This document shows, one piece after another, positions 1-64,000 of a stretch of 64,000 bases of DNA. The translations under genes and the position numbers were made by a program. Source of the stretch: Pelagerythrobacter rhizovicinus (GTDB lineage: Bacteria; Pseudomonadota; Alphaproteobacteria; Sphingomonadales; Sphingomonadaceae); contig NZ_SDPV01000002.1 of the NCBI RefSeq assembly GCF_004135625.1, forward strand, positions 992,001 to 1,056,000. The letters are read 5' to 3'. Within the stretch, counting starts at the first letter, position 1. Every line of letters starts with the position of its first letter. The notes under the pieces are model-generated. The model searched no databases and was not told where the DNA came from. It was given only the letters and a program-made list of their open reading frames with translations.

Positions 1-363
1 CTGGACGAGTGGCTGCGCTACAACGGCGTCGATCTCGCGGGACTCGCGCCGTGGCTGGGTCAGGGTTTCGATCCGGCCGAGGAGATCGCGGTGGAGCTTG
101 CCGAGGATGCGATCTATGCGCCCTATCTCGAACGGCAGGAGGCCGAGCTGCGGGACCTGCGTGCCAGCGAGGCCGTCCGGCTTGGTGCAGGTTTCCCTTA
201 TGGGGAAGTGCCGGGCCTCTCCAACGAGATGGTGGAGCGGCTGACCACGGCGCAGCCCGAGACGCTTTCGGCAGCGGGGCGAGTCCCGGGAATCACACCC
301 GCGGCGCTCTCGGCGGTGCTCGTCCACGCGCGTCGGCGCGATGCGCGGCAAGAAGCGGCGTGA
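1..363 (+). CDS. mnmG: MnmG (GidA), tRNA uridine 5-carboxymethylaminomethyl modification enzyme, C-terminal part
   Basis: The reading frame is open from base 1 and stops with TGA at 361-363, so only the last 120 codons are present. The visible part is the helical C-terminal region of the MnmG family, with the stretch [10 protein letters not shown] followed by an [12 protein letters not shown] segment and an [10 protein letters not shown] end, which bind MnmE and tRNA. MnmG with MnmE modifies the wobble uridine of several tRNAs using FAD and NADH. The FAD domain lies upstream of the window. It is joined to rsmG by a GTGA overlap, the usual mnmG-rsmG-parAB order near alphaproteobacterial origins. 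Confidence 0.93.
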
Positions 364-989
364 TCGCGACCGAGGATCAGGCGCGCGCGTATGTCGCTGG
401 TCTATGCGATCCGCCCGCCATGGAGAGGCTGGACTTACTGATCCGCGCGCTCGCCGAGGAGAACGAGCGGCAGAACCTCGTGGCACGCGCAACGTTGCCA
501 TCGGTATGGCTGCGGCATATCGCGGACTCGGCGCAGCTTCTCGAGTATGTTCCACGTGAAACAGGACCGTGGCTCGACCTCGGCTCGGGGGCTGGGCTGC
601 CGGGCCTGGTCATCGCCGCGATGCGGCCCGACTGGCCCGTGGTTCTCGTTGAATCGCGCCGTAAGCGAATCGCGTGGCTTGAGCGCATGCGGGACGAGCT
701 TGCGCTCGAACATTGCCGGATCGAAGGGGCACGACTCGAGAATGTGGACAGCGCCCCCGTGGGCGTGATCTCGGCGCGCGCGTTTGCGCCGCTCGCACGT
801 ATCCTCACGCTGTCCTCACGCTTTTCCACAAGCGAAACCCTGTGGCTGTTGCCCAAGGGGCGCTCCGCGGCGCAGGAATTGCAGGAGCTGCCCAAGGGGC
901 AGCGGTCGCTGTTTCACGTGGAACAATCCCGCACGGATCCCGCATCGGGGATCATCGTCGGCAGGTTGGCCGGGAGAAAAAGACCATGA
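360..989 (+). CDS. rsmG: RsmG (GidB), 16S rRNA (guanine-527-N7) methyltransferase
   Basis: The protein has 209 residues, the normal length for RsmG, if it starts at the GTG at 360 that overlaps the mnmG stop by four bases. The SAM-binding motif [11 protein letters not shown] lies at residues 72-82, preceded by the family segment RHIADSAQL (52-60). The enzyme methylates G527 of 16S rRNA; its loss gives low-level streptomycin resistance in other bacteria. The stop TGA overlaps the parA ATG (ATGA, 986-989). Two parS-like 16-mers lie inside the gene. An in-frame ORF extends upstream over mnmG, but that part has mnmG-antiframe character and is rejected. Confidence 0.95.
548..563. other. parS: parS-like centromere site 1, inside rsmG
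   Basis: TGTTCCACGTGAAACA differs at one base from the palindromic bacterial parS consensus TGTTTCACGTGAAACA. It lies in rsmG codons for Y-V-P-R-E-T, about 1.2 kb before parB. ParB-CTP clamps load at parS and spread along the flanking DNA. The site is read directly; its use by this ParB is inferred from the consensus and the adjacent parAB. Confidence 0.85.
910..925. other. parS: parS-like centromere site 2, inside rsmG
   Basis: TGTTTCACGTGGAACA again differs at one base from the parS consensus, this time in the opposite half of the palindrome from site 1. It encodes the rsmG peptide LFHVEQ close to the C-terminus. It is 362 bases from site 1 and about 60 bases before the parA start, so ParB spreading would cover the parAB promoter region. 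Confidence 0.87.
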
Positions 990-1762
990 TCACGATCGCC
1001 ATCGCGAACCAGAAGGGCGGGGTTGGCAAGACGACGACCGCGATCAATATCGCGACGGCGATGGCGGCTACGGGGTGGAAGACCTTGCTGGTCGACCTTG
1101 ATCCCCAGGGCAACGCCTCGACCGGCATGGGTATCGCAAGCGCTGACCGCGAGAGTTCGACCTACGACATTCTCGTGGACGAGGTTCCGCTCGCCGAATG
1201 CGTCCATCCGACGACGATCCCCGGGCTGGATATCGTTCCGGCCACTGTCGATCTTAGCGGGGCCGAGGTCGAGCTGGTGTCGGTCGAGGATCGTACCGCG
1301 CGGCTTCGGCGCGCTTTGGCACATCACCACGCGCACGACATCTGCTTTATCGACTGTCCGCCTTCGCTCGGGCTGCTCACGCTCAATGCGCTTGGCGCGG
1401 CCGATACGCTGCTGGTTCCGCTGCAATGCGAGTTCTTCGCGCTCGAGGGGCTGAGCCAGCTCCTGCAGACCGTCGAGCGGGTGCAGCAGCGCTTCAATCC
1501 CGATCTGGGGATCATCGGTATCGTGCTGACGATGTTCGATCGGCGCAACCGGCTGACGGATCAGGTGGCCGACGACGTGCGCGATTGCCTGGGTAAGCTG
1601 GTGTTCGAGGCGGTCATCCCGCGCAACGTGCGCTTGTCCGAGGCGCCGAGCCACGGGCTTCCGGCGCTCGTCTACGATCACGCCTGCGCCGGCAGCCGCG
1701 CCTATATCGCGCTGGCCCGTGAACTGATCGGGCGCATTCCCGAGAAGAGGAAAGCCGCATGA
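986..1762 (+). CDS. parA: ParA, chromosome-partitioning Walker ATPase
   Basis: The 258-residue protein opens directly with the deviant Walker A box K10-GGVGKTT-17, followed by the Walker A' segment LLVDLDPQGN (34-43) and the Walker B FIDCPPSL. There is no N-terminal DNA-binding extension, so this is the chromosomal ParA/Soj type (P-loop MinD/ParA family). It forms ATP-dependent dimers on the nucleoid, and ParB-parS complexes follow the resulting gradient during origin segregation. The ATG at 986 overlaps the rsmG stop and its own stop overlaps parB (ATGA, 1759-1762), so the four genes are probably translated as one unit. Confidence 0.96.
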   Translation: MITIAIANQKGGVGKTTTAINIATAMAATGWKTLLVDLDPQGNASTGMGIASADRESSTYDILVDEVPLAECVHPTTIPGLDIVPATVDLSGAEVELVSVEDRTARLRRALAHHHAHDICFIDCPPSLGLLTLNALGAADTLLVPLQCEFFALEGLSQLLQTVERVQQRFNPDLGIIGIVLTMFDRRNRLTDQVADDVRDCLGKLVFEAVIPRNVRLSEAPSHGLPALVYDHACAGSRAYIALARELIGRIPEKRKAA

Positions 1763-2736
1763 GCAACCCTACCGAACCAACCCCCGGCTCGGCGCCCGTT
1801 CGCGGCGCGACCGATCGCAAGAAGAAGCTCGGCCGGGGCCTGGGCGCATTGCTCGGCGAAACCCAACGCGAAGAACCGCTGGTTCGCGAATCCGCCGACA
1901 GATCGGCCGGGAATGGCGGGAATTCAACCACTTCGCTGCGGTCGGGCCTGGCCTCCATTGCGACATCGGCCATCGAACCGCTCCCTGGCCAGCCGCGCCG
2001 CCGCTTCGACGAGGCGGCGCTCGACGAACTTGCCGGGTCGATCGCGCAGCGCGGCGTGATCCAGCCGGTGATTGTCCGGCCGCTGGCCGGCGGACGCTAC
2101 CAGCTGGTTGCCGGCGAGCGGCGCTGGCGTGCGGCGCAGAAGGCGCGGCTCCACGAGATTCCCGCGATCGTGCGCGAGCTCGACGAAGCCGAGGTCATGG
2201 CGCTGGCACTGATCGAGAATATCCAGCGCGAGGATCTGAACCCGGTGGAGGAGGCGCGCGCCTATCATGCGTTGGCCGACCGGCAGGGCATGACCCAGGG
2301 CGAGATCGCGCAGCTGGTCGACAAGTCGCGCAGCCATGTCGCGAACCTCCAGCGCCTGCTCAATCTGCCCGACGAAGTGCTCGACCTCGTCGAGGACGGC
2401 GCGCTCTCGATGGGCCATGCGCGGGCGCTGATCGGAAACGAGGCGGCGGTCGAACTGGCGAAGCGCGCGGTGGCTCAGAAGCTCTCGGTCCGCCAGATCG
2501 AGAAGCTGGCCGCGCAGCCCGCCGCGGGCGAACCGCGCCGCAAGGCGCGCAGCTCGCGTGATCCCGCCAAGGATGCTGATATCGCGGCGGTCCAGAGCCA
2601 CCTCGAGGAATTTCTCGGGCTCGGCGTGCGGATCAAGACCGATGCCGATCCGCGCTCAGGGACCGTGACGATCCGCTACCGCACCCTCGACCAGCTGGAC
2701 CTGATCTGCCAGCGTCTCACCGGCGGTGACATTTGA
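1759..2736 (+). CDS. parB: ParB, chromosome-partitioning CTPase/centromere-binding protein
   Basis: The 325-residue protein has the expected ParB layout. A basic N-terminal tail KKLGRGLGALLGE (22-34) stimulates ParA. The ParB/Srx CTP-binding domain carries GERRWRA (119-125) and ENIQRE (153-158). A helix-turn-helix follows at about 176-197 (GEIAQLVDKSRSHVANL), and a C-terminal dimerisation domain at about 275-325. The region between 255 and 275 is basic and probably flexible. It overlaps parA by four bases. Its binding sites are very likely the two parS-like palindromes in rsmG. Confidence 0.96.
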   Translation: MSNPTEPTPGSAPVRGATDRKKKLGRGLGALLGETQREEPLVRESADRSAGNGGNSTTSLRSGLASIATSAIEPLPGQPRRRFDEAALDELAGSIAQRGVIQPVIVRPLAGGRYQLVAGERRWRAAQKARLHEIPAIVRELDEAEVMALALIENIQREDLNPVEEARAYHALADRQGMTQGEIAQLVDKSRSHVANLQRLLNLPDEVLDLVEDGALSMGHARALIGNEAAVELAKRAVAQKLSVRQIEKLAAQPAAGEPRRKARSSRDPAKDADIAAVQSHLEEFLGLGVRIKTDADPRSGTVTIRYRTLDQLDLICQRLTGGDI

Positions 2737-2763
2737 AGACCCGTAAGGTATTGATATAAACGG

Positions 2764-2801
2764 ATAAAAGGCGGCGGCCAGGTGGCTCCACGGCCGCCGC
2801 C
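2764..2801 (-). terminator. Intrinsic terminator after the glycine-zipper gene
   Basis: GGCGGCGGCC (2770-2779) pairs perfectly over ten bases with GGCCGCCGCC (2792-2801) across a 12-base loop. Read leftward, the stem is followed by CTTTTATCC, a U-rich tail, which suits termination of the gene ending at 2840. Read rightward, the following bases are mostly C, so it is a poorer terminator for parB, although the stem could still slow transcription. Confidence 0.75.
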
Positions 2802-2839
2802 TCCCCCCTCTCGAAGTCGCAACAGCGACTTCGCCCAAG

Positions 2840-3730
2840 TCATCTGCTCTTGGTGTACTTGATCCGCTTGTCGGCTGCGGGGGCCGGCTTCGAGATCACG
2901 CGGCGCTTGGGACGCGGGTGGTGCTCGACGCGCGGCGCGGTCTCGACCCATTCCTCGGTCACATATTCGCGCACGACGGCGCGCTGCGGGACTGCCACCA
3001 GCACGGGCATGTAGGTGACCGCCGGGGTACACGCGCAGCCGTGTCCGTAATATCCGGGATAGGCGTATCCATAAGGGGCCGGGTAGGCGGGCGCGGGCGC
3101 GTGGGCGTAACCGCCCGAACGGCGTTCGAGCAGGCTCTCGCAGTAGTCCTCGGCCCGGTCGCGATCGACGGCCGCATCGATCGCGGTTCCGATCGCCAGC
3201 CCGGCGAGACCGCCCACGCCCGCGCCGATCAGGGTACCTGCCAGGCGCTCACCATCGGCGACGCGATTGCCGATCAGCCCGCCTGCGGCCGCACCGATCA
3301 GTCCTCCGGCGACGCCGCGGTCATCGCGGCGCCCCTGGGTCCGGTAGTATGCGCGGCAGTCGGCCAGCCACGCTTCACGATCGAAATGGGAAGGAGGCGC
3401 GACGGGCGCCGGATAGTAGGCCCCTGGCTGGGGCGGAGCGGGGTGATACGCCGGCGGGCGCTCGCGCTCGTAATCATAGGCGTAGTCGTCGTAGTCCCCC
3501 TCGTCGTAGTACTCCGGCTCGTCGTACGCCTGGGCTTCCGACGGCGGAGCGGGCATTCCGGGCGGTTCGGGAAGCGGTTGCACCACCGGTTCATGCCGGT
3601 AGATCACTTCCCCGGGCGGCAGCGGATAGGCGTATTCGTACGGCATCTCAGGCTGCTGCGCCGTCGCCGGAGACGCGGCGCCGATCGCGCCCACCGCGGC
3701 GCCGAGCAGGGTCAGGTGACGGGCGGTCAT
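2840..3730 (-). CDS. Secreted/envelope protein with glycine-zipper 2TM domain
   Basis: The 296-residue protein begins with a signal peptide ending near ATAQQ (about residue 25). A long Pro/Tyr/Glu-rich segment (about 26-110) contains acidic tyrosine clusters such as YDEGDYDDYAYDY. The glycine-zipper part follows (GVAGGLIGAAAGGLIGNR and LIGAGVGGLAGLAIG), a pattern of the Rickettsia 17 kDa antigen/SlyB superfamily that inserts in membranes. The C-terminus is basic (HPRPKRRV, DKRIKYTKSR). Start choice rests on AGGGGA eight bases before the ATG. Its exact role is unknown; an outer-membrane-associated structural role is inferred. Confidence 0.75.
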   Translation of the reverse strand: MTARHLTLLGAAVGAIGAASPATAQQPEMPYEYAYPLPPGEVIYRHEPVVQPLPEPPGMPAPPSEAQAYDEPEYYDEGDYDDYAYDYERERPPAYHPAPPQPGAYYPAPVAPPSHFDREAWLADCRAYYRTQGRRDDRGVAGGLIGAAAGGLIGNRVADGERLAGTLIGAGVGGLAGLAIGTAIDAAVDRDRAEDYCESLLERRSGGYAHAPAPAYPAPYGYAYPGYYGHGCACTPAVTYMPVLVAVPQRAVVREYVTEEWVETAPRVEHHPRPKRRVISKPAPAADKRIKYTKSR

Positions 3731-3846
3731 GGTCGATCCCCTTCGTTAGGCCGAGTCGATTCCCGGCATTAACGAAAAATCTACCATTGCAACCCACAGA
3801 GGCACACGTGCCTGCGCGCAATGTCCCGAAACGGGGCGCCACGGGG

Positions 3847-4329
3847 TCAGATCCGGTCGGCGAGGAGCGCTGCCAGCGCTTCAAGACCGTCAGCATCCTC
3901 CCGATCGAAGCGCGCCCGCTCCGGGCTGTCGAGATCGATCACCGCGATCACCCCACCATCGCGGAAGACCGGCACGACCAGTTCCGAGCGGCTCGCGGCG
4001 TCGCACGCGATATGGCCGGGAAAGGCATGCACGTCCTCCACCAGCTGCGTCTCGCCCGACTGCGCCGCGGCTCCGCACACGCCCTGGCCGAGCGGAATGC
4101 GGATACACGCAGGTCGCCCTGCAAACGGGCCGAGCACGAGCTCGCCCTCGACCATCCGGTAGAAGCCCGACCAGTTGAGGGTCGGCACGAACTCCCAGAT
4201 CAGGGCCGCGACGTTGGCCATGTTGGCGATGCCGTCGCGCTCGCCGGCGGTGAGTGCGTCGGCGGCTGCGCAAAGCTGGCGGTAGAGCTCGGGCTTGGGG
4301 AGGGCGGGGTCGGCAGTGAAATCGTACAT
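3847..4329 (-). CDS. msrC: Free methionine-(R)-sulfoxide reductase (GAF-domain fRMsr)
   Basis: The 160-residue single GAF domain protein reduces free methionine-R-sulfoxide in the cytosol with electrons from thioredoxin. The three redox cysteines are at C75 (PACIRI), C85 (GQGVCG) and C109 (GHIACD); their spacing of 10 and 24 matches the three cysteines of the E. coli enzyme. The substrate-pocket segments NWSGFY (52-57) and VEDVHAFPGHI (97-107) are also conserved. The stop is 116 bases from the start of the next leftward gene, so the two are probably separate transcripts. The call is secure. Confidence 0.93.
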   Translation of the reverse strand: MYDFTADPALPKPELYRQLCAAADALTAGERDGIANMANVAALIWEFVPTLNWSGFYRMVEGELVLGPFAGRPACIRIPLGQGVCGAAAQSGETQLVEDVHAFPGHIACDAASRSELVVPVFRDGGVIAVIDLDSPERARFDREDADGLEALAALLADRI

Positions 4330-4391
4330 GGCATGCCTCTAGACCGCTGCGCCATTGCCGCAAAGGCCCGCAGCGCGTAATCCTCCCGCGC

Positions 4392-5849
4392 ATGAGCACC
4401 AAGCGCAAGATCCTGATCGGGGTCCTCCTCCTGATCCTCGTCCTCATCTTCGCGGCCGCCTGGATCGTGCAGGGCGATGAGGCCGATCTCACCGTGGCGG
4501 ACGTCTCCGGCACCGATCCGACCCTGGCCGAACCCGATTCCGAGACGATCCCGACCGTCCGGATCGCCGAACCGGTCGGCTGGGCATCCGACGAGGCGCC
4601 GCGCGCGGCCGAAGGGCTCGCGGTGGCACGCTTTGCCGAGGGGCTCGAGCATCCGCGCGTGCTTCACACGCTGCCCAACGGCGATGTCCTGGTGACGCTG
4701 ACGCGCGCGCCCAAGCGCGAGGGCGACGGGGGCGGTTTCACCGACTGGATCGCCGGTCTGCTGATGTCGCGTGCCGGGGCGCGGGGCGAATCGCCCGACG
4801 AACTCGTGCTGCTGCGCGACGCCGACGGGAATGGTACCGCCGAGCAGCGCTTCGTGCTGACCGGCGATCTCGAATCGCCCTCGGGCATCGCCTGGGCCGA
4901 CGGCACGCTCTATGTCGCCAATCACGACGCCCTGCTCGCCTTCCCCTACGAGCTCGGCGCGACGCAGATCGTGGCCGAGCCACGCAAGCTGATGGACCTG
5001 CCGGCCGGCGGCAATCACTGGATGCGCAACATCGCGCTCGATCCCGAGGACCGCCATGTCTACGTCGCGGTCGGGTCGGCTTCCAACATTGCCGAGAAGG
5101 GCATCGAAGCCGAAGAAGGCCGCGCGGCGATCTGGGAGTACGATCTGGAGCAAGGGCGCCAGCGGATCTATGCCACGGGCCTTCGCAATCCCAACGGGCT
5201 CGACTGGAACCCGTGGAGCGGCGAGCTGTGGACCACGGTGAACGAGCGCGACATGCTCGGCTCGGATCTCGTGCCCGATTATCTCACCAACGTGCCGATC
5301 GGCGCGCAGTACGGCTGGCCCTGGGTCTACTGGAAGAACAACATCGATCGCCGTGTGGAGGCGCCGATGCCTGCGTTCCTCATCGAATACGCGCGGCGGC
5401 CCGAATATGCGCTCGGCCCGCACGTCGCGGCGTTGGGGCTGGTCTTCAGCGAGGAAGGCGCGCGGATGGGGCCCCGCTTCGCTCAGGGCGCTTTCATTGC
5501 GCGCCACGGATCGTGGAACCGCAAGCCGCCGGCAGGATACGACGTCGTCTATGTCGCTTTCGACGACCGCGGCAATCCGCTCGGCAAACCGGTCCCCGTA
5601 CTGTCCGGCTTCCTGACCGGCGAGGGCACGACACGCGGCCGCCCGACCTGGGTCGAATGGGCCGGTGACGGCGCGCTGCTGGTCAGCGATGACACGGCCG
5701 GTATCATCTGGCGTGTGATCGCTCCCGGTGCCGAGCCCTTGCCGGCGATCGAGCGTCGACAGGGCGATTCGCTGCCTCCGCAACGTGAGCTGGGCGGCAG
5801 CACGGCGACGTTCGAGGACGACTACGCGCGCGAGGATGTGGTTCGCTGA
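4392..5849 (+). CDS. Membrane-anchored PQQ-dependent sugar dehydrogenase family protein
   Basis: The 485-residue protein starts with a lysine-rich tip and one hydrophobic segment (about 7-26), giving a membrane anchor with the rest in the periplasm. The body is a glucose/sorbosone dehydrogenase six-bladed propeller: NGDVLVTL, SGIAWADGTLYVAN, RNIALDPEDRHVYVAVGS, YATGLRNPNGLDWNP, ELWTTVNERDMLG and a late FIARHGSWNR motif. The family oxidises aldoses with PQQ, but many homologues have no tested substrate and may bind no cofactor. It ends three bases before the stop of the convergent ATPase gene. Confidence 0.82.
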   Translation: MSTKRKILIGVLLLILVLIFAAAWIVQGDEADLTVADVSGTDPTLAEPDSETIPTVRIAEPVGWASDEAPRAAEGLAVARFAEGLEHPRVLHTLPNGDVLVTLTRAPKREGDGGGFTDWIAGLLMSRAGARGESPDELVLLRDADGNGTAEQRFVLTGDLESPSGIAWADGTLYVANHDALLAFPYELGATQIVAEPRKLMDLPAGGNHWMRNIALDPEDRHVYVAVGSASNIAEKGIEAEEGRAAIWEYDLEQGRQRIYATGLRNPNGLDWNPWSGELWTTVNERDMLGSDLVPDYLTNVPIGAQYGWPWVYWKNNIDRRVEAPMPAFLIEYARRPEYALGPHVAALGLVFSEEGARMGPRFAQGAFIARHGSWNRKPPAGYDVVYVAFDDRGNPLGKPVPVLSGFLTGEGTTRGRPTWVEWAGDGALLVSDDTAGIIWRVIAPGAEPLPAIERRQGDSLPPQRELGGSTATFEDDYAREDVVR

Positions 5850-5852
5850 GGC

Positions 5853-6695
5853 TCAGATCGCGCGTCCGGCGCGTCCGGCAAGCTCGTTCACATAGTGCCA
5901 TGCAGTGCGGCCCGACCGGGCGCCGCGGCGCCGCGCCCATTCGAGGGCGTCGGCTTCGCTCCATTCCAGGCCGTATTCATCGGCGTACCCGCCAATTATG
6001 GCCAGGTACTCGTCCTGCGTACAATTGTGAAAACCGATCGAGAGTCCGAACCGGTCGGCGAGGGCGAGCGTATCGTCGACTGCATCGCGCGGATTCAGCG
6101 GATCGTCCTGTTCGCGTGAATGCCGCGGCACGATCGCGCGGCGGTTGGAGGTGACCGCGAGGCGCACATTCGCCGGCCGCGCCTCGACGCCGCCCTCCAG
6201 CCAGCTGCGCAGATGGCGTGGTCCGGACGTATCCTCCTCGCCAAAGCCCAGATCGTCGATGTAAACGAGGAAGTTTCGCTCTACGTCGCGCAGCCGTGCG
6301 AACAGGCGCGGGAGCGAGTGCAGGGCGTCTGCCGCGACCTGGACCAGCGCGATGCTGCCGGGCACCTCAGCCTGCGCTGCGACGACGGAGGCGCGCACCA
6401 GCGCCGACTTGCCCATGCCCCGCGCCCCCCACAGCAGCATGTCGTGTGCGGCGTAGCCTCGGGCGAGCCGCACGACATTGGCTGCGACGGCATCGCGCTG
6501 CGCATCGATCCCCCCGAGCAGCGCGAGCGACGGCGCGTCGATCGTCGCGACCTGCCGGGCCGAGCGCCCGTCCCACATATAGGCGGGCGCCGTGTGCCAA
6601 TCCGTTTCGTGTGCCGCTTCCCCCGCGAGCCTCTCGAGCGCGTCGGCGATGCGCGCCAGAGGATCGCCTTGATCGGGGGAAGTCCCGCGCGTCAT
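5853..6695 (-). CDS. DUF815 family AAA ATPase
   Basis: The 280-residue protein has a Walker A box GARGMGKS (90-97), Walker B FLVYIDD (142-148) and a sensor asparagine in TSNRR (183-187). Its order (helical N-terminus, ATPase core, acidic insertion with HSREQDD) fits the DUF815/YifB-like single AAA family, which is widespread in proteobacteria but without a settled function. The ATG at 6695 overlaps the stop of the acyl-CoA dehydrogenase gene by four bases (6692-6695), so the two are probably translationally coupled. A longer in-frame ORF reaching 6962 is only a shadow of that gene. Confidence 0.85.
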   Translation of the reverse strand: MTRGTSPDQGDPLARIADALERLAGEAAHETDWHTAPAYMWDGRSARQVATIDAPSLALLGGIDAQRDAVAANVVRLARGYAAHDMLLWGARGMGKSALVRASVVAAQAEVPGSIALVQVAADALHSLPRLFARLRDVERNFLVYIDDLGFGEEDTSGPRHLRSWLEGGVEARPANVRLAVTSNRRAIVPRHSREQDDPLNPRDAVDDTLALADRFGLSIGFHNCTQDEYLAIIGGYADEYGLEWSEADALEWARRRGARSGRTAWHYVNELAGRAGRAI

Positions 6696-8434
6696 CCCGC
6701 GAGTTGCTCGCTCGTAAGCGCGTAGAGCGGCTCCGCGCCTGCCATGGCCGACGCCTTGAGCCCGGCCGCCTCGGCCACGAGCCGGTCGAGGAAGAAGCGC
6801 ACGCTGGCGCGCTTGGCGGCAGCGAGGCCCGGCGCTTCGCCACTCTCGACCGCCCGAAGCTGCCGCAGCAACTGCCACCCGGCGACCGCGACGGCGGACA
6901 TCGTGCAGAATGGCACGCTGCCGGCGAGCCGGTCGTCCAGCGAAGCAGTGTCGCGCATCCATTCGCCGACCGCGGCACAGTCGTTCGCGAGCGCGGCGAG
7001 GGTCGGCTCATCGCTCGTCGCATCGCGCGCGATATCCGCCATCAATGCGGCGAACACCGCGCCGTTCTCGAGCCCCAGCTTGCGCATCACCAGATCGGCG
7101 GCCTGAATGCCGTTGGTGCCTTCGTAGATCGGGGCGATGCGCACGTCGCGGTAATGCTGCGCGGCGCCGGTCTCCTCGATGAAGCCCATGCCGCCATGGA
7201 CCTGCACGCCGAGGCTGGCGACTTCGACGCCCACGTCGGTTCCCCAGGCCTTGATCAGCGGCACGAGCACGTCGCCGCGCCGGTCGGCGGCTTCGTCGCC
7301 CAGCGTACCGCGGTCGACCTGCCCCGCGGTGTAGTAGAGGAGGGCCCGCGCGCCCTCGGTCAGCGCCTTCATCCGCAGCAGCATGCGGCGCACGTCGGGA
7401 TGTTCGATGATCGCGACCGGCGTCTTGTCGGGCGATCCCGCGCGGGCGGACTGCACGCGCTCGCGGGCATAGGCGAGCGCGGCCTGGGTCGCGCGCTCGC
7501 CGATCTGCACGCCCTGGTTGCCGACGTTGATCCGCGCGTTGTTCATCATCGTGAACATCGCCATCAGGCCGCGGTTTTCCGCGCCGACGAGTTCGCCGAT
7601 GCATTCGCCGTTGTCGCCGTAGCTCATCACGCAGGTGGGCGAGGCATTGATGCCGAGCTTGTGCTCGAGGCTGACGCACCGCACGTCGTTCTTCGGACCG
7701 AGCGAGCCGTCGTCGTTCACGTGGTACTTGGGCACGAGGAACAGCGAGATGCCGCGGCTGCCCTCGGGTGCGTCGGGCAGGCGCGCGAGAACGAGATGGA
7801 TGATGTTCTCGGCCAGATCGTGCTCGCCGAAGGTGATGAAGATCTTCTGTCCGGCGATGCGGTACTTGCCGGCGTGCTCACCGCTTTCGATCGGCGTCGC
7901 GGCCGTGCGCAGCGCGCCGAGGTCGCTGCCCGCCTGCGGCTCGGTGAGGTTCATCGTGCCCGACCACTCGCCGCTGACCAGTTTCGGCAGATAGGCCGCC
8001 TTCTGCGCCTCGCTTCCGTGATGCTCGAGCGCCTCGATCGCGCCGACTGAAAGCATCGGCAGCAGGCTGAAGGCCATATTCGCGGTGCCGAGGTTCTCGA
8101 GCACGTTGCAGGCGAGCGTGAAGGGCAGGCCCTGGCCGCCGAACTCCGCCGGGCCGGCGATCGCGTTCCAGCCCTGCGCGACATAGTCGGCATAGGCCTC
8201 GGCGAACCCGCCCGGCAGGCGCACTACGCCGTTCTCGAGCTTCGCGCCTTCCAGGTCGCCCACGCGGTTCAGCGGCGCCCATTCGCCTGCCGCGAACGCG
8301 CCGATGCCTTCGACGATCGCCTCGACCATGTCGGGCTCGGCAGCGGAGAAGCGTTCGGATGCGGCGAGGTCGGCAATCCCCGCATTGACGCGGATGGCGA
8401 GCAACTGGTCCTGGGTGGCGGGCGAATAGGTCAC
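6692..8434 (-). CDS. Acyl-CoA dehydrogenase (FadE-like, with C-terminal extension)
   Basis: The 580-residue flavoprotein carries the acyl-CoA dehydrogenase signatures MNLTEPQAGSD (161-171), QVHGGMGFIEE (411-421) and the catalytic glutamate E438 in YEGTNGIQ. About 120 residues follow the classical core, the C-terminal domain seen in the long bacterial members that introduce the alpha-beta double bond of acyl-CoA during beta-oxidation, passing electrons to ETF. It is transcribed leftward, divergently from sua5 with 50 bases between them, and overlaps the DUF815 gene by four bases. Chain-length preference cannot be read from the sequence. Confidence 0.93.
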   Translation of the reverse strand: MTYSPATQDQLLAIRVNAGIADLAASERFSAAEPDMVEAIVEGIGAFAAGEWAPLNRVGDLEGAKLENGVVRLPGGFAEAYADYVAQGWNAIAGPAEFGGQGLPFTLACNVLENLGTANMAFSLLPMLSVGAIEALEHHGSEAQKAAYLPKLVSGEWSGTMNLTEPQAGSDLGALRTAATPIESGEHAGKYRIAGQKIFITFGEHDLAENIIHLVLARLPDAPEGSRGISLFLVPKYHVNDDGSLGPKNDVRCVSLEHKLGINASPTCVMSYGDNGECIGELVGAENRGLMAMFTMMNNARINVGNQGVQIGERATQAALAYARERVQSARAGSPDKTPVAIIEHPDVRRMLLRMKALTEGARALLYYTAGQVDRGTLGDEAADRRGDVLVPLIKAWGTDVGVEVASLGVQVHGGMGFIEETGAAQHYRDVRIAPIYEGTNGIQAADLVMRKLGLENGAVFAALMADIARDATSDEPTLAALANDCAAVGEWMRDTASLDDRLAGSVPFCTMSAVAVAGWQLLRQLRAVESGEAPGLAAAKRASVRFFLDRLVAEAAGLKASAMAGAEPLYALTSEQLAG

Positions 8435-8484
8435 GTCGTGCGGTTCCCCTTGGCTTTGCGCCGATGCGCATATAGCGCGCGGGA

Positions 8485-9438
8485 ATGGGCGGCAAGAACG
8501 CGACCGAAACAGTTCCCGCGGATGCGGAAGGAATTGCTCGCGCAGCGAGAATACTCGCCGACGGCGGGCTGGTCGCAGTGCCGACGGAGACCGTCTACGG
8601 CCTTGCCGCGCGGGCGGACAGCGACGAGGCGGTCGCGCGCATCTATGAGGCGAAGGGCCGGCCGAGTTTCAACCCGCTGATCGTGCACGTCCGCGATGCT
8701 GCGCAGGCCGCCCGGTACGCGTGGCTGGAGAGGGACGCGGACCGTCTCGCCCAGTCCGTCTGGCCCGGGCCGCTGACGCTGGTCCTGCCCCGGCGCGAGG
8801 ACGCGGGCCTGGCGGCCGCAGTCACCGCCGGCCTGCCGACGGTGGCCCTGCGCGCGCCCGCGCATCCGGCGATGCGGGCATTGCTCGCCGCCTGCGATTT
8901 CCCGCTCGCCGCGCCCTCGGCGAACCGCAGCGGCTTCATCAGCCCGACGAGAGCCGAACATGTCTCGGCCTCGCTCGATGGGAGGATCGATCTGATCCTC
9001 GACGCCGGCGCCTGTACGGAAGGCGTCGAATCGACGATCCTCGCCATTCGCGAGAACGGCCGCTGGGATGAGCTGCGCCCCGGACCGGTGGATCTCGATG
9101 CGCTCCACCGGCGGCTGTTCGATGCGCCGCGCGAGAGAGGCGGCGCGGGCGGCGCGATCGAGGCGCCGGGCCAGCTCGCGAGCCACTACGCGCCGGGTAA
9201 GCCGGTTCGCCTCGACGCCGCCGTTGCCGAAGCGGACGAGTTCATGATCGGTTTCGGCGACGTTGCGGGCCACTGCACCCTGTCGCCATCCGGCGATCTC
9301 GCCGAAGCCGCCGCGCGGCTCTACGCCTGTCTGCACGAGGCGGCACGGTCCCATCTTCCGCGCGTGGCGGTTGCCGCGGTTCCCGAGGAAGGCGTTGGTG
9401 CTGCGATCAACGACCGCTTGCGCCGCGCCGCGGCCTGA
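8485..9438 (+). CDS. tsaC: Sua5/TsaC, L-threonylcarbamoyladenylate synthase
   Basis: The 317-residue protein joins a YrdC domain (about 12-200) with a Sua5 C-terminal domain (about 210-317), so it is the long Sua5 type. YrdC hallmarks are PTETVYGLA (33-41), KGRPSFNPL (57-65) and SANRSG. The linker PGQLASHYAPGKP is the conserved Sua5 joining segment that closes the active site. The enzyme makes threonylcarbamoyl-AMP from threonine, bicarbonate and ATP for t6A37 of tRNAs. It ends six bases from the convergent lipoprotein gene, with no visible terminator between. Confidence 0.94.
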   Translation: MGGKNATETVPADAEGIARAARILADGGLVAVPTETVYGLAARADSDEAVARIYEAKGRPSFNPLIVHVRDAAQAARYAWLERDADRLAQSVWPGPLTLVLPRREDAGLAAAVTAGLPTVALRAPAHPAMRALLAACDFPLAAPSANRSGFISPTRAEHVSASLDGRIDLILDAGACTEGVESTILAIRENGRWDELRPGPVDLDALHRRLFDAPRERGGAGGAIEAPGQLASHYAPGKPVRLDAAVAEADEFMIGFGDVAGHCTLSPSGDLAEAAARLYACLHEAARSHLPRVAVAAVPEEGVGAAINDRLRRAAA

Positions 9439-9444
9439 GACCGG

Positions 9445-9780
9445 CTAGCGCGGTTCCGGCTCGACCGGAATGCTCGGCAGCAGAACCTGCATCTCGCCGT
9501 AGGTCTTGCGCGCCTTGTCGCAGGCGCGGCGATCGCCGTCGCTGCAATCGCGCATTTCGTTCGCATAGCGGCGTTCGAGCTTGCCCAGCTCTTCCTCCCG
9601 CTTGCGCAGTTCGCGCCCGCGCTTCTCGTCGGCTTCGGACTGGCTCGTGGTTGCCATGTCGACCGCTCCGCTGGCCACCCGCACGGGGGCCGTGACCACG
9701 TCGGCCGCGGTCCGGACGAGGCAGCCGCTCAGCGCCAAAGCCATGGGCAGGACGGTCGAAACAAGCACTATGCCGCGCAT
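9445..9780 (-). CDS. Small lipoprotein of unknown function
   Basis: The 111-residue product has a lipoprotein signal with lipobox LSGC, giving Cys20 as the mature N-terminus. A short AADVVTAPVRVASGAVD segment follows, and then a strongly charged helical stretch (EADEKRGRELRKREEELGKLERR, described by its position at about 49-71) likely to form a coiled coil. Two cysteines (CSDGDRRAC) in the last third could form a disulfide. It has an excellent ribosome-binding site. I do not recognise a named family; similar short lipoproteins occur in sphingomonads. Confidence 0.72.
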   Translation of the reverse strand: MRGIVLVSTVLPMALALSGCLVRTAADVVTAPVRVASGAVDMATTSQSEADEKRGRELRKREEELGKLERRYANEMRDCSDGDRRACDKARKTYGEMQVLLPSIPVEPEPR

Positions 9781-9787
9781 CGGAATT

Positions 9788-9795
9788 CCTCCTTT
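9788..9795 (-). promoter_or_regulatory. Strong Shine-Dalgarno site of the small lipoprotein gene
   Basis: Read leftward, AAAGGAGG lies seven bases before the ATG at 9780. It is the best match to the anti-Shine-Dalgarno sequence noticed in the window and fixes the start of the lipoprotein gene. Confidence 0.7.
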
Positions 9796-9846
9796 CGCGC
9801 GGCATAGCCGATTGTTTGCGTCCGGGCGATGAACGCCGGCGGAAAT

Positions 9847-10659
9847 TTACCGGACGTCTGGCGCTTGCGGTGCTTCGGGCGCCCCGGGTGCGGCCGGAGC
9901 GGCGGGCGGCGAGGGCGGCGCCTCGCCGCTCGCGGTGCCCGTGCGGCAGTTGAGCGAGCCCGAGCCCATCGCGCTGATCGTGCACTGGGCGGAGCCGGTC
10001 ACGGTCACGTCGCCCGAACCCATGATCGACGCCTCGACCCTGCCGTCGGAAGCAAACGCCGCATCGCCGGAACCCGCGATCGAGACATCGGCCCTGCCGA
10101 CCTGGAGGCCGTCCATCCGTGCATCGCCCGAACCGGCGATCGTCAAGTCGAGCTGCTCGGCGCGGCCCGCGGCGCGATAGGTGCCCGAACCCGCGATCGT
10201 CACTTCGAGCGAGGTCGTATCGACATTGGCGGTTTCGGCCGTGCCGCTGCCCGCGATGGTCACTTCGGCGTCGCCGTCGAGCAGATCGACTTCGGCGCGG
10301 CCCGATCCGGCGAGCACGAGCTTATCGAGCCGCGGCAGCGTGACGCGCACGGTGGCGGTGCCGTCGACGTCGTTCCAGTCGTTCTCGCGCATGACGCCCA
10401 GCGTCTCTTCATCGAACGTGAAGCGCAGGGCATCGATCGCCTCCTGGTCACCGCTCACGTCGATGGCGAGCGCGTCGCCGCGCGTGACGACCACGTTGTC
10501 GGGGCCCGCAAGAACCAGTTCGGTCGGGCTCTTGCCTTCGAGGTCGAGCTCGGAAAGAGGCACGCCGTCCGAACCGTTGATGTTGATGTTTCCGTTGCAG
10601 CCGGTGGCCATCATCAGCGCGACAACCGGCGCAACCCCCTTGAGAATCTTCTGCAGCAT
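9847..10659 (-). CDS. Head-GIN/DUF2807 beta-solenoid lipoprotein
   Basis: The 270-residue protein starts at 10659, supported by AGGAAGG before the ATG and by a signal with lipobox ATGC (Cys21). The middle is a DUF2807 putative auto-transporter adhesin head domain made of repeated short strands ending in GSG: LVLAGSGRAE, VTIAGSGTAE, VTIAGSGTYR, LTIAGSGDAR, VSIAGSGDAA, ASIMGSGDVT and ISAMGSGSL. This regular pattern predicts a right-handed beta-solenoid. The C-terminus is a Pro/Ala-rich tail. A lipid-anchored envelope location is inferred; the role is unknown. Confidence 0.85.
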   Translation of the reverse strand: MLQKILKGVAPVVALMMATGCNGNININGSDGVPLSELDLEGKSPTELVLAGPDNVVVTRGDALAIDVSGDQEAIDALRFTFDEETLGVMRENDWNDVDGTATVRVTLPRLDKLVLAGSGRAEVDLLDGDAEVTIAGSGTAETANVDTTSLEVTIAGSGTYRAAGRAEQLDLTIAGSGDARMDGLQVGRADVSIAGSGDAAFASDGRVEASIMGSGDVTVTGSAQCTISAMGSGSLNCRTGTASGEAPPSPPAAPAAPGAPEAPQAPDVR

Positions 10660-10738
10660 GTGAACCTTCCTCGTGCCGAAATGGACCCAGCCCGTATTGC
10701 CGACATAATACAGCAGTATCGTCCGTTCAACCCGATAC

Positions 10739-10767
10739 GAAAAAGGCCGCCCGGCAGGGCGGCCTTT
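10739..10767. terminator. Bidirectional intrinsic terminator, best for carD
   Basis: GGCCGCCC (10745-10752) and GGGCGGCC (10757-10764) form a perfect eight-base stem with a GGCA loop. Five A bases precede it and three T bases follow, so it can act in both directions. The longer U-run is on the leftward transcript, 47 bases after the carD stop. Confidence 0.85.
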
Positions 10768-10786
10768 CGTCGGTCGGACACGACGC

Positions 10787-10820
10787 TTGGTCGAAATCAG
10801 GCCTTGGTCGAAATCAGGCC
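10787..10820. repeat. Perfect 17-bp tandem duplication across the carD stop codon
   Basis: TTGGTCGAAATCAGGCC occurs twice head to tail at 10787-10803 and 10804-10820. The second copy contains the carD stop (10814-10816) and its last two codons; the first copy repeats the same stop region downstream. The unit is not a multiple of three, so a slip here inside the gene would change the C-terminus, but as placed the reading frame ends in the first copy met. Confidence 0.9.
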
Positions 10821-11347
10821 TCTTCGGCGTTCTCGTAGTACTGCGGCGCATGTTCGCGCAGGACATTGAGGATCTTCTCGAGCGCGGCCGGCTCGTCAGT
10901 CTTCTCCATCGCCGCCAGCTCGCGCGCGAGGCGGCTCGAGGCCGCTTCGAAGATCTGCCGTTCGGAATAGGACTGCTCGGGCTGATCCTCCGGGCGGAAC
11001 AGGTCGCGCGTCACCTCGGCGATCGAGACGAGGTCGCCCGAGTTGATCTTCGCTTCGTATTCCTGCGCGCGGCGGCTCCACATCGTGCGCTTGATCTTCG
11101 GCTTGCCCTTGAGCGTCTCCATCGCTTCCTTCAGCGTCTTGTCGCTCGACAGCTTGCGCATGCCGATCGCTTCGACCTTGTTGGTGGGAACGCGAAGCGT
11201 CATCCGCTCCTTCTCGAAGCGAAGCACGTAGAGCTCGAGCTGCATCCCGGCGATTTCCTCGTTCTGCAGCTCGATCACACGGCCGACGCCGTGCTTGGGG
11301 TAGACGACATAGTCGCCGACATCGAAGGCGGGAGCCTTGCTGGCCAT
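10814..11347 (-). CDS. CarD-family RNA polymerase-binding regulator
   Basis: The 177-residue protein has the N-terminal RNA polymerase-interacting domain (FDVGDYVVYPKHGVGRVIELQ, seen at about 8-28) and a helical C-terminal DNA-binding domain with the basic stretch KRTMWSRRAQEYE. CarD/CdnL proteins bind the polymerase beta subunit and stabilise the open complex at rRNA and other growth-related promoters, acting together with sigma factor. The protein ends in NAEEA. It stands alone, 245 bases after the ferredoxin gene, and has its own terminator. Confidence 0.93.
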   Translation of the reverse strand: MASKAPAFDVGDYVVYPKHGVGRVIELQNEEIAGMQLELYVLRFEKERMTLRVPTNKVEAIGMRKLSSDKTLKEAMETLKGKPKIKRTMWSRRAQEYEAKINSGDLVSIAEVTRDLFRPEDQPEQSYSERQIFEAASSRLARELAAMEKTDEPAALEKILNVLREHAPQYYENAEEA

Positions 11348-11506
11348 GCAAAAATCCTTTCTGCGGTCGGGCCCCGGGGGCAGAAGTCAAATCGCCCTCG
11401 CGCCGCGCCGCATCGGGCGCGGTCGAACGGTCGATTGTCCTGTCGCGAGTGGTCCGGACCTTTCTGCTGTCACGCCTGCGACCGGCAGAACCGGTGCAGT
11501 TGTTGC

Positions 11507-11512
11507 ATTATA
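11507..11512 (-). promoter_or_regulatory. Possible -10 element for carD
   Basis: Read leftward, a perfect TATAAT lies about 160 bases before the carD start, inside the short AT-rich part of this gap. No convincing -35 box is present at 16-18 bases; the nearest, GCAATT, is poor. Offered only as a candidate. Confidence 0.3.
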
Positions 11513-11592
11513 TAGCATAACAGCAAGAAAATTGCGAGTCCGCAGTAAGACTCCCGAATCGGGACGCCGCGCCCCGCCTTCGGTCCGGCGGA

Positions 11593-11931
11593 TCAGTCGC
11601 CCTCGCCGGGCTCGGGCGTGAAGTACTTGTCGAACTTGCCTTCCTCGCCCTTGTGCTCGTCGGCGTCCTCCGGCGGGTCCTTCTGGCTGGTGATGTTCGG
11701 CCATTCGGCCGAATATTTCGCATTGAGCTCAAGCCACTGTTCGAGGTCGCTTTCGGTGTCGGGCAGGATCGCCTCGGCCGGGCATTCAGGCTCGCACACG
11801 CCGCAGTCGATGCACTCGCTGGGATTGATCACCAGCATTGTCTCGCCCTCATAGAAACAGTCGACCGGGCAGACCTCGACGCAATCGGTGTACTTGCACT
11901 TGATGCAGGCGTCGGTGACGACATAGGTCAT
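11593..11931 (-). CDS. fdxA: FdxA-type 7Fe ferredoxin
   Basis: The 112-residue ferredoxin has cysteines at 9, 12, 17, 21, 25, 40, 43, 46 and 50. C9, C17 and C50 fit the [3Fe-4S] cluster, and C21, C40, C43 and C46 the [4Fe-4S] cluster, with the spacing of Azotobacter ferredoxin I shifted by one residue. The C-terminal extension to residue 112 is typical of the alphaproteobacterial FdxA. It is a soluble low-potential electron carrier; the partner is not evident here. It follows the S4/helicase pair on the same strand after 34 bases and may share their transcript. Confidence 0.94.
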
Positions 11932-11965
11932 TGGGAAGCGCTTCCTTTGCGGGCTTAGCCCTGGT

Positions 11966-12250
11966 TCACGGTTTAGCCGCTGCTATGGCGGTTTGCCCCT
12001 CCGGGTCAAGCGCGCGATAGCAGGCCCGGGCTTCGGGCGCCGGGCCGCGGCGCGTGGGCAGCGCGAGCAGTTCGATCACATGTATTTGCTTGCCGACTGG
12101 AAAGGTGAGCACGTCGCCCGGCGCAACCGCCTGGCTTGGGCGGACGACCCGCTGCCCGTTCCTCCGCACGTGCCCCGCCTCCACCAGCGACTGTGCCCGC
12201 GCGCGCGTCTTCACGAAGCGCAAGTGACACAGCAGCCGGTCGATCCGCAT
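11966..12250 (-). CDS. S4-domain RNA-binding protein (Hsp15-like)
   Basis: The 94-residue protein begins [16 protein letters not shown] and is mostly one S4 domain ([28 protein letters not shown]) with a short basic tail. S4 proteins of this size resemble Hsp15, which rescues stalled 50S subunits with nascent chains. The start ATG shares one base with the helicase stop (TGATG at 12248-12252), so the pair is translationally coupled. An upstream in-frame extension to 12352 lies inside the helicase gene and is not used. Confidence 0.87.
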
Positions 12251-14739
12251 CACCGCACGAGGTCCGCCAGCGCGGCGAAAGCACCATTGGCAGGCGGACC
12301 GCGATCGGGCTTGCGCCGAGGTTGTCGCCGCCGCGCCGCGTGCCACTCCCACAGGTCGGGCGCCGGAGGGCCGAATACGCCGTCCGCCAACTTGCGTGCG
12401 GGGAGATAGCGGAACCCCGCCGCGCCCAGCAGCCGGCGCCAGCTCTCGGGGGCGAGCCCGGTCGAGATGGCGAGCGCGGGATCGAGCGTGAAACGCCGCG
12501 CCTTCGCCTCCGCACGTGCCTGATGCGCCGCGCGCAGGATCTTCTCGGCGATGTCAACCCGCACCATCTGCTTGCCGGCGGGGCGATAGCCGGCCGGAGA
12601 TGTCTTCGAGCCTTCGACGACCGGCTGCATCGCCTCTTGCAGCGGCCGCCTGTCGTAACCCAGGGCGTGCAGCAGAGCGCGCGGCGCGGGCTTGAGCAAT
12701 GCAGGCGCGAAGACGTCGAGCGCGCCGAATGTGACGCCAAGGCGCCGCAGGAACGGCCGCATCTCCTTCGGCAGATGCTCGATCCCGGCCTTGTCGCGGG
12801 CGACGAAGCCGTGCCCCCCGATCAGGCCGAGCAGCAGCGCGCGCGCCTGCGACCCGGCCTCGGGATTCTTCGCCGCCTCCTCGAGTCTGGCGAGCGGCTC
12901 GAGCGGCGCGAGCGTCGCGGCAAGCCAGGTGGCGAGAGCCTGCAACAGCCGTTCGCGGGCGGTATCGGGCAGGGCGCCGAGCTCGCGTACCGGCACGATG
13001 CGCGGATGCACCGCGTCGCTGCCCGGATCGAGCCGTGCGAGATCCTGGCCTTGCCAGCGGATCGCGCCGTCATTGAGCGAAACGCCTTCCATCTGCGAGG
13101 CGATCAACGCCTCGGCGCGGTCCGACAGGATGCGCGGCAGGGCCTTCTCGCCGGCGGCCAGCAGCATCTTGCGATCGCCGTGGCTGGCCGTGTGGTCGAC
13201 CTTGAAGCGGAAGCCCTCGACATGGCCGATCGGCTCGTCCTCCACCAGCAATGTGCCGTTCTCCGCCAGCGTGACGGGCAGCAGCGCAGGATCGGTGCCC
13301 AGGCTCTTCATCAGGATCGTGGTCCTCCGGTTGACGAAACGTTCGGTCAGGCGTGCGTGTAGCGCATCCGACAGCTTCGCTTCCACTGCTCTTGCGCGTG
13401 CCGCCATTTCGTCCCGCGCGAGGACCCAGTCGGGCCGCTGACAGATATAGGCCCAGCTACGAATCGCCGCGATCCGTCCCTGCAGCGTGTCTATGTCGCC
13501 CTGCACACGGTCGAGCTCGGCGATCCGTGCCGCGACATAGTCCGCGCCGAGGTATCCTTGCGCCAGGTCCTGCCAAAGCCGAGCGATGAAGCGGGCGTGG
13601 ACGTCGGGGCCGAGCTGGCGAAAATCGGGCAGCGAGCAGGCTTCCCAGAACCGGCGAACCGACCCCGGCCCCTTGACGTCACGCGCGACCGGCTCGTCGG
13701 CGAGGCGTTTGAGGGCGGCAAGATCGATTGCTTCGGGGGCCGGCGCAAGTTCCGCTTCGGGTGGAGGCGCCTCCAGATCGGCGATGAGCGTGCGCAGGCT
13801 GTCGAAACGTGGCTCGGCCTCGCGCCAGAAGAGCTTGGTCAGCGGTGCGAACCGATGCTCCTCGATCGCGTAGACTTCCTCGTCGGTGAACTCGGGGACG
13901 GGGCCTTTGCCCGCCGCGAGCGTGCCGAACGTCCCATCCTTCTGGTGCCGTCCGGCGCGCCCGGCGATCTGCGCCATCTCCGCCGGTGTCAGGCGCCGCT
14001 GGCGCACGCCGTCGAACTTGGTCAGCGAAGCGAACGCGACATGGGTGACGTCAAGGTTCAGGCCCATGCCGATCGCATCGGTCGCGACGATGTAGTCGAC
14101 CTCGCCAGACTGGAACATCGCGACTTGCTTGTTGCGCGTTTCCGGGCTCAGTGCGCCCATCACGACCGCCGCCCCGCCGCGGAAGCGTCGGAGCATTTCG
14201 GCGACGGCGTAGACCTGCTCCACCGAGAAGGCGACGATCGCGCTCCGCGGCGGCAGGCGCGAGAGCTTGCGCGCGCCAGCATGCGTCAGCGTGGAGAAGC
14301 GCGGCCGCTCGACGATCTCGGCGCGCGGGATCAGCGACCGGACGACCGGCTCCAGCGTCGCCGCGCCGAGCAGCATGGTCTCCTCCCGTCCGCGGGCGTG
14401 CAGGAGGCGGTCGGTGAAGACGTGGCCGCGCTCGCGGTCGGCCGAAAGCTGCGCCTCGTCGAGGGCGACGAAGGCGTGGCCGCCGCCGGTCCGCGGCATG
14501 GCCTCTGCCGTGCAGCAGAAATAGCGCGCGCTCGCCGGCTCGATCCGTTCCTCGCCGGTGATCAGGGCGACCTGGCTTTCGCCCTTGATCGCGACCACCC
14601 GGTCGTAGACCTCGCGCGCGAGCAGGCGCAGCGGAAAACCGATCGCGCCAGAGGAATGGCCGCACATCCGCTCGATCGCCAGATGGGTCTTGCCGGTGTT
14701 GGTGGGTCCGAGGACCGCCGTGATGGTACCATCGGTCAC
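12250..14739 (-). CDS. Suv3-like DEAD/DEAH superfamily 2 RNA helicase
   Basis: The protein has about 829 residues from the GTG at 14739. Motif I GPTNTGKT lies at 11-18, DEAQ at 94-97 replaces the usual DEAH/DEAD, and QIAGRAGRH is motif VI. This DEAQ plus GPTNTGKT pair is typical of Suv3, the mitochondrial degradosome helicase, and its alphaproteobacterial relatives. The long C-terminal half includes a helical Suv3-C region and ends in a basic low-complexity tail (AARRRQPRRKPDRGPP). Upstream of the GTG the frame is open to 15717 but lacks helicase features, so the short start is chosen. Confidence 0.9.
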   Translation of the reverse strand: MTDGTITAVLGPTNTGKTHLAIERMCGHSSGAIGFPLRLLAREVYDRVVAIKGESQVALITGEERIEPASARYFCCTAEAMPRTGGGHAFVALDEAQLSADRERGHVFTDRLLHARGREETMLLGAATLEPVVRSLIPRAEIVERPRFSTLTHAGARKLSRLPPRSAIVAFSVEQVYAVAEMLRRFRGGAAVVMGALSPETRNKQVAMFQSGEVDYIVATDAIGMGLNLDVTHVAFASLTKFDGVRQRRLTPAEMAQIAGRAGRHQKDGTFGTLAAGKGPVPEFTDEEVYAIEEHRFAPLTKLFWREAEPRFDSLRTLIADLEAPPPEAELAPAPEAIDLAALKRLADEPVARDVKGPGSVRRFWEACSLPDFRQLGPDVHARFIARLWQDLAQGYLGADYVAARIAELDRVQGDIDTLQGRIAAIRSWAYICQRPDWVLARDEMAARARAVEAKLSDALHARLTERFVNRRTTILMKSLGTDPALLPVTLAENGTLLVEDEPIGHVEGFRFKVDHTASHGDRKMLLAAGEKALPRILSDRAEALIASQMEGVSLNDGAIRWQGQDLARLDPGSDAVHPRIVPVRELGALPDTARERLLQALATWLAATLAPLEPLARLEEAAKNPEAGSQARALLLGLIGGHGFVARDKAGIEHLPKEMRPFLRRLGVTFGALDVFAPALLKPAPRALLHALGYDRRPLQEAMQPVVEGSKTSPAGYRPAGKQMVRVDIAEKILRAAHQARAEAKARRFTLDPALAISTGLAPESWRRLLGAAGFRYLPARKLADGVFGPPAPDLWEWHAARRRQPRRKPDRGPPANGAFAALADLVR

Positions 14740-14938
14740 CCCGCCAATGTGGCATCGGGGAGGGCACGCGGCAACCCGCGCCGGTGCCGCCCGGCCGAGT
14801 TCCCGCAGGCCGCCGCGCGAACGACTCGGTCCGCCGCAGCTTAAGGCGGTCTTTACTTTAATCGGGCAGGGATTGCGGCATAGGACACGCTCGGGGCAGG
14901 TCGCGCAAACACGCATTGCGGCCTGCGGAGGAGGCGCG

Positions 14939-16564
14939 GTGTACAAGCAGAGCCTTGGCGACGGGACCGTCTCCGCCGATTCCGGCGGCGACGTCTGGCG
15001 TCCGGCCGCGCTTTCGCACTCCCAGATCGTGGCCGACCCGCAGCCGCAGGTGATCCAGCGCGCACGGCGCCTCCCCGAACGGTTCGACGCCTGGCGCGCG
15101 GGCGTCTCCGAAGTATTCGAGAGGATCGATCTTGCTCCCGATCTAGCCGAGCAGATCGGCAGCCGCCGCTGGTTCCGCGGCATGGCCACGCTGATCGGCC
15201 TGTCCGCGGCCGCACTTGCCCTGTGGCCCGACTTCGCCCCGGTGGCGGCGGCGCCTGCGATGACGCTGGACGATCCGGCGCGGGACGAGTTTCGCAGCCA
15301 GATGATCACGCCGCTGGCTCTCGGGTCCGACAGCGGGCGGCGGATGGGCGCCACTGCCGCGGTCGTGCCGCTCAAGTCCGCCCCCGAACGCCCCAGCATC
15401 GCGCTGCTTGCCACCCTGGCGCGGGGCGACAGCTTCGAGCGCATGCTGCGGCGCGCAGGAGTCGGCACAACCGATGCGGAGAGAGTCGCCGAGCTCGTCT
15501 CAGGTTCGGTTCCGCTCGAGGCTATCGAGCCCGGAACGCAAGTCGACATCACGCTCGGGCGCCGCCCGCAGCCCGGGGCGGCGCGTCCGCTCGACGCGCT
15601 CGAATTCCGCGCCCGCTTCGATCTCGCGCTCGCCGTCACCCGCGACGAGGCCGGCCATCTGTCGCTCACCCGCAAGCCGATCCGCGTCGACGAGACGCCG
15701 CTGCGCATCCGCGGCACCGTCGGCAGCAGCCTCTACCGCTCGATGCGCGCTGCGGGCGCTCCAGCGAGCGCGGTGCAGCAGTACCTGAAGGCGCTCAGCG
15801 AGCAGGTCGATCTCGATCGCGCGGTGCGCGCGACCGATACGTTCGACATGATCGTGCAGTACCGCCGCGCCGCCACCGGCGAGCGCCAGGCAGGGCAGCT
15901 TCTCTATGCGGGGATCGAACGCGGCGGGGAGCCCGCGACCCAGCTCATGCGGTGGGGCGAGGAAGGGCGCTTCTACGAAGCCTCGGGCGTGGGCGAACAG
16001 CGCAATGGACTTGTCGCCCCCGTACCCGGTCGGGTCTCATCCAATTTCGGTATGCGCCGCCATCCGATCCTCGGCTACAAGCGCATGCATGCCGGCATGG
16101 ACTTTCGCGCCAGCTACGGCACGCCGATCGTCGCGGTGACCGACGGCCGCGTCGCCAGCGCCGGGCGCGCGGGCGGCTGCGGCAAGGCGGTCAGGCTCAG
16201 CCACGGCGGCGGGCTCGCCACGCGCTATTGCCACATGAGCCGCATCGCCGTGCGCAGCGGACAGAGCGTACGCCGCGGGCAGGTGATCGGCTACGTCGGC
16301 TCGACCGGCCTCTCGACCGGCCCGCACCTGCACTACGAGATGTATCGCGGCGGCCGCGCGGTTAACCCCGCCTCGGTGAAGTTCGTCACCCGGGCGCAGC
16401 TTTCGGGTGCCGAGCTGCGCCGTTTCCGTGCCGCGCTGGCCAATCTCAAGACCGTCGAGGCCGGTGCCGCGCTGGGCGATCTCGCTCCGACAGCAACCGA
16501 AGCCGCCGCTTCCGAGCCGGTGCGCGAGATCGACAAGCTCGAGACTCCCAAGCGCGTGGGATGA
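14939..16564 (+). CDS. Membrane-anchored M23 metallopeptidase (LytM family)
   Basis: From the GTG at 14939, four bases after GGAGGAGG, the protein has about 541 residues. A cytosolic N-terminus of about 80 residues is followed by one transmembrane segment (82-99), a periplasmic linker with an opacity-associated/LysM-like fold (SFERMLRRAGV, VSGSVPLEAIEPGTQVDI) and a C-terminal M23 domain. Zinc ligands are visible in HAGMD (about 384-388) and HLHYE (about 463-467), with YCHMS between. It should cut peptidoglycan cross-links. It lies divergent to the helicase across 199 bases. Confidence 0.9.
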   Translation: MYKQSLGDGTVSADSGGDVWRPAALSHSQIVADPQPQVIQRARRLPERFDAWRAGVSEVFERIDLAPDLAEQIGSRRWFRGMATLIGLSAAALALWPDFAPVAAAPAMTLDDPARDEFRSQMITPLALGSDSGRRMGATAAVVPLKSAPERPSIALLATLARGDSFERMLRRAGVGTTDAERVAELVSGSVPLEAIEPGTQVDITLGRRPQPGAARPLDALEFRARFDLALAVTRDEAGHLSLTRKPIRVDETPLRIRGTVGSSLYRSMRAAGAPASAVQQYLKALSEQVDLDRAVRATDTFDMIVQYRRAATGERQAGQLLYAGIERGGEPATQLMRWGEEGRFYEASGVGEQRNGLVAPVPGRVSSNFGMRRHPILGYKRMHAGMDFRASYGTPIVAVTDGRVASAGRAGGCGKAVRLSHGGGLATRYCHMSRIAVRSGQSVRRGQVIGYVGSTGLSTGPHLHYEMYRGGRAVNPASVKFVTRAQLSGAELRRFRAALANLKTVEAGAALGDLAPTATEAAASEPVREIDKLETPKRVG

Positions 16565-16612
16565 CGGCTGCTGCCGATTGAACCGGGCGCGGCTTTGCGG
16601 CAACAGGCTGGC

Positions 16613-17608
16613 ATGACCGCCTCCTATCCTAACCTGCGAATGCGCCGCGCACGGGCCAGTTCGTGGAGCCGCGCGCTGTACCGTGAGAGCGTGCTGACGC
16701 CGGCCGACCTGATCTGGCCCCTGTTCGTCACCGACGGCGAGGGGGTGGAGGAGCCGGTCGCGAGCCTGCCCGGCGTCTCGCGCTGGTCCGTCGATGGCGT
16801 CGCCGCCCGCGCGAAGGAAGCCGTCCGGCTCGGCATCCCATGCCTGGCGCTGTTCCCCAACACCCAGCCCGGCCGCCGCTCGGACGACGGGGCCGAGGCG
16901 CTCAACCCCGACAACCTGATGTGCCGCGCGATCAAGGCGATCAAGGACGCCTGCGGCAACGACATCGGCATCCTGACGGACGTGGCGCTCGATCCCTACA
17001 CCAGCCACGGCCAGGACGGGCTGCTCGACGAGACGGGCTATGTCGTGAATGACGACACGGTCGCGGTTCTGGTGGACCAGGCGATCAACCAGGCCCAGGC
17101 GGGGGCCGACGTCATTGCGCCCTCGGACATGATGGACGGGCGGGTGAAGGCGATCCGCATGGCGCTCGAAATGGGCGGACACCACAACGTCCAGATCATG
17201 AGCTACGCCGCGAAATACGCGAGCGCGTTCTACGGACCGTTCCGCGACGCGGTGGGCTCAGGCGGGCTGCTCAAGGGGGACAAAAGGTCTTACCAGATGG
17301 ACCCTGCGAACGGCGAGGAGGCCTTACGCGAAGTGGCGCTTGATCTCGCGGAGGGGGCGGACAGCGTCATAGTCAAGCCGGGGCTCCCTTACCTCGACAT
17401 CGTCCGCCGGGTGAAGGAGCGCTTCGAAGTGCCCGTCTTCGCCTACCAGGTGAGCGGAGAATACGCGATGATCGAGGCCGCGGCGGCTACCGGCGCGGGG
17501 GATCGCGACGCGCTCGTGCTCGAGACGCTCACCGCCTTCAAGCGCGCGGGATGCAGCGGCGTGCTGACCTATCACGCGGCGCACGCCGCCCGGCTGCTGG
17601 GGGCATAG
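16613..17608 (+). CDS. hemB: HemB, delta-aminolevulinic acid dehydratase (porphobilinogen synthase)
   Basis: The 331-residue enzyme joins two 5-aminolevulinate molecules into porphobilinogen for heme, chlorophyll and cobalamin synthesis. Schiff-base lysines are K201 (SYAAKYAS) and K255 (IVKPGLPYLD). The metal-site segment DVALDPYTSHGQDG (123-136) has Ala/Asp where the zinc enzymes carry a cysteine triad, so this is the magnesium-type enzyme. The ATG at 16613 is preferred over an upstream TTG. Two bases separate it from the GNAT gene. Confidence 0.97.
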   Translation: MTASYPNLRMRRARASSWSRALYRESVLTPADLIWPLFVTDGEGVEEPVASLPGVSRWSVDGVAARAKEAVRLGIPCLALFPNTQPGRRSDDGAEALNPDNLMCRAIKAIKDACGNDIGILTDVALDPYTSHGQDGLLDETGYVVNDDTVAVLVDQAINQAQAGADVIAPSDMMDGRVKAIRMALEMGGHHNVQIMSYAAKYASAFYGPFRDAVGSGGLLKGDKRSYQMDPANGEEALREVALDLAEGADSVIVKPGLPYLDIVRRVKERFEVPVFAYQVSGEYAMIEAAAATGAGDRDALVLETLTAFKRAGCSGVLTYHAAHAARLLGA

Positions 17609-17610
17609 AC

Positions 17611-18171
17611 ATGGCTGGATTCCGGCACGAGACCGAACGGCTCGTCCTGCGCGACTGGCGCGAGGAGGACTGGGCCGAGTTCTTCCGTCACACCAACACG
17701 CCCGCAGTCATGCGCTGGCTCGGAGGCGAGCTCGACGAGGCGGGCATGGCCGCGCAGCGCGAGCGGGTCGAAGGCAGCGGCCGGCGCAACGGGTTTTGCT
17801 TCTGGGTGGTCGAGCGCAAGGCCGACGGGGCGCTGCTCGGCTTCTGCGGGCTGAAGCGTGCCGACGCGCCGGGCTCGACCGTCACCGGCGCGGTCGAGAT
17901 CGGCTGGCGCCTGCGCGAGGACGCCTGGGGGCAGGGTTACGCGAAGGAAGCCGCAACCGCGGCGCTCGGGCTTGCCTTCGGCCGCTTCGGTGCGGAGAAG
18001 GTCGTCGCGCTCACGGTCGAAGGCAACGCGGGGAGCTGGGGCCTGATGCGCCGCCTCGGCATGCGCCGGCGCGAAGAGCTCGACTATCCCGACGAACGTT
18101 ACGATCCGCCGTGGCGCGACACGATCGTCTACTCGATCGACCGCGCCGCATGGGAAAGCCGCGATGGCTGA
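17611..18171 (+). CDS. GNAT N-acetyltransferase, copy 1 (RimJ/RimL type)
   Basis: The 186-residue protein starts HETERLVLRDWREEDW and contains the acetyl-CoA segment GYAKEAATAALGLAF with the RimJ/RimL-like W-R-L-R-E-D-A-W-G-Q-G pyrophosphate loop. Members acetylate amines, including ribosomal protein N-termini; the substrate here is unknown. It starts two bases after hemB and overlaps the next GNAT gene by eight bases. The two GNATs share their opening T-E-R-L-V-L-R pattern and general layout, so they look like a tandem duplication. Confidence 0.87.
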   Translation: MAGFRHETERLVLRDWREEDWAEFFRHTNTPAVMRWLGGELDEAGMAAQRERVEGSGRRNGFCFWVVERKADGALLGFCGLKRADAPGSTVTGAVEIGWRLREDAWGQGYAKEAATAALGLAFGRFGAEKVVALTVEGNAGSWGLMRRLGMRRREELDYPDERYDPPWRDTIVYSIDRAAWESRDG

Positions 18172-18724
18172 CATCGTCGCCGAGACCGAGCGGCTGGTCC
18201 TGCGCACGATCGAGGAGGGCGACGCCGCGCTCCAGTATCGCCTGCTCGACACCCCCACGGTCATGGCGCGGCTCGGCGGCGTCAAGGAACTGCACGAGAT
18301 CGAGGCGAAACACGCCAAGGGGATGGCTCTCTATGCGCAGGAGGGCTTCAGCTTCCTGTTCATGATCGAGAAGGCGACCGGCGAGATGGTCGGTCATTGC
18401 GGCATCAAGCGGGTCGACAATCCGCTGGCGAAGAATCCCGGCGATCACGAAGTGGGCTGGCTTGTACGCGAGGATCGCTGGCGGCGCGGCTATGCGGAGG
18501 AAGCGATGCGCGCGGTGCTCGACTGGGCCTTCGGCCGGGTCGGCGCGCCGCATGTCGTCGCGCTGACGAGCGAAGCGAACGTCGGAAGCTGGAAGCTGAT
18601 GGAAAAGCTCGGCATGATCCGCCGGCGCGATCTCGATTTCGACGATCCCGCCTACCCGCAAGAGGATCGGCCGACGATCCTCTACAGCCTCACCGCCGAG
18701 CAATGGCAGGAGCACAAGGCATGA
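18164..18724 (+). CDS. GNAT N-acetyltransferase, copy 2 (RimJ/RimL type)
   Basis: The protein is also 186 residues long, the same as its neighbour, and opens AETERLVLRTIEEGD. Its acetyl-CoA loop is EDRWRRGYAEEAMRAVLDWAF, seen in the same place as in copy 1, and N-V-G-S-W-K-L-M-E-K-L-G-M corresponds to the copy 1 N-A-G-S-W-G-L-M-R-R-L-G-M. The start overlaps copy 1 by eight bases, and its stop overlaps the gamma carbonic anhydrase ATG by four. The substrate is not known. Confidence 0.87.
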   Translation: MADIVAETERLVLRTIEEGDAALQYRLLDTPTVMARLGGVKELHEIEAKHAKGMALYAQEGFSFLFMIEKATGEMVGHCGIKRVDNPLAKNPGDHEVGWLVREDRWRRGYAEEAMRAVLDWAFGRVGAPHVVALTSEANVGSWKLMEKLGMIRRRDLDFDDPAYPQEDRPTILYSLTAEQWQEHKA

Positions 18725-19293
18725 GCGCACACCGCCCCGGAGTCCGGATCATCCCGATCCACGGCCGCACGCCGAAGATCCACGACAGCGCCTTCGTCGC
18801 GCCCGGCTGCGTTCTGATCGGCGAGGTCGAGATCGGCGCAGACAGCTCGGTCTGGTACAACTGCGTGCTGCGTGCCGACGTCAGCCGCATCGTCATCGGG
18901 CAGCGCACCAACGTGCAGGATGGGAGCGTGCTCCACTGTGACCCCGAACGTCCGGGCGATCCCGAAGGCTCGCCGCTGATCATCGGCGACGACGCGCTGA
19001 TCGGGCACATGGCGATGGTCCACGGCTGCACGATCGAGGACCGCGGCTTCGTCGGGCTCGGCGCGATCGCGATGAACAAGGCGGTGATCGGCACCGACGC
19101 TATGCTTGCCGCGGGCGCCATGCTCACCGAAGGCAAGGTGATGGGCGCGCGCGAGCTCTGGGGCGGGCGGCCGGCGCGCAAGATGCGCGACCTCGACGAT
19201 GCGGCGATTGCCGGGATGCGCGCAGGCGTCGCGCACTATGTCGAGAATGGGAAGGCGCACGCGGCGGCGCTCGATGGCGCGCCCGAAGGCTGA
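18721..19293 (+). CDS. Gamma-class carbonic anhydrase family protein (left-handed beta-helix)
   Basis: The 190-residue protein has repeated hexapeptide (LbH) turns of the form V-x-I-G and the zinc ligands of gamma carbonic anhydrases: H72 (VLHCD), H96 and H101 (IGHMAMVHGC). R51 and D53 (LRADV) match the catalytic helper residues. Many such proteins (YrdA/PaaY group) have weak or no hydration activity, so activity is not certain. The segment ARELWGGRPARKMRDL is a family C-terminal mark. Its end overlaps the DUF167 start by 20 bases. Confidence 0.92.
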   Translation: MSAHRPGVRIIPIHGRTPKIHDSAFVAPGCVLIGEVEIGADSSVWYNCVLRADVSRIVIGQRTNVQDGSVLHCDPERPGDPEGSPLIIGDDALIGHMAMVHGCTIEDRGFVGLGAIAMNKAVIGTDAMLAAGAMLTEGKVMGARELWGGRPARKMRDLDDAAIAGMRAGVAHYVENGKAHAAALDGAPEG

Positions 19294-19567
19294 TTTCCCT
19301 GCGGCGCAGACGATCCGCGCCCTTGCCGATAGCGAAGGCCGGCTGGCGCTGCGGGTCACCCCGGGCGCGCGGAGCGAAAGCGTGGCGATCGAGAACGGCC
19401 GCTTGCTGATGAAAGTGCGCGCGAAACCCACCGATGGCGCGGCCAACGCCGCGGTGCTGGCGCTGCTCGGCAAGGCTCTGGGGATCGGCGCCTCGCGGCT
19501 GCAACTGTTGCGCGGCGCAACTTCGCGGGAGAAGCTGATCCAGCTCCCGGACGCGCACCGACCTTAG
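19274..19567 (+). CDS. DUF167 (YggU family) protein
   Basis: The 97-residue protein has the DUF167 core: LALRVTPGARSE, LLMKVRAKPTDGAANAAVLALLGKALG and the end REKLIQL. The start ATG at 19274 begins inside the last codons of the carbonic anhydrase gene. YggU is a small alpha-beta domain with no firm function. Its TAG overlaps the stop of the convergent DUF1275 gene by three bases, so no terminator can lie between. Confidence 0.9.
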   Translation: MARPKADFPAAQTIRALADSEGRLALRVTPGARSESVAIENGRLLMKVRAKPTDGAANAAVLALLGKALGIGASRLQLLRGATSREKLIQLPDAHRP

Positions 19568-20202
19568 GTACGGGCGCGTTCGATCCGGCTGGTGGCAAGA
19601 CACAGGCCTGCCACCCACGCCAGTGGTATCCAGGCCGCAAGGGCGGGCAATGCGATCGTAACCCAGGCGCCCAACACAGCGCCGGCGGCAAGGCTCGCCC
19701 AAAGCACGAGATGCCACAGGGCGCCCGGGGCCGGCCTGCCCATGAGCCTCGCCGCCAGACCCTCGCCGAAGCGCACCAGCGCGCCCGTCATGTAGGTCAC
19801 GCCGATGGCAACTTCGCCTTCGCGGCGAAACGCGTTGTTGATTGCGCCCATCGACAGCGCCGACGCGCCCACGAACAGCGCGATCAGCCCGAGCGCATGG
19901 CTGACCGCGCCCGCGGCGATCGGGATGGTCGAGAGCATGAGGACCGATCGCTTCGGCGTCCCGCTGCGCTCCGCCACCACCGCACCGGCCGCGACGCCGC
20001 TCACAAAGCACACGATCAGCAGGATCGGCACCAATGCTGCCGGGGATCGGGTCGCAGCCTCGACGCCGAACCGGGTAGTGTTCCCCGACATAAACGACAC
20101 GAAATAGCCGCCCGCTGCAAGAAAGCCCGCCGCGTCTACGAACCCGGCGAGTCCCGCTATGCCATAGGCGAGCGCGCGGCGCGGGAGATCGTAGCGATGC
20201 AT
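19564..20202 (-). CDS. DUF1275 (YoaK family) membrane protein
   Basis: The 212-residue protein has about six hydrophobic segments and the family marks MSGNTTRFGV near the N-terminus, AINNAFRREGEVAIGVTYMTGALVRFGEGL in the middle and a short cytosolic end. DUF1275 proteins lie in the inner membrane; transport or signalling roles have been suggested but not shown. The start MHRYDLPRRALAYG at 20202 is used; a longer frame to 20601 overlaps the DNA ligase gene on the same strand and is rejected. Confidence 0.88.
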   Translation of the reverse strand: MHRYDLPRRALAYGIAGLAGFVDAAGFLAAGGYFVSFMSGNTTRFGVEAATRSPAALVPILLIVCFVSGVAAGAVVAERSGTPKRSVLMLSTIPIAAGAVSHALGLIALFVGASALSMGAINNAFRREGEVAIGVTYMTGALVRFGEGLAARLMGRPAPGALWHLVLWASLAAGAVLGAWVTIALPALAAWIPLAWVAGLCLATSRIERART

Positions 20203-20236
20203 GGCCTGTCGGCCTTGCCGTCGGGGCGAGGCGATT

Positions 20237-21838
20237 TCAATCCCGCACCAGCGCGCGCAAGGCGTCGATGCGGTCGGCTTCGTGGGCGGGCTTGTCCCAG
20301 CGGATGCGGTGGATGCGGGGGAAGCGCATGGCGAGGCCGGACTTGTGGCGCTTGCTCGCGTGGACCGAATCGAAGGCGACTTCGAACACCAGGCTTCTGT
20401 CGGTCTCGCGCACCGGGCCAAAGCGGTTGACCGTGTGATTGCGGACGTAGCGGTCGATCTTGCGCAGTTCCTCGTCGGTGAAGCCGAAGTAGGCCTTGCC
20501 CACGGGCAGCAGATCGGCGCCCGCGTCGGGATCGCCGTCCCAGCAGCCAAAGGTATAGTCCGAATAGAAGCTCGACCGTTTGCCGCTCCCCCGCTGGGCA
20601 TACATCAGCACGCAGTCGACCAGCAGCGGATCGCGCTTCCACTTGTACCACAAGCCCGTCTTGCGCCCGGCGATATAGGGGCTGTCCTTGCGCTTGAGCA
20701 TCAGCCCCTCGATCGCATCGTCGCGTGCGCCCGCGCGGATCTCGGCGAGGTGGTCGAAATGCTCCGCGTCGACCACGGGGCTCAGGTCGAAACGATCCTC
20801 GGGCAGCCGCGCCATGAGGGCCTCGAGGCGGGCGCGGCGCTGCGTCCACGGCAAGTCGCGCAGATCGTCGTCCTCTAGGATCATGACGTCATAGAGCCGG
20901 ATGAAGGCGGGGAACTCCGTGAGCATCGCCTTGGAGACGGTCTTGCGGCCGAGCCTCTGCTGGAGCGCGTTGAAGCTCGCTGCGCCGCCTTTCTCCCCGC
21001 CCTGATGAACGCCGCGCACGAGCAGTTCGCCGTCGAGCACCGCGTCCATCGGCAGGGCGTCGAGGAATTCGGGGAAGGTCCCGGAGATGTCGTCGCCCGA
21101 ACGCGAGTAAAGGCGCGTCTCCCCCTGCTCACCGCCGACGCGCACGAGTTGGACGCGGATACCATCCCACTTCCATTCGGCGACGTAGTCCTCGAGATCG
21201 ACGATCGTGTCGTCCAGTGGGTGGGCGAGCATGAACGGGCGGAACAGCGGCAGGCTGCCGGTATCCGGCGGCGGCGCTCCTTCGGCAGCCCAGGCGAAGA
21301 GCGCGCGGTAGGGCGGGGCGAGGCCGTGCCAGTACTCCTCGACCTCCTCCACGCCGACGTCGAAAGCCTGGGCGAAGGCGATCTTGGCGAGCCGGGCCGA
21401 AATCCCGATCCGCATCGCGCCGGTGGCGAGCTTCAGCAGCGCGAACCGGCCCGATGCGTCCAGCCGGTCGAGCAGGGCCGGCAATTCGGCGAGCACGCTC
21501 CGGCGGGTCATCGCGGTGAGCGCTTCGACCGCTTCCGACACGCTCGGCGGATCGGGCGGCGATTCGCCGGCCGGCCACAGCAGGCTCGCGGTCTCGGCCG
21601 TGTCGCCCACGAAATCGCGGCTCAGGGTCCATAGGACGGGATCAACCCGTTCGTGCATCAGGTTGCGGATCGTGCTCGCCTTGACCGCGGGAAAGTCGAG
21701 CTCGCCGGTCAGCGCAGCGAGCGCCCATCCGCGGTCGGGATCGGGCGTCGCCTGCAGGTAGTCGGCGATCAACTGCAGCTTCTCGTTGCGGCTGCGCGTA
21801 TAGACCAGCGCGTCGATCAGGGCGGCGAACTCCTCCAT
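20237..21838 (-). CDS. ATP-dependent DNA ligase
   Basis: The 533-residue ligase has an N-terminal helical DNA-binding domain (about 1-200), the nucleotidyltransferase motif I EWKWDGIR with adenylated lysine K223, DGE at 269-271 (motif III area), and later GLMLKRKDSPY and YKWKRDP motifs. It is the LigB/LigC type that pairs with a metallo-beta-lactamase exonuclease in bacterial repair operons; NAD-dependent LigA remains the replication ligase elsewhere. The exonuclease gene lies 15 bases upstream on the same strand. No Lhr-like helicase or matching phosphoesterase is adjacent. Confidence 0.92.
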   Translation of the reverse strand: MEEFAALIDALVYTRSRNEKLQLIADYLQATPDPDRGWALAALTGELDFPAVKASTIRNLMHERVDPVLWTLSRDFVGDTAETASLLWPAGESPPDPPSVSEAVEALTAMTRRSVLAELPALLDRLDASGRFALLKLATGAMRIGISARLAKIAFAQAFDVGVEEVEEYWHGLAPPYRALFAWAAEGAPPPDTGSLPLFRPFMLAHPLDDTIVDLEDYVAEWKWDGIRVQLVRVGGEQGETRLYSRSGDDISGTFPEFLDALPMDAVLDGELLVRGVHQGGEKGGAASFNALQQRLGRKTVSKAMLTEFPAFIRLYDVMILEDDDLRDLPWTQRRARLEALMARLPEDRFDLSPVVDAEHFDHLAEIRAGARDDAIEGLMLKRKDSPYIAGRKTGLWYKWKRDPLLVDCVLMYAQRGSGKRSSFYSDYTFGCWDGDPDAGADLLPVGKAYFGFTDEELRKIDRYVRNHTVNRFGPVRETDRSLVFEVAFDSVHASKRHKSGLAMRFPRIHRIRWDKPAHEADRIDALRALVRD

Positions 21839-21853
21839 TAACGCGGGCGCCCC

Positions 21854-22858
21854 TCAGTCATCCTCGTCCTCGTACCCGACCAGCGCCAGCGCGCGGGCGC
21901 GGCGTTGATGGAGCTGGTGCCAGCGCAGCAGTGCCTCCTCGCGGCCGTGGGTGATCCAGGTCTCGTGCGGATTCACCTCCTCGACCGTGCGGGTGAGTTC
22001 GCCCCAGTCGGCGTGATCGGAGATGACCAGCGGCAGCTCGACGTTGCGCTGCCGGGCGCGCTGGCGCACGCGCATCCAACCTGACGCCATGGCGGTGATC
22101 GGGTCGGGCAGGCGGCGGCTCCATCGGTCGTTGAGCGCGGAAGGCGGGCAGACGACGATCTGTCCGCGCATGTCCTCCTTCTTCGCGTCGCTCACCAGGC
22201 GCAATTCGCCCAGGTCGACGCCCCAGTCCTCGTAGAGCCGGCACATCCGCTCCAGCGCGCCGTGGAGGTAGATCGGCCGGTCATGGCCGGCGCGGCGCAG
22301 CTCCGCGATCACCCGCTGCGCCTTGCCGAGCGCGTAGGCGCCGACCAGCACGCAGCGCTCGGGATGCGCGGTGAGGCGGTCGAGCAGCTTGCCGATCTCG
22401 GTCTCGATGGGCGGATGGCAGAACACCGGCAGCCCGAAGGTCGCCTCGGTGATGAAGACGTCGCACGGCGTCACTTCGAACGGCGGGCAGGTCGGATCGG
22501 GGCAGCGCTTGTAATCGCCGGTCACGATCACGCGCTCGCCCGCATGCTCGAGCAGGATCTGCGCGCTCCCGAGCACGTGCCCGGCGGGAACGAACGTCGC
22601 ATCCACGCCGCCCGGCAAGCGGATCGTTTCGCCGTAACCGACCGGCGCGGCGCCATCGGAAGTCGCGTAGCGCAACTTCATGATCGCGAGCGTCTCGGGC
22701 GTGGCGACCGTCCGCCCATGCCCGCCGCGCGCGTGATCTGCATGGCCATGCGTCACCAGCGCGCGGGTCACCGGCTCGGAAGGATCGATCCAGCAATCGG
22801 CGGGAACGACATGGATGCCGTGCGGCTCGGGCCGGATCCATTCGAAGTCGTGCGCCAT
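21854..22858 (-). CDS. Ligase-associated DNA exonuclease (metallo-beta-lactamase fold)
   Basis: The 334-residue protein has the zinc motif THGHADH (36-42), later GHVLGSAQI, VTGDYKR and the beta-CASP-like C-terminal half with VISDHADW and THGREE. This is the ligase-associated exonuclease family that occurs next to the ATP-dependent ligase in predicted DNA repair cassettes. It is expected to trim DNA ends in the cytosol. It is co-transcribed with the ligase, 15 bases away. Upstream lies a pair of inverted REP-like repeats before the clpA stop. Confidence 0.92.
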   Translation of the reverse strand: MAHDFEWIRPEPHGIHVVPADCWIDPSEPVTRALVTHGHADHARGGHGRTVATPETLAIMKLRYATSDGAAPVGYGETIRLPGGVDATFVPAGHVLGSAQILLEHAGERVIVTGDYKRCPDPTCPPFEVTPCDVFITEATFGLPVFCHPPIETEIGKLLDRLTAHPERCVLVGAYALGKAQRVIAELRRAGHDRPIYLHGALERMCRLYEDWGVDLGELRLVSDAKKEDMRGQIVVCPPSALNDRWSRRLPDPITAMASGWMRVRQRARQRNVELPLVISDHADWGELTRTVEEVNPHETWITHGREEALLRWHQLHQRRARALALVGYEDEDD

Positions 22859-22950
22859 GCCTGTCAGAATGACGCGTAATGCCGGGCGGTTCCAGCCGGT
22901 TCGGGCGGTGATGCAGCGAGCATCCGCCGGTTAGCCTGATCCGCCACCAC

Positions 22951-23031
22951 CGTCATCCCAGCGCAAGCTGGGATCGCTCTCCTCCAGGTCGGACATTGCC
23001 GCACCCGATCCCAGCTTGCGCTGGGATGACG
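22951..23031. repeat. Inverted pair of REP-like palindromic elements (possible clpA terminator)
   Basis: Two 26-base arms at 22951-22976 and 23006-23031 are exact reverse complements across a 29-base spacer. Each arm also contains its own hairpin, CCCAGC GCAA GCTGGG, so the unit is a REP-like element in the two-copy inverted form. The arms lie in the 219-base gap between the clpA stop and the exonuclease start. Such elements are common in sphingomonad genomes. Pairing of the arms would make a strong stem after clpA. Confidence 0.9.
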
Positions 23032-23077
23032 AAGGACTGGAACGACGGCGGAAGAGCTTCCGTGATTCTGCGCGAAT

Positions 23078-25441
23078 TCACTCTTCGCCGCTGTCTACAC
23101 CTTCGCTCGCGTCAGCTTCAGGCTCGGCTTTTTTCGCAGCCGCCTTCTTCGTCTTTCGCTTCGGTTTGGCTTTAGGCGCCGCAGGCGTGAGTTCGAAGGC
23201 CGGCTTGCCGTCCTTCACGCTCACGTGGACCTCGCCGCCCTCGGCGAGCTTGCCGAACAGCAGTTCCTCCGCCAGCGGCTGCTTGATCTTTTCCTGGATC
23301 AGGCGGCCCATCGGCCGTGCGCCGTAGAGCCTGTCGTAGCCCTTGTCGGCCAGCCACTCACGCGCGTCCTTGTCGAACTGGATATGCACGTTCTGCTCGG
23401 CGAGCTGGAGCTCGAGCTGGAGGATGAACTTGTCGACCACGCGCGCGACCGTCGATTTGCCGAGGTAGGCGAACGGCACGATCGCATCGAGCCGGTTGCG
23501 GAATTCGGGCGTGAACATGCGCTTCACAGCCTCTTCACCCGCATCTTCCTTGCTGACGTTGCCGAAGCCGATGCCCTGGCTTGCCATGTCCGCCGCGCCG
23601 GCATTGGTCGTCATGATCAGCACGGCGTTGCGGAAGTCGACCGTCTTGCCGTGGTGATCGGTCAGACGTCCGTTATCCATCACCTGCAGCAGGATGTTGA
23701 ACAAGTCTGGATGCGCTTTCTCGATCTCGTCGAGAAGCAGCACGCAGTGCGGGTTCTGGTCGACCGCATCGGTCAGCAGACCGCCCTGGTCGTACCCGAC
23801 ATAGCCCGGAGGCGCGCCGATCAGGCGGCTGACCGAGTGACGCTCCATGTATTCGGACATGTCGAAGCGCTTGAGCTCGATCCCCATGATGCTCGCGAGC
23901 TGGCGCGCGACTTCGGTCTTGCCGACGCCGGTGGGGCCGGTGAACAGGAAGCTGCCGATCGGCTTGTCCGGATCGCGCAGCCCCGCTCGGCTGAGCTTCA
24001 TCGCGGTCGAAAGGCGCTGGATCGCCTCGTCCTGCCCGAAGACGACGTGCTTGAGGTCCCGCTCGAGGTTCTCGAGCGCCTTCTTGTCGTCGCTCGACAC
24101 CGTCTTTGGCGGGATGCGCGCCATCGTCGCGATCACCGCCTCGATCTCGCGCGCGGTGATCTTCTTCTTTCGGCGGCTCGGCGGCACGAGCATCTGCATC
24201 GCGCCGACTTCGTCGATCACGTCGATCGCCTTGTCCGGAAGCTTGCGGTCGTTGATGTAGCGCGCCGAGAGCTCGACCGCGGTCTTGAGTGCGTCGGGCG
24301 TGTACTTGACGTTGTGATGATCCTCGAACGCGGTCCGAAGGCCGCGCAGGATCTTCACCGTATCCTCGATCGTCGGCTCGTTGATGTCGATCTTCTGGAA
24401 CCGGCGCAGCAGCGCGCGATCCTTCTCGAAATGGTTGCGGAATTCCTTGTACGTCGTCGAGCCGATGCAGCGGATCGCGCCGCTCGACAGCGCGGGCTTG
24501 AGCAGGTTGGAGGCGTCCATCGCCCCGCCGCTGGTCGCGCCGGCGCCGATCACGGTGTGAATTTCGTCGATGAACAGAACCGCGTCGGGCATGCCTTCGA
24601 GTTCGCTCACGACTTGCTTCAGCCGCTCCTCGAAATCGCCGCGATAGCGCGTGCCGGCCAGCAGCGCGCCCATGTCGAGCGAGTAGATCACCGCGTCCTT
24701 GAGCACCTCGGGCACTTCGCCTTCGACGATCTTGCGTGCGAGGCCTTCGGCGATCGCCGTTTTGCCGACGCCCGGATCGCCCACGTAGAGCGGATTGTTC
24801 TTGCTGCGGCGGCAGAGGATCTGGATCGTCCGGTCGACCTCGGGCCCGCGGCCGATCAGCGGATCGACCTTGCCCGCCTCCGCCTTGGCGTTGAGATTGA
24901 CGGTGAACTGGTCGAGCGCCGTTTCCTTCTTGTTGTCGGCCTTCTCTTCCGCCTTGCCGGCTTCGTCGGCACCCTGCGGCGCGCGGCTTTCGAGCTGCTT
25001 GCCGCCCTTGCCGATGCCGTGGCTGATGAAGCTGACTGCGTCGAGCCGGCTCATGTCCTGCTGCTGCAGGAAGTAGACCGCATAGCTGTCGCGTTCGGAG
25101 AACAGGGCGACCAGCACGTTGGCGCCGGTCACCGTGTCCTTGCCGCTCGACTGCACGTGCAGGATCGCGCGCTGGATCACCCGCTGAAAGCCGGCGGTCG
25201 GCTGCGGATCGCCGTCGTCCTCGGTCTTGAGCGACTGGTACTCCTGATCGAGATACTGGCGCACCGCCTCGCCCAGCTCGTCGAGATCGACGCCGCATGC
25301 GTTCATCACCTGCGCCGCGTCCTCGTCCTCGACCAGCGCGAGCAGCAAGTGCTCGAGCGTGGCATATTCGTGCCGCCGCTCACTCGCGCTGGCGAGCGCG
25401 GCATGGAGGGTCTTCTCGAGGTTCTGGGCGAAACTGGGCAT
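23078..25441 (-). CDS. clpA: ClpA, AAA+ ATPase subunit of the ClpAP protease
   Basis: The 787-residue protein has the N-domain (1-150) that binds the adaptor ClpS, the first AAA+ module with Walker A GDPGVGKT (221-228) and the second with GPTGVGKTE. The sequence QGIGFGNV is the IGF/IGL-type loop that docks ClpP. ClpA unfolds proteins and threads them into ClpP. The last 35 residues form a Lys/Ala/Glu tail ([19 protein letters not shown]) beyond the usual E. coli end. No clpS gene is adjacent, although clpS often precedes clpA. Confidence 0.96.
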
Positions 25442-25551
25442 CTAGCGGACTTTCGTGGCGAAAAGCGGGGTTTCCCTGCTGGGGGAATGTAACCGGACGT
25501 TGTTAACCAGGCCTATATGGGTGCGGCACCTCGGATTGAGAACCGCGCCGC

Positions 25552-25755
25552 TCACGAGCCCGGCTTTCGGAACAGCGAGTCCGCCGCATTGCGATGCGCC
25601 GCCGCCTTCAGCCGGTGCTTTTCGACTCGTGCGATCTCGGCTTCGAGGAGTGCGACCCGTTCGGCCAGCTCGTCCTGAGAGTAGGGCGAAAGGTCGTCGG
25701 CGGCGAGCTTGCTCGCGGCATCACCCCGGGGGCGCGGACGATCGTCCTCATCCAT
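25552..25755 (-). CDS. DUF1192 domain protein
   Basis: The 67-residue protein has an acidic N-terminus (MDEDDRPRPRGDAASKL), then the DUF1192 core DLSPYSQDELAERVALLEAEIARVEKHR, which should form one amphipathic helix. DUF1192 is a small alphaproteobacterial family of unknown role. It is divergent to the quinone oxidoreductase gene, an arrangement seen in other sphingomonads. The ATG at 25755 is preferred over an upstream TTG. Confidence 0.85.
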   Translation of the reverse strand: MDEDDRPRPRGDAASKLAADDLSPYSQDELAERVALLEAEIARVEKHRLKAAAHRNAADSLFRKPGS

Positions 25756-25847
25756 TGCGCGCAATGTCGCAAGGCGGCGCGCTTGCTGTCAATGGGGCAG
25801 CGCGTTAGGTGCGCAGGCGTGACGGCACTGCCACAGGGGGAAGGCGA

Positions 25848-26855
25848 ATGACGGCGCACCTGCCACGCGAGATGACCGCGATCGGATACGAGGCGCCCGG
25901 CGGGCCCGAGGTGCTGCGGCCGGAGACGGTGCCGGTTCCGGAGCCGGGGGAGGGCGAGCTGCTGGTTCGCGTCGCCTATGCCGGGGTCAACCGACCCGAC
26001 GTGATCCAGCGCCAGGGCAACTATCCGCCGCCGCCCGGGGCTTCGCCGATACCGGGACTCGAGATTTCCGGCGTGATCGCCGCGGTCGGCCCGGGCGTGC
26101 CCGAGGACTACGTAGGCGAGAAGGTCTGCGCGCTCGTTTCGGGCGGGGGCTATGCGGAGTATTGCCTCGCTCATATCGGCCATTGCCTGCCTGTGCCGGA
26201 CGGCATGCCGCTGGCCGAAGCGGCGGCGATTCCCGAGACGCTGTTCACCGTGTGGCACAACGTGTTCGAGCGCGGCTGGGCGCGCGAAGGCGAGACGCTG
26301 CTCGTCCACGGCGGCACCAGCGGGATCGGCACGATGGCGACGATGCTCGGCAAGGCGTTCGGGCTGACCGTGATCGTCACCTGCGGCGACGAGGCCAAGT
26401 GCGCCGCCGCGCGGGACCTCGGTGCGGATCTCGCGATCAACTACCGCGAGCAGGACTTCGTCGAGGAGGTGAAGGCCTTCACCGGCGGAAAGGGCGTCGA
26501 ACTGGTGCTCGACATGGTCTCGGGCGACTACGTGCCGCGCAACCTGAAATGCCTGGCGGAGGGCGGCCGGCATGTGACCATCGCGGTGCTCGGGGGGCCA
26601 AAGGCGGAACTCAACATGGCCGTGGTGATGAGCCGCCGCCTCACGCTGACCGGCTCGACGCTGCGCCCTCGGTCGGATGCGTTCAAGACGCTGCTCGCGG
26701 GCGAAATCGAAAAGAACGCCTGGCCGCTGTTCGAGGAGGGCAAGCTGCGCCCGGTGACGGACCGCACCTTCCCTCTCGCCGAAGCCGCCGCCGCCCACGC
26801 TCGGATGGAAGCGGGCGCCCACATCGGCAAGATCGTCCTTGAGGTCGAAAGCTGA
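25848..26855 (+). CDS. NAD(P)H-dependent quinone oxidoreductase (zinc-free MDR superfamily, PIG3-like)
   Basis: The 335-residue protein starts at the ATG after GGGGGAAGG. It has the MDR fold: an N-terminal GroES-like domain with LLVRVAYAGVNRPDVIQRQG and a nucleotide-binding domain with HGGTSGIGTMATMLGKAFG. The zinc ligands of alcohol dehydrogenases are absent, which fits quinone reductases. It would reduce quinones, possibly protecting against redox stress, in the cytosol. PIG3/TP53I3-like members have the NYPPPPGASPIPGLE segment seen here. Confidence 0.9.
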   Translation: MTAHLPREMTAIGYEAPGGPEVLRPETVPVPEPGEGELLVRVAYAGVNRPDVIQRQGNYPPPPGASPIPGLEISGVIAAVGPGVPEDYVGEKVCALVSGGGYAEYCLAHIGHCLPVPDGMPLAEAAAIPETLFTVWHNVFERGWAREGETLLVHGGTSGIGTMATMLGKAFGLTVIVTCGDEAKCAAARDLGADLAINYREQDFVEEVKAFTGGKGVELVLDMVSGDYVPRNLKCLAEGGRHVTIAVLGGPKAELNMAVVMSRRLTLTGSTLRPRSDAFKTLLAGEIEKNAWPLFEEGKLRPVTDRTFPLAEAAAAHARMEAGAHIGKIVLEVES

Positions 26856-26999
26856 CACATGTCGATGGCGGATTACGTGCCAAACGTCTGACGCAGAACC
26901 GTCACGCTTTCGCCGAAGCGTCACTGAATCGTGAATCGCCTGTAACAATTGCCTGTCATCTGCCGGACGTGAAATGCATTCGCTAGCGGAGTGCGGGCG

Positions 27000-27899
27000 A
27001 TGGGCGAAGAACGGATCAAAGGGCTTCCGGGCGGACTGGCCGAACTGGCGGCGGTGGCGAGTCTGCCACCGGTAAGAAGCGCGATTCCCGAGCCGGTTGC
27101 CGGCAAGCGACGACGGTTCCGCACGATCTGGATCAGCGACATCCACCTCGGCACCAAGGGGTGCAATGCCGCAATGCTGATCGACTTTCTCGACAGCACC
27201 GACAGCGAGACCATGTACCTCGTCGGCGACATCATCGACGGCTGGCGGTTGAAGAAGAAGGTCTACTGGCCGGCGGAGCACAACGACGTCGTCTGGCGCA
27301 TCCTCAAGCGCGCCAAGCGCGGGACGCGGATCGTCTATATCCCGGGCAACCATGACGAGATGCTGCGCCCGTTCTCGGGCATGAACTTCGGCGGAGTCGA
27401 GATTCGCCGCGCCGCGTTCCACGAGACGGCCGACGGACGCCGGCTGATGGTGCTTCATGGCGACGAATTCGACGCGATCATGCTCGCACACCGGTGGCTC
27501 GCCGTGGTCGGCGACGTGCTCTACCACCTGCTCATGGGGCTGAACCGCTGGGTCAACCTCGTGCGCAAGGCGTTCGGGCTGCCGTACTGGTCGCTGTCGA
27601 AGGTGGCCAAGCACAAGGTCAAGAACGCGGTCGAGTTCATCAGCCGCTACGAGGAGATTGTCGCCCGCGCCGCTGCGGAGCGGGGCGTCGATGGAGTCGT
27701 GTGCGGTCATATCCACACGGCGGAGATCCGCACTTTCGAGGGCGTCGAGTACTACAACGACGGCGACTGGGTCGAAGGCTGCACCGCGCTGGTCGAGCAC
27801 TTCGACGGGCGCATGGAACTGCTCCACTGGCCCGAGGAAATGGCGCGCCGCGCACGGTTTGACGTCGTGGCTTCGTCCGCACGCAAGGCGGCGGCATGA
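27000..27899 (+). CDS. LpxH-like metallophosphoesterase (UDP-2,3-diacylglucosamine diphosphatase family)
   Basis: The 299-residue protein has the calcineurin-type metal motifs SDIHLG (D47, H49), GDIIDGW (D77), GNHDE (117-120), HGDEFD and GHIHTAE, in the standard order. A hydrophobic helical insertion (VGDVLYHLLMGLNRWVNLV) sits between motifs and resembles the LpxH membrane-facing helix. The start ATG is eight bases after GCGGAG; a GTG nine bases earlier is possible. It overlaps the glycosyltransferase gene by four bases, so the two act on a shared lipid pathway by inference. Whether lipid A is the substrate is uncertain. Confidence 0.85.
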   Translation: MGEERIKGLPGGLAELAAVASLPPVRSAIPEPVAGKRRRFRTIWISDIHLGTKGCNAAMLIDFLDSTDSETMYLVGDIIDGWRLKKKVYWPAEHNDVVWRILKRAKRGTRIVYIPGNHDEMLRPFSGMNFGGVEIRRAAFHETADGRRLMVLHGDEFDAIMLAHRWLAVVGDVLYHLLMGLNRWVNLVRKAFGLPYWSLSKVAKHKVKNAVEFISRYEEIVARAAAERGVDGVVCGHIHTAEIRTFEGVEYYNDGDWVEGCTALVEHFDGRMELLHWPEEMARRARFDVVASSARKAAA

Positions 27900-28972
27900 G
27901 CCGGATGGAGGCATTCATGGCCGAAGCGGACACCGTGCGGCCCTATCCGCACCGGATCGCCATCGTCACCGACGCGTGGGCGCCGCAGATGAACGGCGTG
28001 GTGCGCACACTGGCTGCGACATGCGACATCCTGCGCTCGCGCGGGCACGAGGTGGAGGTGATCTCGCCCGAATGCTTCCGCTCGATGCCGTGCCCCACTT
28101 ATCCCGAGATACGCCTGGCGATGCCGCTGCCCGGCGCGATCGGTCGGCGGCTCACGGCCCTGGCGCCCGATGCGATTCACGTCTCGACCGAAGGGCCGCT
28201 CGGGCTTGCCGCACGGCGGTTCTGCACGGTGCGCGGCATTCCTTTCACGACTGCTTACCACACGCAGTTTCCCGAGTACGTCGCCCGGCGCACAGGGCTC
28301 TCGCCGGCGCTGTTCTGGCGCTACATCCGCTGGTTCCATGCGCCTTCGCGCCAGGTGCTGGTCGCGACCGAGAGCATTCGCGAGGAACTGCGGGCGCATG
28401 GGCTGCGCCGCCTCCATCCCTGGAGCCGCGGGGTCGATCTGACATGCTTCAATCGCGACGCACCGCCACCGCCCGAGTTCGGGAATCTTCCCCGCCCGAT
28501 CCAGCTCTATGTCGGCCGGGTCGCGGTGGAGAAGAACCTCGAGGCGTTTCTGGGCGGCAGCTATCCGGGCAGCAAGGTCGTCGTCGGCGACGGTCCCGCT
28601 TTGGCCGAACTCAGCGCCAAGTTCCCGGAAGTGCACTTCCTCGGCAGGCGCAGCGGTCGGGCGCTCGCCGGTTGCTACGCCCATGCCGACGTCTTCGTCT
28701 TCCCAAGCCGGACCGACACGTTCGGGCTGGTCATGATCGAGGCGCTCGCCTGCGGCACTCCGGTCGCGGCGTTTCCCGTGCCCGGGCCGCGCGACATCGT
28801 GACCGACCGCGTCGGTGCGCTATCCGAGGATCTCGACCGGGCGATCGCTGGCGCCGTGTTCAGCGACCGCGCGGACTGCGCCGAACTGGGCGCGCGCTAT
28901 TCGTGGGATGCCGCGACCGATCAGTTTCTCGCCGGACTTGCCGCCCTCGACGCGGAGCCGCTCGCGGCCTGA
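27896..28972 (+). CDS. GT4 family glycosyltransferase
   Basis: The 358-residue protein has the GT-B/GT4 layout. The N-terminal Rossmann half contains IAIVTDAWAPQMNGVVRTL, and the C-terminal half contains YVGRVAVEKNLEAFL, VGDGPAL and the donor motif RTDTFGLVMIEALACGTPV with its glutamate. Relatives make glycosylated diacylglycerol or phosphatidylinositol-type lipids in several bacteria. It starts inside the stop of the phosphoesterase gene (ATGA, 27896-27899). Its substrate is unknown here. Three in-frame ATGs lie within the first eight codons; the most upstream is used. Confidence 0.9.
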   Translation: MSRMEAFMAEADTVRPYPHRIAIVTDAWAPQMNGVVRTLAATCDILRSRGHEVEVISPECFRSMPCPTYPEIRLAMPLPGAIGRRLTALAPDAIHVSTEGPLGLAARRFCTVRGIPFTTAYHTQFPEYVARRTGLSPALFWRYIRWFHAPSRQVLVATESIREELRAHGLRRLHPWSRGVDLTCFNRDAPPPPEFGNLPRPIQLYVGRVAVEKNLEAFLGGSYPGSKVVVGDGPALAELSAKFPEVHFLGRRSGRALAGCYAHADVFVFPSRTDTFGLVMIEALACGTPVAAFPVPGPRDIVTDRVGALSEDLDRAIAGAVFSDRADCAELGARYSWDAATDQFLAGLAALDAEPLAA

Positions 28973-29038
28973 GCTTCCGTGGGGCGGGGGCCGAAAGGCT
29001 TGCCCTCGCCGGTCGCATCGCCTAAATCGCCCGGGCAA

Positions 29039-29072
29039 CGGCCGCTCCGCGAGGGGCGGCCCTTATATTTTC
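29039..29072 (+). terminator. Terminator-like hairpin just before trcR
   Basis: GGCCGCTCC (29040-29048) pairs with GGGGCGGCC (29053-29061), nine pairs with one G-U, across a GCGA loop and followed by CTTATATTTT. It fits an intrinsic terminator for the glycosyltransferase gene. It ends only 18 bases before the trcR ATG, so the trcR leader contains it or begins within the T-rich tail. Confidence 0.65.
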
Positions 29073-29087
29073 AGGACAGTTTCGATC

Positions 29088-29798
29088 ATGGCGCAACCCA
29101 CCCCGCTGATGCCGCATGCGACCGCCACCTGGCTGGTCGACAATACCTCGCTCAGCTTCACGCAGATCGCCGACTTCTGCGGCCTGCACATTCTCGAAGT
29201 CCAGGCGATGGCCGATGACCTCGCGGGCAGCAAGTACACCGGGCGCGACCCGATCCACTCCGGCGAGCTGACGCAGGAGGAGATCGAACGCGGCCAGGCC
29301 GATCCGGGCTACGCGCTCAAGATGCAGCGCGCGCCGGTCGAGGTCACGCGGACCAAGGGCCCGCGCTACACCCCGGTGTCGAAGCGGCAGGACAAGCCCG
29401 ACGGCATCGCCTGGATCCTGCGCAACCATCCGGAGATTTCGGACGCGCAGATTTCCAAGCTGATCGGCACAACGCGCAACACGATCACCGCGATTCGCGA
29501 GCGTAGCCACTGGAACATCCAGAACATCCAGCCGAAGGACCCGGTAACGCTCGGCCTGTGCTCGCAGCGCGAGCTTGACGCGGTCGTGGCCAAGGCCGCG
29601 AAGAAGGCCGGAACCGAAGAGGCTGAGGCAGCTGCGCCGTTCGATTCGGGGACCGACCGCGACAAGCTGATCGCCGAGCTACGTGCCGAGCGCGAAGCGA
29701 ACGAGAAGGCCGCTGCCGAAGCCGCGCAAGAAGCCGAAGCCGCCGCCTGGCTCGAAGCCCGGCGCGCTGCGGAGAACGAGGGCGACGAACAGCTCTGA
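29088..29798 (+). CDS. trcR: TrcR, cell-cycle transcriptional regulator (DUF1013)
   Basis: The 236-residue protein matches the DUF1013/TrcR family: LMPHATATWLVDNTSLSFTQIADFCGLHILEVQA at the start and HPEISDAQISKLIGTTRNTITAIRERSHWN in the middle, both helix-turn-helix-like. DUF1013 is found almost only in alphaproteobacteria and is linked to cell-cycle regulation in the known cases. The C-terminus is a charged Ala/Glu-rich helical tail (about 190-236). AGGA lies about ten bases before the ATG. It stands alone between a terminator-like hairpin and fadD. Confidence 0.9.
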   Translation: MAQPTPLMPHATATWLVDNTSLSFTQIADFCGLHILEVQAMADDLAGSKYTGRDPIHSGELTQEEIERGQADPGYALKMQRAPVEVTRTKGPRYTPVSKRQDKPDGIAWILRNHPEISDAQISKLIGTTRNTITAIRERSHWNIQNIQPKDPVTLGLCSQRELDAVVAKAAKKAGTEEAEAAAPFDSGTDRDKLIAELRAEREANEKAAAEAAQEAEAAAWLEARRAAENEGDEQL

Positions 29799-29842
29799 GG
29801 CTGTCGGACCTCGCCGACGCGAGGGCCGGTCTCCTTCTTCTG

Positions 29843-29869
29843 CCATTCCGGCTTTCGCTGGAGCGACGG
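29843..29869. repeat. Single degenerate REP-like element
   Basis: The 27 bases centred on GGCTTTCGCTGGAG in the gap between trcR and fadD resemble half of the paired element at 22951-23031, with substitutions. It would encode the chance peptide SAIPAFAGATE, a known by-product of this repeat family in spurious ORFs. Only one arm is seen, so it is probably a decayed copy. Confidence 0.5.
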
Positions 29870-29958
29870 AGCGCGCGGGCGAGCGGCTAATTGCGCCGCC
29901 GCCGCCTGCTTTCAGAAAGTCCTTGCCCTGGCGCACGCTCTCGCGCATCCATGTTGAC

Positions 29959-31635
29959 ATGGATGTCAGTAAGGCGCCTTATCAGCACGCAGCCCCGTGG
30001 GACACGCCGTTCGAACCGGTGACGCTCCCCGATCTCTTCGCGCGAACGGCGGAGCGGCGGCCCGCCGCGCCGCTGGTCGACTTTCTCGGCCGGGTCTATT
30101 CCTACCAGGCGCTCCATCAGGAAGCGCGGCGCTTTGCGGCGGGGTTGCAGGAACTCGGCATCGCACGCGGTGATCGGGTAGGGCTGTTCCTGCCCAATGT
30201 GCCGATCTACGTCTCCGCCTACTACGGCGCGATGATGGCCGGCGCGGTGGTGGTGAATTTCTCGCCGCTCTACACGGTCGAGGAACTCAACCAGCAGGTC
30301 GAGGATTCGGGTGCGCGCCTGCTTGTCACGATCGATGCCGCGAGTCTGCTGCCGTCCGCCCTCGAAGTTCTCGACCGCTCGTCGCTCGAAACGCTCGTGG
30401 TCGGCCGCCTGGGGGCGATGCTCGCACCATTGAAGCGATTCGCACTCAAGCTGCTGGGCCGCAAGAGCATCTCGGCGATCCCGTCACGATCCGGCGTGCG
30501 CGAGTGGGATGCGGTGGCGCGCGGCGAGCCGACCGCCGTTCGCGTCTCGCCCGCCGATCTGGCGCTGTTGCAATATACCGGCGGCACCACCGGCCGTCCC
30601 AAGGGGGCAATGCTCACGCATGCCAACCTGTCGGTCAACGCGATGCAGGTCGATGCGATCGACCCTTTCGATCGCGGCGAGCCCGATGTGATCATGGGCG
30701 CACTGCCGCTGTTCCATGTCTTCGCCAACACCTGTGTGCTCAACCGCACGGTTGCGAAGGGCGGCTGCATCGCCATGGTGCCACGGTTCGAAGCCAAGCA
30801 GGTGCTGCGGACGATCCAGCGGACGCGCGCTACGGCGTTTCCCGGCGTGCCGACGATGTTCCAGGCGCTGCTCGATCATCCGGAAATCGGTCGAACCGAC
30901 TTTTCTTCCCTCAAGGTGGCGATCTCCGGCGGCGCGCCGCTTCCGGCGCCGGTACGCGAGAAGTTCGAAGCCGCAAGCGGCGCGCGGCTGGTCGAGGGCT
31001 ATGGGCTTACAGAGAGCGCGGGCGTCGTCTCGACCAACCCTTATGAAGGGCTGCGCAAGCCGGGCACGATCGGGCAGGTGATCCCGCAGACCCGCGTGAT
31101 GCTGCTCGACAAGGAAGACCCCACGAAACCCGCACCCGAGGGCGAGCCGGGAGAGCTGGTCATCTCCGGACCGCAGATCATGCAGGGCTACTGGAACCGG
31201 CCCGACGCGGCGAAGAACGCCTTCGCCGACGTGGACGGCACGCGCTGGCTGCGCACCGGCGATGTCGCCGAAATCGACGAAGACGGCTTCATCGCCATCG
31301 TCGACCGGATCAAGGACATGATCGCCGTCGGCGGGTTCAAGGTCTTCCCGAGCCAGGTCGAGGCCGTTCTGCTCGAGCATCCGGCAGTCAAGGAAGCGCT
31401 CGTGATCGGCGTTCCCGACACTTATCGCGGGGAAACACCGCGGGCCTACGTAACCCTGGCCGACGACGCGGAAGCCACCGCGGCCGAACTCCAGGACTGG
31501 CTCAACGTGCGCGTCGGCAAGCACGAGCGTGTTTCCGGCGTCGTCATCCGCGAGGAACTGCCCAAGACGATGATCGGCAAACTGGATCGCAAGACCCTGC
31601 GCGCGGAAGTGCTGCAGGACGCTGCGACTCAGTAG
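29959..31635 (+). CDS. fadD: Long-chain fatty acid-CoA ligase (FadD type)
   Basis: The 558-residue adenylate-forming enzyme has the P-loop YTGGTTGRPKGAM (206-218), GYGLTESAG, the hinge TGDVAEIDEDGFIAIVDRIKDMI and the C-terminal catalytic lysine in MIGKLDRKTLR. It activates fatty acids to acyl-CoA at the inner membrane face, using ATP and CoA, and would feed the acyl-CoA dehydrogenase family. The start ATG is chosen because the upstream frame is low complexity and covers a REP-like element; no clear Shine-Dalgarno is visible. It converges with the bactofilin gene. Confidence 0.94.
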   Translation: MDVSKAPYQHAAPWDTPFEPVTLPDLFARTAERRPAAPLVDFLGRVYSYQALHQEARRFAAGLQELGIARGDRVGLFLPNVPIYVSAYYGAMMAGAVVVNFSPLYTVEELNQQVEDSGARLLVTIDAASLLPSALEVLDRSSLETLVVGRLGAMLAPLKRFALKLLGRKSISAIPSRSGVREWDAVARGEPTAVRVSPADLALLQYTGGTTGRPKGAMLTHANLSVNAMQVDAIDPFDRGEPDVIMGALPLFHVFANTCVLNRTVAKGGCIAMVPRFEAKQVLRTIQRTRATAFPGVPTMFQALLDHPEIGRTDFSSLKVAISGGAPLPAPVREKFEAASGARLVEGYGLTESAGVVSTNPYEGLRKPGTIGQVIPQTRVMLLDKEDPTKPAPEGEPGELVISGPQIMQGYWNRPDAAKNAFADVDGTRWLRTGDVAEIDEDGFIAIVDRIKDMIAVGGFKVFPSQVEAVLLEHPAVKEALVIGVPDTYRGETPRAYVTLADDAEATAAELQDWLNVRVGKHERVSGVVIREELPKTMIGKLDRKTLRAEVLQDAATQ

Positions 31636-31657
31636 AGGGCTGCCGGTTGGCCGGCGG

Positions 31658-32116
31658 TCAGGTCGCCAATGTCAGCTTCGGTTCGCCGTCGTCGCTCGCC
31701 ACAGGGGCAGCCGGCTTGTCGGTCGAGCGCTGGCTGGGCATGCGGTGGGCGAAGCGGCCCTCCACCTGCGCACCCTGCTCGATGGTCAGGGCGTCGTAGT
31801 GCACGTCGCCCTCGACCCGGGCCGACTTCAGGACGACCAGCTGGCGTGCGGTGATCGAGCCGCTGACCTTACCGGCGAGCCGCGCCGTCTCGGCACTGAT
31901 CGCGCCTTCGATCACGCTCGATTCGCCCTGCACCAGCGATTCGCAGGCGATGTCGCCCTCGATGCGACCATCGACATGGAGCTCGCTCGAAGCCGACACA
32001 TCCCCCTTGATCGCCACATCGGCGCCGATCACGGAGAAGGTGGAGCTGGACGGCGCGGAAGGTCTAGCCATCGGCGTTGCTCCCGCCGACTCGGGCTCTG
32101 GCTTCTTTGAGAACAT
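31658..32116 (-). CDS. Bactofilin
   Basis: The 152-residue protein has a short N-terminal tail (FSKKPEPESA), a bactofilin beta-helix of about 90 residues (SSTFSVIGADVAIKGDVSAS, HVDGRIEGDI, VEGDVHYDALTIEQGAQVEG) and a short disordered C-terminal tail. Bactofilins polymerise without nucleotide into membrane-bound scaffolds that place cell-wall enzymes. The first 53 bases overlap the end of the upstream M23 gene, with the ATG at 32116; a second ATG at 32071 would shorten the overlap to eight bases. The pair resembles BacA-LmdC, in which bactofilin recruits an M23 enzyme. Confidence 0.92.
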   Translation of the reverse strand: MFSKKPEPESAGATPMARPSAPSSSTFSVIGADVAIKGDVSASSELHVDGRIEGDIACESLVQGESSVIEGAISAETARLAGKVSGSITARQLVVLKSARVEGDVHYDALTIEQGAQVEGRFAHRMPSQRSTDKPAAPVASDDGEPKLTLAT

Positions 32117-33224
32117 CGGGGGCTGTCTCCAGGAAGGGCCGCGGATTGACCGCGCGGCCGTTGATGCGGACTTCGAAGTGGAGGTGTGGGCCGGTCGAGC
32201 GGCCGGTGTTGCCGATCGCGCCGATGACGTCGCCGGTGTCGACCTGCTGGCCGACGCGGGCGGAAAATTTCGACATGTGGGCATAGCGGGTGGTCAGGCC
32301 GTTGCCGTGGGTGATCTCGACCACGTTGCCGTAGCCCGACTTGCGGCCGACGAATGTCACGCGGCCTTCTGCCGCGGCATAGATCGGAGCGCCTACGGGC
32401 CCGCGAAAGTCCAGGCCCTTGTGCATGGCGCCGCGGCCCGTGAACGGGTCCCGGCGATAGCCGAAGCCGGACGAGATATACTTGAGGTTCGCGGGCTCGA
32501 ACTGGGGAATGCCGTCGAGACCCTGCTCGAGAGCCGCCATCTGCGCTAGGCTGAGGCCGAGGCGCTCGAAACGGGGGTCGGCCTTGCCGTCGACGCCGGT
32601 CTGGAGCAGTTCGAGCGGACCACCCATCGCATCCCGGTGCGCCGAGCGCAGGATCGCGGAGGGATCCAGTCCCAGCTTGCGCATCGCGGCGGCGGCGCGC
32701 TCCGCGCGATGATCGGCGAAGCGGGTCATCTTCTCGACCAGCGCGAGCTGGCGGGCTTCGATCTGGGCCAGCGACCGCGCTTCGGGGAAGACCGCGCTGA
32801 CTTTGGCGACGGTTTCGGCCGTCTCGCCGGTCGAATCGCTGACCGGCGCCTGCCCCTTGATGTCTTCGGGCAGCATTTCGGCCATCTCCTCGAGCACCGT
32901 CTGGCGCTGTTCGAGATCCTTCGCGACTGCGGTAAGATCGTCGCCATAGGCGTCGAGCCGCTCCTCCGAGGTCGCGACTTTCGCCTCGCGCTCGAGCAGC
33001 GACATGCGATCCGCTTCCGCGCGGAACTGGCTCCAGGCCATGATCGCGAGACTGATCATCCATGCGGCAAACGCTATGGTGACGATCGCCGCGGCGGTCA
33101 TCTGCACGCGTGATGAAATCCGGATGAAGCGGACCTGTCCCTGAGATCGCATGAAGAATTCGCGATCCGGGAACCAAGCCCGAAGGCGGTCCACCCATCC
33201 GCCTACGGTTGAGCTAGTCACCAA
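32064..33224 (-). CDS. Membrane-anchored M23 peptidase (LmdC-like, bactofilin partner)
   Basis: The 386-residue protein has a basic cytosolic N-terminus, one transmembrane segment (42-64), a periplasmic coiled coil (about 70-120) and a C-terminal M23 domain. All zinc and catalytic residues are present: H268 and D272 (MHKGLD), H316 (YAHMSK), H347 and H349 (PHLHFE). The arrangement (TM, coiled coil, M23) and its overlap with bactofilin match the LmdC class, in which the cytosolic tail binds the bactofilin filament. Transcription is leftward. The GTG at 33224 is the most upstream start; MRSQGQ would be shorter by 24 residues. Confidence 0.92.
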   Translation of the reverse strand: MVTSSTVGGWVDRLRAWFPDREFFMRSQGQVRFIRISSRVQMTAAAIVTIAFAAWMISLAIMAWSQFRAEADRMSLLEREAKVATSEERLDAYGDDLTAVAKDLEQRQTVLEEMAEMLPEDIKGQAPVSDSTGETAETVAKVSAVFPEARSLAQIEARQLALVEKMTRFADHRAERAAAAMRKLGLDPSAILRSAHRDAMGGPLELLQTGVDGKADPRFERLGLSLAQMAALEQGLDGIPQFEPANLKYISSGFGYRRDPFTGRGAMHKGLDFRGPVGAPIYAAAEGRVTFVGRKSGYGNVVEITHGNGLTTRYAHMSKFSARVGQQVDTGDVIGAIGNTGRSTGPHLHFEVRINGRAVNPRPFLETAPDVLKEARARVGGSNADG

Positions 33225-33488
33225 TTACGACCCCTATGCCGTCCTTTTATCCCGGCGGGGCCGCTACCACGCGAGTCGCCGCGGGTCGAATCGCGGAGCG
33301 AGGCAAAGGGGCGAATCGAACGACTCGCGGGCTGAATCGTTTCCGGGTTACGAAATTAACTCAAGTTGTTCGCAAATGGGCTCCACTTCGCGGGAAGGCG
33401 AATCCACGACTGACAGGCTCCGCCGCCACTGCTAGGCCGCCGTCATGGGCTTGATCGCGAACGGCCGTCCCAGGCCGATCTCCCCCTG

Positions 33489-34157
33489 ATGCACGCGCGC
33501 CGGATCGGTCTGCTCGGCGGAAGCTTCAACCCTGCCCATGGCGGGCACCGCCGGATATCGCTGTTCGCCGCGGAGGAGCTGGGACTGGACGAAGTCTGGT
33601 GGCTGGTCTCGCCGGGCAATCCGCTGAAGCCGAGGGCGGGCATGGCGCCGCTCCCCGCACGGGTGAAGTCCGCAATACGTCTGGCGCGTCGTGCGCCGAT
33701 TCGCGTCACGGCGATCGAGCGCGAGCTCGGCACGCGGTACACGATAGATACTCTGCGGGCGCTGACCCGGCGCTATCCGGACCGGGAGTTCGTGTGGCTC
33801 ATGGGCGCGGACAATCTCGCGCAGTTCCACCAGTGGAAGGATTGGCGCGGCATAGCGCGCGCGATGCCGATTGCGGTAATTGCCCGGCCCGGCTATGATG
33901 GGGAAGCTATCGCAAGCCCCGCGACGGCATGGTTGCGTCGGCATCGGGTCGAGGCTGCCGAGTTCAGGAACAGGGGCGAATGGAGTGCGCCGAGCCTGGT
34001 GACATTGCGTTTCGATCCGGATCCCCGATCGGCCACGGCCATCCGCCGTGCCGACCCCGAGTGGGCCGGGCGCTACTCGCAGGTTCCGCCGCGCGACCAG
34101 CTTACATTCCGCCGAATATTCCCCATATCCCGGGGGGAGCGCGTGCAGGCGCCATGA
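33489..34157 (+). CDS. nadD: NadD, nicotinate-nucleotide adenylyltransferase
   Basis: The 222-residue protein has the nucleotidyltransferase motif GGSFNPAHGGH (10-20) and the C-terminal ATAIRR in place of the usual S-S-T-x-I-R. WLMGADNLAQFHQWKDW is the typical NadD signature. The enzyme converts nicotinate mononucleotide plus ATP to NaAD in NAD synthesis. It is the first gene of the block nadD-rsfS-rlmH-envC-like-ctpA-dsbB-coq7, all rightward. The 264-base gap upstream, divergent from the M23 gene, probably holds both promoters. Confidence 0.94.
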   Translation: MHARRIGLLGGSFNPAHGGHRRISLFAAEELGLDEVWWLVSPGNPLKPRAGMAPLPARVKSAIRLARRAPIRVTAIERELGTRYTIDTLRALTRRYPDREFVWLMGADNLAQFHQWKDWRGIARAMPIAVIARPGYDGEAIASPATAWLRRHRVEAAEFRNRGEWSAPSLVTLRFDPDPRSATAIRRADPEWAGRYSQVPPRDQLTFRRIFPISRGERVQAP

Positions 34158-34215
34158 TGCGCATCGCTGCCTCCGCGTTTTTTCTTCGCAATCGTCAGGA
34201 GCGTAATATTCGCCT

Positions 34216-34623
34216 ATGAACCAGGCGCAAACGTCCATGTCCGGACAGGAAGCATCACCGACGGCCGAAGCGGAGCCGGGCTCGCTTCACGCACTCGTCC
34301 TCGCACAACTGGAGGATGATCAGGCGCAGGAGGTCGTCTCGATCCCGCTCGCGGGCAAGTCGAGCATTGCGGATCACATGGTTATTGCCTCGGGCCGTTC
34401 GACCCGGCAGGTGGCCGCGATCGCGCAGAAGCTCGCCGAGAAGATCAAGCAACAAGGCCATGGGCCTGTGCGGCTCGAAGGGCTGCCGCAGGCCGACTGG
34501 GTGTTGCTCGACGCTGGCGACGTCGTCGTCCACCTGTTCCGCCCGGAAGTCCGCAGCTTCTACAATCTGGAACGCATGTGGGCGTTCGGCGACGCTCCAC
34601 CCGTGGCCGCCGGAACCGCCTGA
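34216..34623 (+). CDS. rsfS: RsfS (RsfA/Iojap), ribosomal silencing factor
   Basis: The 135-residue protein contains the Iojap domain: LVLAQLEDDQAQEVVSIPL, SSIADHMVIASGRSTRQVAAIAQKLAEKI and DWVLLDAGDVVVHLFRPEVRSFYNLERMW. It binds uL14 of the large subunit and blocks subunit joining when nutrients are short. It follows nadD by 58 bases and precedes rlmH by 13, which is the common proteobacterial order. The N-terminal 20 residues are an extra low-complexity tail. Confidence 0.95.
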   Translation: MNQAQTSMSGQEASPTAEAEPGSLHALVLAQLEDDQAQEVVSIPLAGKSSIADHMVIASGRSTRQVAAIAQKLAEKIKQQGHGPVRLEGLPQADWVLLDAGDVVVHLFRPEVRSFYNLERMWAFGDAPPVAAGTA

Positions 34624-34636
34624 GTCAGGCGAACCC

Positions 34637-35059
34637 ATGCTCTTGCATGTCGTTGCGCGCGGCAAGATCGGGCGCTCGCCCGAAGCCGATCTCGTCGCGC
34701 GCTACGAGAAGCGGCTGACCTGGCCCTTCAGGTCCACCGAACTGCCTGAGGCCGGGGGCAAAGTGCCCGATCCACAGGCGCCTGTGCGAACCGTGCTGCT
34801 CGATGAGCGCGGGAAGCAGATTTCCTCCGAGGAGCTCGCCGCGCTGCTGGGCCGTTGGCGCGACGAGGGAGTGCGAGAGGCGCGCTTCGTACTTGGCGCC
34901 GCTGACGGCCATTCGGCCGACGAGCGCGCCGAGGCGGACGTCCTGCTTGCCTTCGGCAGAGCCACCTGGCCGCACCTGCTCGCGCGCGCCATGCTGCTCG
35001 AACAGCTCTATCGCGCCACCACGATTCTTGCCGGTCATCCCTATCATCGGGCAGGATAG
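34637..35059 (+). CDS. rlmH: RlmH, 23S rRNA (pseudouridine-1915-N3) methyltransferase
   Basis: The 140-residue SPOUT enzyme shows the trefoil-knot residues VLGAADGHS and the RlmH C-terminal hallmark LEQLYRATTILAGHPYHRAG. It methylates pseudouridine 1915 in helix 69 of 23S rRNA after subunit assembly. The A-A-D in VLGAADG replaces the commoner G-S-D or G-A-D of other RlmH proteins, a mild change. The envC-like gene starts four bases after its stop. Confidence 0.94.
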   Translation: MLLHVVARGKIGRSPEADLVARYEKRLTWPFRSTELPEAGGKVPDPQAPVRTVLLDERGKQISSEELAALLGRWRDEGVREARFVLGAADGHSADERAEADVLLAFGRATWPHLLARAMLLEQLYRATTILAGHPYHRAG

Positions 35060-35063
35060 CGCG

Positions 35064-36287
35064 ATGCCGCTCCGCCCGATCGTCCCCGCGCTGATCGCCC
35101 TTGCCGCTGCCGCGGCGCTTGGCGGTATTGCGGCGGCTCAGCGGGTCGATGGTCTCTCGGAGCCGGACGATGCACGCGCCGCCCTGGTGCGCGCCCAGGA
35201 GGCCGCGCGGGCCGCGGAAGCACGCGGGGTCCGGCTCGAAGCGGAAGCGCGTGCCGCGACCGAAGCGGCGGAGAAGACAGCGCGAGAGGCCGCGGCGCTC
35301 GCGGCTCGGATTCAGCAGGCCGAAGCCGATATTGCCGCTGCCGAGGCGCGACTGGCGCTGGTCGATGGGCAGCGGCGGCGGCTGGACATGCGTCTCGCCG
35401 AACGGCGCGAACCATTGCTGCGCCTGACGGCAGCGCTGCAGAAGTTCGCACGCCGGCCGCTCGCGCTTTCGGCGCTGCGGCCCGGTTCGCTGCGCGAGAC
35501 GGTTTACCTTCGCGCCTTGCTCGAAACGACGATTCCCGAAGTGCGCGAACGCACTGCCGCGCTGCGCGCCGAGATCGCCAGGGGGCAGCGCCTCGAGGCC
35601 GAGGCGCAGCGGGCGCTCGCCGCGTTGCGGGAGAGTGAGGGCGAGCTCGGCGCACGCCGGCAGCGGCTGGTTGCGCTCGAAAGCCGGCAGCGCCTCGAAT
35701 CCCGCCGCGCGACCGGTATCGCCGATCGGGAGGCCGAGCGTGCTCTCGCACTGGCGGAGGAGGCGCGCGATTTGGACGCATTGATCGAGACGCTCGACGA
35801 TGCCAGCGCATTGCGCCGCGAGTTGGCCGCGCTCCCCGGCCCGGTCATCCGGCCGGCGAGCCCCGGGTCGGCGCGCGTTTCGGCCGTCGCCGGCCCCGTG
35901 CCAATGCCGTCCGCGACCGCACCGCCGGACGATTTCCAGCTCCCCGTGGTCGGGCGAACGGTCGTGGGATTCGGCGCGATCTCCCCTGCGGGGCTGCGCA
36001 GCAACGGCCTCTCGCTCGCGCCTCGGCCCGCTGCGCAGGTGGTCGCCCCGGGCAGCGGCCGCGTCGCGTTTGCGGGCGCCTACCGCGGCTACGACCGGAT
36101 CGTCATTATCGAGCACGAGGGCGGGTGGACGACTCTGGTTACCGGCCTTTCCCGGATCGATGTCGAGCTCGGGGAGGATCTGGTGTCGGGCGCCCCGCTC
36201 GGCATCGCGGCCGTCGATGCACCTGTCGTGACGCTCGAGCTTCGACGCGACGGAACACCGGTGAATCCGCTGGACCATGTCGGCTAG
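35064..36287 (+). CDS. EnvC-like murein hydrolase activator (degenerate M23)
   Basis: The 407-residue protein has a signal peptide (about 1-26), a long Ala/Glu/Arg coiled-coil region (about 35-260) and a C-terminal LytM-like domain (GRVAFAGAYRGYDRIVIIEHEGGWTTLVTGLSRIDVELGEDL). The zinc ligands are missing: the usual HxxxD is not present and the HLHFE motif is replaced by VTLELR. That fits EnvC, which activates amidases rather than cutting peptidoglycan. It sits between rlmH and ctpA, a known alphaproteobacterial arrangement. Confidence 0.9.
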   Translation: MPLRPIVPALIALAAAAALGGIAAAQRVDGLSEPDDARAALVRAQEAARAAEARGVRLEAEARAATEAAEKTAREAAALAARIQQAEADIAAAEARLALVDGQRRRLDMRLAERREPLLRLTAALQKFARRPLALSALRPGSLRETVYLRALLETTIPEVRERTAALRAEIARGQRLEAEAQRALAALRESEGELGARRQRLVALESRQRLESRRATGIADREAERALALAEEARDLDALIETLDDASALRRELAALPGPVIRPASPGSARVSAVAGPVPMPSATAPPDDFQLPVVGRTVVGFGAISPAGLRSNGLSLAPRPAAQVVAPGSGRVAFAGAYRGYDRIVIIEHEGGWTTLVTGLSRIDVELGEDLVSGAPLGIAAVDAPVVTLELRRDGTPVNPLDHVG

Positions 36288-36366
36288 GTGCTGCGCCCGA
36301 TTGGCGCATCCTCATCTGGCATTCAGCCCGCGTGCGCGATAAAAGCGCTCTCGCAAAGGAGGCTCT

Positions 36367-37710
36367 ATGGCCATCAAGTTCGCGGACCTCGCCCGTTCGG
36401 CCGCGCTCGTCACGGCAGTGGCGCTGATACCCGCGACAACTGCGGGCATCGCGCAAGTGGACGGCCGCGCCGGCCCCGAATTCGCGCGCCTGTTCGCCAC
36501 CTACGAGCGAATCAAGGCCAACTACGTCGAGCCGGTCGATGACGAGACCCTGATCCGCGGCGCGATCGACGGCATGCTCGCCAGCCTCGATCCGCACTCC
36601 GCCTACCTCGACGGTTCGGACCTGCAGCGGCTCGAAACGATGATCGACGGCAACTACACGGGACTCGGCCTTTCGGTGCAGATGGACGACGGCGCGGTGA
36701 AGATCATTTCGCCGTTCCGCGGCAGTCCGGCGATGGAGGCCGGGCTCAAGGCGGGCGACTACATCACCCACCTCGACGGCGAGCTGATCTACGGCGGCGA
36801 TCTGGACGAGGCGGTCAGCCGTATGCGCGGACCTGCCGACACCACCATCCGCCTGACGATCTTCCGCCCGGGGCGCGACGAGCCGTTCGACGTCACGGTG
36901 ACGCGCGGGCTGATCGAGCTCGAGCCGGTCACCTACGAACTCGAGCCCGGCAATATCGGCGTCATCATGGTCAACGAATTCTCGCGCGACGTGGGCGCCG
37001 ACGTGTTCTCCGCCTGGGAGGCGCTCGACAAGCAGGCTTCGGGCGGCCTCAACGGCCTGGTGCTCGACCTGCGCACCAATCCCGGCGGTTCGCTCGACGA
37101 AGCGGTCGCACTCAGTGACCTCTTCCTCGACGAAGGACGCATCGTCTCCCAGCGCGGCCGCGCGGCGGGCGAAACCTACATCTACGATGCCGAGACGGTC
37201 TATCGCGGCGAGATCGCGGAGGGCGTGCCGATGATCGTGCTGATCGATGCAGGGTCGGCGTCCGCCAGCGAAATCGTCGCCGGCGCACTGCAGGATCATC
37301 GCCGCGCCGTGGTCATGGGGCAGCGCAGCTTCGGCAAGGGCAGCGTGCAGACGCTGCTGCCGCTGGGCCGCGACGCCGCTCTCAAGCTCACCACAGCGCG
37401 CTACTACACTCCCGCGGGTCATTCGGTGCAGGAAGGCGGTATCGAGCCCGATATAGCGGTTCCCCAGCTTTCGGACCCCGATCTCGCGAAGCGCGCCAAG
37501 TTCGTGCTCCGCGAATCGGACCTGCGCGGGCACCTCGTCAACGAAGCAGCGCTCAAGGACGAAGAGTTCGAGCGGGATCAGCGGGAAGACCCGCGCTTCA
37601 CGGCAACTGCGGCCGAGCTCAAAGAGCAAGGGATCGAGGACTACCAGCTCCACTACGCGCTCGAAACGCTGCGCCGCACTTCGCCCAGCGCGCTTGCGCG
37701 CCGGAAGTAG
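36367..37710 (+). CDS. ctpA: S41 carboxy-terminal processing protease (CtpA)
   Basis: The 447-residue protein has a signal peptide (about 1-29), an N-terminal helical domain, a PDZ domain (about 97-180, with GLGLSVQM and GLKAGDYI) and the S41 core. The serine is in G296-SASASE-302 and the lysine is K324 in SFGKGSV, giving the Ser/Lys dyad of tail-specific proteases. It cleaves C-terminal tails of periplasmic proteins and may control the wall hydrolases nearby. Twelve bases separate it from dsbB. Confidence 0.95.
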   Translation: MAIKFADLARSAALVTAVALIPATTAGIAQVDGRAGPEFARLFATYERIKANYVEPVDDETLIRGAIDGMLASLDPHSAYLDGSDLQRLETMIDGNYTGLGLSVQMDDGAVKIISPFRGSPAMEAGLKAGDYITHLDGELIYGGDLDEAVSRMRGPADTTIRLTIFRPGRDEPFDVTVTRGLIELEPVTYELEPGNIGVIMVNEFSRDVGADVFSAWEALDKQASGGLNGLVLDLRTNPGGSLDEAVALSDLFLDEGRIVSQRGRAAGETYIYDAETVYRGEIAEGVPMIVLIDAGSASASEIVAGALQDHRRAVVMGQRSFGKGSVQTLLPLGRDAALKLTTARYYTPAGHSVQEGGIEPDIAVPQLSDPDLAKRAKFVLRESDLRGHLVNEAALKDEEFERDQREDPRFTATAAELKEQGIEDYQLHYALETLRRTSPSALARRK

Positions 37711-37722
37711 GGCCGCGGGAGA

Positions 37723-38202
37723 ATGATCGATACGCCCCATGGCCGGCTGGCGCAGCGGCTTGCGCTGGGCGTGCCCGCGCTGCTGCTCGCGGGAGCCTAT
37801 ATCTCGCAGTACGGCTTCGGCCTCTATCCGTGCGAGATGTGCTGGTGGCAGCGCTGGCCGCACTTCGCCGCGGTTGCGCTTGCGCTGCTCTCGACCGTGG
37901 CACTGCCGCGGCGGCTGTGGATTGCACTCGCGGCGCTTGCCATCCTCGTCTCGGGCGCCATCGGGGCGTTTCATGCAGGTGTCGAGTACGGCTGGTGGGA
38001 AGGCGTGACCGCCTGCGCGGTCACCTCGCAGGCCGGCACCGGCGACCCGCTGGAAGCGATCATGAACGCGCCGATGGTCCGCTGCGATCAGGCGCCGTGG
38101 ACGCTGGCCGGCATCTCGCTGGCAGGATGGAACTTCCTGTTCTCGGCGGCGGGCGGCCTGGCGATCCTCTGGCTGCTGGCGAAAGAGAGGCGCACGTCAT
38201 GA
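37723..38202 (+). CDS. DsbB family disulfide bond formation protein
   Basis: The 159-residue protein has four hydrophobic segments and two periplasmic cysteine pairs: C37/C40 (PCEMC) and C98/C121 (TACAV, VRCDQ). DsbB reoxidises DsbA and passes electrons to ubiquinone. The CEMC pair is the quinone-linked site in the family. The ATGA overlap with coq7 (38199-38202) links quinone-dependent oxidation with ubiquinone synthesis, which is natural but not shown to be functional coupling. Confidence 0.92.
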   Translation: MIDTPHGRLAQRLALGVPALLLAGAYISQYGFGLYPCEMCWWQRWPHFAAVALALLSTVALPRRLWIALAALAILVSGAIGAFHAGVEYGWWEGVTACAVTSQAGTGDPLEAIMNAPMVRCDQAPWTLAGISLAGWNFLFSAAGGLAILWLLAKERRTS

Positions 38203-38720
38203 CGAAGCAGGAAATCGCACGGATGATCCGTGTCGACCAGGCGGGCGAGTTCGGCGCCACGCGCATCTACCAGGGTCAACTCGACGTAATCGGCGATCGC
38301 GGCCCGCACGCGGCGGAGATAGCCGAGATGGCGGAGCAGGAGAAAGGGCACCGGGCCAGGTTCGACGCTCTGATGGCGCGGCGCGGCGTACGCCCGACTG
38401 CGCTGCAGCCGTTCTGGTCGGCGGCTGGATATGCGCTCGGCGCGGGTACGGCGCTGATCGGGCCCGAGGCGGCCATGGCCTGCACCGCAGCGGTCGAGGA
38501 GGAGATCGACCGCCACTATTCGGAGCAGCTCGACCGGCTCGCCGAAAGCGACGCCGATCCCGAGCTTGCGGCTATGATCGACGAGTTCCGCGAGGACGAG
38601 CGCGCGCATCGCGATGCGGCCCTGGCTGCAGGCGCGGAGAAGGCACCGGCCTATCCGCTGCTCTCCGGCGCGATCCGCTTCGGCTGCCGCGTTGCGATCA
38701 AACTTGCGGCGCGCGTTTGA
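38199..38720 (+). CDS. coq7: Coq7, demethoxyubiquinone hydroxylase
   Basis: The 173-residue di-iron protein has the ferritin-like ligands: E17 in DQAGEFGA, E48 and H51 in EQEKGHR, and the second pair in VEEEIDRHY and EDERAHRD. It hydroxylates demethoxyubiquinone in the penultimate ubiquinone step, at the inner membrane. A hydrophobic helix (YALGAGTALIGPEAAMACTA) fits the membrane-bound quinone tunnel. It overlaps dsbB by four bases and ends the nadD block. Confidence 0.95.
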   Translation: MTKQEIARMIRVDQAGEFGATRIYQGQLDVIGDRGPHAAEIAEMAEQEKGHRARFDALMARRGVRPTALQPFWSAAGYALGAGTALIGPEAAMACTAAVEEEIDRHYSEQLDRLAESDADPELAAMIDEFREDERAHRDAALAAGAEKAPAYPLLSGAIRFGCRVAIKLAARV

Positions 38721-38820
38721 CGGACGAGGGCGGGAACCGCTTTCGCCCTCCACACGCTTCATATAGTGTTCACGGCCCGGGCCGGAGAGTGCCGGCAAAC
38801 GCAAGTAGGACAGCCATCGC

Positions 38821-39444
38821 ATGAAGTCGCTTTTCGCAGCAGTCGCGCTATCCGGCGCCGCGTTCCTCGCCAGTCCGCTGGCGGCGCAGGCGACGGTGGA
38901 GGAGGTGCCGGACGACGTGCGCATGTCGGTGGTCTACGGCGAGGATGCCGCACCGCCGTGCCCCGAAGGCGAGATCTGTGTCGTCGCGCGCCTGCCTGAA
39001 TCGGAACGCTTCCGCATCCCCGAGACACTGCGCTTCAGCGACGATCCCGCGAACACCGCCTGGACCCGGCGCGTCGAGTCGCTCGAGATGATCGGAGACT
39101 TCGGCACGCTCTCGTGCTCCACCGCGGGCGCGGGCGGTTTTACCGGCTGTACGGAGGATCTCATCCGCCGCGCCTATGGCGAACGATCGACCAGCGCGAG
39201 CGTCCGCTTCAGCGAACTCATCGCCGCCGCCCGCGCAGAACGCCTGTCCACGATCGACGAATCGGCCGCGGCCGAGCAGGAACGCGTCGAGCAGATCGAG
39301 CGCGAGTACATGGAACGCCTCGAACGCGAACGCGACGCGGAATTGCCCGACGAACAGAACCCGGAAATTCTGCCGAGCGAAGACGCCGAACCGATCATGG
39401 ACGCTCCCGAAACACCGGAACCGCAGGAAACGCCGCAAAGCTGA
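38821..39444 (+). CDS. Secreted hypothetical protein with charged C-terminal region
   Basis: The 207-residue protein has a signal peptide cut after AAQA (about residue 24). A middle part contains two cysteine-bearing loops (PPCPEGEICVVARLPESERFRIPE and LSCSTAGAGGFTGCTEDLI). The C-terminal third is helical and very rich in Glu and Arg (about 140-172), then Pro/Glu-rich to the end. The motif ICVVARLPESERFRIPETLR is shared with small uncharacterised sphingomonad proteins. I do not recognise a named family. It stands alone after the coq7 gene. Confidence 0.7.
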   Translation: MKSLFAAVALSGAAFLASPLAAQATVEEVPDDVRMSVVYGEDAAPPCPEGEICVVARLPESERFRIPETLRFSDDPANTAWTRRVESLEMIGDFGTLSCSTAGAGGFTGCTEDLIRRAYGERSTSASVRFSELIAAARAERLSTIDESAAAEQERVEQIEREYMERLERERDAELPDEQNPEILPSEDAEPIMDAPETPEPQETPQS

Positions 39445-39454
39445 GGCGGCGCTT

Positions 39455-39491
39455 ATCCGAACCCGCTAGCAGTGGTAGCGGGCTCGCGGAT
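39455..39491. terminator. Stem-loop between convergent genes
   Basis: CCCGCTA (39462-39468) pairs with TAGCGGG (39476-39482) and an outer ATCCG/CGGAT pair extends the stem. It fills the gap between the secreted unknown gene and the epimerase gene. There is no U-run, so a role as a bidirectional terminator is only inferred from position. Confidence 0.45.
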
Positions 39492-40504
39492 TAGACTCCG
39501 TAATAATCGCGATACCACCCAACGAACTGCCGAATGCCTTCCTTCACGCCGGTCTGCGGGCGATAGCCGGTGAGTTCCTGCAGCAGTGTTGCATCGGCCC
39601 AGGTGGCCGGCACGTCGCCTTTCTGCATGTCCATGAAGTTCTTCACCGCTTCGCGTCCGCATTCGGCTTCGATCGCCTCGACGAAGTCCATCAGGCGAAC
39701 CTTGTCGCTGTTGCCGATATTGACCACGCGAAACGGTGCCGCGGGTGAGAGGCTGTCATGCTGCGGGACGTCGTCGGCGCTCTCCGCGCGCTCCGGCACG
39801 GCGTCGATCAGCAGGCGGATACCGCGCACCAGGTCAGTCACGTAGGTGAAGTCGCGGTACATCTCGCCGCGGTTGTAGATGTCGATCGGCGTGCCTTCGA
39901 GAATGCCCTTGGTGAACTTGAACAGCGCCATGTCCGGGCGGCCCCAGGGGCCGTAGACCGTGAAGAAGCGGAACATCGTCGTCGGCAGGTTCCACAGGTG
40001 CGCATAGCTGTGCGCCATCGACTCGTTCGCTTTCTTCGTCGCGGCGTAGAGCGTGAGCTGCGTGTCGCACTTCTCCCGTTCGTCGAACGGCATCTCTTCG
40101 TTCGCGCCGTAGACCGAGCTCGTGCTGGCCATGAGCAGATGCTCCACCCCGAGCTCGCGCGCACACTCCATCACGTTGAACGTGCCGACGATATTCGCGT
40201 CGATGTAGGCGCGGGGGTTCTCGAGCGAATAGCGCACCCCGGCCTGCGCCGCGAGATGGACGATCACGTCCGGCCGCTCCGCCATGGCGAGCGCATGGAG
40301 CTTATCGAAATCCTCCAGCATGCCGACAGTGGCGCTGAAATGCTCATGCTGCAGCAGCATCTGATGCCGCCGTTCCTTGAGACGAACGTCGTAGTAGTCG
40401 GTTATGCCGTCGTAGCCGACGACGGCGAAACCTTCCTCGAGCAGCAGTTTGGACAGGTGGAAGCCGATGAAGCCGGCGCTGCCGGTGACGAGGACCTTGC
40501 GCAT
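39491..40504 (-). CDS. UDP-hexuronate 4-epimerase-like SDR (LspL/UDP-GlcA epimerase type)
   Basis: The 337-residue extended SDR has the NAD motif GSAGFIG (8-14), the Y-x-x-x-K pair in YAATKKANE and the uronate-epimerase marks YYDVRLKERR, AAQAGVRYS and FTVYGPWGRPDMALFKF. The last phrase is typical of UDP-glucuronate 4-epimerases, which make UDP-galacturonate. The ATG at 40504 is used; a GTG at 40513 would add three residues. It lies at the left edge of the polysaccharide locus and is transcribed away from it. GalA would be a plausible unit of the polymer. Confidence 0.88.
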   Translation of the reverse strand: MRKVLVTGSAGFIGFHLSKLLLEEGFAVVGYDGITDYYDVRLKERRHQMLLQHEHFSATVGMLEDFDKLHALAMAERPDVIVHLAAQAGVRYSLENPRAYIDANIVGTFNVMECARELGVEHLLMASTSSVYGANEEMPFDEREKCDTQLTLYAATKKANESMAHSYAHLWNLPTTMFRFFTVYGPWGRPDMALFKFTKGILEGTPIDIYNRGEMYRDFTYVTDLVRGIRLLIDAVPERAESADDVPQHDSLSPAAPFRVVNIGNSDKVRLMDFVEAIEAECGREAVKNFMDMQKGDVPATWADATLLQELTGYRPQTGVKEGIRQFVGWYRDYYGV

Positions 40505-40578
40505 TGCCCTCACCTTGCCTGCATCATTTGCGTCGCGTCAATGCGGTAGATGCCGTTCGCCCTCTGGAGAAGGGCTCG

Positions 40579-41754
40579 TCATTCCCCGGCGTTGATAATG
40601 AGCGGTGCAATGCTGCCGGTCACTCGTTGCCCATCCGACCACGCTCGACCCGAGAGCGAAATCTCCACGAAACCGCAGTCTGCCGGCAAGTCGGCATTGA
40701 GCACGATCTTCCCCCCGGCGAGATTCGTCCGCGCAACGGGGGCGTTGTCGCCGACGCACCTCACCGCGATCTCCAGCCTGTCCACCTGCTGCTGCGGCCT
40801 CAGGTCATGCTGACCGCGGATGCTGAACGTCCGTGAGTGCGCCGGCAAAATGCGACTTGCGAACACGCCGCCTTTGCCGCGCGCGATGGTCAACTGAAGC
40901 TCATCTTCGCCGCCCATGACCTGGGCACGAAAACCAGGTTGATTGGCCAACGTCCAGTCGAACGGCGGGATTCCCGAGTTCCAGCCGCCGGCATCGTCGG
41001 GATGCCTCGCATATAAATCATGGGCGAGATCGAGTTCGCCCGCGTTCGCGAAGGCGCGCACCAATCCACGATCGGTTGTTGGGTCGACGACTTCGTCGGG
41101 CAGTTGTTGCCGGATGAGACCGAGGTTTCCCAGCGCGTTATCGTCGCGTGACGCAGTAATGAGAAAGCCGTCTAGCCAATCAGGCCCCGTTTCGAGAATG
41201 TCTACGAACGTAGCCACCGAGCGGGGATCGCGAAGTGCCTGGGTCATTGCCGCGTAGGCAGCCGGCCGCTGTTCAATGCGCACTTGAAGAATCTGATTGA
41301 GAACGCGGATTGTGCGGTCGAGGTTGTCAGCTTGCAAATGGAAGTTGAGGAGCATCCCCTGGAGAAGTGTATCGCGGCGACTGACCTTTGCCGCCGCATC
41401 CCAGAACGCGGCATTTCCGTTGCCGGTTCGCTCCGCGCCGATCACCGCCAGCGCGCCGGGTACCAACGGTTGGCGCTGGTAGGCCTCAAGCGCGAGATCC
41501 GCGATCCAGTCGACCGGCGGTTCCGTTGTCGCAGGATTCTGGGCGAGCTGGCTCTGGTATGCGGCTTTCGCGAAGTGGGCCTGTGCCGAACCGTCCCAAG
41601 GCGCGATCGCCGCCGCCTTGTCGGGCTGGCCGTTCTCGCCCACGATGGCCAGCGTTTGTACGGCCGAAAGAACCGCAAGAACGGGAAATACCAGGACCAC
41701 CAGCGCCAGACGCCGGCGGCTCGGCGGTGCCTCAGGCGCGTGCGGCATTTGCAT
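40579..41754 (-). CDS. Unknown membrane-anchored protein of the exopolysaccharide arm
   Basis: The 391-residue protein has one N-terminal transmembrane segment (about 16-37), then a helical repeat-like region (about 45-230; AAAIAPWDGSAQAHFAKAAY, ALEAYQRQPLVPGALAVIG), and a C-terminal part that looks like beta-sandwich (VDRLEIAVRCVG, LPADCGFVEISLSGRAWSDG). The middle resembles TPR-like helices by eye but no clear TPR consensus is seen. Its start overlaps the end of the BY-kinase gene by 23 bases, so it belongs to that operon. No family is recognised. Confidence 0.7.
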   Translation of the reverse strand: MQMPHAPEAPPSRRRLALVVLVFPVLAVLSAVQTLAIVGENGQPDKAAAIAPWDGSAQAHFAKAAYQSQLAQNPATTEPPVDWIADLALEAYQRQPLVPGALAVIGAERTGNGNAAFWDAAAKVSRRDTLLQGMLLNFHLQADNLDRTIRVLNQILQVRIEQRPAAYAAMTQALRDPRSVATFVDILETGPDWLDGFLITASRDDNALGNLGLIRQQLPDEVVDPTTDRGLVRAFANAGELDLAHDLYARHPDDAGGWNSGIPPFDWTLANQPGFRAQVMGGEDELQLTIARGKGGVFASRILPAHSRTFSIRGQHDLRPQQQVDRLEIAVRCVGDNAPVARTNLAGGKIVLNADLPADCGFVEISLSGRAWSDGQRVTGSIAPLIINAGE

Positions 41755-43882
41755 CGTCTACGGGTTCGCCATAGCCGTATCCGTAGCCATATCCGTAACC
41801 ATAGCCATAGGCCGAGTTGCGATCATCGAGCTTGGTCACGATCGCGCCGTAGACCTTCGCGTTGGCCGCGCGCAGGCGGCGCAGCGCATTGTCGATGGCG
41901 CGGATCTTCACGTCATTGGATTCGATGACGTAGACCACGCCTTGGACCGCTGTGGAGATCTCCAGCGCGTCAGCGAGGCCGAGAACGGGCGGGCCGTCCA
42001 CCAGGATGAAGTCGTAACTCTGCTCGAGCTTCGCGATCAACTGAGCAAGGCCGTCGGTCGCCAGAAGGTCCGCAGGATTCGGCGGCATCGTCCCGCTAGG
42101 GATTAGGTCGAACCCATGTTCCTCGATCGGTATAGTGACCGTTTGGGGATCCCTTTCGCCGACGAGAAGACTGCTCAACCCGGCATCTTTCGAAGCCTGC
42201 TTGCCCAGAAAATCCACAAGAGCCGTATTGCGAAGGTCGGCATCGATCAGCAGCGTCCGCTTGTCGAGTTGGGCGAAACTGCGGCAGATCGCGACTGATG
42301 TCAGCGACTTACCCTCGTTTGGCCGGGTGCTGGTGAGCATTAGCGACCTCGGCGCACCTTGCGGCGTTAGGAACGAAATGTTCGATCGCGCGGCTACATA
42401 GGCTTCCGACAGCTCCGAACTGCGCCGACGGAGTTCGTCGAGCAGATCGTCTTGCTCCACGCGCGGGATGAGACCGAGTGTTGGCAGACTGAACAAGCGT
42501 TGGACGTCGTTCGGATCCCGGATCGTTCGATCCATCGTCTCGCGGAGAAAGACGACGGTCGCGGCAACGGCTCCAGCCACAAGCAGGGCTAACGCTAGGT
42601 TCAAGATCAGCGAAGGTTTGTAGGGCGCTTCCGCCGGCAAGGCAGGTTGAACCAACGTCATGTTGTTTTTGCCGGCGCCGGCGGCTTCAAGCTCCTTCGA
42701 ACGCTGCAGAAGTGCGTCGTATAACTGACGATTGGTGTCAACTTCGCGCTTCAGGATTCCATACTGAATCCCGCCACCTTGCTGCGATAGGAACCGATCT
42801 TGGACCTGTTGTACTTGCGCCTGCAGTTGGGCCTCTTCACTACGCGCCTGACGATACGCCGCCTCCAGTCCTGAAATATCGCGGCCCTGCGAAGATGCGA
42901 TGGACTCGCGGATCGCCTCCACCTCGGATTGAGCGGCCTGGACTTCCGGATACCCTGGGCCGAAGTTTGCGCTCAGACTGGCAAGCTTCGCCTCGGCCGC
43001 GGCCAACATGCTACGGAGCTGACTGGATGCTACGCGCGCTTCAGCGGACGTGGCTTTCGCCCTCAAGGCACTTTCAGCAGCGATCCTTTCTGCGGTGGCT
43101 TGCGCTAACGCCTGATTGAGAGTGGTGAGAGTATCTCCAATCAGTGATCGTGCGGCGCTGCTGCTATCGTCGTCGCTAACGCCCGTATCGACGATGACGA
43201 TCTGATTTGCATTAGCATAATCGACCAATTCTTTCTCCGACTGGGCGAGTCGTTCGCGCAGTTCCGCGATCTGGTCACGCAAGTAGCGCCGTGCATCAAT
43301 ATTGGCACCGAAACGCTTTTCGTAATTTGCTGCAAGGAACTGCTCTGCCCAGATATTGGCGATCTCGGCGGAGAGGCTGCGGTTCGGGCTGGAGAAGTGC
43401 ACATTCACGAGATTGGATAGTCGCACCGGCTCAATGCTGATGTTTTCTAGAAGAATCTCGACTGCATCGCGCCGATCAAGCGGTGCTTCGGGGTCGTTAG
43501 CAAAGGCATCGCGAAACGACTCCGATGCCGTCAGATTGGCCGCGTCGACCACTGCTTCGGCGAGAAAACGCGAGCCGAGTAGTTCGTATTGCGTCTGAAA
43601 ATATTGCTCGTCCGCCTGTAGTTCTTCGATCTCTGTTTGATCGATGTTCGTGACATTTGCAGTCGCGCGGCTGATCTCGATCACCGCCGTGCTTCGATAC
43701 TGCGGTGTGGAAAGCAAAGTAACCAGCAAACCGAGCACGAGTCCAGCGACAAGGATACCTGCGATAATAAGCCGCGAGTTGACGGCTTGGCGCCAGTATC
43801 GCTCGAGCGCGAGAATCCCGGAATTCTCGTCCGCATTTTCGGCCGTGTCCGACTGCGCGGAATATATGACTGCATCTGCCAT
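41732..43882 (-). CDS. Wzz-BY-kinase: polysaccharide chain-length regulator and tyrosine autokinase
   Basis: The 716-residue protein has a Wzz domain with transmembrane segments at about 40-60 and about 440-465 around a long periplasmic coiled coil. The cytosolic kinase carries Walker A TRPNEGKS, Walker A' LLIDADLR and Walker B FILVDGPPV. The C-terminal tail is a Tyr-Gly repeat (seven YG units ending YGEP), the autophosphorylation cluster. Cycles of phosphorylation control polymer length with the export pore. The start at 43882 is chosen, with the Wza-like gene ending 19 bases upstream. Confidence 0.94.
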   Translation of the reverse strand: MADAVIYSAQSDTAENADENSGILALERYWRQAVNSRLIIAGILVAGLVLGLLVTLLSTPQYRSTAVIEISRATANVTNIDQTEIEELQADEQYFQTQYELLGSRFLAEAVVDAANLTASESFRDAFANDPEAPLDRRDAVEILLENISIEPVRLSNLVNVHFSSPNRSLSAEIANIWAEQFLAANYEKRFGANIDARRYLRDQIAELRERLAQSEKELVDYANANQIVIVDTGVSDDDSSSAARSLIGDTLTTLNQALAQATAERIAAESALRAKATSAEARVASSQLRSMLAAAEAKLASLSANFGPGYPEVQAAQSEVEAIRESIASSQGRDISGLEAAYRQARSEEAQLQAQVQQVQDRFLSQQGGGIQYGILKREVDTNRQLYDALLQRSKELEAAGAGKNNMTLVQPALPAEAPYKPSLILNLALALLVAGAVAATVVFLRETMDRTIRDPNDVQRLFSLPTLGLIPRVEQDDLLDELRRRSSELSEAYVAARSNISFLTPQGAPRSLMLTSTRPNEGKSLTSVAICRSFAQLDKRTLLIDADLRNTALVDFLGKQASKDAGLSSLLVGERDPQTVTIPIEEHGFDLIPSGTMPPNPADLLATDGLAQLIAKLEQSYDFILVDGPPVLGLADALEISTAVQGVVYVIESNDVKIRAIDNALRRLRAANAKVYGAIVTKLDDRNSAYGYGYGYGYGYGYGEPVDDANAARA

Positions 43883-43901
43883 TGCGTTTCTTCTCGACCG
43901 A

Positions 43902-44612
43902 TTAGTTGCCAATGCGATCGATCAGGATCGCGCTCGATGTCAGCAGGGGCACGAACTGCAGAATGGTTTCGAGGCGCCGGCGTGCTGGAGAATCGCCTAC
44001 CGTGACGATATCGTCGGCATAGATACGTGGATCCGGATAGTTGCCACGCTGGATCGCCTCAATGTTGTATACACCGATGTATGTCGTGTCGCCGACGGTT
44101 CGCATTACCACAACGTCGTCCGTTTTGGCGTATTCTGCGAGCCCGCCGGCGTTATTGATTGTCCGCGCGAGCGTCCGAGAAAGCCGCGCCGGATATGCGC
44201 CAGGCTTCTCGACTTCTCCGCCGACCGACACGGTGGGCTGAGACAACTCCGCGGGGATGACACTGACGCTGGGATCGCGGAGAAATCTACCTGCAAGCCG
44301 CTGCGCGATCTTCTCACCGACGCCCGTTGCGGATTCCCCGTCGACGTCGATGGCGCCGACCAACGGGAAATCCAGATTTCCCCGATCGTCCACGATATAA
44401 GTGCCACTCAACGGTTCGGAATTGAGAACCGTGATTTCGAGCTGATCACCCGGCTGCACGCGGGTAACGTAGCCCCCCTCGGGAGGAGGAAGGCTGTCAA
44501 GGTCGGTTAACTCGATCCCAGGCGCCATCGCCACGGAACGATCCTTGCTCACGCAGCCGACAAGCAAGCCGGCCGTCGTAAGGCAGACGAGGAAATACCT
44601 GATGATTGACAT
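43902..44612 (-). CDS. Wza-type polysaccharide export outer-membrane lipoprotein
   Basis: The protein has a lipoprotein signal with lipobox LVGC (Cys20 from the ATG at 44612), the polysaccharide export (PES) domain starting at YVTRVQPGDQLEITV, and a SLBB-like domain PTVSVGGEVEKPGAYPAR. A hydrophobic helix at the C-terminus (FVPLLTSSAILID) could span the outer membrane, as in Wza. An upstream in-frame ATG at 44633 would add seven residues. It sits directly before the BY-kinase gene, the normal Wza-Wzc pairing, and would form the export pore. Confidence 0.9.
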   Translation of the reverse strand: MSIIRYFLVCLTTAGLLVGCVSKDRSVAMAPGIELTDLDSLPPPEGGYVTRVQPGDQLEITVLNSEPLSGTYIVDDRGNLDFPLVGAIDVDGESATGVGEKIAQRLAGRFLRDPSVSVIPAELSQPTVSVGGEVEKPGAYPARLSRTLARTINNAGGLAEYAKTDDVVVMRTVGDTTYIGVYNIEAIQRGNYPDPRIYADDIVTVGDSPARRRLETILQFVPLLTSSAILIDRIGN

Positions 44613-44689
44613 TCTCTTCGTCCAATTTCGCATCTATGTCGAGCACTTACCCGAGCGCTTTCGATAAGCAAGCCCGGGTCATCGCAAAT

Positions 44690-46201
44690 TTAGGAGCCGT
44701 GTTCGGAGTGTTGCCCCCGCCTAGTGCGGCGCGGACCGTGTTCCCGTAGTGGAAGATCCGCAACTTGTGTACCCTTGCCAGTCCAGATCGCGAGCAGAAC
44801 TGCATAGCTCGCCAATGCCGGGACACGCAGGGGATAGTCGATTAGCGATGCGATGAACAGGATCGCCAGTGCGGTCAGCGCTGTAGCCGGCCTGATGTTG
44901 GTGCGAATCTCCGCGCGCCCGGCGCGCCATATTGCCCATCCGCGAACGGCGAAAAGCATTATGGTGAAGATCAGAAGCAGAGCTCCCAATAGGCCGCCGG
45001 CCATCAGCACTTCCAAGAAATCGTTGTGTGCATGGTTCACATACGATGGCCTGAGAAGCGCATCGACTTCGTGCATCCGATAGACATCGTCGAAGGAGCC
45101 TATCCCAGCCCCCCAGGGGAACATATCGGCTGCAATCCGCCAAGTCTCGGGTAACAAATCGGCGCGCGTGTCCGCGATGGGGTCGGAGCCGATGAGCCGC
45201 TCAAAGGCCCGATCGCGTCCCAGGCCGATCGTAACGAGGCCGAGCCCCGCCACAACCACGACGCCAACCGCTGCCGGAGCAATGCGCGCTAATGCGGAAG
45301 AGCGGTGTGTACGCCGTCTGTTGCCGGAAGGCGCCGCCACGGTGATCAGTGCGGCCGTGACACATGCCGAAAAGACGAGCATCAGCAGCCCGGAGCGTGA
45401 TCCCGTTATCAGAATCAACGGAATGAGTAGTAGCATACCACCCATTGCCATTGCACCGCGCTTACCCCTGGTGGTTCCTATATCTTTCCATAACCCCTGC
45501 GCGAGTTGCGCCCAGCAATACATCACCGGGATCAGACTGGCGAGGAACACAGCCTGATGATTGCGATTGGCGAACAGCCCCACCGGCGAGCCATAACTCG
45601 TCAGGCTGTAAAGGTAGAGTGGCCCGCGGGGACTGCCCATGAGCTGCAGCAATCCCCAGATGGCCGTCAACACTCCGAGTCCCAGGATCAAGGTCAATAA
45701 CTTCTCGTGCTGCCGTGCGTCGAGCTGGATGCCTAGGACGAGAACAGCACAAGGCGTGGCCAGTGCAAACAAGGCATTGCGAGTTGCCTGAGGGTCCAGC
45801 GTTAGCGGCCGCCACTGATCCTTCAGCCCCAGCAGCGCATCCAATTCCGCTATCGTCTCTCGTCCCGGCAAAGATTGCCAAATCCCCGGCGGCAGGGGGA
45901 TGAGATGAACCGCAGTCAGGACCACGGTGACCCCTGCTATGGTGACGAGGGGCCAGTACTGCCGGATATGCTTTCGTGAGAGCGTGAGCAGCCCGTACCC
46001 TAGGGCAAGCAACGAGACTGGGCGCAACAGTATGAGCGATTGCATGTCCGCCCGCGAACTGCCCCCGGTCAGAAAAATAGTGACGAGGAATGCGCAAAGG
46101 ACCCCTAGTCGCGCCCGTGAAGACAAGATCCTCTCCAGCACGCGCCCGCGAGGCCGTGAGTGCCTCGGTCGGTCCGAAACAGCGTGTGCCGTTTCCATCA
46201 T
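44690..46201 (-). CDS. O-antigen ligase family protein (Wzy/WaaL-like polymerase)
   Basis: The 503-residue integral membrane protein has about 11-12 hydrophobic segments and the family loop NRNHQAVFLASLIP, with HNDFLEVLMAGG near the C-terminal large loop. NHAHNDFLEVL is the typical Wzy_C/O-antigen ligase signature. It may polymerise repeat units or ligate them to lipid A core; sequence alone does not separate the two. It is the first gene of the leftward polysaccharide operon, whose promoter must lie in the divergent gap after 46201. Confidence 0.88.
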   Translation of the reverse strand: MMETAHAVSDRPRHSRPRGRVLERILSSRARLGVLCAFLVTIFLTGGSSRADMQSLILLRPVSLLALGYGLLTLSRKHIRQYWPLVTIAGVTVVLTAVHLIPLPPGIWQSLPGRETIAELDALLGLKDQWRPLTLDPQATRNALFALATPCAVLVLGIQLDARQHEKLLTLILGLGVLTAIWGLLQLMGSPRGPLYLYSLTSYGSPVGLFANRNHQAVFLASLIPVMYCWAQLAQGLWKDIGTTRGKRGAMAMGGMLLLIPLILITGSRSGLLMLVFSACVTAALITVAAPSGNRRRTHRSSALARIAPAAVGVVVVAGLGLVTIGLGRDRAFERLIGSDPIADTRADLLPETWRIAADMFPWGAGIGSFDDVYRMHEVDALLRPSYVNHAHNDFLEVLMAGGLLGALLLIFTIMLFAVRGWAIWRAGRAEIRTNIRPATALTALAILFIASLIDYPLRVPALASYAVLLAIWTGKGTQVADLPLREHGPRRTRRGQHSEHGS

Positions 46202-46540
46202 CCAATCTCATGGCCAGGCTGGGCGCGCCCGTGGACGCCAAACTGGCGGTGCGGCAGGCGGCGGCGCAAGATCGTCGCGAACATTGGCGTTCTCTTGCAG
46301 CCGCACTTATCGAGGTCAAGACGCGCCTCGGCCTCACCGTATGCTTCTTGAAGCTGGTGTTGTCTTCCACTGGACGCGTGCGCTACACGCGCGGTCGTGC
46401 CGATCTGGGCGAGGGTTTGCCAGAACCTTCAACTCACCTATTTGCGCCTTGATCATTACGGAACAGCTGCCCTCCTCTAAGTTTTTTTGGGGTGCAGTCT
46501 GCCCTGGCAGGTGTCTAGAGACGAAGAGGTCGGCTCCAGA
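46202..46540. other. Divergent intergenic region of the polysaccharide locus
   Basis: The 339 bases separate the leftward O-antigen ligase gene from the rightward dehydratase gene and should hold both promoters. The segment near 46480 has TCCTCTAAGTTTTTTT followed by GGGG, an AT-rich tract within a GC-rich gap. No clear -35/-10 pair, operator palindrome or leader RNA is recognised. A 120-codon ORF at 46090-46452 covers part of it but lacks family features. Confidence 0.5.
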
Positions 46541-48526
46541 ATGCAACTGAACCTGTTTTCAAAGAGATCATCAATGATGCAGCGGGTTCTCGCCATTGCG
46601 ATCGTTTCGTCGGTCGGGCGGCTCGGCGCGTTGCCACGGCGAACGCGGCAACTCATCGTGGCCGCGATGGATGGTGTGTTATGCGCGATCGCGGTTTGGA
46701 TGGCGTTCTCGCTCCGGCTGGGTGAGTTCTACCGCGTGGAGACCAACGTTCTGCTGGTTGCGGCCGCGGCGCTGGTCTTATGGTATCCTATCGCGAGCTG
46801 GCGCGGGGTCTATCGTTCCATCATCCGCTTCTCGGGTGCTCGCGCGATGTTCGGTCTGGGAACGGCGGTCGTCATATACACGATGCCAATGGCCGTCCTC
46901 TTCCTGGCCAATGGGTTCGCAGGGATTCCCCGTACGATCGCGCTGATTCAACCCATTATATTTCTCACGCTGATGGCGGTAAGCCGCCTGACGATCCGGT
47001 TCGTGCTAATCGACATCGTCAACGGGCATCGCGCGGACACCGCTCGCCGGGTGGTGGCTATCTATGGTGCAGGCAGCGCCGGTCAGCAGCTCGCCCTCTC
47101 GTTGCGACATGAGCCGCACGTGCGGCTCGCCGCGTTCATCGACGACGATGCGCGTCTCGCAGGTCAGCAGCTTGACGGAGTTACCGTGCATCCGGCGACA
47201 AAGCTCGACGCGCTTCTGGATAGCAACGACATTGATGAGGTTCTCCTGGCGCTTCCCAGTGCGAGCCGATTGCGCCGCAAGGCGATCATCGAAGCATTGC
47301 AGAAGCACCCAGTGGCAGTCCGTTCATTGCCAAGCGTGGGCAACCTCATCGATGGAAAGGTCTCGGTCAGCGATCTGCGGAACGTTTCGATAGACGATCT
47401 TCTCGGCCGCGATCCGGTGCGCCCGAATGAGTTACTCATCGGGAAGACCGTGACGGCAAAGCGGGTCATGGTGACAGGGGCTGGCGGATCGATCGGGGGC
47501 GAGCTTTGCCGCCAGATATTGCGCTCTCGCCCCGCCGAGTTGATCCTCCTCGAGCGGTCGGAGTACGCTCTCTACGCTATAGGAGTTGAGCTCGATGCGC
47601 TCGCAGATACGCTCGACGTGCGCGTTCCCATCGTGCCGGTATTAGGTGATCTCGGTGATTCCGATGCCGTACAGCGCATTTTCGAGAAGCGACGCCCCGA
47701 AACGGTATTTCACGCAGCGGCTTACAAACATGTTCCGCTAGTTGAAAGCAATCCCATTGCAGGTCTGCGCAACAACATATTCGGTACATTGAACGCTTGC
47801 CTTGCTGCCGAGAAATGCGGCGTGCGGAACTTCGTCCTGATCAGCACGGACAAGGCCGTGCGGCCTACAAACGTGATGGGCGCATCGAAGCGTGTGTGCG
47901 AACTGATTCTGCAAGGGCGTGCTCAATTGCATGGACCGAGGCGCGACCGGACGATCTTCACGATGGTGCGGTTCGGTAACGTTCTCGGATCGAGCGGCTC
48001 CGTCGTGCCGCGTTTCCAGCGTCAGATCAGAGAGGGAGGGCCCGTCACGCTGACTCACAGCGACGTCACGCGATATTTCATGACGATACCTGAAGCGGCC
48101 CAGCTCGTCATCCAGGCAGGCGCGATGGCCAAGGGCGGAGAGGTGTTTGTTCTCGATATGGGTGAGCCGGTGCGCATCCTCGACCTAGCCCGAAGCATGA
48201 TCCACCTGTCGGGTATGAGCATTCGAGATGAGGCAAATCCCGACGGGGACATCGAAATATGCGAAGTTGGTCTTCGTCCCGGCGAGAAGCTCTACGAGGA
48301 ACTTCTCATCGGCGACAATCCGGAGCCGACCATTCATGAACGTATCCTCAAAGCGAACGAGGCGATGATATCTTGGGCTATTCTGCAACGCACACTGGAT
48401 CGGATGAGCATGTTTCTAAGTCGAGGCGATAACGTCGGGGCGACTTCGCTGCTTAGCGAACTGGTGCCCGAGTACCGACCAGCCGCAGGAGATAGCCCCC
48501 TCAGGGTTTCCGACAAAGCAAGCTGA
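46541..48526 (+). CDS. PglF/WbpM/CapD-type nucleoside-diphosphate sugar 4,6-dehydratase
   Basis: The 661-residue protein has four N-terminal transmembrane segments, a CoA-binding-like Rossmann domain (AIYGAGSAGQQLAL) and a C-terminal SDR (VMVTGAGGSIGGELCRQIL). The catalytic stretch STDKAVRPTNVMGASKR has Met in place of the usual Tyr, the hallmark of PglF/WbpM dehydratases. They convert UDP-GlcNAc to the 4-keto-6-deoxy sugar used for bacillosamine, FucNAc or QuiNAc. The start at 46541 is preferred; MMQRVL 11 codons later is an alternative. Confidence 0.93.
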   Translation: MQLNLFSKRSSMMQRVLAIAIVSSVGRLGALPRRTRQLIVAAMDGVLCAIAVWMAFSLRLGEFYRVETNVLLVAAAALVLWYPIASWRGVYRSIIRFSGARAMFGLGTAVVIYTMPMAVLFLANGFAGIPRTIALIQPIIFLTLMAVSRLTIRFVLIDIVNGHRADTARRVVAIYGAGSAGQQLALSLRHEPHVRLAAFIDDDARLAGQQLDGVTVHPATKLDALLDSNDIDEVLLALPSASRLRRKAIIEALQKHPVAVRSLPSVGNLIDGKVSVSDLRNVSIDDLLGRDPVRPNELLIGKTVTAKRVMVTGAGGSIGGELCRQILRSRPAELILLERSEYALYAIGVELDALADTLDVRVPIVPVLGDLGDSDAVQRIFEKRRPETVFHAAAYKHVPLVESNPIAGLRNNIFGTLNACLAAEKCGVRNFVLISTDKAVRPTNVMGASKRVCELILQGRAQLHGPRRDRTIFTMVRFGNVLGSSGSVVPRFQRQIREGGPVTLTHSDVTRYFMTIPEAAQLVIQAGAMAKGGEVFVLDMGEPVRILDLARSMIHLSGMSIRDEANPDGDIEICEVGLRPGEKLYEELLIGDNPEPTIHERILKANEAMISWAILQRTLDRMSMFLSRGDNVGATSLLSELVPEYRPAAGDSPLRVSDKAS

Positions 48527-48703
48527 GCGCACAGAGGAACGCCCCCATCGTGCTTGACATCGATTGCGCCCCCGATACCCGACGCGATCGCTTTGGCCGT
48601 CATATGGCTGCCATCTAAACTGCCAAGATTACAAACGCGCCTCTGTCTGGCTGCCGGCGAGTAGCCGCGGACCTGACGGCATCAAGATCGAGTATCTGAG
48701 CTC

Positions 48704-49864
48704 ATGCATAGCGGCATAAAGATTCTTACAGTGTTCGGGACGAGGCCTGAGGCGATCAAGATGGCGCCTGTGGTCCAGGCGCTCGCCGGAGCTGACGGAG
48801 TGGTCGCCCGCGTTTGCGTGACGGGGCAGCACCGGCAGATGCTTGATCAGGTCCTCGACCTGTTTGGCATCGTACCCGACTATGATCTTGATCTGATGAA
48901 GCCGGGGCAGGACCTAACTGATATTACATGTAACGTGCTTGGTGGGCTGCGCCCAATACTGTCCGACTTTCAGCCCGACATGGTTCTGGTTCACGGTGAC
49001 ACCTCCACGACGTTGGCGGCATCGCTGGCCGCCTACTACCAGCGTATTCCTGTAGGTCATGTCGAGGCGGGGCTGAGGACAGGGGATATTTTGTCCCCTT
49101 GGCCTGAGGAGGTGAATCGAAAAGTCGCTGGTACCGTAACACGGCTGCACTTTGCACCTACCGAGCGGTCACGGCAGAATCTGATCGCGGAGAACGTCTT
49201 GCCCGAGCATATTCATGTGACCGGCAATACGGTGATCGATGCACTGCAGGAAGTCGTCGGACATATTGAAGCCGATGCCTCGCTGGAGGCGGATTTGGCC
49301 GGACACTTCGACTTGGATGCGGCAAGGCACCTAATCCTCGTCACGGGCCATCGCCGTGAGAGCTTCGGCGGCGGTTTCGAGCGTATTTGCGCCGCGCTGG
49401 TGGAGATTGCGGCTCGTGAGGATGTTGAGATTGTATACCCGGTGCACCTGAATCCAAACGTGAAAGGCCCTGTTGAGCGGCTTCTTTCGGACTTGCCGAA
49501 CGTGCGACTGATCGAGCCCCAGGACTATCTTCCGTTCGTCTACCTGATGAATCGCGCCTCGATCATTCTGACGGACTCAGGTGGTATCCAGGAAGAAGCG
49601 CCGTCTCTGGGCAAGCCGGTGCTGGTAATGCGCGACACGACCGAGAGGCCTGAAGCGCTCGACGCGGGTACGGTTCGGCTTGTCGGAACTGATACGGCCC
49701 TCATCGTCAGCAACGTTTCGCAGCTACTAGATAGTCGAGAAGCGTACCAAGAGATGAGCTTTGCCCATAACCCCTACGGAGATGGACAGGCTTCCAAGCG
49801 GATTTTGTCGGCAATACGGCAATGGGCAAAGGGGTATGCAACGGAGGTGGCGACTGCCGTATGA
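48704..49864 (+). CDS. wecB: WecB, non-hydrolysing UDP-N-acetylglucosamine 2-epimerase
   Basis: The 386-residue protein has the expected family segments [41 protein letters not shown] and [29 protein letters not shown]. It interconverts UDP-GlcNAc and UDP-ManNAc by a transient 2-acetamidoglucal. Its stop overlaps the wecC start by four bases, so UDP-ManNAcA is the intended product. The 177-base gap before it follows the dehydratase gene and may hold a promoter. Confidence 0.96.
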
Positions 49865-51135
49865 GCAAGCGTTTCGAAGTGATATCCGTTATCGGTCTAG
49901 GATACATAGGGTTGCCTACGGCAGCAATGTTTGCGTCACGCAAACTGAGCGTGATCGGCGTCGACGTGAACGAGCGTGCGGTTGATACTATCAACTGTGG
50001 CGAGATTCATATCGTCGAGCCCGATCTCGACATCGCCGTGCACTCGGCCGTCACGGAAGGCTACTTGCGGGCTACTTCACAGCCCGAACCAGCCGATGCG
50101 TTCCTTGTTGCGGTGCCGACACCCTTTAAGGGGGACCATCGGGAGCCCGATCTGAGCTATATCGAAGCGGCCGCCCGCGCTGTCGCGCCCGTGCTGAAGC
50201 GCGGCGACCTGGTAGTGCTGGAATCAACGTCGCCAGTGGGGGCGACGGAGCAGATGGCAGATTGGCTGGCGGAGGCCCGCTCGGATCTTACCTTTCCTCA
50301 AGCGGCAGGAGAGGATTCCGACATCCGCATCGCATATTGCCCGGAGCGTGTGTTGCCGGGCAAGGTAATGCAGGAGTTGATTCACAATGATCGCGTGATT
50401 GGCGGGATGACGCCGAAATGCTCCACCGCCGCCGTGACCCTCTACAAGCTCTTCGTTGAAGGGGAATGCGTCGTCACTGACGCCCGTACGGCAGAGATGG
50501 CAAAGTTGACCGAAAACAGCTTCCGTGACGTCAACATTGCCTTCGCGAACGAGCTTTCAATCATCTGCGATAAGCTCGACGTCGACGTTTGGGAGCTGAT
50601 TGCCCTCGCCAACCGCCATCCGCGGGTGAATATCCTACAGCCAGGCCCCGGGGTGGGTGGTCATTGCATCGCAGTGGACCCCTGGTTCATCGTCTCGAAG
50701 ACGCCAGCGGAGGCGCGCCTGATCCGAACTGCGCGTGAGGTGAACGATGCGAAACCTGGGTGGGTAATCGAGAAACTGAGAGAGGCGGTCAAAGAGTGGC
50801 TGGGCGAGAGCGCTGACCGGAGGGAGGAAGACCTCGTGATTGCGTGTTACGGGATTTCCTTTAAGGCCGACATTGACGATCTTCGCGAGAGTCCGGCCTT
50901 GGCCATTGTCGAGGAATTATCCCGCTCACACGCCGGCGAGATATGGATTGTCGAACCGAATATAGCTCGGCTCCCCCGCTCCCTTGATGGAAGGGCCCGG
51001 CTAGTTTCGCCTTCAGAAGCTCTGGAGAATGCGGATGTAGGAGCTTTGCTCGTGGATCATAAAGAGTTCCGAGCATTACCGGAGCCTGCCGGCAGGTTGC
51101 TTGACTTTAAAGGCGTTCGCCAAAGGACTTCGTGA
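49861..51135 (+). CDS. wecC: WecC, UDP-N-acetyl-D-mannosamine 6-dehydrogenase
   Basis: The 424-residue enzyme has the NAD fold [29 protein letters not shown] and the catalytic cysteine segment [16 protein letters not shown]. It oxidises UDP-ManNAc twice to UDP-ManNAcA, an acidic unit of many surface glycans. The ATG at 49861 overlaps the wecB stop; pseB follows after one base. The C-terminal domain [14 protein letters not shown] is present, so the protein is complete. Confidence 0.96.
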
Positions 51136-51136
51136 T

Positions 51137-52135
51137 ATGCTAAATGGGAAGACCGTCTTGGTAACCGGTGGGACCGGCTCGTTCGGTAACACATTCGTGC
51201 CATTGACATTGGACAAGTACAACCCAAAGAAAATCATCATATTCTCACGCGATGAGATGAAGCAGTGGGAGATGGCGAAGAAGTTCACCCACGATGACCG
51301 TGTTCGCTTCTTCATTGGTGACGTCAGGGATCGTGACAGGTTGTACCGCGCGCTGGATGATGTCGATTTTGTGGTTCACGCTGCGGCGACTAAAATCGTC
51401 CCAACCGCTGAATACGATCCTTTTGAATGCGTAAAAACCAATGTTATCGGTGCAATGAATCTGATCGATGCGTGTATAGATAAGGGCGTCAGGCGTGTTG
51501 TTGCGCTTTCAACTGACAAGGCCAGCAGTCCCATAAATCTTTACGGGGCGACAAAATTAGCGTCGGATAAGCTGTTCGTGGCTGGTAATTCCTATTCGGG
51601 AGGTCGCGATACGCGTTTCTCGGTAGTTCGATATGGCAACGTCATGGGATCTCGTGGCTCGGTCATCCCGTTCTTTATGTCCATCAAGGACCGCGGTGTT
51701 TTGCCGATAACCGATGAGAGGATGACCCGTTTCATGATCTCTCTCGAGCAAGGCGTGGAACTGGTGTGGCATGCGCTTGAGGACATGGAGGGGGGTGAGA
51801 TCTACGTGAAGAAAATTCCCTCGATGAAGGTGACCGATCTCGCGCGTGTGATTGCTCCCGATGCGAAGCTAGAAATTGTCGGCATGCGTCCGGGCGAGAA
51901 GTTGCACGAGCAGATGATAAGTGCGGAAGACGCCACCTCGACCTACGAGTATCCGGAGCACTTCAAAATACTGCCGACCATACATCGGTGGGATGAGGAT
52001 GCAGGACGTATAAAGGATGGCAAGCGACTGGCTGAGGGTTTCGTTTACTCAAGCGACAACAATGCAGAGTGGATGACTCCTGACGAACTGGGCAACTGGA
52101 TTGCCGCCAACAGAGACAAGATCGGAAATATCTGA
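51137..52135 (+). CDS. pseB: PseB, UDP-N-acetylglucosamine 4,6-dehydratase (inverting)
   Basis: The 332-residue SDR has the NAD motif GGTGSFG (11-17) and the catalytic set D127, K128, Y136 and K140 in STDKASSPINLYGATK, matching the Helicobacter FlaA1 residues with a five-residue shift. SVVRYGNVMGSRGSV is another PseB mark. It makes UDP-2-acetamido-2,6-dideoxy-beta-L-arabino-hexos-4-ulose, the first step of pseudaminic acid synthesis. AAAGGA precedes the ATG. Its stop shares one base with the pseC start (TGATG). Confidence 0.97.
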   Translation: MLNGKTVLVTGGTGSFGNTFVPLTLDKYNPKKIIIFSRDEMKQWEMAKKFTHDDRVRFFIGDVRDRDRLYRALDDVDFVVHAAATKIVPTAEYDPFECVKTNVIGAMNLIDACIDKGVRRVVALSTDKASSPINLYGATKLASDKLFVAGNSYSGGRDTRFSVVRYGNVMGSRGSVIPFFMSIKDRGVLPITDERMTRFMISLEQGVELVWHALEDMEGGEIYVKKIPSMKVTDLARVIAPDAKLEIVGMRPGEKLHEQMISAEDATSTYEYPEHFKILPTIHRWDEDAGRIKDGKRLAEGFVYSSDNNAEWMTPDELGNWIAANRDKIGNI

Positions 52136-53298
52136 TGGGAGGGATCCCTTATGGTAGGCAGGAAATTCTGCAGCCAGATATCGACGCGGTCGTCGATGTC
52201 CTCCGATCAGATTTTCTGACGCAAGGGCCCGTCGTCCCGGCGTTCGAGGCTAAAGTGGCGGCGTACTGTGGCGCTAGCCATGCGTCCGCGATGAATAGCG
52301 CGACCTCGGCCCTGCACGTCGCCTGTTTGGCATTGGGGTTGAAGCCAGGCGATTGGCTGTGGACCACGCCGGTCACTTTCGTCGCGTCATCCAATTGTGC
52401 GCTCCATTGCGGAGCGAAAGTCGACTTCGTCGATGTAGATCCTCGTACCTATAATCTCTCTCCCGATGCCTTGGAGCGCAAACTTAGGACGGCCAACGCG
52501 GCGGGGTGTTTACCGAAGATCGTCGTGCCCGTGCATCTGGCGGGCCAACCCTGCGACATGGAAGCGATCTACCGTCTCGCGCGCGAATATGGTTTCCATG
52601 TCATTGAGGATGCATCACACGCCATCGGTGGGCGCTATCAGGGCGAGCCCATCGGCAACTGCCGCTACAGCGATGTAACGATCTTCAGTTTTCATCCGGT
52701 AAAGATTATTACTACCGCCGAGGGCGGCATTGCACTGACCAACGACGCCGGGATAGCCGAGCGAATGAATTTGCTTCGCAGTCACGGCATCACGCGCGAG
52801 CCGCAATTGATGGCTGGCGGCTCCGACGGCCCCTGGTACTACGAACAGCTCGAGCTGGGGTACAATTACCGGATGACTGAGGTTCAGGCTGCGCTGGGTC
52901 TATCGCAGATTGAGCGGCTGGACGATTATGTCACCCGCCGACACAAACTGGCGCGTCGATATGACGATTTGCTCGAGGATCTGCCATTGACCCTTCCTTG
53001 GCAGCATCCTGACGGCTACTCAGGTCTCCACCTCTATATCGTGCGCCTGAATCTCGGAGAGATCAGAAAGACCCATCGCGAGGTATTCTCTTCTCTGCGA
53101 GAGCAGGGAATTGGCGTCAATCTTCATTACATCCCGATCTATCGCCAGCCGTACTATGAAAAACTCGGTCTCCGCCGCGAGGATTTTCCTCATGCTGAAG
53201 CATACTATCGAGAGGCGATAAGCCTGCCGATGTATCCGACGTTGACCGAGGAGGAGCAGGACCGCGTAGTCAAGGCATTGCATGAGGCGGCCAGTTGA
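52135..53298 (+). CDS. pseC: PseC, UDP-4-amino-4,6-dideoxy-N-acetyl-beta-L-altrosamine transaminase
   Basis: The 387-residue aminotransferase of the DegT/DnrJ/EryC1 family has PLP-lysine K190 in FSFHPVKIITTAEGG, EDASHAIGG as the aspartate region and GYNYRMTEVQAALGL. It transfers an amino group from glutamate to the PseB product at C4. PseC-specific features are IPYGRQ at the start and LPMYPTLTEEEQ at the end. It overlaps the next gene by four bases (TTGA, 53295-53298), so all pse genes are coupled. Confidence 0.96.
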   Translation: MGGIPYGRQEILQPDIDAVVDVLRSDFLTQGPVVPAFEAKVAAYCGASHASAMNSATSALHVACLALGLKPGDWLWTTPVTFVASSNCALHCGAKVDFVDVDPRTYNLSPDALERKLRTANAAGCLPKIVVPVHLAGQPCDMEAIYRLAREYGFHVIEDASHAIGGRYQGEPIGNCRYSDVTIFSFHPVKIITTAEGGIALTNDAGIAERMNLLRSHGITREPQLMAGGSDGPWYYEQLELGYNYRMTEVQAALGLSQIERLDDYVTRRHKLARRYDDLLEDLPLTLPWQHPDGYSGLHLYIVRLNLGEIRKTHREVFSSLREQGIGVNLHYIPIYRQPYYEKLGLRREDFPHAEAYYREAISLPMYPTLTEEEQDRVVKALHEAAS

Positions 53299-54923
53299 AC
53301 GCTACCATCGTACTCCAGGCGCGGACGTCATCTTCGCGCCTTCCCGGCAAAGTGCTTCTGCCTCTCGGAGGGATGCCGCTGGCAGTGCTCGCCGCAAAGC
53401 GCGCGGCCAACAGGGGGCATCGAGTCATTGTCGCCACATCGACTGAACGTGACGACGATGAACTGGCAAGATATATTGAAATCAATGGAATCGAGCTCTT
53501 TCGCGGCAGCCTCACGGATGTTTTGGGACGTTTTGTCGGAGCTATCAGCGACTGTGCAGATGATGCGCCAATCGTCAGGTTGACTGCCGACAATGTCTTT
53601 CCCGACGGCAATCTTATTGCAGATATCGAGAATGCATTCTGCGAAGCGGGAGTAGATTACCTGTCGTGCAACAGCGAGTATTCCGGATTTCCATACGGTG
53701 TGAGCGCTGAGGTGATGCGCGCAGGCGCTTTACGGCGCGCAGCCATCTGCGCGACCGATCCGCGGGATCGCGAACATGTGACACCGTGGATTGCTCGCCA
53801 CGCCTCCACAGCGAATTTCGTGCCAAAGCTGCCCGTCAATATGGCGAATTTTCGATGCACGATCGATGTTCTTGATGATTACCTGCTGGCGACGCGGATA
53901 TTTCGTAACGTAGATGATCCCGTCCGTGTTGCGCTTTCAGACCTGCTTACGTGTCTTGTTGTGTCGGTTGAAAAGCCTCTCGTAGTCCGTCCCGTCCAGA
54001 AGCTTGTTCTGGGCACCGCCCAACTCGGTATGGAGTATGGGATTGCAAACGCAACCGGTCGGCCGGCCGACGCGGAGGCGTGCGAGCTGATCCAAACTGC
54101 GATACGAAACGGCGTCCGTGCGTTGGATACCGCGCGCGCCTACGGAACGAGCGAAGCCGTGGTCGGTAAATCTCTGCGCGGAGGTTGGCGCGAACGGGTT
54201 AAGCTCCTCACGAAGCTGGAGCCGCATCTCACTGCCCTACCTGGCGCGGATTATGGTGTGATCGCGAACGACGTCGAATTTCAGGTGCTTCGTTCTTGCC
54301 GTGAGCTCGGGACGGAAAGTCTGGATGTCGTAATGCTGCACCGTGCAGAACATCTGACAGCTCATGATGGAGCGATCTGGCAGAGTCTGAAAGACCTTAG
54401 GGATCGGGGGCTCATAGGGGCGCTGGGGGTGTCGATCCAGAGTCCCGAAGAGTTACGCAGCGTTCTTGAGTACGACGATGTGGCACACCTGCAACTCCCG
54501 TTCAATGTTCTGGATAATCGATGGCGATCGGAAATTCCAAAGATTGTCGCGGCCAAAGCCGAACGGAATATCCAAGTTCATGCGCGGAGCGCGCTGCTGC
54601 AGGGTCTACTGGTTTCGCGCAACCAAGAGCATTGGTCTCGGGCAGGTGTGACGGAGCCCGAGGTGGTTTGGAAATGGCTGGACCGGTTGGTGCAGAGCTT
54701 CGGGCGCCATGATAGCGCCGATCTGGCATTGGCATTCGTGCGTTCGCAGCCATGGGTCGATGGCGTCGTGGTCGGGATCGAGACAATCGACCAACTCGAA
54801 CGGAATATTGCGACTTTCGACCGACCGCCACTGACTGACGAGCAATGCTTGGAATTGGAACGGACACGCGTCAAGCTGGGAGAGCAGGTGCTGAACCCCT
54901 CGCGATGGCTGCCGAGCGCATGA
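53295..54923 (+). CDS. pseF: Fusion of a PseF-like cytidylyltransferase and an aldo/keto reductase
   Basis: The 542-residue protein starts at a TTG that overlaps the pseC stop. Residues 1-230 are an SpsF/PseF-type nucleotidyltransferase with QARTSSSRLPGKVLLPLGG, expected to make CMP-pseudaminic acid. Residues about 236-542 form an aldo/keto reductase with the full catalytic tetrad D278, Y283, K307 and H349 (LDTARAYG, LTKLEP, MLHR). The joint is continuous with no stop or frame change. The N-domain has more in common with SpsF/PseF-like proteins than with CMP-Kdo or NeuA synthetases. The reductase substrate is unknown. Confidence 0.87.
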   Translation: MNATIVLQARTSSSRLPGKVLLPLGGMPLAVLAAKRAANRGHRVIVATSTERDDDELARYIEINGIELFRGSLTDVLGRFVGAISDCADDAPIVRLTADNVFPDGNLIADIENAFCEAGVDYLSCNSEYSGFPYGVSAEVMRAGALRRAAICATDPRDREHVTPWIARHASTANFVPKLPVNMANFRCTIDVLDDYLLATRIFRNVDDPVRVALSDLLTCLVVSVEKPLVVRPVQKLVLGTAQLGMEYGIANATGRPADAEACELIQTAIRNGVRALDTARAYGTSEAVVGKSLRGGWRERVKLLTKLEPHLTALPGADYGVIANDVEFQVLRSCRELGTESLDVVMLHRAEHLTAHDGAIWQSLKDLRDRGLIGALGVSIQSPEELRSVLEYDDVAHLQLPFNVLDNRWRSEIPKIVAAKAERNIQVHARSALLQGLLVSRNQEHWSRAGVTEPEVVWKWLDRLVQSFGRHDSADLALAFVRSQPWVDGVVVGIETIDQLERNIATFDRPPLTDEQCLELERTRVKLGEQVLNPSRWLPSA

Positions 54924-55723
54924 AACCCGGGTCCGTCTCCACCGATCTTCTGGGACGCACCGCGCTCATTACTGGCGCAACAGGTTACCTCGGTTCCGCA
55001 ATGGCTTGGGCCTTGGCCGGGGCCGGGGCGGAAGTGCTGATCAATGCGCGTAACATTGAAAACGCCGAGCGCCTCGCCGCCAAGATTCAAGAACGGGGAT
55101 GGAGCGCACAGCCTGCCGCCTTCGATGTCGTCGATCATGATGCGGTGGCAGCCGCGGCGGAACAGTACCTCGGCGACAGGCCTCTCAACATCTTGGTGAA
55201 CAATGCATACGCAGGTAGCGGCGGTACTATCGAGCACTCGTCTGCCGATGCGTATAGAGAGAGCTACGATGTTGCAGTCGTTTCGGCGCACAGATTGCTG
55301 CACGCGATGCTTCCGGCCCTGCGCCAAGCCGTGGAGCGCGATTTTCATGCGTCCGTGATCAACGTCGCGTCGATGTATGGTCTGGTGAGCCCTGATCCGC
55401 GTCTTTACGATACCGCGAAAGCTACGAATCCACCATTCTATGGCGCCGCCAAAGCAGCTTTAGTCCAATGGACGCGTTACGCTGCATGCGAGTTTGGCGC
55501 TCAGGGTATCCGGGTCAACAGCATCTCCCCCGGCCCGTTCCCCTCGCGGTTGGTGCAAGAGAATAGCCCCGAATTCGTGTCGCGCCTGGCCGAGCGCGTT
55601 CCGTTGGGCCGTGTGGGACAGGCCAGCGAAATCGCTGGCCCCCTCCTGTTTCTGGCTTCCGATGCTTCAACATACGTCAATGGCGCCAACCTCGTCGTCG
55701 ACGGGGGCTGGACTGCGTGGTGA
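54920..55723 (+). CDS. Short-chain dehydrogenase in the pseudaminic acid operon
   Basis: The 267-residue classical SDR has the nucleotide motif GATGYLG (19-25), NNAYAG, S151, Y174 and K178 (YGAAKAAL), so it is catalytically complete. PGPFPSRLVQENSPEFVSRL is the substrate loop. It lies between the pseF fusion and pseG with overlaps on both sides, so it belongs to the operon, but no known pseudaminic step needs an SDR here. The start at 54920 is inferred from the ATGA overlap; an ATG at 54905 is possible. Confidence 0.85.
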   Translation: MKPGSVSTDLLGRTALITGATGYLGSAMAWALAGAGAEVLINARNIENAERLAAKIQERGWSAQPAAFDVVDHDAVAAAAEQYLGDRPLNILVNNAYAGSGGTIEHSSADAYRESYDVAVVSAHRLLHAMLPALRQAVERDFHASVINVASMYGLVSPDPRLYDTAKATNPPFYGAAKAALVQWTRYAACEFGAQGIRVNSISPGPFPSRLVQENSPEFVSRLAERVPLGRVGQASEIAGPLLFLASDASTYVNGANLVVDGGWTAW

Positions 55724-56814
55724 CCTCGCCAGTTGTCTTGTTTCGCGCTGACGCTTCCTTCACGATTGGCGCAGGGCATGTCATGCGCTGCCTCACGCTG
55801 GCGGACGGTTTGAGAGAGCGCGGTTGGCAATGCCGATTTATCTGCCGGGAGTATCCGGGGCATCTGGGTGAGAATATCGCCCGCCGTGGTCATGCCGTGC
55901 AGCTTCTGCGTGCGAACCATGAGGCTTTTAAGGGCGGAGACGCCGCGCGGCTAGCGGCACCTTCTGCGGAAGATGCGGCCGCTGTGATTGCATGGTTGTG
56001 CGGCGATCCACCAGCATGGATCGTGGTTGATCACTATTCCCTCGATGCCGAGTGGGAGAAAGCGGTTTCCCCGCATTGTGATCGCCTGATGGTTATCGAC
56101 GATCTTGCTGACCGCGGGCATTACTGCGATGTGCTGCTCGATCAGACATTCGGGCGGACAGCGGCAGAGTACCGGGAGCACGTTTCCGCAGAGACCACGT
56201 TGCTGTGTGGCGTCGACTACGCTCTACTTCGTCCTGAATTCTCCATCTATCGTGAACATGCGCTCCGACGTCGAACTCGAACGGATCGCGTGGAGCAGAT
56301 TCTAGTAAGCTTGGGTGGCGGTGACACCGAGAGTATTGTTCGCAGAGTATTGGAACTGCTGGTATCGGCCGGGTTGCCGCGTAGCTGTCGCGTGAAGATC
56401 GTTATGGGATGGGGCGCTCCACTGAGTGCCGACATCAGGCTTGCTGCTCAAGAAGCACCGTGCAGTGTGGATGTGTTGCAAGGAGTTGATTCGATGGCCT
56501 CGCTTATGGCGGAGAGTGATATCGCGATCGGCGCAGCGGGTTCGTCGTCGTGGGAGCGCTGCTGCTTAGGGCTCCCTACCGTGATGATTGTACTGGCGGA
56601 TAATCAACGTGTGGTCGGGGAGAGTCTCGCAAGCGCCGGGGCAGCTCTTCTCGTGAAGATGGACGACATGGATGCCCACTTACCGATTGCGGCGACCACC
56701 TTGGTGCAAGATCATGCGGCCCGAAGTGCCATGGCGTTACGCGCCGCATCGGTTGTCGACGGGCGCGGCGTTGAACGTGTGATAAGAGCGATGGATGCGG
56801 CATATGCAGGATGA
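55720..56814 (+). CDS. pseG: PseG, UDP-2,4-diacetamido-2,4,6-trideoxy-beta-L-altropyranose hydrolase
   Basis: The 364-residue GT-B-fold hydrolase has the PseG marks FRADASFTIGAGHVMRCLTLADGL, VVDHYSLDAEWE, LLDQTFGR and GGGDTES, with GAAGSSSWERCCLGLP near the nucleotide site. It removes UDP from the diacetylated intermediate to release the free altrose derivative for PseI. The GTG at 55720 overlaps the SDR stop (GTGA); another GTG lies at 55717. Its end overlaps pseH by about 20 bases. Confidence 0.95.
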   Translation: MTSPVVLFRADASFTIGAGHVMRCLTLADGLRERGWQCRFICREYPGHLGENIARRGHAVQLLRANHEAFKGGDAARLAAPSAEDAAAVIAWLCGDPPAWIVVDHYSLDAEWEKAVSPHCDRLMVIDDLADRGHYCDVLLDQTFGRTAAEYREHVSAETTLLCGVDYALLRPEFSIYREHALRRRTRTDRVEQILVSLGGGDTESIVRRVLELLVSAGLPRSCRVKIVMGWGAPLSADIRLAAQEAPCSVDVLQGVDSMASLMAESDIAIGAAGSSSWERCCLGLPTVMIVLADNQRVVGESLASAGAALLVKMDDMDAHLPIAATTLVQDHAARSAMALRAASVVDGRGVERVIRAMDAAYAG

Positions 56815-57313
56815 GACCGCAGGCAGATTGCGTCCGCTGGCGGCCGATGATCTCGAAACCATTCGTGCTTGGCGCAACCATCCGAATGTCAGGTCCTCTA
56901 TGTTCTCGACCAATGAGATCACTCGAGAGGAGCATCAGGCGTGGTTTGATCGTGCTTCGGCGGACGCGGCACGACGGTTGCTGCTCCTGGAGCGTGATGA
57001 TCGCGCGATCGGCTTCGTTCAGTTTCAAGTCTTAGGCGAGGGCGGGATCGTCGAGTGGGGGTTCTATGTTGCACCTCGTGCACAGAAGGGAACTGGCAGT
57101 CTGCTCTCCCACCATGCGCTGCGATTCGCATTCCAGCACGCAGGGTTCCATAAAGTGTGCGGGCGGGTCCTCGCGTTCAATGAACCGTCGATCGCTTTCC
57201 ACTTAAAATTCGGCTTTCTGCGTGAAGGCATACTACGCGAACACCATTTCGACGGCTCGCGCTATCACGATGTTTTCTGCTTCGGCCTTCTGAAGTCGGC
57301 CTGGCACGATTGA
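56795..57313 (+). CDS. pseH: PseH, GNAT N-acetyltransferase of pseudaminic acid synthesis
   Basis: The 172-residue GNAT protein has GRLRPLAADDLETIRAWRNHPNVRSSMF, EWGFYVAPRAQKGTGSLLSHHALRFAF and FHLKFGFLREGILREHHFDGSRYHDVF, typical of UDP-4-amino-4,6-dideoxy-N-acetyl-beta-L-altrosamine 4-N-acetyltransferases. It adds the second acetyl group before PseG. The ATG at 56795 overlaps pseG; the ATG at 56804 is an alternative. The protein order pseC-(F)-(SDR)-G-H-I is complete. Confidence 0.94.
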   Translation: MRHMQDETAGRLRPLAADDLETIRAWRNHPNVRSSMFSTNEITREEHQAWFDRASADAARRLLLLERDDRAIGFVQFQVLGEGGIVEWGFYVAPRAQKGTGSLLSHHALRFAFQHAGFHKVCGRVLAFNEPSIAFHLKFGFLREGILREHHFDGSRYHDVFCFGLLKSAWHD

Positions 57314-57328
57314 GGCAAGGAACTGGGC

Positions 57329-58384
57329 ATGAACGAAACGCCGACTATTAACATCGCCGGGAGGGTAATCGGCCGCGAGTATTCTCCCTATGTGATCGCT
57401 GAACTCTCGGCCAATCACAACGGAAGCCTTGAAACAGCGCTCGCGATCGTCGAAGAGGCGGCAAAGGCCGGCGCGGACGCAATCAAGCTGCAAACGTACA
57501 CGGCGGACACCATAACTCTAAAAAGCGACGCTCCCGAATTCCGCATTGAAGGCGGTCTTTGGGATGGCGAGACTCTGTACGATCTGTACGAAAAGGCTCA
57601 CACGCCATGGGATTGGCACAAGGTGCTTTTTAAGCGAGCGCAGCAACTCGGCCTCGCGGCGTTCAGTTCTCCTTTCGACCGCACGGCGGTGGACCTGTTG
57701 GAGGATCTTAATGTGCCGGCTTACAAGATCGCCTCGTTCGAGGCCGTCGATCTCCCCCTCATCCGCTATGTTGCCAGCACCGGCAAACCCATGATCATTT
57801 CAACCGGCATGGCTGATGCGGACGAGATCGCTGAAGCTGTAGCGGCGGCACGCGATGGCGGATGTCGTGAACTCGCAATTCTCCACTGTGTGAGCGGCTA
57901 TCCTGCGCCGGCTGAAGACTACAACCTGGCTACCATTCCCGACATGATTCGTCGTTTTGGCCTCGTGACGGGGCTTTCCGATCATACGCTCGACAACAGC
58001 ACGGCGATCGCGTCGGTTGCGCTCGGCGCCTCGTTGATCGAGAAGCATTTTACGCTGGACCGGGGTGGCGGCGGGCCCGATGACAGCTTTTCACTGGAGC
58101 CGGAAGAGCTCGCGGCCCTGTGCCGTGACGCCAGAACGGCCTGGGCTGCCGTGGGTGAGGTGGACTACGGGCGCAAGTCGAGCGAAACCGGCAATATCAA
58201 GTTCCGCCGTTCACTCTATTTCGTCAAGAGTCTTAAGGCTGGTGAAACGATCACGGCGGAGTCCGTCCGTAGCGTTCGTCCCGGATATGGGTTGCCGCCA
58301 AAAATGCTCGACTCGATCATCGGAACGAAGGTCGTAACTGACGTCGCCCGGAATACCCCCGTGACTTCGTTAGTGATTAGCTAA
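57329..58384 (+). CDS. pseI: PseI, pseudaminic acid synthase
   Basis: The 351-residue NeuB-family enzyme has a TIM barrel (YVIAELSANHNGSLETAL, ADAIKLQTYTADTITL, KIASFEAVDLPLI, GLSDHTLDNSTAIASVALGASLIEKHFTLDR) and a C-terminal SAF antifreeze-like domain (about 290-351). It condenses 2,4-diacetamido-2,4,6-trideoxy-L-altrose with phosphoenolpyruvate to pseudaminic acid. AKLQTYT and FSSPFD are PseI-like segments. It follows pseH by 15 bases and completes the pathway apart from CMP activation. Confidence 0.96.
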   Translation: MNETPTINIAGRVIGREYSPYVIAELSANHNGSLETALAIVEEAAKAGADAIKLQTYTADTITLKSDAPEFRIEGGLWDGETLYDLYEKAHTPWDWHKVLFKRAQQLGLAAFSSPFDRTAVDLLEDLNVPAYKIASFEAVDLPLIRYVASTGKPMIISTGMADADEIAEAVAAARDGGCRELAILHCVSGYPAPAEDYNLATIPDMIRRFGLVTGLSDHTLDNSTAIASVALGASLIEKHFTLDRGGGGPDDSFSLEPEELAALCRDARTAWAAVGEVDYGRKSSETGNIKFRRSLYFVKSLKAGETITAESVRSVRPGYGLPPKMLDSIIGTKVVTDVARNTPVTSLVIS

Positions 58385-58397
58385 GGTTGTTGATCCG

Positions 58398-59126
58398 ATG
58401 AACGTGCTAATCAACCATTTAAAGGTGGTAGGCGTTTCCTTCCACATGCGGCTGCGTGGACAGAAGGGTCCATTCAAATTTCTTAGGCATGAGACAGCTC
58501 AAATATTTCCGGGTGTAATTCCGCGGGCGGTTTGCGAGGAAGCCAGAAATACTATCGATCAAGTCCTAGACCGAGGGGACAATAACCGAATTTGGCGTGA
58601 TGCAACTGGTTCGGATAGCCGAATACTCGGATTTGAGAAAGATATTCCCGCGCTCTTGCCCTACTTTTATGTTGAGAGTTGTATAAGCGCCATCGATTCA
58701 TATCTGGGTAAGTCAACTCAGTCGTGGCTTTTAATGGCAAATCGTTTAATTCCTCGGAGCGGCAACAAGGGATCAGGTGGCGGACTTCACAGGGACTCGC
58801 CTTTTTCGCATCAGGTGAAATGCATATGGTATCTTAGCGACGTACATGCGGCTAATGGACCATTCGAATATGTTCCGGGTTCTCATCGGAACTTGTATTC
58901 TCAGCGCAACAAATATCCTATTGGCACTTATCGTTTCGAGAATGTTTCTGAGGAGCGTAAGGCTATCACCGCTGAGGCGGGGTCCCTCTTAGTATGCGAC
59001 ACTCGGGCGATTCACGGGGGGCGGCCGATCGCGGAGGGATCTCGGTACGCAGTTACGTTGTACACCTTTGACGACGCAACGGGCGCCGACCGGCTATTCC
59101 GAAGTTCCGGGTTAAAACCCGACTGA
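58398..59126 (+). CDS. PhyH-family Fe(II)/2-oxoglutarate dioxygenase
   Basis: The 242-residue protein has the iron-binding facial triad H131, D133 (LHRDSPF) and H206 (RAIHGGRP), with the jelly-roll segments VKCIWYLSDV and GPFEYVPGSHRN. This is the phytanoyl-CoA dioxygenase superfamily, which hydroxylates diverse small molecules, including sugars. It starts 13 bases after pseI and has lower GC than the pse genes. Its substrate is unknown; a nonulosonic acid or lipid-linked sugar is inferred from position. Confidence 0.87.
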   Translation: MNVLINHLKVVGVSFHMRLRGQKGPFKFLRHETAQIFPGVIPRAVCEEARNTIDQVLDRGDNNRIWRDATGSDSRILGFEKDIPALLPYFYVESCISAIDSYLGKSTQSWLLMANRLIPRSGNKGSGGGLHRDSPFSHQVKCIWYLSDVHAANGPFEYVPGSHRNLYSQRNKYPIGTYRFENVSEERKAITAEAGSLLVCDTRAIHGGRPIAEGSRYAVTLYTFDDATGADRLFRSSGLKPD

Positions 59127-59164
59127 TCAGAGATCAATTGGATCGTCGCCACTGATCAATTGGA

Positions 59165-60334
59165 GTGGAGCGCTTGCTGCGTCTTCTTTTTCAAAGAGGG
59201 GTAACCCTTCTCCTGCGGCCCGCGGCTTTGCTAGCGGAGGGGTTCCTCATTCCGGATGCGAACGTACTTGTCTTCGTGCTGCCCGCAGCTGCGATGGCGC
59301 TGACATTGTCATCCATTCCGGTGCATCTCGATTTCTTCCGAATGGCGAGCCATGCCACCAGTACCAGGGTGGAAAGGAACTACATTTCCGGTCTTATAAT
59401 TCTCTCGTTCATCAGCATTGTATTGCTCGCAGGGCTGCTGTTTCTATCGAAGTCTAGTCTTGGGATCGGTTTTGCGATAATTGCGACGTTTATTTCTGAA
59501 AAGTTTGCGGACGAGCTTACGCGATTCTATGAATTCAACAAGAAGTACTCGTTATGGTTCGTTGCGCAGATGTCCCGTAGCATGTGGCTCTTCATACCTA
59601 TTGGGTTGGCTCTAGCGGGCATTCATTACATCATCTCCTTTTGCGCACTCGCTTCCGTCGCTGCGGTCGTACTCGCTTGGCGCTTCTTTTCCGCGACGGG
59701 ACTGCGTCCAGTTTGGAACCGGGGTGGCTTCATGCTCATAAAGGCAAATGTGCCGTTCCTTGGCAGTTCTGCGCTTCTGGCCTGCCACCGGCAGGTGCCT
59801 CGCCTCTTTGTGGCTTTCTTGTTTCCGCAGGTCGCCCACGTATTCCAAGCATTGGCGCAGCTAGGACAAGGCGTGTCCTTGATATTCAATGTGCGGTATC
59901 AGATACCATATCGCAAAGTGATTGCGCGACGACCCCTTACTTTTGAGCGCCTCTTTCGTCGGCCCTTCCTGCGGATCGGTGGACTGTCCCTAGTCGGCGC
60001 AGCGCTCGGATTGATTATCGGCGATTCTTCCTACTATTCGATTGGGGCGTTTGCGTGGGTCGGCCTGGGGATCGCGATGTTGGCGGATGCTCTCGCTTTC
60101 TCGCTACTGGCGACCTATCTGGGGTTGATGTCGTGGTTTCTGGCACCTTCTCAAGCGCTACCAACTCTGCTGAAAATGGCCGTGTTCTTCCTAGTGGCGT
60201 TCTTCTCGACTTATGGTGCATGGGTTTTTCTCGATGGCCCGCTGGTTCTTGCGCCGATTTTTACAACGCTCCTATCCTTGGGATCGATTGCATTGATCAA
60301 GGGGCGTCATTTGGACGGGAAGCATCATGCGTGA
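59165..60334 (+). CDS. Polytopic membrane protein, probable polysaccharide flippase
   Basis: The 389-residue protein has about ten hydrophobic segments and no soluble domain. The layout and the position between sugar synthesis and a polymerase fit a Wzx-like flippase, but it is shorter than usual (about 420-480 residues) and no clear MOP-family motif is read. The start is a GTG within GGAGTGGAG, which is both start and possible ribosome-binding site. Its end overlaps the next gene by eight bases. It could also be a transporter subunit of another kind. Confidence 0.6.
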   Translation: MERLLRLLFQRGVTLLLRPAALLAEGFLIPDANVLVFVLPAAAMALTLSSIPVHLDFFRMASHATSTRVERNYISGLIILSFISIVLLAGLLFLSKSSLGIGFAIIATFISEKFADELTRFYEFNKKYSLWFVAQMSRSMWLFIPIGLALAGIHYIISFCALASVAAVVLAWRFFSATGLRPVWNRGGFMLIKANVPFLGSSALLACHRQVPRLFVAFLFPQVAHVFQALAQLGQGVSLIFNVRYQIPYRKVIARRPLTFERLFRRPFLRIGGLSLVGAALGLIIGDSSYYSIGAFAWVGLGIAMLADALAFSLLATYLGLMSWFLAPSQALPTLLKMAVFFLVAFFSTYGAWVFLDGPLVLAPIFTTLLSLGSIALIKGRHLDGKHHA

Positions 60335-61550
60335 AGGTCGATCCGCTACCCGAAGCGCTGCCTCAAATGGGCCTCCGCATGAGAACATCCTTCACGCAAC
60401 GGAAGGTCTTGCTAGGGTCGCGAGGGAGAATACGACTAAGCTCATAGCTGTACTTTTCTTTCAAGAAGCTATATGGCTAGGGCTTAACAGAATAGTTAAT
60501 AGGGGTCACACATTCTATATAACATCGGAGTTCTATACTCCGATGTTTCTTATGTTGATCGCTCTGGCCGGGATATACACATTTCTTGGGTGGGTGTTCT
60601 CTAGGGGAATTACTTCGTTCCCGAGAATATATGTGCGTCCGAGGGCCATGACGCTGACTTTCCTGGTCGCGATTGTCGCGAATGTTCTGGCTGCGGGCTT
60701 CTTGGCGGAGGGTGCTCGCTATAATTCCGGGGAACTGACTGGCGTCACGGGGGTCATCTATGCCATTGCGCGGGCTGCGTCCTTGATGGTCATGGTGCTC
60801 GCCATCAAAGGTAGATACGGGCGTGGATCACCGGCCAACACCTTTCTGCTAATCGCATTTGTGGTCAGTATGGCCATAACAATTGATGGTTTGGCGATAG
60901 CTCTGACCATATCGGCGTTCTTGTGTGTATTGCTTAGGGTAAAGACATCCCATGATATCCTGCTAGGGATTCTTGCATTTGTCCTAGTTGGTACTGCATT
61001 TTACATTGGATTTTGGTCTAAGTTCTCAGTGATTCCTGCATATCTAACGCCCGAATTTGCCTTCCGATGGTCAATATCAAGGATGTCTATATCCGCTGAG
61101 AGCCTCTACAAGTATTTATCTGGGGAGAGCATGTTTAATGACTCTATGGCTTATCTGGATGTTATCCAAAGGTCATATCTGAATCGCTATAATGTCATAA
61201 TGGGTGAGGGATTTGTGCCGAGCTTCCCCCGCTCGGTGTCTGAGGGATTTTACATGGACATGTACCGGGTGCCAGGAGCTGGATCGAGCCCCGGATTCTA
61301 CCTTGGCATCCTCCTTCATGGCTTGTTTTCTCCACTATTCTTGCTTGCGTTCACATGGATGTTTATGCAGCTATTCTATGGCATAAGAACATCCTTTGGA
61401 TACGTTCGTATATTTGCTCTATCTCTGATATTGAAGGTCGTGCATGGCAACGTGACAGAGTATATAATAGTTCTCTCGCCAAGCATAATGATCGTTGTGT
61501 TGTTTATCCTAGCGTGTCTCATCGAGGTACGTGATGGTAAGGCGCGGTGA
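60327..61550 (+). CDS. Polytopic membrane protein, probable Wzy-like polymerase
   Basis: The 407-residue protein has about ten to eleven hydrophobic segments. A loop containing RSYLNRYNVIMGEGFVPSFPRSVSEGFYMDMYRVPGAGSSPGFYLG precedes the last segments, which is the place of the long periplasmic loop in oligosaccharide polymerases. Codons here are noticeably AT-rich compared with the rest of the window, as in many serotype-specific genes. It overlaps the next gene by 20 bases. The family is not certain. Confidence 0.6.
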   Translation: MREGRSATRSAASNGPPHENILHATEGLARVARENTTKLIAVLFFQEAIWLGLNRIVNRGHTFYITSEFYTPMFLMLIALAGIYTFLGWVFSRGITSFPRIYVRPRAMTLTFLVAIVANVLAAGFLAEGARYNSGELTGVTGVIYAIARAASLMVMVLAIKGRYGRGSPANTFLLIAFVVSMAITIDGLAIALTISAFLCVLLRVKTSHDILLGILAFVLVGTAFYIGFWSKFSVIPAYLTPEFAFRWSISRMSISAESLYKYLSGESMFNDSMAYLDVIQRSYLNRYNVIMGEGFVPSFPRSVSEGFYMDMYRVPGAGSSPGFYLGILLHGLFSPLFLLAFTWMFMQLFYGIRTSFGYVRIFALSLILKVVHGNVTEYIIVLSPSIMIVVLFILACLIEVRDGKAR

Positions 61551-62859
61551 CGGTGAGGGTGTACTCGGGGTGATGCTTGATGCGTTTAATGCAATGATCG
61601 AGCGTTCGAGCGCGTTCTTCGCCAACGAGCGCTATCAAGGAATTGCAGGGGGCATTTCCGCTAGGCGACCGATATTCAAGGTGCTCTTCCCCATAGTACG
61701 TTGGGCTTCTCGATCCCGACTCGGGAATTTAGTTCTGCTCGTGATTGCGTTACTGCTTTACAGGGCCATCAGGGTTCCCTCGGGCGAGGCACTGTTCCAA
61801 ATTGGTTTGTCGCAGAATAATGAGCGAGCTTTTCGCCGCATCAATGAGGCCTCGGCACGCCAGCAATGGAGCGCCTCGATCAATGGCTCGCCAGTTCAGC
61901 TCAGCACACGGCTCAGGAGTTTGTTACATCTTTCGCTCCTTTGGCGACTCGCTGGAAAGTTGCAGCAGAGGGAGGGAAACGGGCCGTTTGCACACGTGCA
62001 GCTAGTGCTCACGTTGACCGCATGGACGATATTTAGAACCAGTGATTTTCGCGGCGTTCAATGCGTCTGCATAGCGAGTGACCATTCCCCCGCCGCGTTC
62101 GCACTGGTTAGCATTGCCCAAGACAGGGGGCTTAAAACATGTTACGTACAACATGCACCAGTCGCTGATTATTTTCCGCCGTTAATATACGATCTCTCAA
62201 TATTGTTCGACAGGGCGTCTCGGGCGAAATATGAGGCTAGTGCCGCTAATCATAGGACAACGAACAAAGGGCGCGTAATTATTCTTCCTCCGTTTGATGA
62301 GGAAGCGTCGCTTCCAGATCTTCCGCACCGTCCTGCCTACAGGATAGGATTGTGCCTCAGCTATCTTTGGGACACCGCCGGGGTCGGGAAGCTTGTGCTG
62401 GAGTTGCTAGATCATCCCTCGGTGGAGTCTATCCGCTTACGGCGGCATCCTCGCTGCAAAGCGAGTTTGGCAACGCTGCTGCGTGACAAACGGGTCACGG
62501 AATCTCGATCCACCCGCCTCGCAGAGTTCGCTCAAGAATGCGATATAGCGCTCGTCCCCAACAGTGGTGTGGCGATCGAGTTACTCCATCTAGGGCGGCC
62601 GGTAATGTACACTCCAGGTACTGATTTTATTGCCAATGATTACTATGGGTTCGTGCGCGAGGGAATCATTCCGCTTTTCCGAGGAGAATGGCTGACTGCA
62701 CCAAAGCAACTACGACGGTTCTTCGGGGACGAATGGAAAGAACGGTATGCCGCCTTCGATGAAACAATTGCCGAGCCGTTGGAGGTATCGCGAACGCGCG
62801 CCGGAAAGGCCTTCCGAGATCTCGTGGAAACACCGCGTCCGGGATTCGCGAGAGGGTAG
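61531..62859 (+). CDS. Unknown GT-B-like protein of the polysaccharide locus (possible nonulosonic acid transferase)
   Basis: The 442-residue protein has one hydrophobic N-terminal segment (about 66-82) and then an alternating alpha-beta body. CYVQHAPVADYFPPLIYDLSILFD resembles the QHG-P-D acceptor loop of capsule polymerases and CDP-glycerol/polysialic-type transferases. LVPNSGVAIELLHLGRPVMYTPGTDF matches a C-terminal donor-site loop. Those features suggest a GT-B transferase without a named family. The start is GTG at 61531 or ATG at 61534. Being the only unusual transferase here, it is a candidate to transfer the modified pseudaminic acid. Confidence 0.55.
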   Translation: MMVRRGDGEGVLGVMLDAFNAMIERSSAFFANERYQGIAGGISARRPIFKVLFPIVRWASRSRLGNLVLLVIALLLYRAIRVPSGEALFQIGLSQNNERAFRRINEASARQQWSASINGSPVQLSTRLRSLLHLSLLWRLAGKLQQREGNGPFAHVQLVLTLTAWTIFRTSDFRGVQCVCIASDHSPAAFALVSIAQDRGLKTCYVQHAPVADYFPPLIYDLSILFDRASRAKYEASAANHRTTNKGRVIILPPFDEEASLPDLPHRPAYRIGLCLSYLWDTAGVGKLVLELLDHPSVESIRLRRHPRCKASLATLLRDKRVTESRSTRLAEFAQECDIALVPNSGVAIELLHLGRPVMYTPGTDFIANDYYGFVREGIIPLFRGEWLTAPKQLRRFFGDEWKERYAAFDETIAEPLEVSRTRAGKAFRDLVETPRPGFARG

Positions 62860-62868
62860 CGCTGGATC

Positions 62869-64000
62869 GTGCACATCCTCTACTTCCACCAACATTTCTC
62901 CACCCCGCGCGGCGCGACCGGTATCCGGTCCTACGAGATGGCGCGACGGCTGCTGCATCATGGACACCGGGTAACTATTGTTTGCGGTAGCTACGGCGGA
63001 GGAAAAACCGGGTTGGAGGGCCCGTTTTGCAGCGGCGTTCGACGGGGCCTTGTCGATGGCATCGGCGTGATCGAGTTCGACCTCTCCTACTCCAACAGCG
63101 ATGGCTTCCTGAAACGTAGCGGAACATTCCTGAAATACGCGTGGGGCAGTCTCCAGATCGCGCTGAGCGAGCAGTATGATCTTGCCTTTGCCACCACCAC
63201 GCCGTTGACAGCGGGCCTTCCAGCCATCGCGGCGCGGTGTTTGCGCCGGAAGCCTTTTGTTTTCGAGGTTCGCGATCTGTGGCCTGAGCTCCCGAAAGCG
63301 ATGGGCGTGATTACTAATCCGCTAGTGCTGACTGTGATGTCGGCGCTAGAATGGGTGTCCTACCGAAGCGCTGAGCGCTGTGTCGCGCTCGCGCCAGGAA
63401 TTTCCGAGGGCATTGCACGACGAGGAGTCGAGGCATCTGCGATCGCCACCATTCCCAACGGCTGCGACATCGAGATATTCCGTTCGTCGCCGTCACGTTG
63501 GCGCCCTGAGGGAGTGCACGAGGACGATCTTCTTGCGATCTTCACGGGCACCCACGGCATCGCCAACGGCCTCGACGCGGTGCTTGATGCCGCCGGTGTG
63601 CTGCAGCGGCGCGGGAGAAGCGACATAAAGTTGGCGCTCGTTGGCGATGGGCGGTTGAAATCCGCATTGCAGGAGCGCGCCGAGCGCGAGGGGCTGCGCA
63701 ACGTGATTTTCCACCCACCCGTCGACAAGCAGCGTCTGGCGGGCTTGATGGCCGCGGCCGACTTGGGAATGCAGGTTCTCGCGAATGTTCCAGCTTTCTA
63801 CTACGGGACCTCGCCGAACAAGTTCTTCGACTATATCGCGGCCGGACTGCCGGTCCTGAACAACTACCCGGGATGGCTGGCGGAGATGATCGAGGCAGGA
63901 GGATGCGGCCTGGTCGTACCGCCAGATAATGCGTCAGCGTTTGCCGATGCGCTGGAACGTGCGGCGGATGATCGTAGTGTGTTGAAGGCGATGGCGGAGC
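62869..64000 (+). CDS. WbuB-like GT4 glycosyltransferase, 3' end outside the window
   Basis: The frame opens at a GTG at 62869 and stays open to the last base, giving at least 377 codons with no stop. It begins HILYFHQHFSTPRGATGIRSYEMARRLLHHGH, typical of the WbuB/FucNAc-transferase group. Later marks are FEVRDLWPELPKAMG, VALAPGISEGIARRG, FTGTHGIANGLDAVLDAA, VGDGRLK and YYGTSPNKFFDYIAAGLPVLNN. WbuB transfers L-FucNAc-type sugars to a lipid-linked acceptor. The last codons, including the stop, are missing. Confidence 0.9.
   Translation, partial: MHILYFHQHFSTPRGATGIRSYEMARRLLHHGHRVTIVCGSYGGGKTGLEGPFCSGVRRGLVDGIGVIEFDLSYSNSDGFLKRSGTFLKYAWGSLQIALSEQYDLAFATTTPLTAGLPAIAARCLRRKPFVFEVRDLWPELPKAMGVITNPLVLTVMSALEWVSYRSAERCVALAPGISEGIARRGVEASAIATIPNGCDIEIFRSSPSRWRPEGVHEDDLLAIFTGTHGIANGLDAVLDAAGVLQRRGRSDIKLALVGDGRLKSALQERAEREGLRNVIFHPPVDKQRLAGLMAAADLGMQVLANVPAFYYGTSPNKFFDYIAAGLPVLNNYPGWLAEMIEAGGCGLVVPPDNASAFADALERAADDRSVLKAMAE

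Follow-up and report, generated by a model that had tools for sequence, protein, structure and literature searches.

The stretch of DNA analysed here (the window, 64,000 nucleotides from Pelagerythrobacter rhizovicinus) carries at positions 51137-58384 a tight operon, read entirely from the plus strand in the order pseB-pseC-[cytidylyltransferase/aldo-keto reductase fusion]-SDR-pseG-pseH-pseI. The proteins PseB (51137..52135; TIGR03589, 536 bits against a cut-off of 408), PseC (52135..53298; TIGR03588, 562 against 424), PseG (55717..56814; TIGR03590, 285 against 154), PseH (56795..57313; TIGR03585, 122 against 93) and PseI (57329..58384; TIGR03586, 504 against 340) all exceeded their NCBIfam equivalog cut-offs, which bears out the original prediction of these five genes in this order and on this strand. 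The overlaps by which they had been said to be linked were found at every junction within the operon except pseH/pseI, where a gap of 15 bases lies. Between pseC and pseG are the two genes that are the subject of this analysis. The first (53295..54923, plus strand) starts with a TTG overlapping the stop of pseC and encodes an EpaA-like protein of 542 aa, in which a cytidylyltransferase domain (residues 5-174; PF02348, CTP_transf_3, 1.7e-17) is fused to an aldo/keto reductase (AKR) domain (residues 236-522; PF00248, Aldo_ket_red, 3.5e-42), as had been predicted. The second (54920..55723, plus strand) encodes an EpaB-like short-chain dehydrogenase (SDR; PF13561, adh_short_C2, 2.5e-44). Its start was moved to the ATG at 54920 on the grounds of the junction sequence, where this codon overlaps the stop of the fusion (ATGA), and of the resulting length of 267 aa, which is in line with that of its relatives; the ORF list, with its start at 54845, probably begins the gene too far upstream.

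Upstream in the same run are wecB for UDP-GlcNAc 2-epimerase (48704..49864, plus strand; TIGR00236, 507 bits against a cut-off of 210) and wecC for UDP-ManNAc dehydrogenase (49822..51135, plus strand; NF008286, 727 against 459), and in loci L053 and L057 the same operon is likewise immediately preceded by matches to both. Downstream of pseI follow a PhyH-family gene (58398-59126) and three products (59165-60334, 60327-61550 and 61531-62859) to which the Pfam and NCBIfam searches gave no family name; a flippase, a polymerase and a transferase would be our guess. The family-named neighbours, the polysaccharide genes wecB, wecC and pse, would tentatively argue against a prophage location like that described for A. 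baumannii, which the function would not require; the three downstream products carry no such name.

Compared with the standard route to CMP-pseudaminic acid (PseB, C, H, G, I and F), the window shares PseB, C, G, H and I over curated cut-offs, has the AKR and SDR in addition, and has no PseF over cut-off. Indeed, the best match to PseF (TIGR03584) in the whole genome reached 11 bits against a cut-off of 206, and pseI is the genome's sole NeuB-family match. Because no gene in the genome passes the PseF cut-off, the N-terminal CTP_transf_3 domain of the fusion is likely the CMP-activating enzyme that stands in for PseF. The original prediction had counted the fusion as an extra enzyme with no part in the ordinary pathway, a view that would no longer apply to its N-terminal domain. 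The same pattern was seen elsewhere: of the 21 genomes that carry the full fusions L046-L066, 18 had no PseF match over cut-off, and the cut-off was exceeded in 5 of the 23 genomes searched in all, many of the genomes in both counts being draft MAGs. This raises the question of whether the CMP-activating domain of EpaA accepts the 8-epimer only, in which case fusion together with PseF loss would lock the pathway to that product.

Catalytic residues are conserved in both of the added enzymes. The AKR tetrad D278-Y283-K307-H349 was conserved in 62 of 62 AKR rows, and the SDR kept Y174 and K178 in 56 of 56 rows, S151 in 54 and N95 in 52, the two sets having been cleared of AKR matches shorter than 240 aa and SDR matches shorter than 200 aa. 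These residues are the catalytic ones in each family. The structure models had a mean pLDDT of 91.5 for the fusion (pTM 0.65) and 92.5 for the SDR. A simpler reading of the operon would have it make ordinary CMP-Pse5Ac7Ac, with the fusion acting only as a cytidylyltransferase and the AKR and SDR working on another sugar or remaining silent. The Pse gene set is indeed full if the cytidylyltransferase domain is counted as PseF, and in some pse clusters (L003 and L020) an AKR gene adjoins the pse genes but the examined stretch shows no SDR match, so that a different role of the AKR is conceivable in these clusters. However, the conservation of the core residues in both enzymes and the position of the SDR, which adjoins the fusion in 24 of 26 cases, make this reading improbable.

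The closest described counterparts are EpaA and EpaB, prophage enzymes of Acinetobacter baumannii which convert Pse5Ac7Ac to 8-epipseudaminic acid as determined by NMR; on complementation with EpaA-EpaB, the Pse of the capsule gave way mainly to 8ePse, also by NMR, the H-9 methyl signal lying at 1.10 ppm for 8ePse and at 1.20 ppm for Pse (PMC12053666). EpaA is given there as a 542-aa protein with CTP_transf_3 at 5-192 and Aldo_ket_red at 239-525, and EpaB as a 262-aa adh_short_C2 SDR that is 41.5% identical to AciE (PMC12053666). The window likewise has these two domains, CTP_transf_3 and Aldo_ket_red, fused in 542 aa, with an adh_short_C2 SDR of similar length encoded next to the fusion in the same direction, and in both cases a Pse pathway is present in the same cell, as judged in the window from its genes (pseB, C, G, H and I over cut-offs). 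EpaA and EpaB differ in being prophage-borne, with CMP-Pse supplied by psaA-F of the K locus in their strains, whereas the pair in the window lies inside the pse operon of a genome with no PseF match over cut-off. The published sequences (SBS22546.1 and SBS22545.1) were not found in the phage, plasmid, viral-contig and genome collections searched, and so the orthology of the two pairs is a putative one, based on architecture.

Since the additional pair resembles a known C8-inverting pair, the sugar of the strain is most likely the rare 8-epimer and not an unknown one. We consider it likely, with a probability of about 0.72, that the product of the operon is CMP-8-epipseudaminic acid (8ePse5Ac7Ac), destined for a surface polysaccharide. 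Pse5Ac7Ac would be formed by the standard route through PseB, PseC, PseH, PseG and PseI; the EpaB-like SDR and the EpaA-like AKR domain would then oxidise the hydroxyl group at C8 and reduce the resulting ketone from the opposite face, with zero net redox change if both use NADP(H), and the cytidylyltransferase domain would load CMP in place of PseF. We infer the action at C8, the assignment of oxidation and reduction to the two enzymes, the cofactor, the use of free Pse or CMP-Pse as the substrate, and the activity of the cytidylyltransferase domain. In the epimerisation of deoxynivalenol by DepA/DepB, an AKR serves the re-reduction half of an oxidation/reduction sequence. The substrate and the oxidase of that system (DepB structure 8hwn) are unrelated, and the analogy to the AKR of the window is a chemical one only.

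The changed carbon cannot be read from the sequence. If oxidation and re-reduction took place elsewhere than at C8, as for instance at C4, another stereoisomer of the 5,7-diamino nonulosonic acids would result. Such an outcome gains something from Vibrio B9-25K2, whose pse cluster with a fusion and a dehydrogenase was described in 2020; its PseAc2 showed an unusual MS/MS pattern and is possibly an epimer, although its configuration was not fixed in that study (PMC7371886). In that cluster, which is without a NeuA homologue, the gene after pseC encodes an SpsF-type cytidylyltransferase/AKR fusion and the one after that the dehydrogenase, as in the window. Its PseH, however, is joined to a lipid-metabolism-associated domain in one bifunctional protein, and the next gene is methylmalonyl-CoA-epimerase-like (PMC7371886); PseH of the window is ordinary. 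Against a different carbon stands EpaA/EpaB, the one pair of such architecture found to have been characterised, which in Acinetobacter changes C8 (PMC12053666). Moreover, AciE, an adh_short_C2 SDR like that of the window, has been connected with the 8-epiacinetaminic acid of A. baumannii K73 and hence also with an 8-epimer of a nonulosonic acid; its sugar is Leg-derived, and the part of the source drawn on here describes no AKR fusion (PMC5595891). A change away from C8 is therefore unlikely, though slightly less so than an ordinary Pse product. Sinorhizobium RkpN/RkpO were also considered as an AKR fusion and SDR and were rejected, RkpN being PseF-like (46% identity to PseF) and RkpO PseG-like (PMC7591256).

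The PhyH-family gene after pseI (58398-59126) would fit a pathway in which the pair leaves a stable keto or deoxy derivative instead of an epimer, possibly with further tailoring by this PhyH-type oxygenase. However, among the loci tested a PhyH match accompanied only two other fusions (L064 and L065), both weak and distant, and EpaA/EpaB yield an epimer in Acinetobacter (PMC12053666); we regard a keto or deoxy product as very improbable. The original prediction was probably right in proposing that an epimer arises at one carbon through oxidation and re-reduction by the SDR and AKR, as fits the EpaA/EpaB pair. It was probably wrong that the sugar would be an undescribed nonulosonic acid, since enzymes of such architecture and their likely product, 8-epipseudaminic acid, are already published (PMC12053666), as is the Vibrio cluster (PMC7371886).

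The fusion-SDR pair appears to be chromosomal and widespread, which is new. The fusion set comprised 26 members, the window's own and 25 others collected, each with the stretch examined around it; L099, with the AKR and cytidylyltransferase in reverse order, was left out of this count. The SDR adjoining the fusion in 24 of the 26 was at least 40% identical, and L049 and L061 had no adjoining SDR match. PseI (at least 40% identity) was present in 19 stretches, and the gene order pseB-pseC-fusion-SDR-pseG-pseI of the window was found with 12 fusions. Pse-type genes (>150 bits) lay alongside the fusion in 22 of the 26; the stretches examined around L001, L058, L059 and L066 had no Pse-type match above 150 bits, and L066 had none at all. 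The question, posed with the original prediction, of whether SDR and AKR travel only with pse genes has a split answer: the fusion largely does so, while 29 related AKR-SDR pairs lie in stretches without a cytidylyltransferase or pse match; a known function of an unrelated kind did not emerge for these pairs. When trees were built for the AKR and for the SDR separately, the window fell into 12-row clades (SH-aLRT 99) that share 11 loci. Only these clades were used, both trees having many weak forks and the AKR tree long branches (L099, L021, L003 and L014 among others).

The window operon and the 25 other fusions predict 8-epipseudaminic acid in many unrelated bacteria and provide a gene signature for this sugar, the reports of which, in the parts drawn on here, are from Acinetobacter baumannii. 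They also point to a possible chromosomal source of the phage genes for EpaA and EpaB. Searches by tblastn for the Acinetobacter EpaA/EpaB gave 3 records in phages, partial and weak, and in plasmids 2 of 270 records covering at least 80%, neither from Acinetobacter. Viral contig scans with the fusion gave none; with the SDR, one scan gave a single SDR at 27% and another 19 SDRs at 25-46%, and none of the 22 loci from a DNA-pattern scan of viral contigs had an AKR match at 1e-8. Tentatively, and at somewhat less than even odds, the AKR-SDR pair may be an ancient, transferable module that epimerises the side chain of nonulosonic acids. In several phyla it would form part of a chromosomal pse-epa operon complete in itself, with the EpaA fusion replacing PseF; in Rhizomicrobium and other alphaproteobacteria it would occur as a pair without the cytidylyltransferase domain, whose substrate there may be a flagellar nonulosonic acid. 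Operons of the former kind would be the source from which the Acinetobacter prophages acquired their copies. If true, 8-epi sugars would be much more frequent than one would gather from the Acinetobacter cases known. A scan of 299 genomes of one family gave 2 hits, one of them the query's own genome. In the Moraxellaceae, the whole operon was found in 2 genomes of one 175-genome genus; both hits lay inside a pse operon, and their neighbours looked capsule-like when the starts were read by eye.

The seven-gene operon in the window is real and complete. The proteins of pseB (51137–52135), pseC (52135–53298), pseG (55717–56814), pseH (56795–57313) and pseI (57329–58384) all passed the NCBIfam equivalog cut-offs, and the two additional oxidoreductases of the original prediction were confirmed by their domains: a 542-aa fusion of a cytidylyltransferase (CT, CTP_transf_3) with an aldo/keto reductase (AKR, Aldo_ket_red) at 53295–54923, and a short-chain dehydrogenase (SDR, adh_short_C2) with a probable start at 54920. 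The order pseB-pseC-fusion-SDR-pseG-pseH-pseI is nearly gapless on the forward strand, all junctions except pseH/pseI being overlapping; translation of the SDR most likely begins at 54920, with an ATGA overlapping the stop of the fusion. Upstream are wecB and wecC (NCBIfam), and wecB-wecC matches also stand immediately 5' of the operon in a Burkholderiaceae MAG (L053; L-numbers denote the DNA stretches gathered for comparison) and in Legionella brunensis (L057). Genes measured between 46487 and 62859 had a G+C content of 48–61% against 67% over window bases 1–46000, which fits acquisition from outside. A PhyH-family oxygenase gene (58398–59126) lies immediately 3' of pseI; among the loci tested, only two other fusions had a PhyH match, weak in both.

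The closest published counterpart consists of two prophage genes of Acinetobacter baumannii, epaA and epaB, whose products are described in the consulted part of the article as a 542-aa protein with CTP_transf_3 at 5–192 and Aldo_ket_red at 239–525, and a 262-aa adh_short_C2 protein (Sharar et al., 2025; PMC12053666). Compared by published architecture, the window pair has the same domain order, the same fusion length and similar domain borders. By sequence and by analogy with this system, the window operon most likely encodes a chromosomal route to 8-epipseudaminic acid, with a probability of roughly 70%. The same fusion-then-dehydrogenase arrangement appears in the excerpted 2020 account of a Vibrio strain, whose pse cluster has a dehydrogenase gene after an SpsF-type cytidylyltransferase/AKR fusion; the PseAc2 of this strain gave an MS/MS pattern unlike the one from Moritella viscosa, and the authors' explanation was an epimer, differently placed N-acetyl groups, or both (PMC7371886). 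With the Acinetobacter pair and the Vibrio cluster published, the arrangement of the genes and the notion of an epimer have both already appeared in print; the suggestion of an epimer made by the extra oxidoreductases is probably right and that of an undescribed sugar probably wrong, judging from the parts of PMC12053666 and PMC7371886 consulted. This kind of fusion–SDR pair was described in 2025, and what is new here is its spread beyond the 27,079 genomes filed as A. baumannii that were screened there (PMC12053666).

Scanned with a three-sequence alignment, a collection of 84,980 species yielded at least 56 loci, a lower bound because the method runs via two short peptide patterns: 21 full fusions, 31 AKR genes without a CT match (including L095, truncated by the contig start) and four partial or rearranged loci (L097, L098, L099, L101). 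By record label, the full fusions belong to Pseudomonadota, Chlorobiota, Bacillota and Candidatus Raymondiibacteriota, several of the genomes being MAGs, which may include misplaced contigs. In genome samples the fusion is rare: 9 of 398 genomes in the phylum sample had some match at E ≤1e-30, only the window's own spanning both domains in one stretch, and the window's genome was the only one of 59 relatives with a fusion match at 1e-40. PseI exceeded its cut-off in 1 of 35 genomes of the family sample, again the window's own only.

Neighborhoods were compared for 26 fusions, comprising the 21 from the scan, the window, two plasmid loci and two Moraxellaceae genomes. An SDR at least 40% identical to the window's adjoins the fusion in 24 of the 26, some Pse-type gene above 150 bits occurs in 22, PseI at ≥40% identity in 19, and the order pseB-pseC-fusion-SDR-pseG-pseI in 12, the lower counts being understated since contig ends cut some stretches (e.g., L052, L054, L059). 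The same seven-gene operon is present in two genomes of one 175-genome Moraxellaceae genus (L144, 7517–14807; L172, 11004–18320), among neighbors resembling capsule genes on inspection by eye, and is a possible source of the prophage epaA-epaB. On a Maritalea plasmid (L001, 3298–6045), a single protein of some 915 aa combines the CT-AKR fusion with an extra C-terminal region.

The AKR and the SDR were placed in trees of their own (62 and 56 rows, respectively), made by quick searches and having many weak forks; in each, the window fell within a 12-row clade supported by an SH-aLRT value of 99. Eleven loci were common to both clades: the window, Halomonas, Pseudomonas uvaldensis, Salinisphaera, Psychrobacter, Nitrincola, a Thiotrichaceae MAG, a Chlorobium MAG, a Burkholderiaceae MAG and the two Moraxellaceae genomes. 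L049 lacks an SDR match and was in the AKR clade only; L097 was in the SDR clade only, its AKR fragment being too short for the AKR tree.

No PseF match above the cut-off was found in the window's genome, which is 99.98% complete and has one NeuB-family gene, that of the window. The only other CTP_transf_3 match above the cut-off is partial, lies elsewhere in the genome and scores 34.9 bits; it may be KdsB. On the simplest reading, the CT domain of the fusion would activate the sugar. Among solved structures, the top sequence-profile match to this domain was a Leptospira cytidylyltransferase (6oew). Among 23 genomes carrying fusions or fragments, 5 had PseF above the cut-off, including 3 of the 21 with full fusions (L051, L052, L059). 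When five PseF proteins were used as queries, the sole match in the 26 fusion stretches was a cytidylyltransferase in L001, at 33%.

The residues D278-Y283-K307-H349, presumably the AKR tetrad, are conserved in 62/62 rows, and those we regard as catalytic in the SDR in 56/56 (Y174 and K178), 54/56 (S151) and 52/56 (N95). Nearest solved folds of the AKR domain include AKRtyl, AKR11 enzymes and DepB, in whose pathway a mycotoxin alcohol is epimerized by oxidation and then re-reduction; those of the SDR include sugar-acid dehydrogenases, e.g., gluconate 5-dehydrogenase. Arg44 of the SDR, positioned after the second strand, is almost invariant, and by the usual rule an arginine there favors NADP(H), which suggests this preference. 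If so, the AKR–SDR pair could be redox-neutral. The putative site of action, C8, is carried over from the Acinetobacter work; the sequence does not fix the carbon.

The check originally proposed, whether AKR and SDR travel only with pse genes, gave a split result: 22 of the 26 fusions lie with Pse-type genes, but in 29 loci (L068–L078, L080–L096, L100), labeled Alphaproteobacteria, Rhizomicrobium or Proteobacteria, a related AKR that lacks a CT match adjoins an SDR of 43–50% identity and the examined stretches had no pse match. In the one such locus checked with Pfam (L069, 9980–11703), the pair is followed by a cNMP-binding/patatin-type gene. Among the 32 AKR-only or fragment genomes (L067–L096, L100, L101), 29 had a NeuB-family match and two reached the PseI cut-off, compared to 111 and 39 of 240 in the class sample. 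The NeuB excess says little, because the 32 are for the most part closely related, and the few true PseI argue against Pse as the substrate there. The substrate of such pairs may be a different nonulosonic acid, possibly made elsewhere in the genome, or something else. In one of these genomes (L145, 4746–8885), a NeuB gene without a SAF match adjoins a gene whose 591-aa product contains a cytidylyltransferase domain plus a region weakly similar to PseG (24%, 51 bits); with a TPR protein encoded nearby, the arrangement is like that of flagellin glycosylation loci.

In L020 and in the Pseudosulfitobacter plasmid pse cluster (L003, 6852–16450), too, AKR genes neighbor pse genes, and the examined stretches gave no SDR match; in L003, the start of a class III aminotransferase matches the cytidylyltransferase domain. 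The latter cluster resembles the gene list in the consulted part of a report on Legionella pneumophila serogroup 6: PseG, class III aminotransferase, cytidylyltransferase, AKR and NeuB (PMC3694923). In Calothrix (L067, 6813–14834) and Calditrichia (L079), pseB-pseC precedes an AKR that is not fused to a CT and a less similar SDR (31–32% identity), and in Calothrix two separate genes, cytidylyltransferase-like by eye, lie in between.
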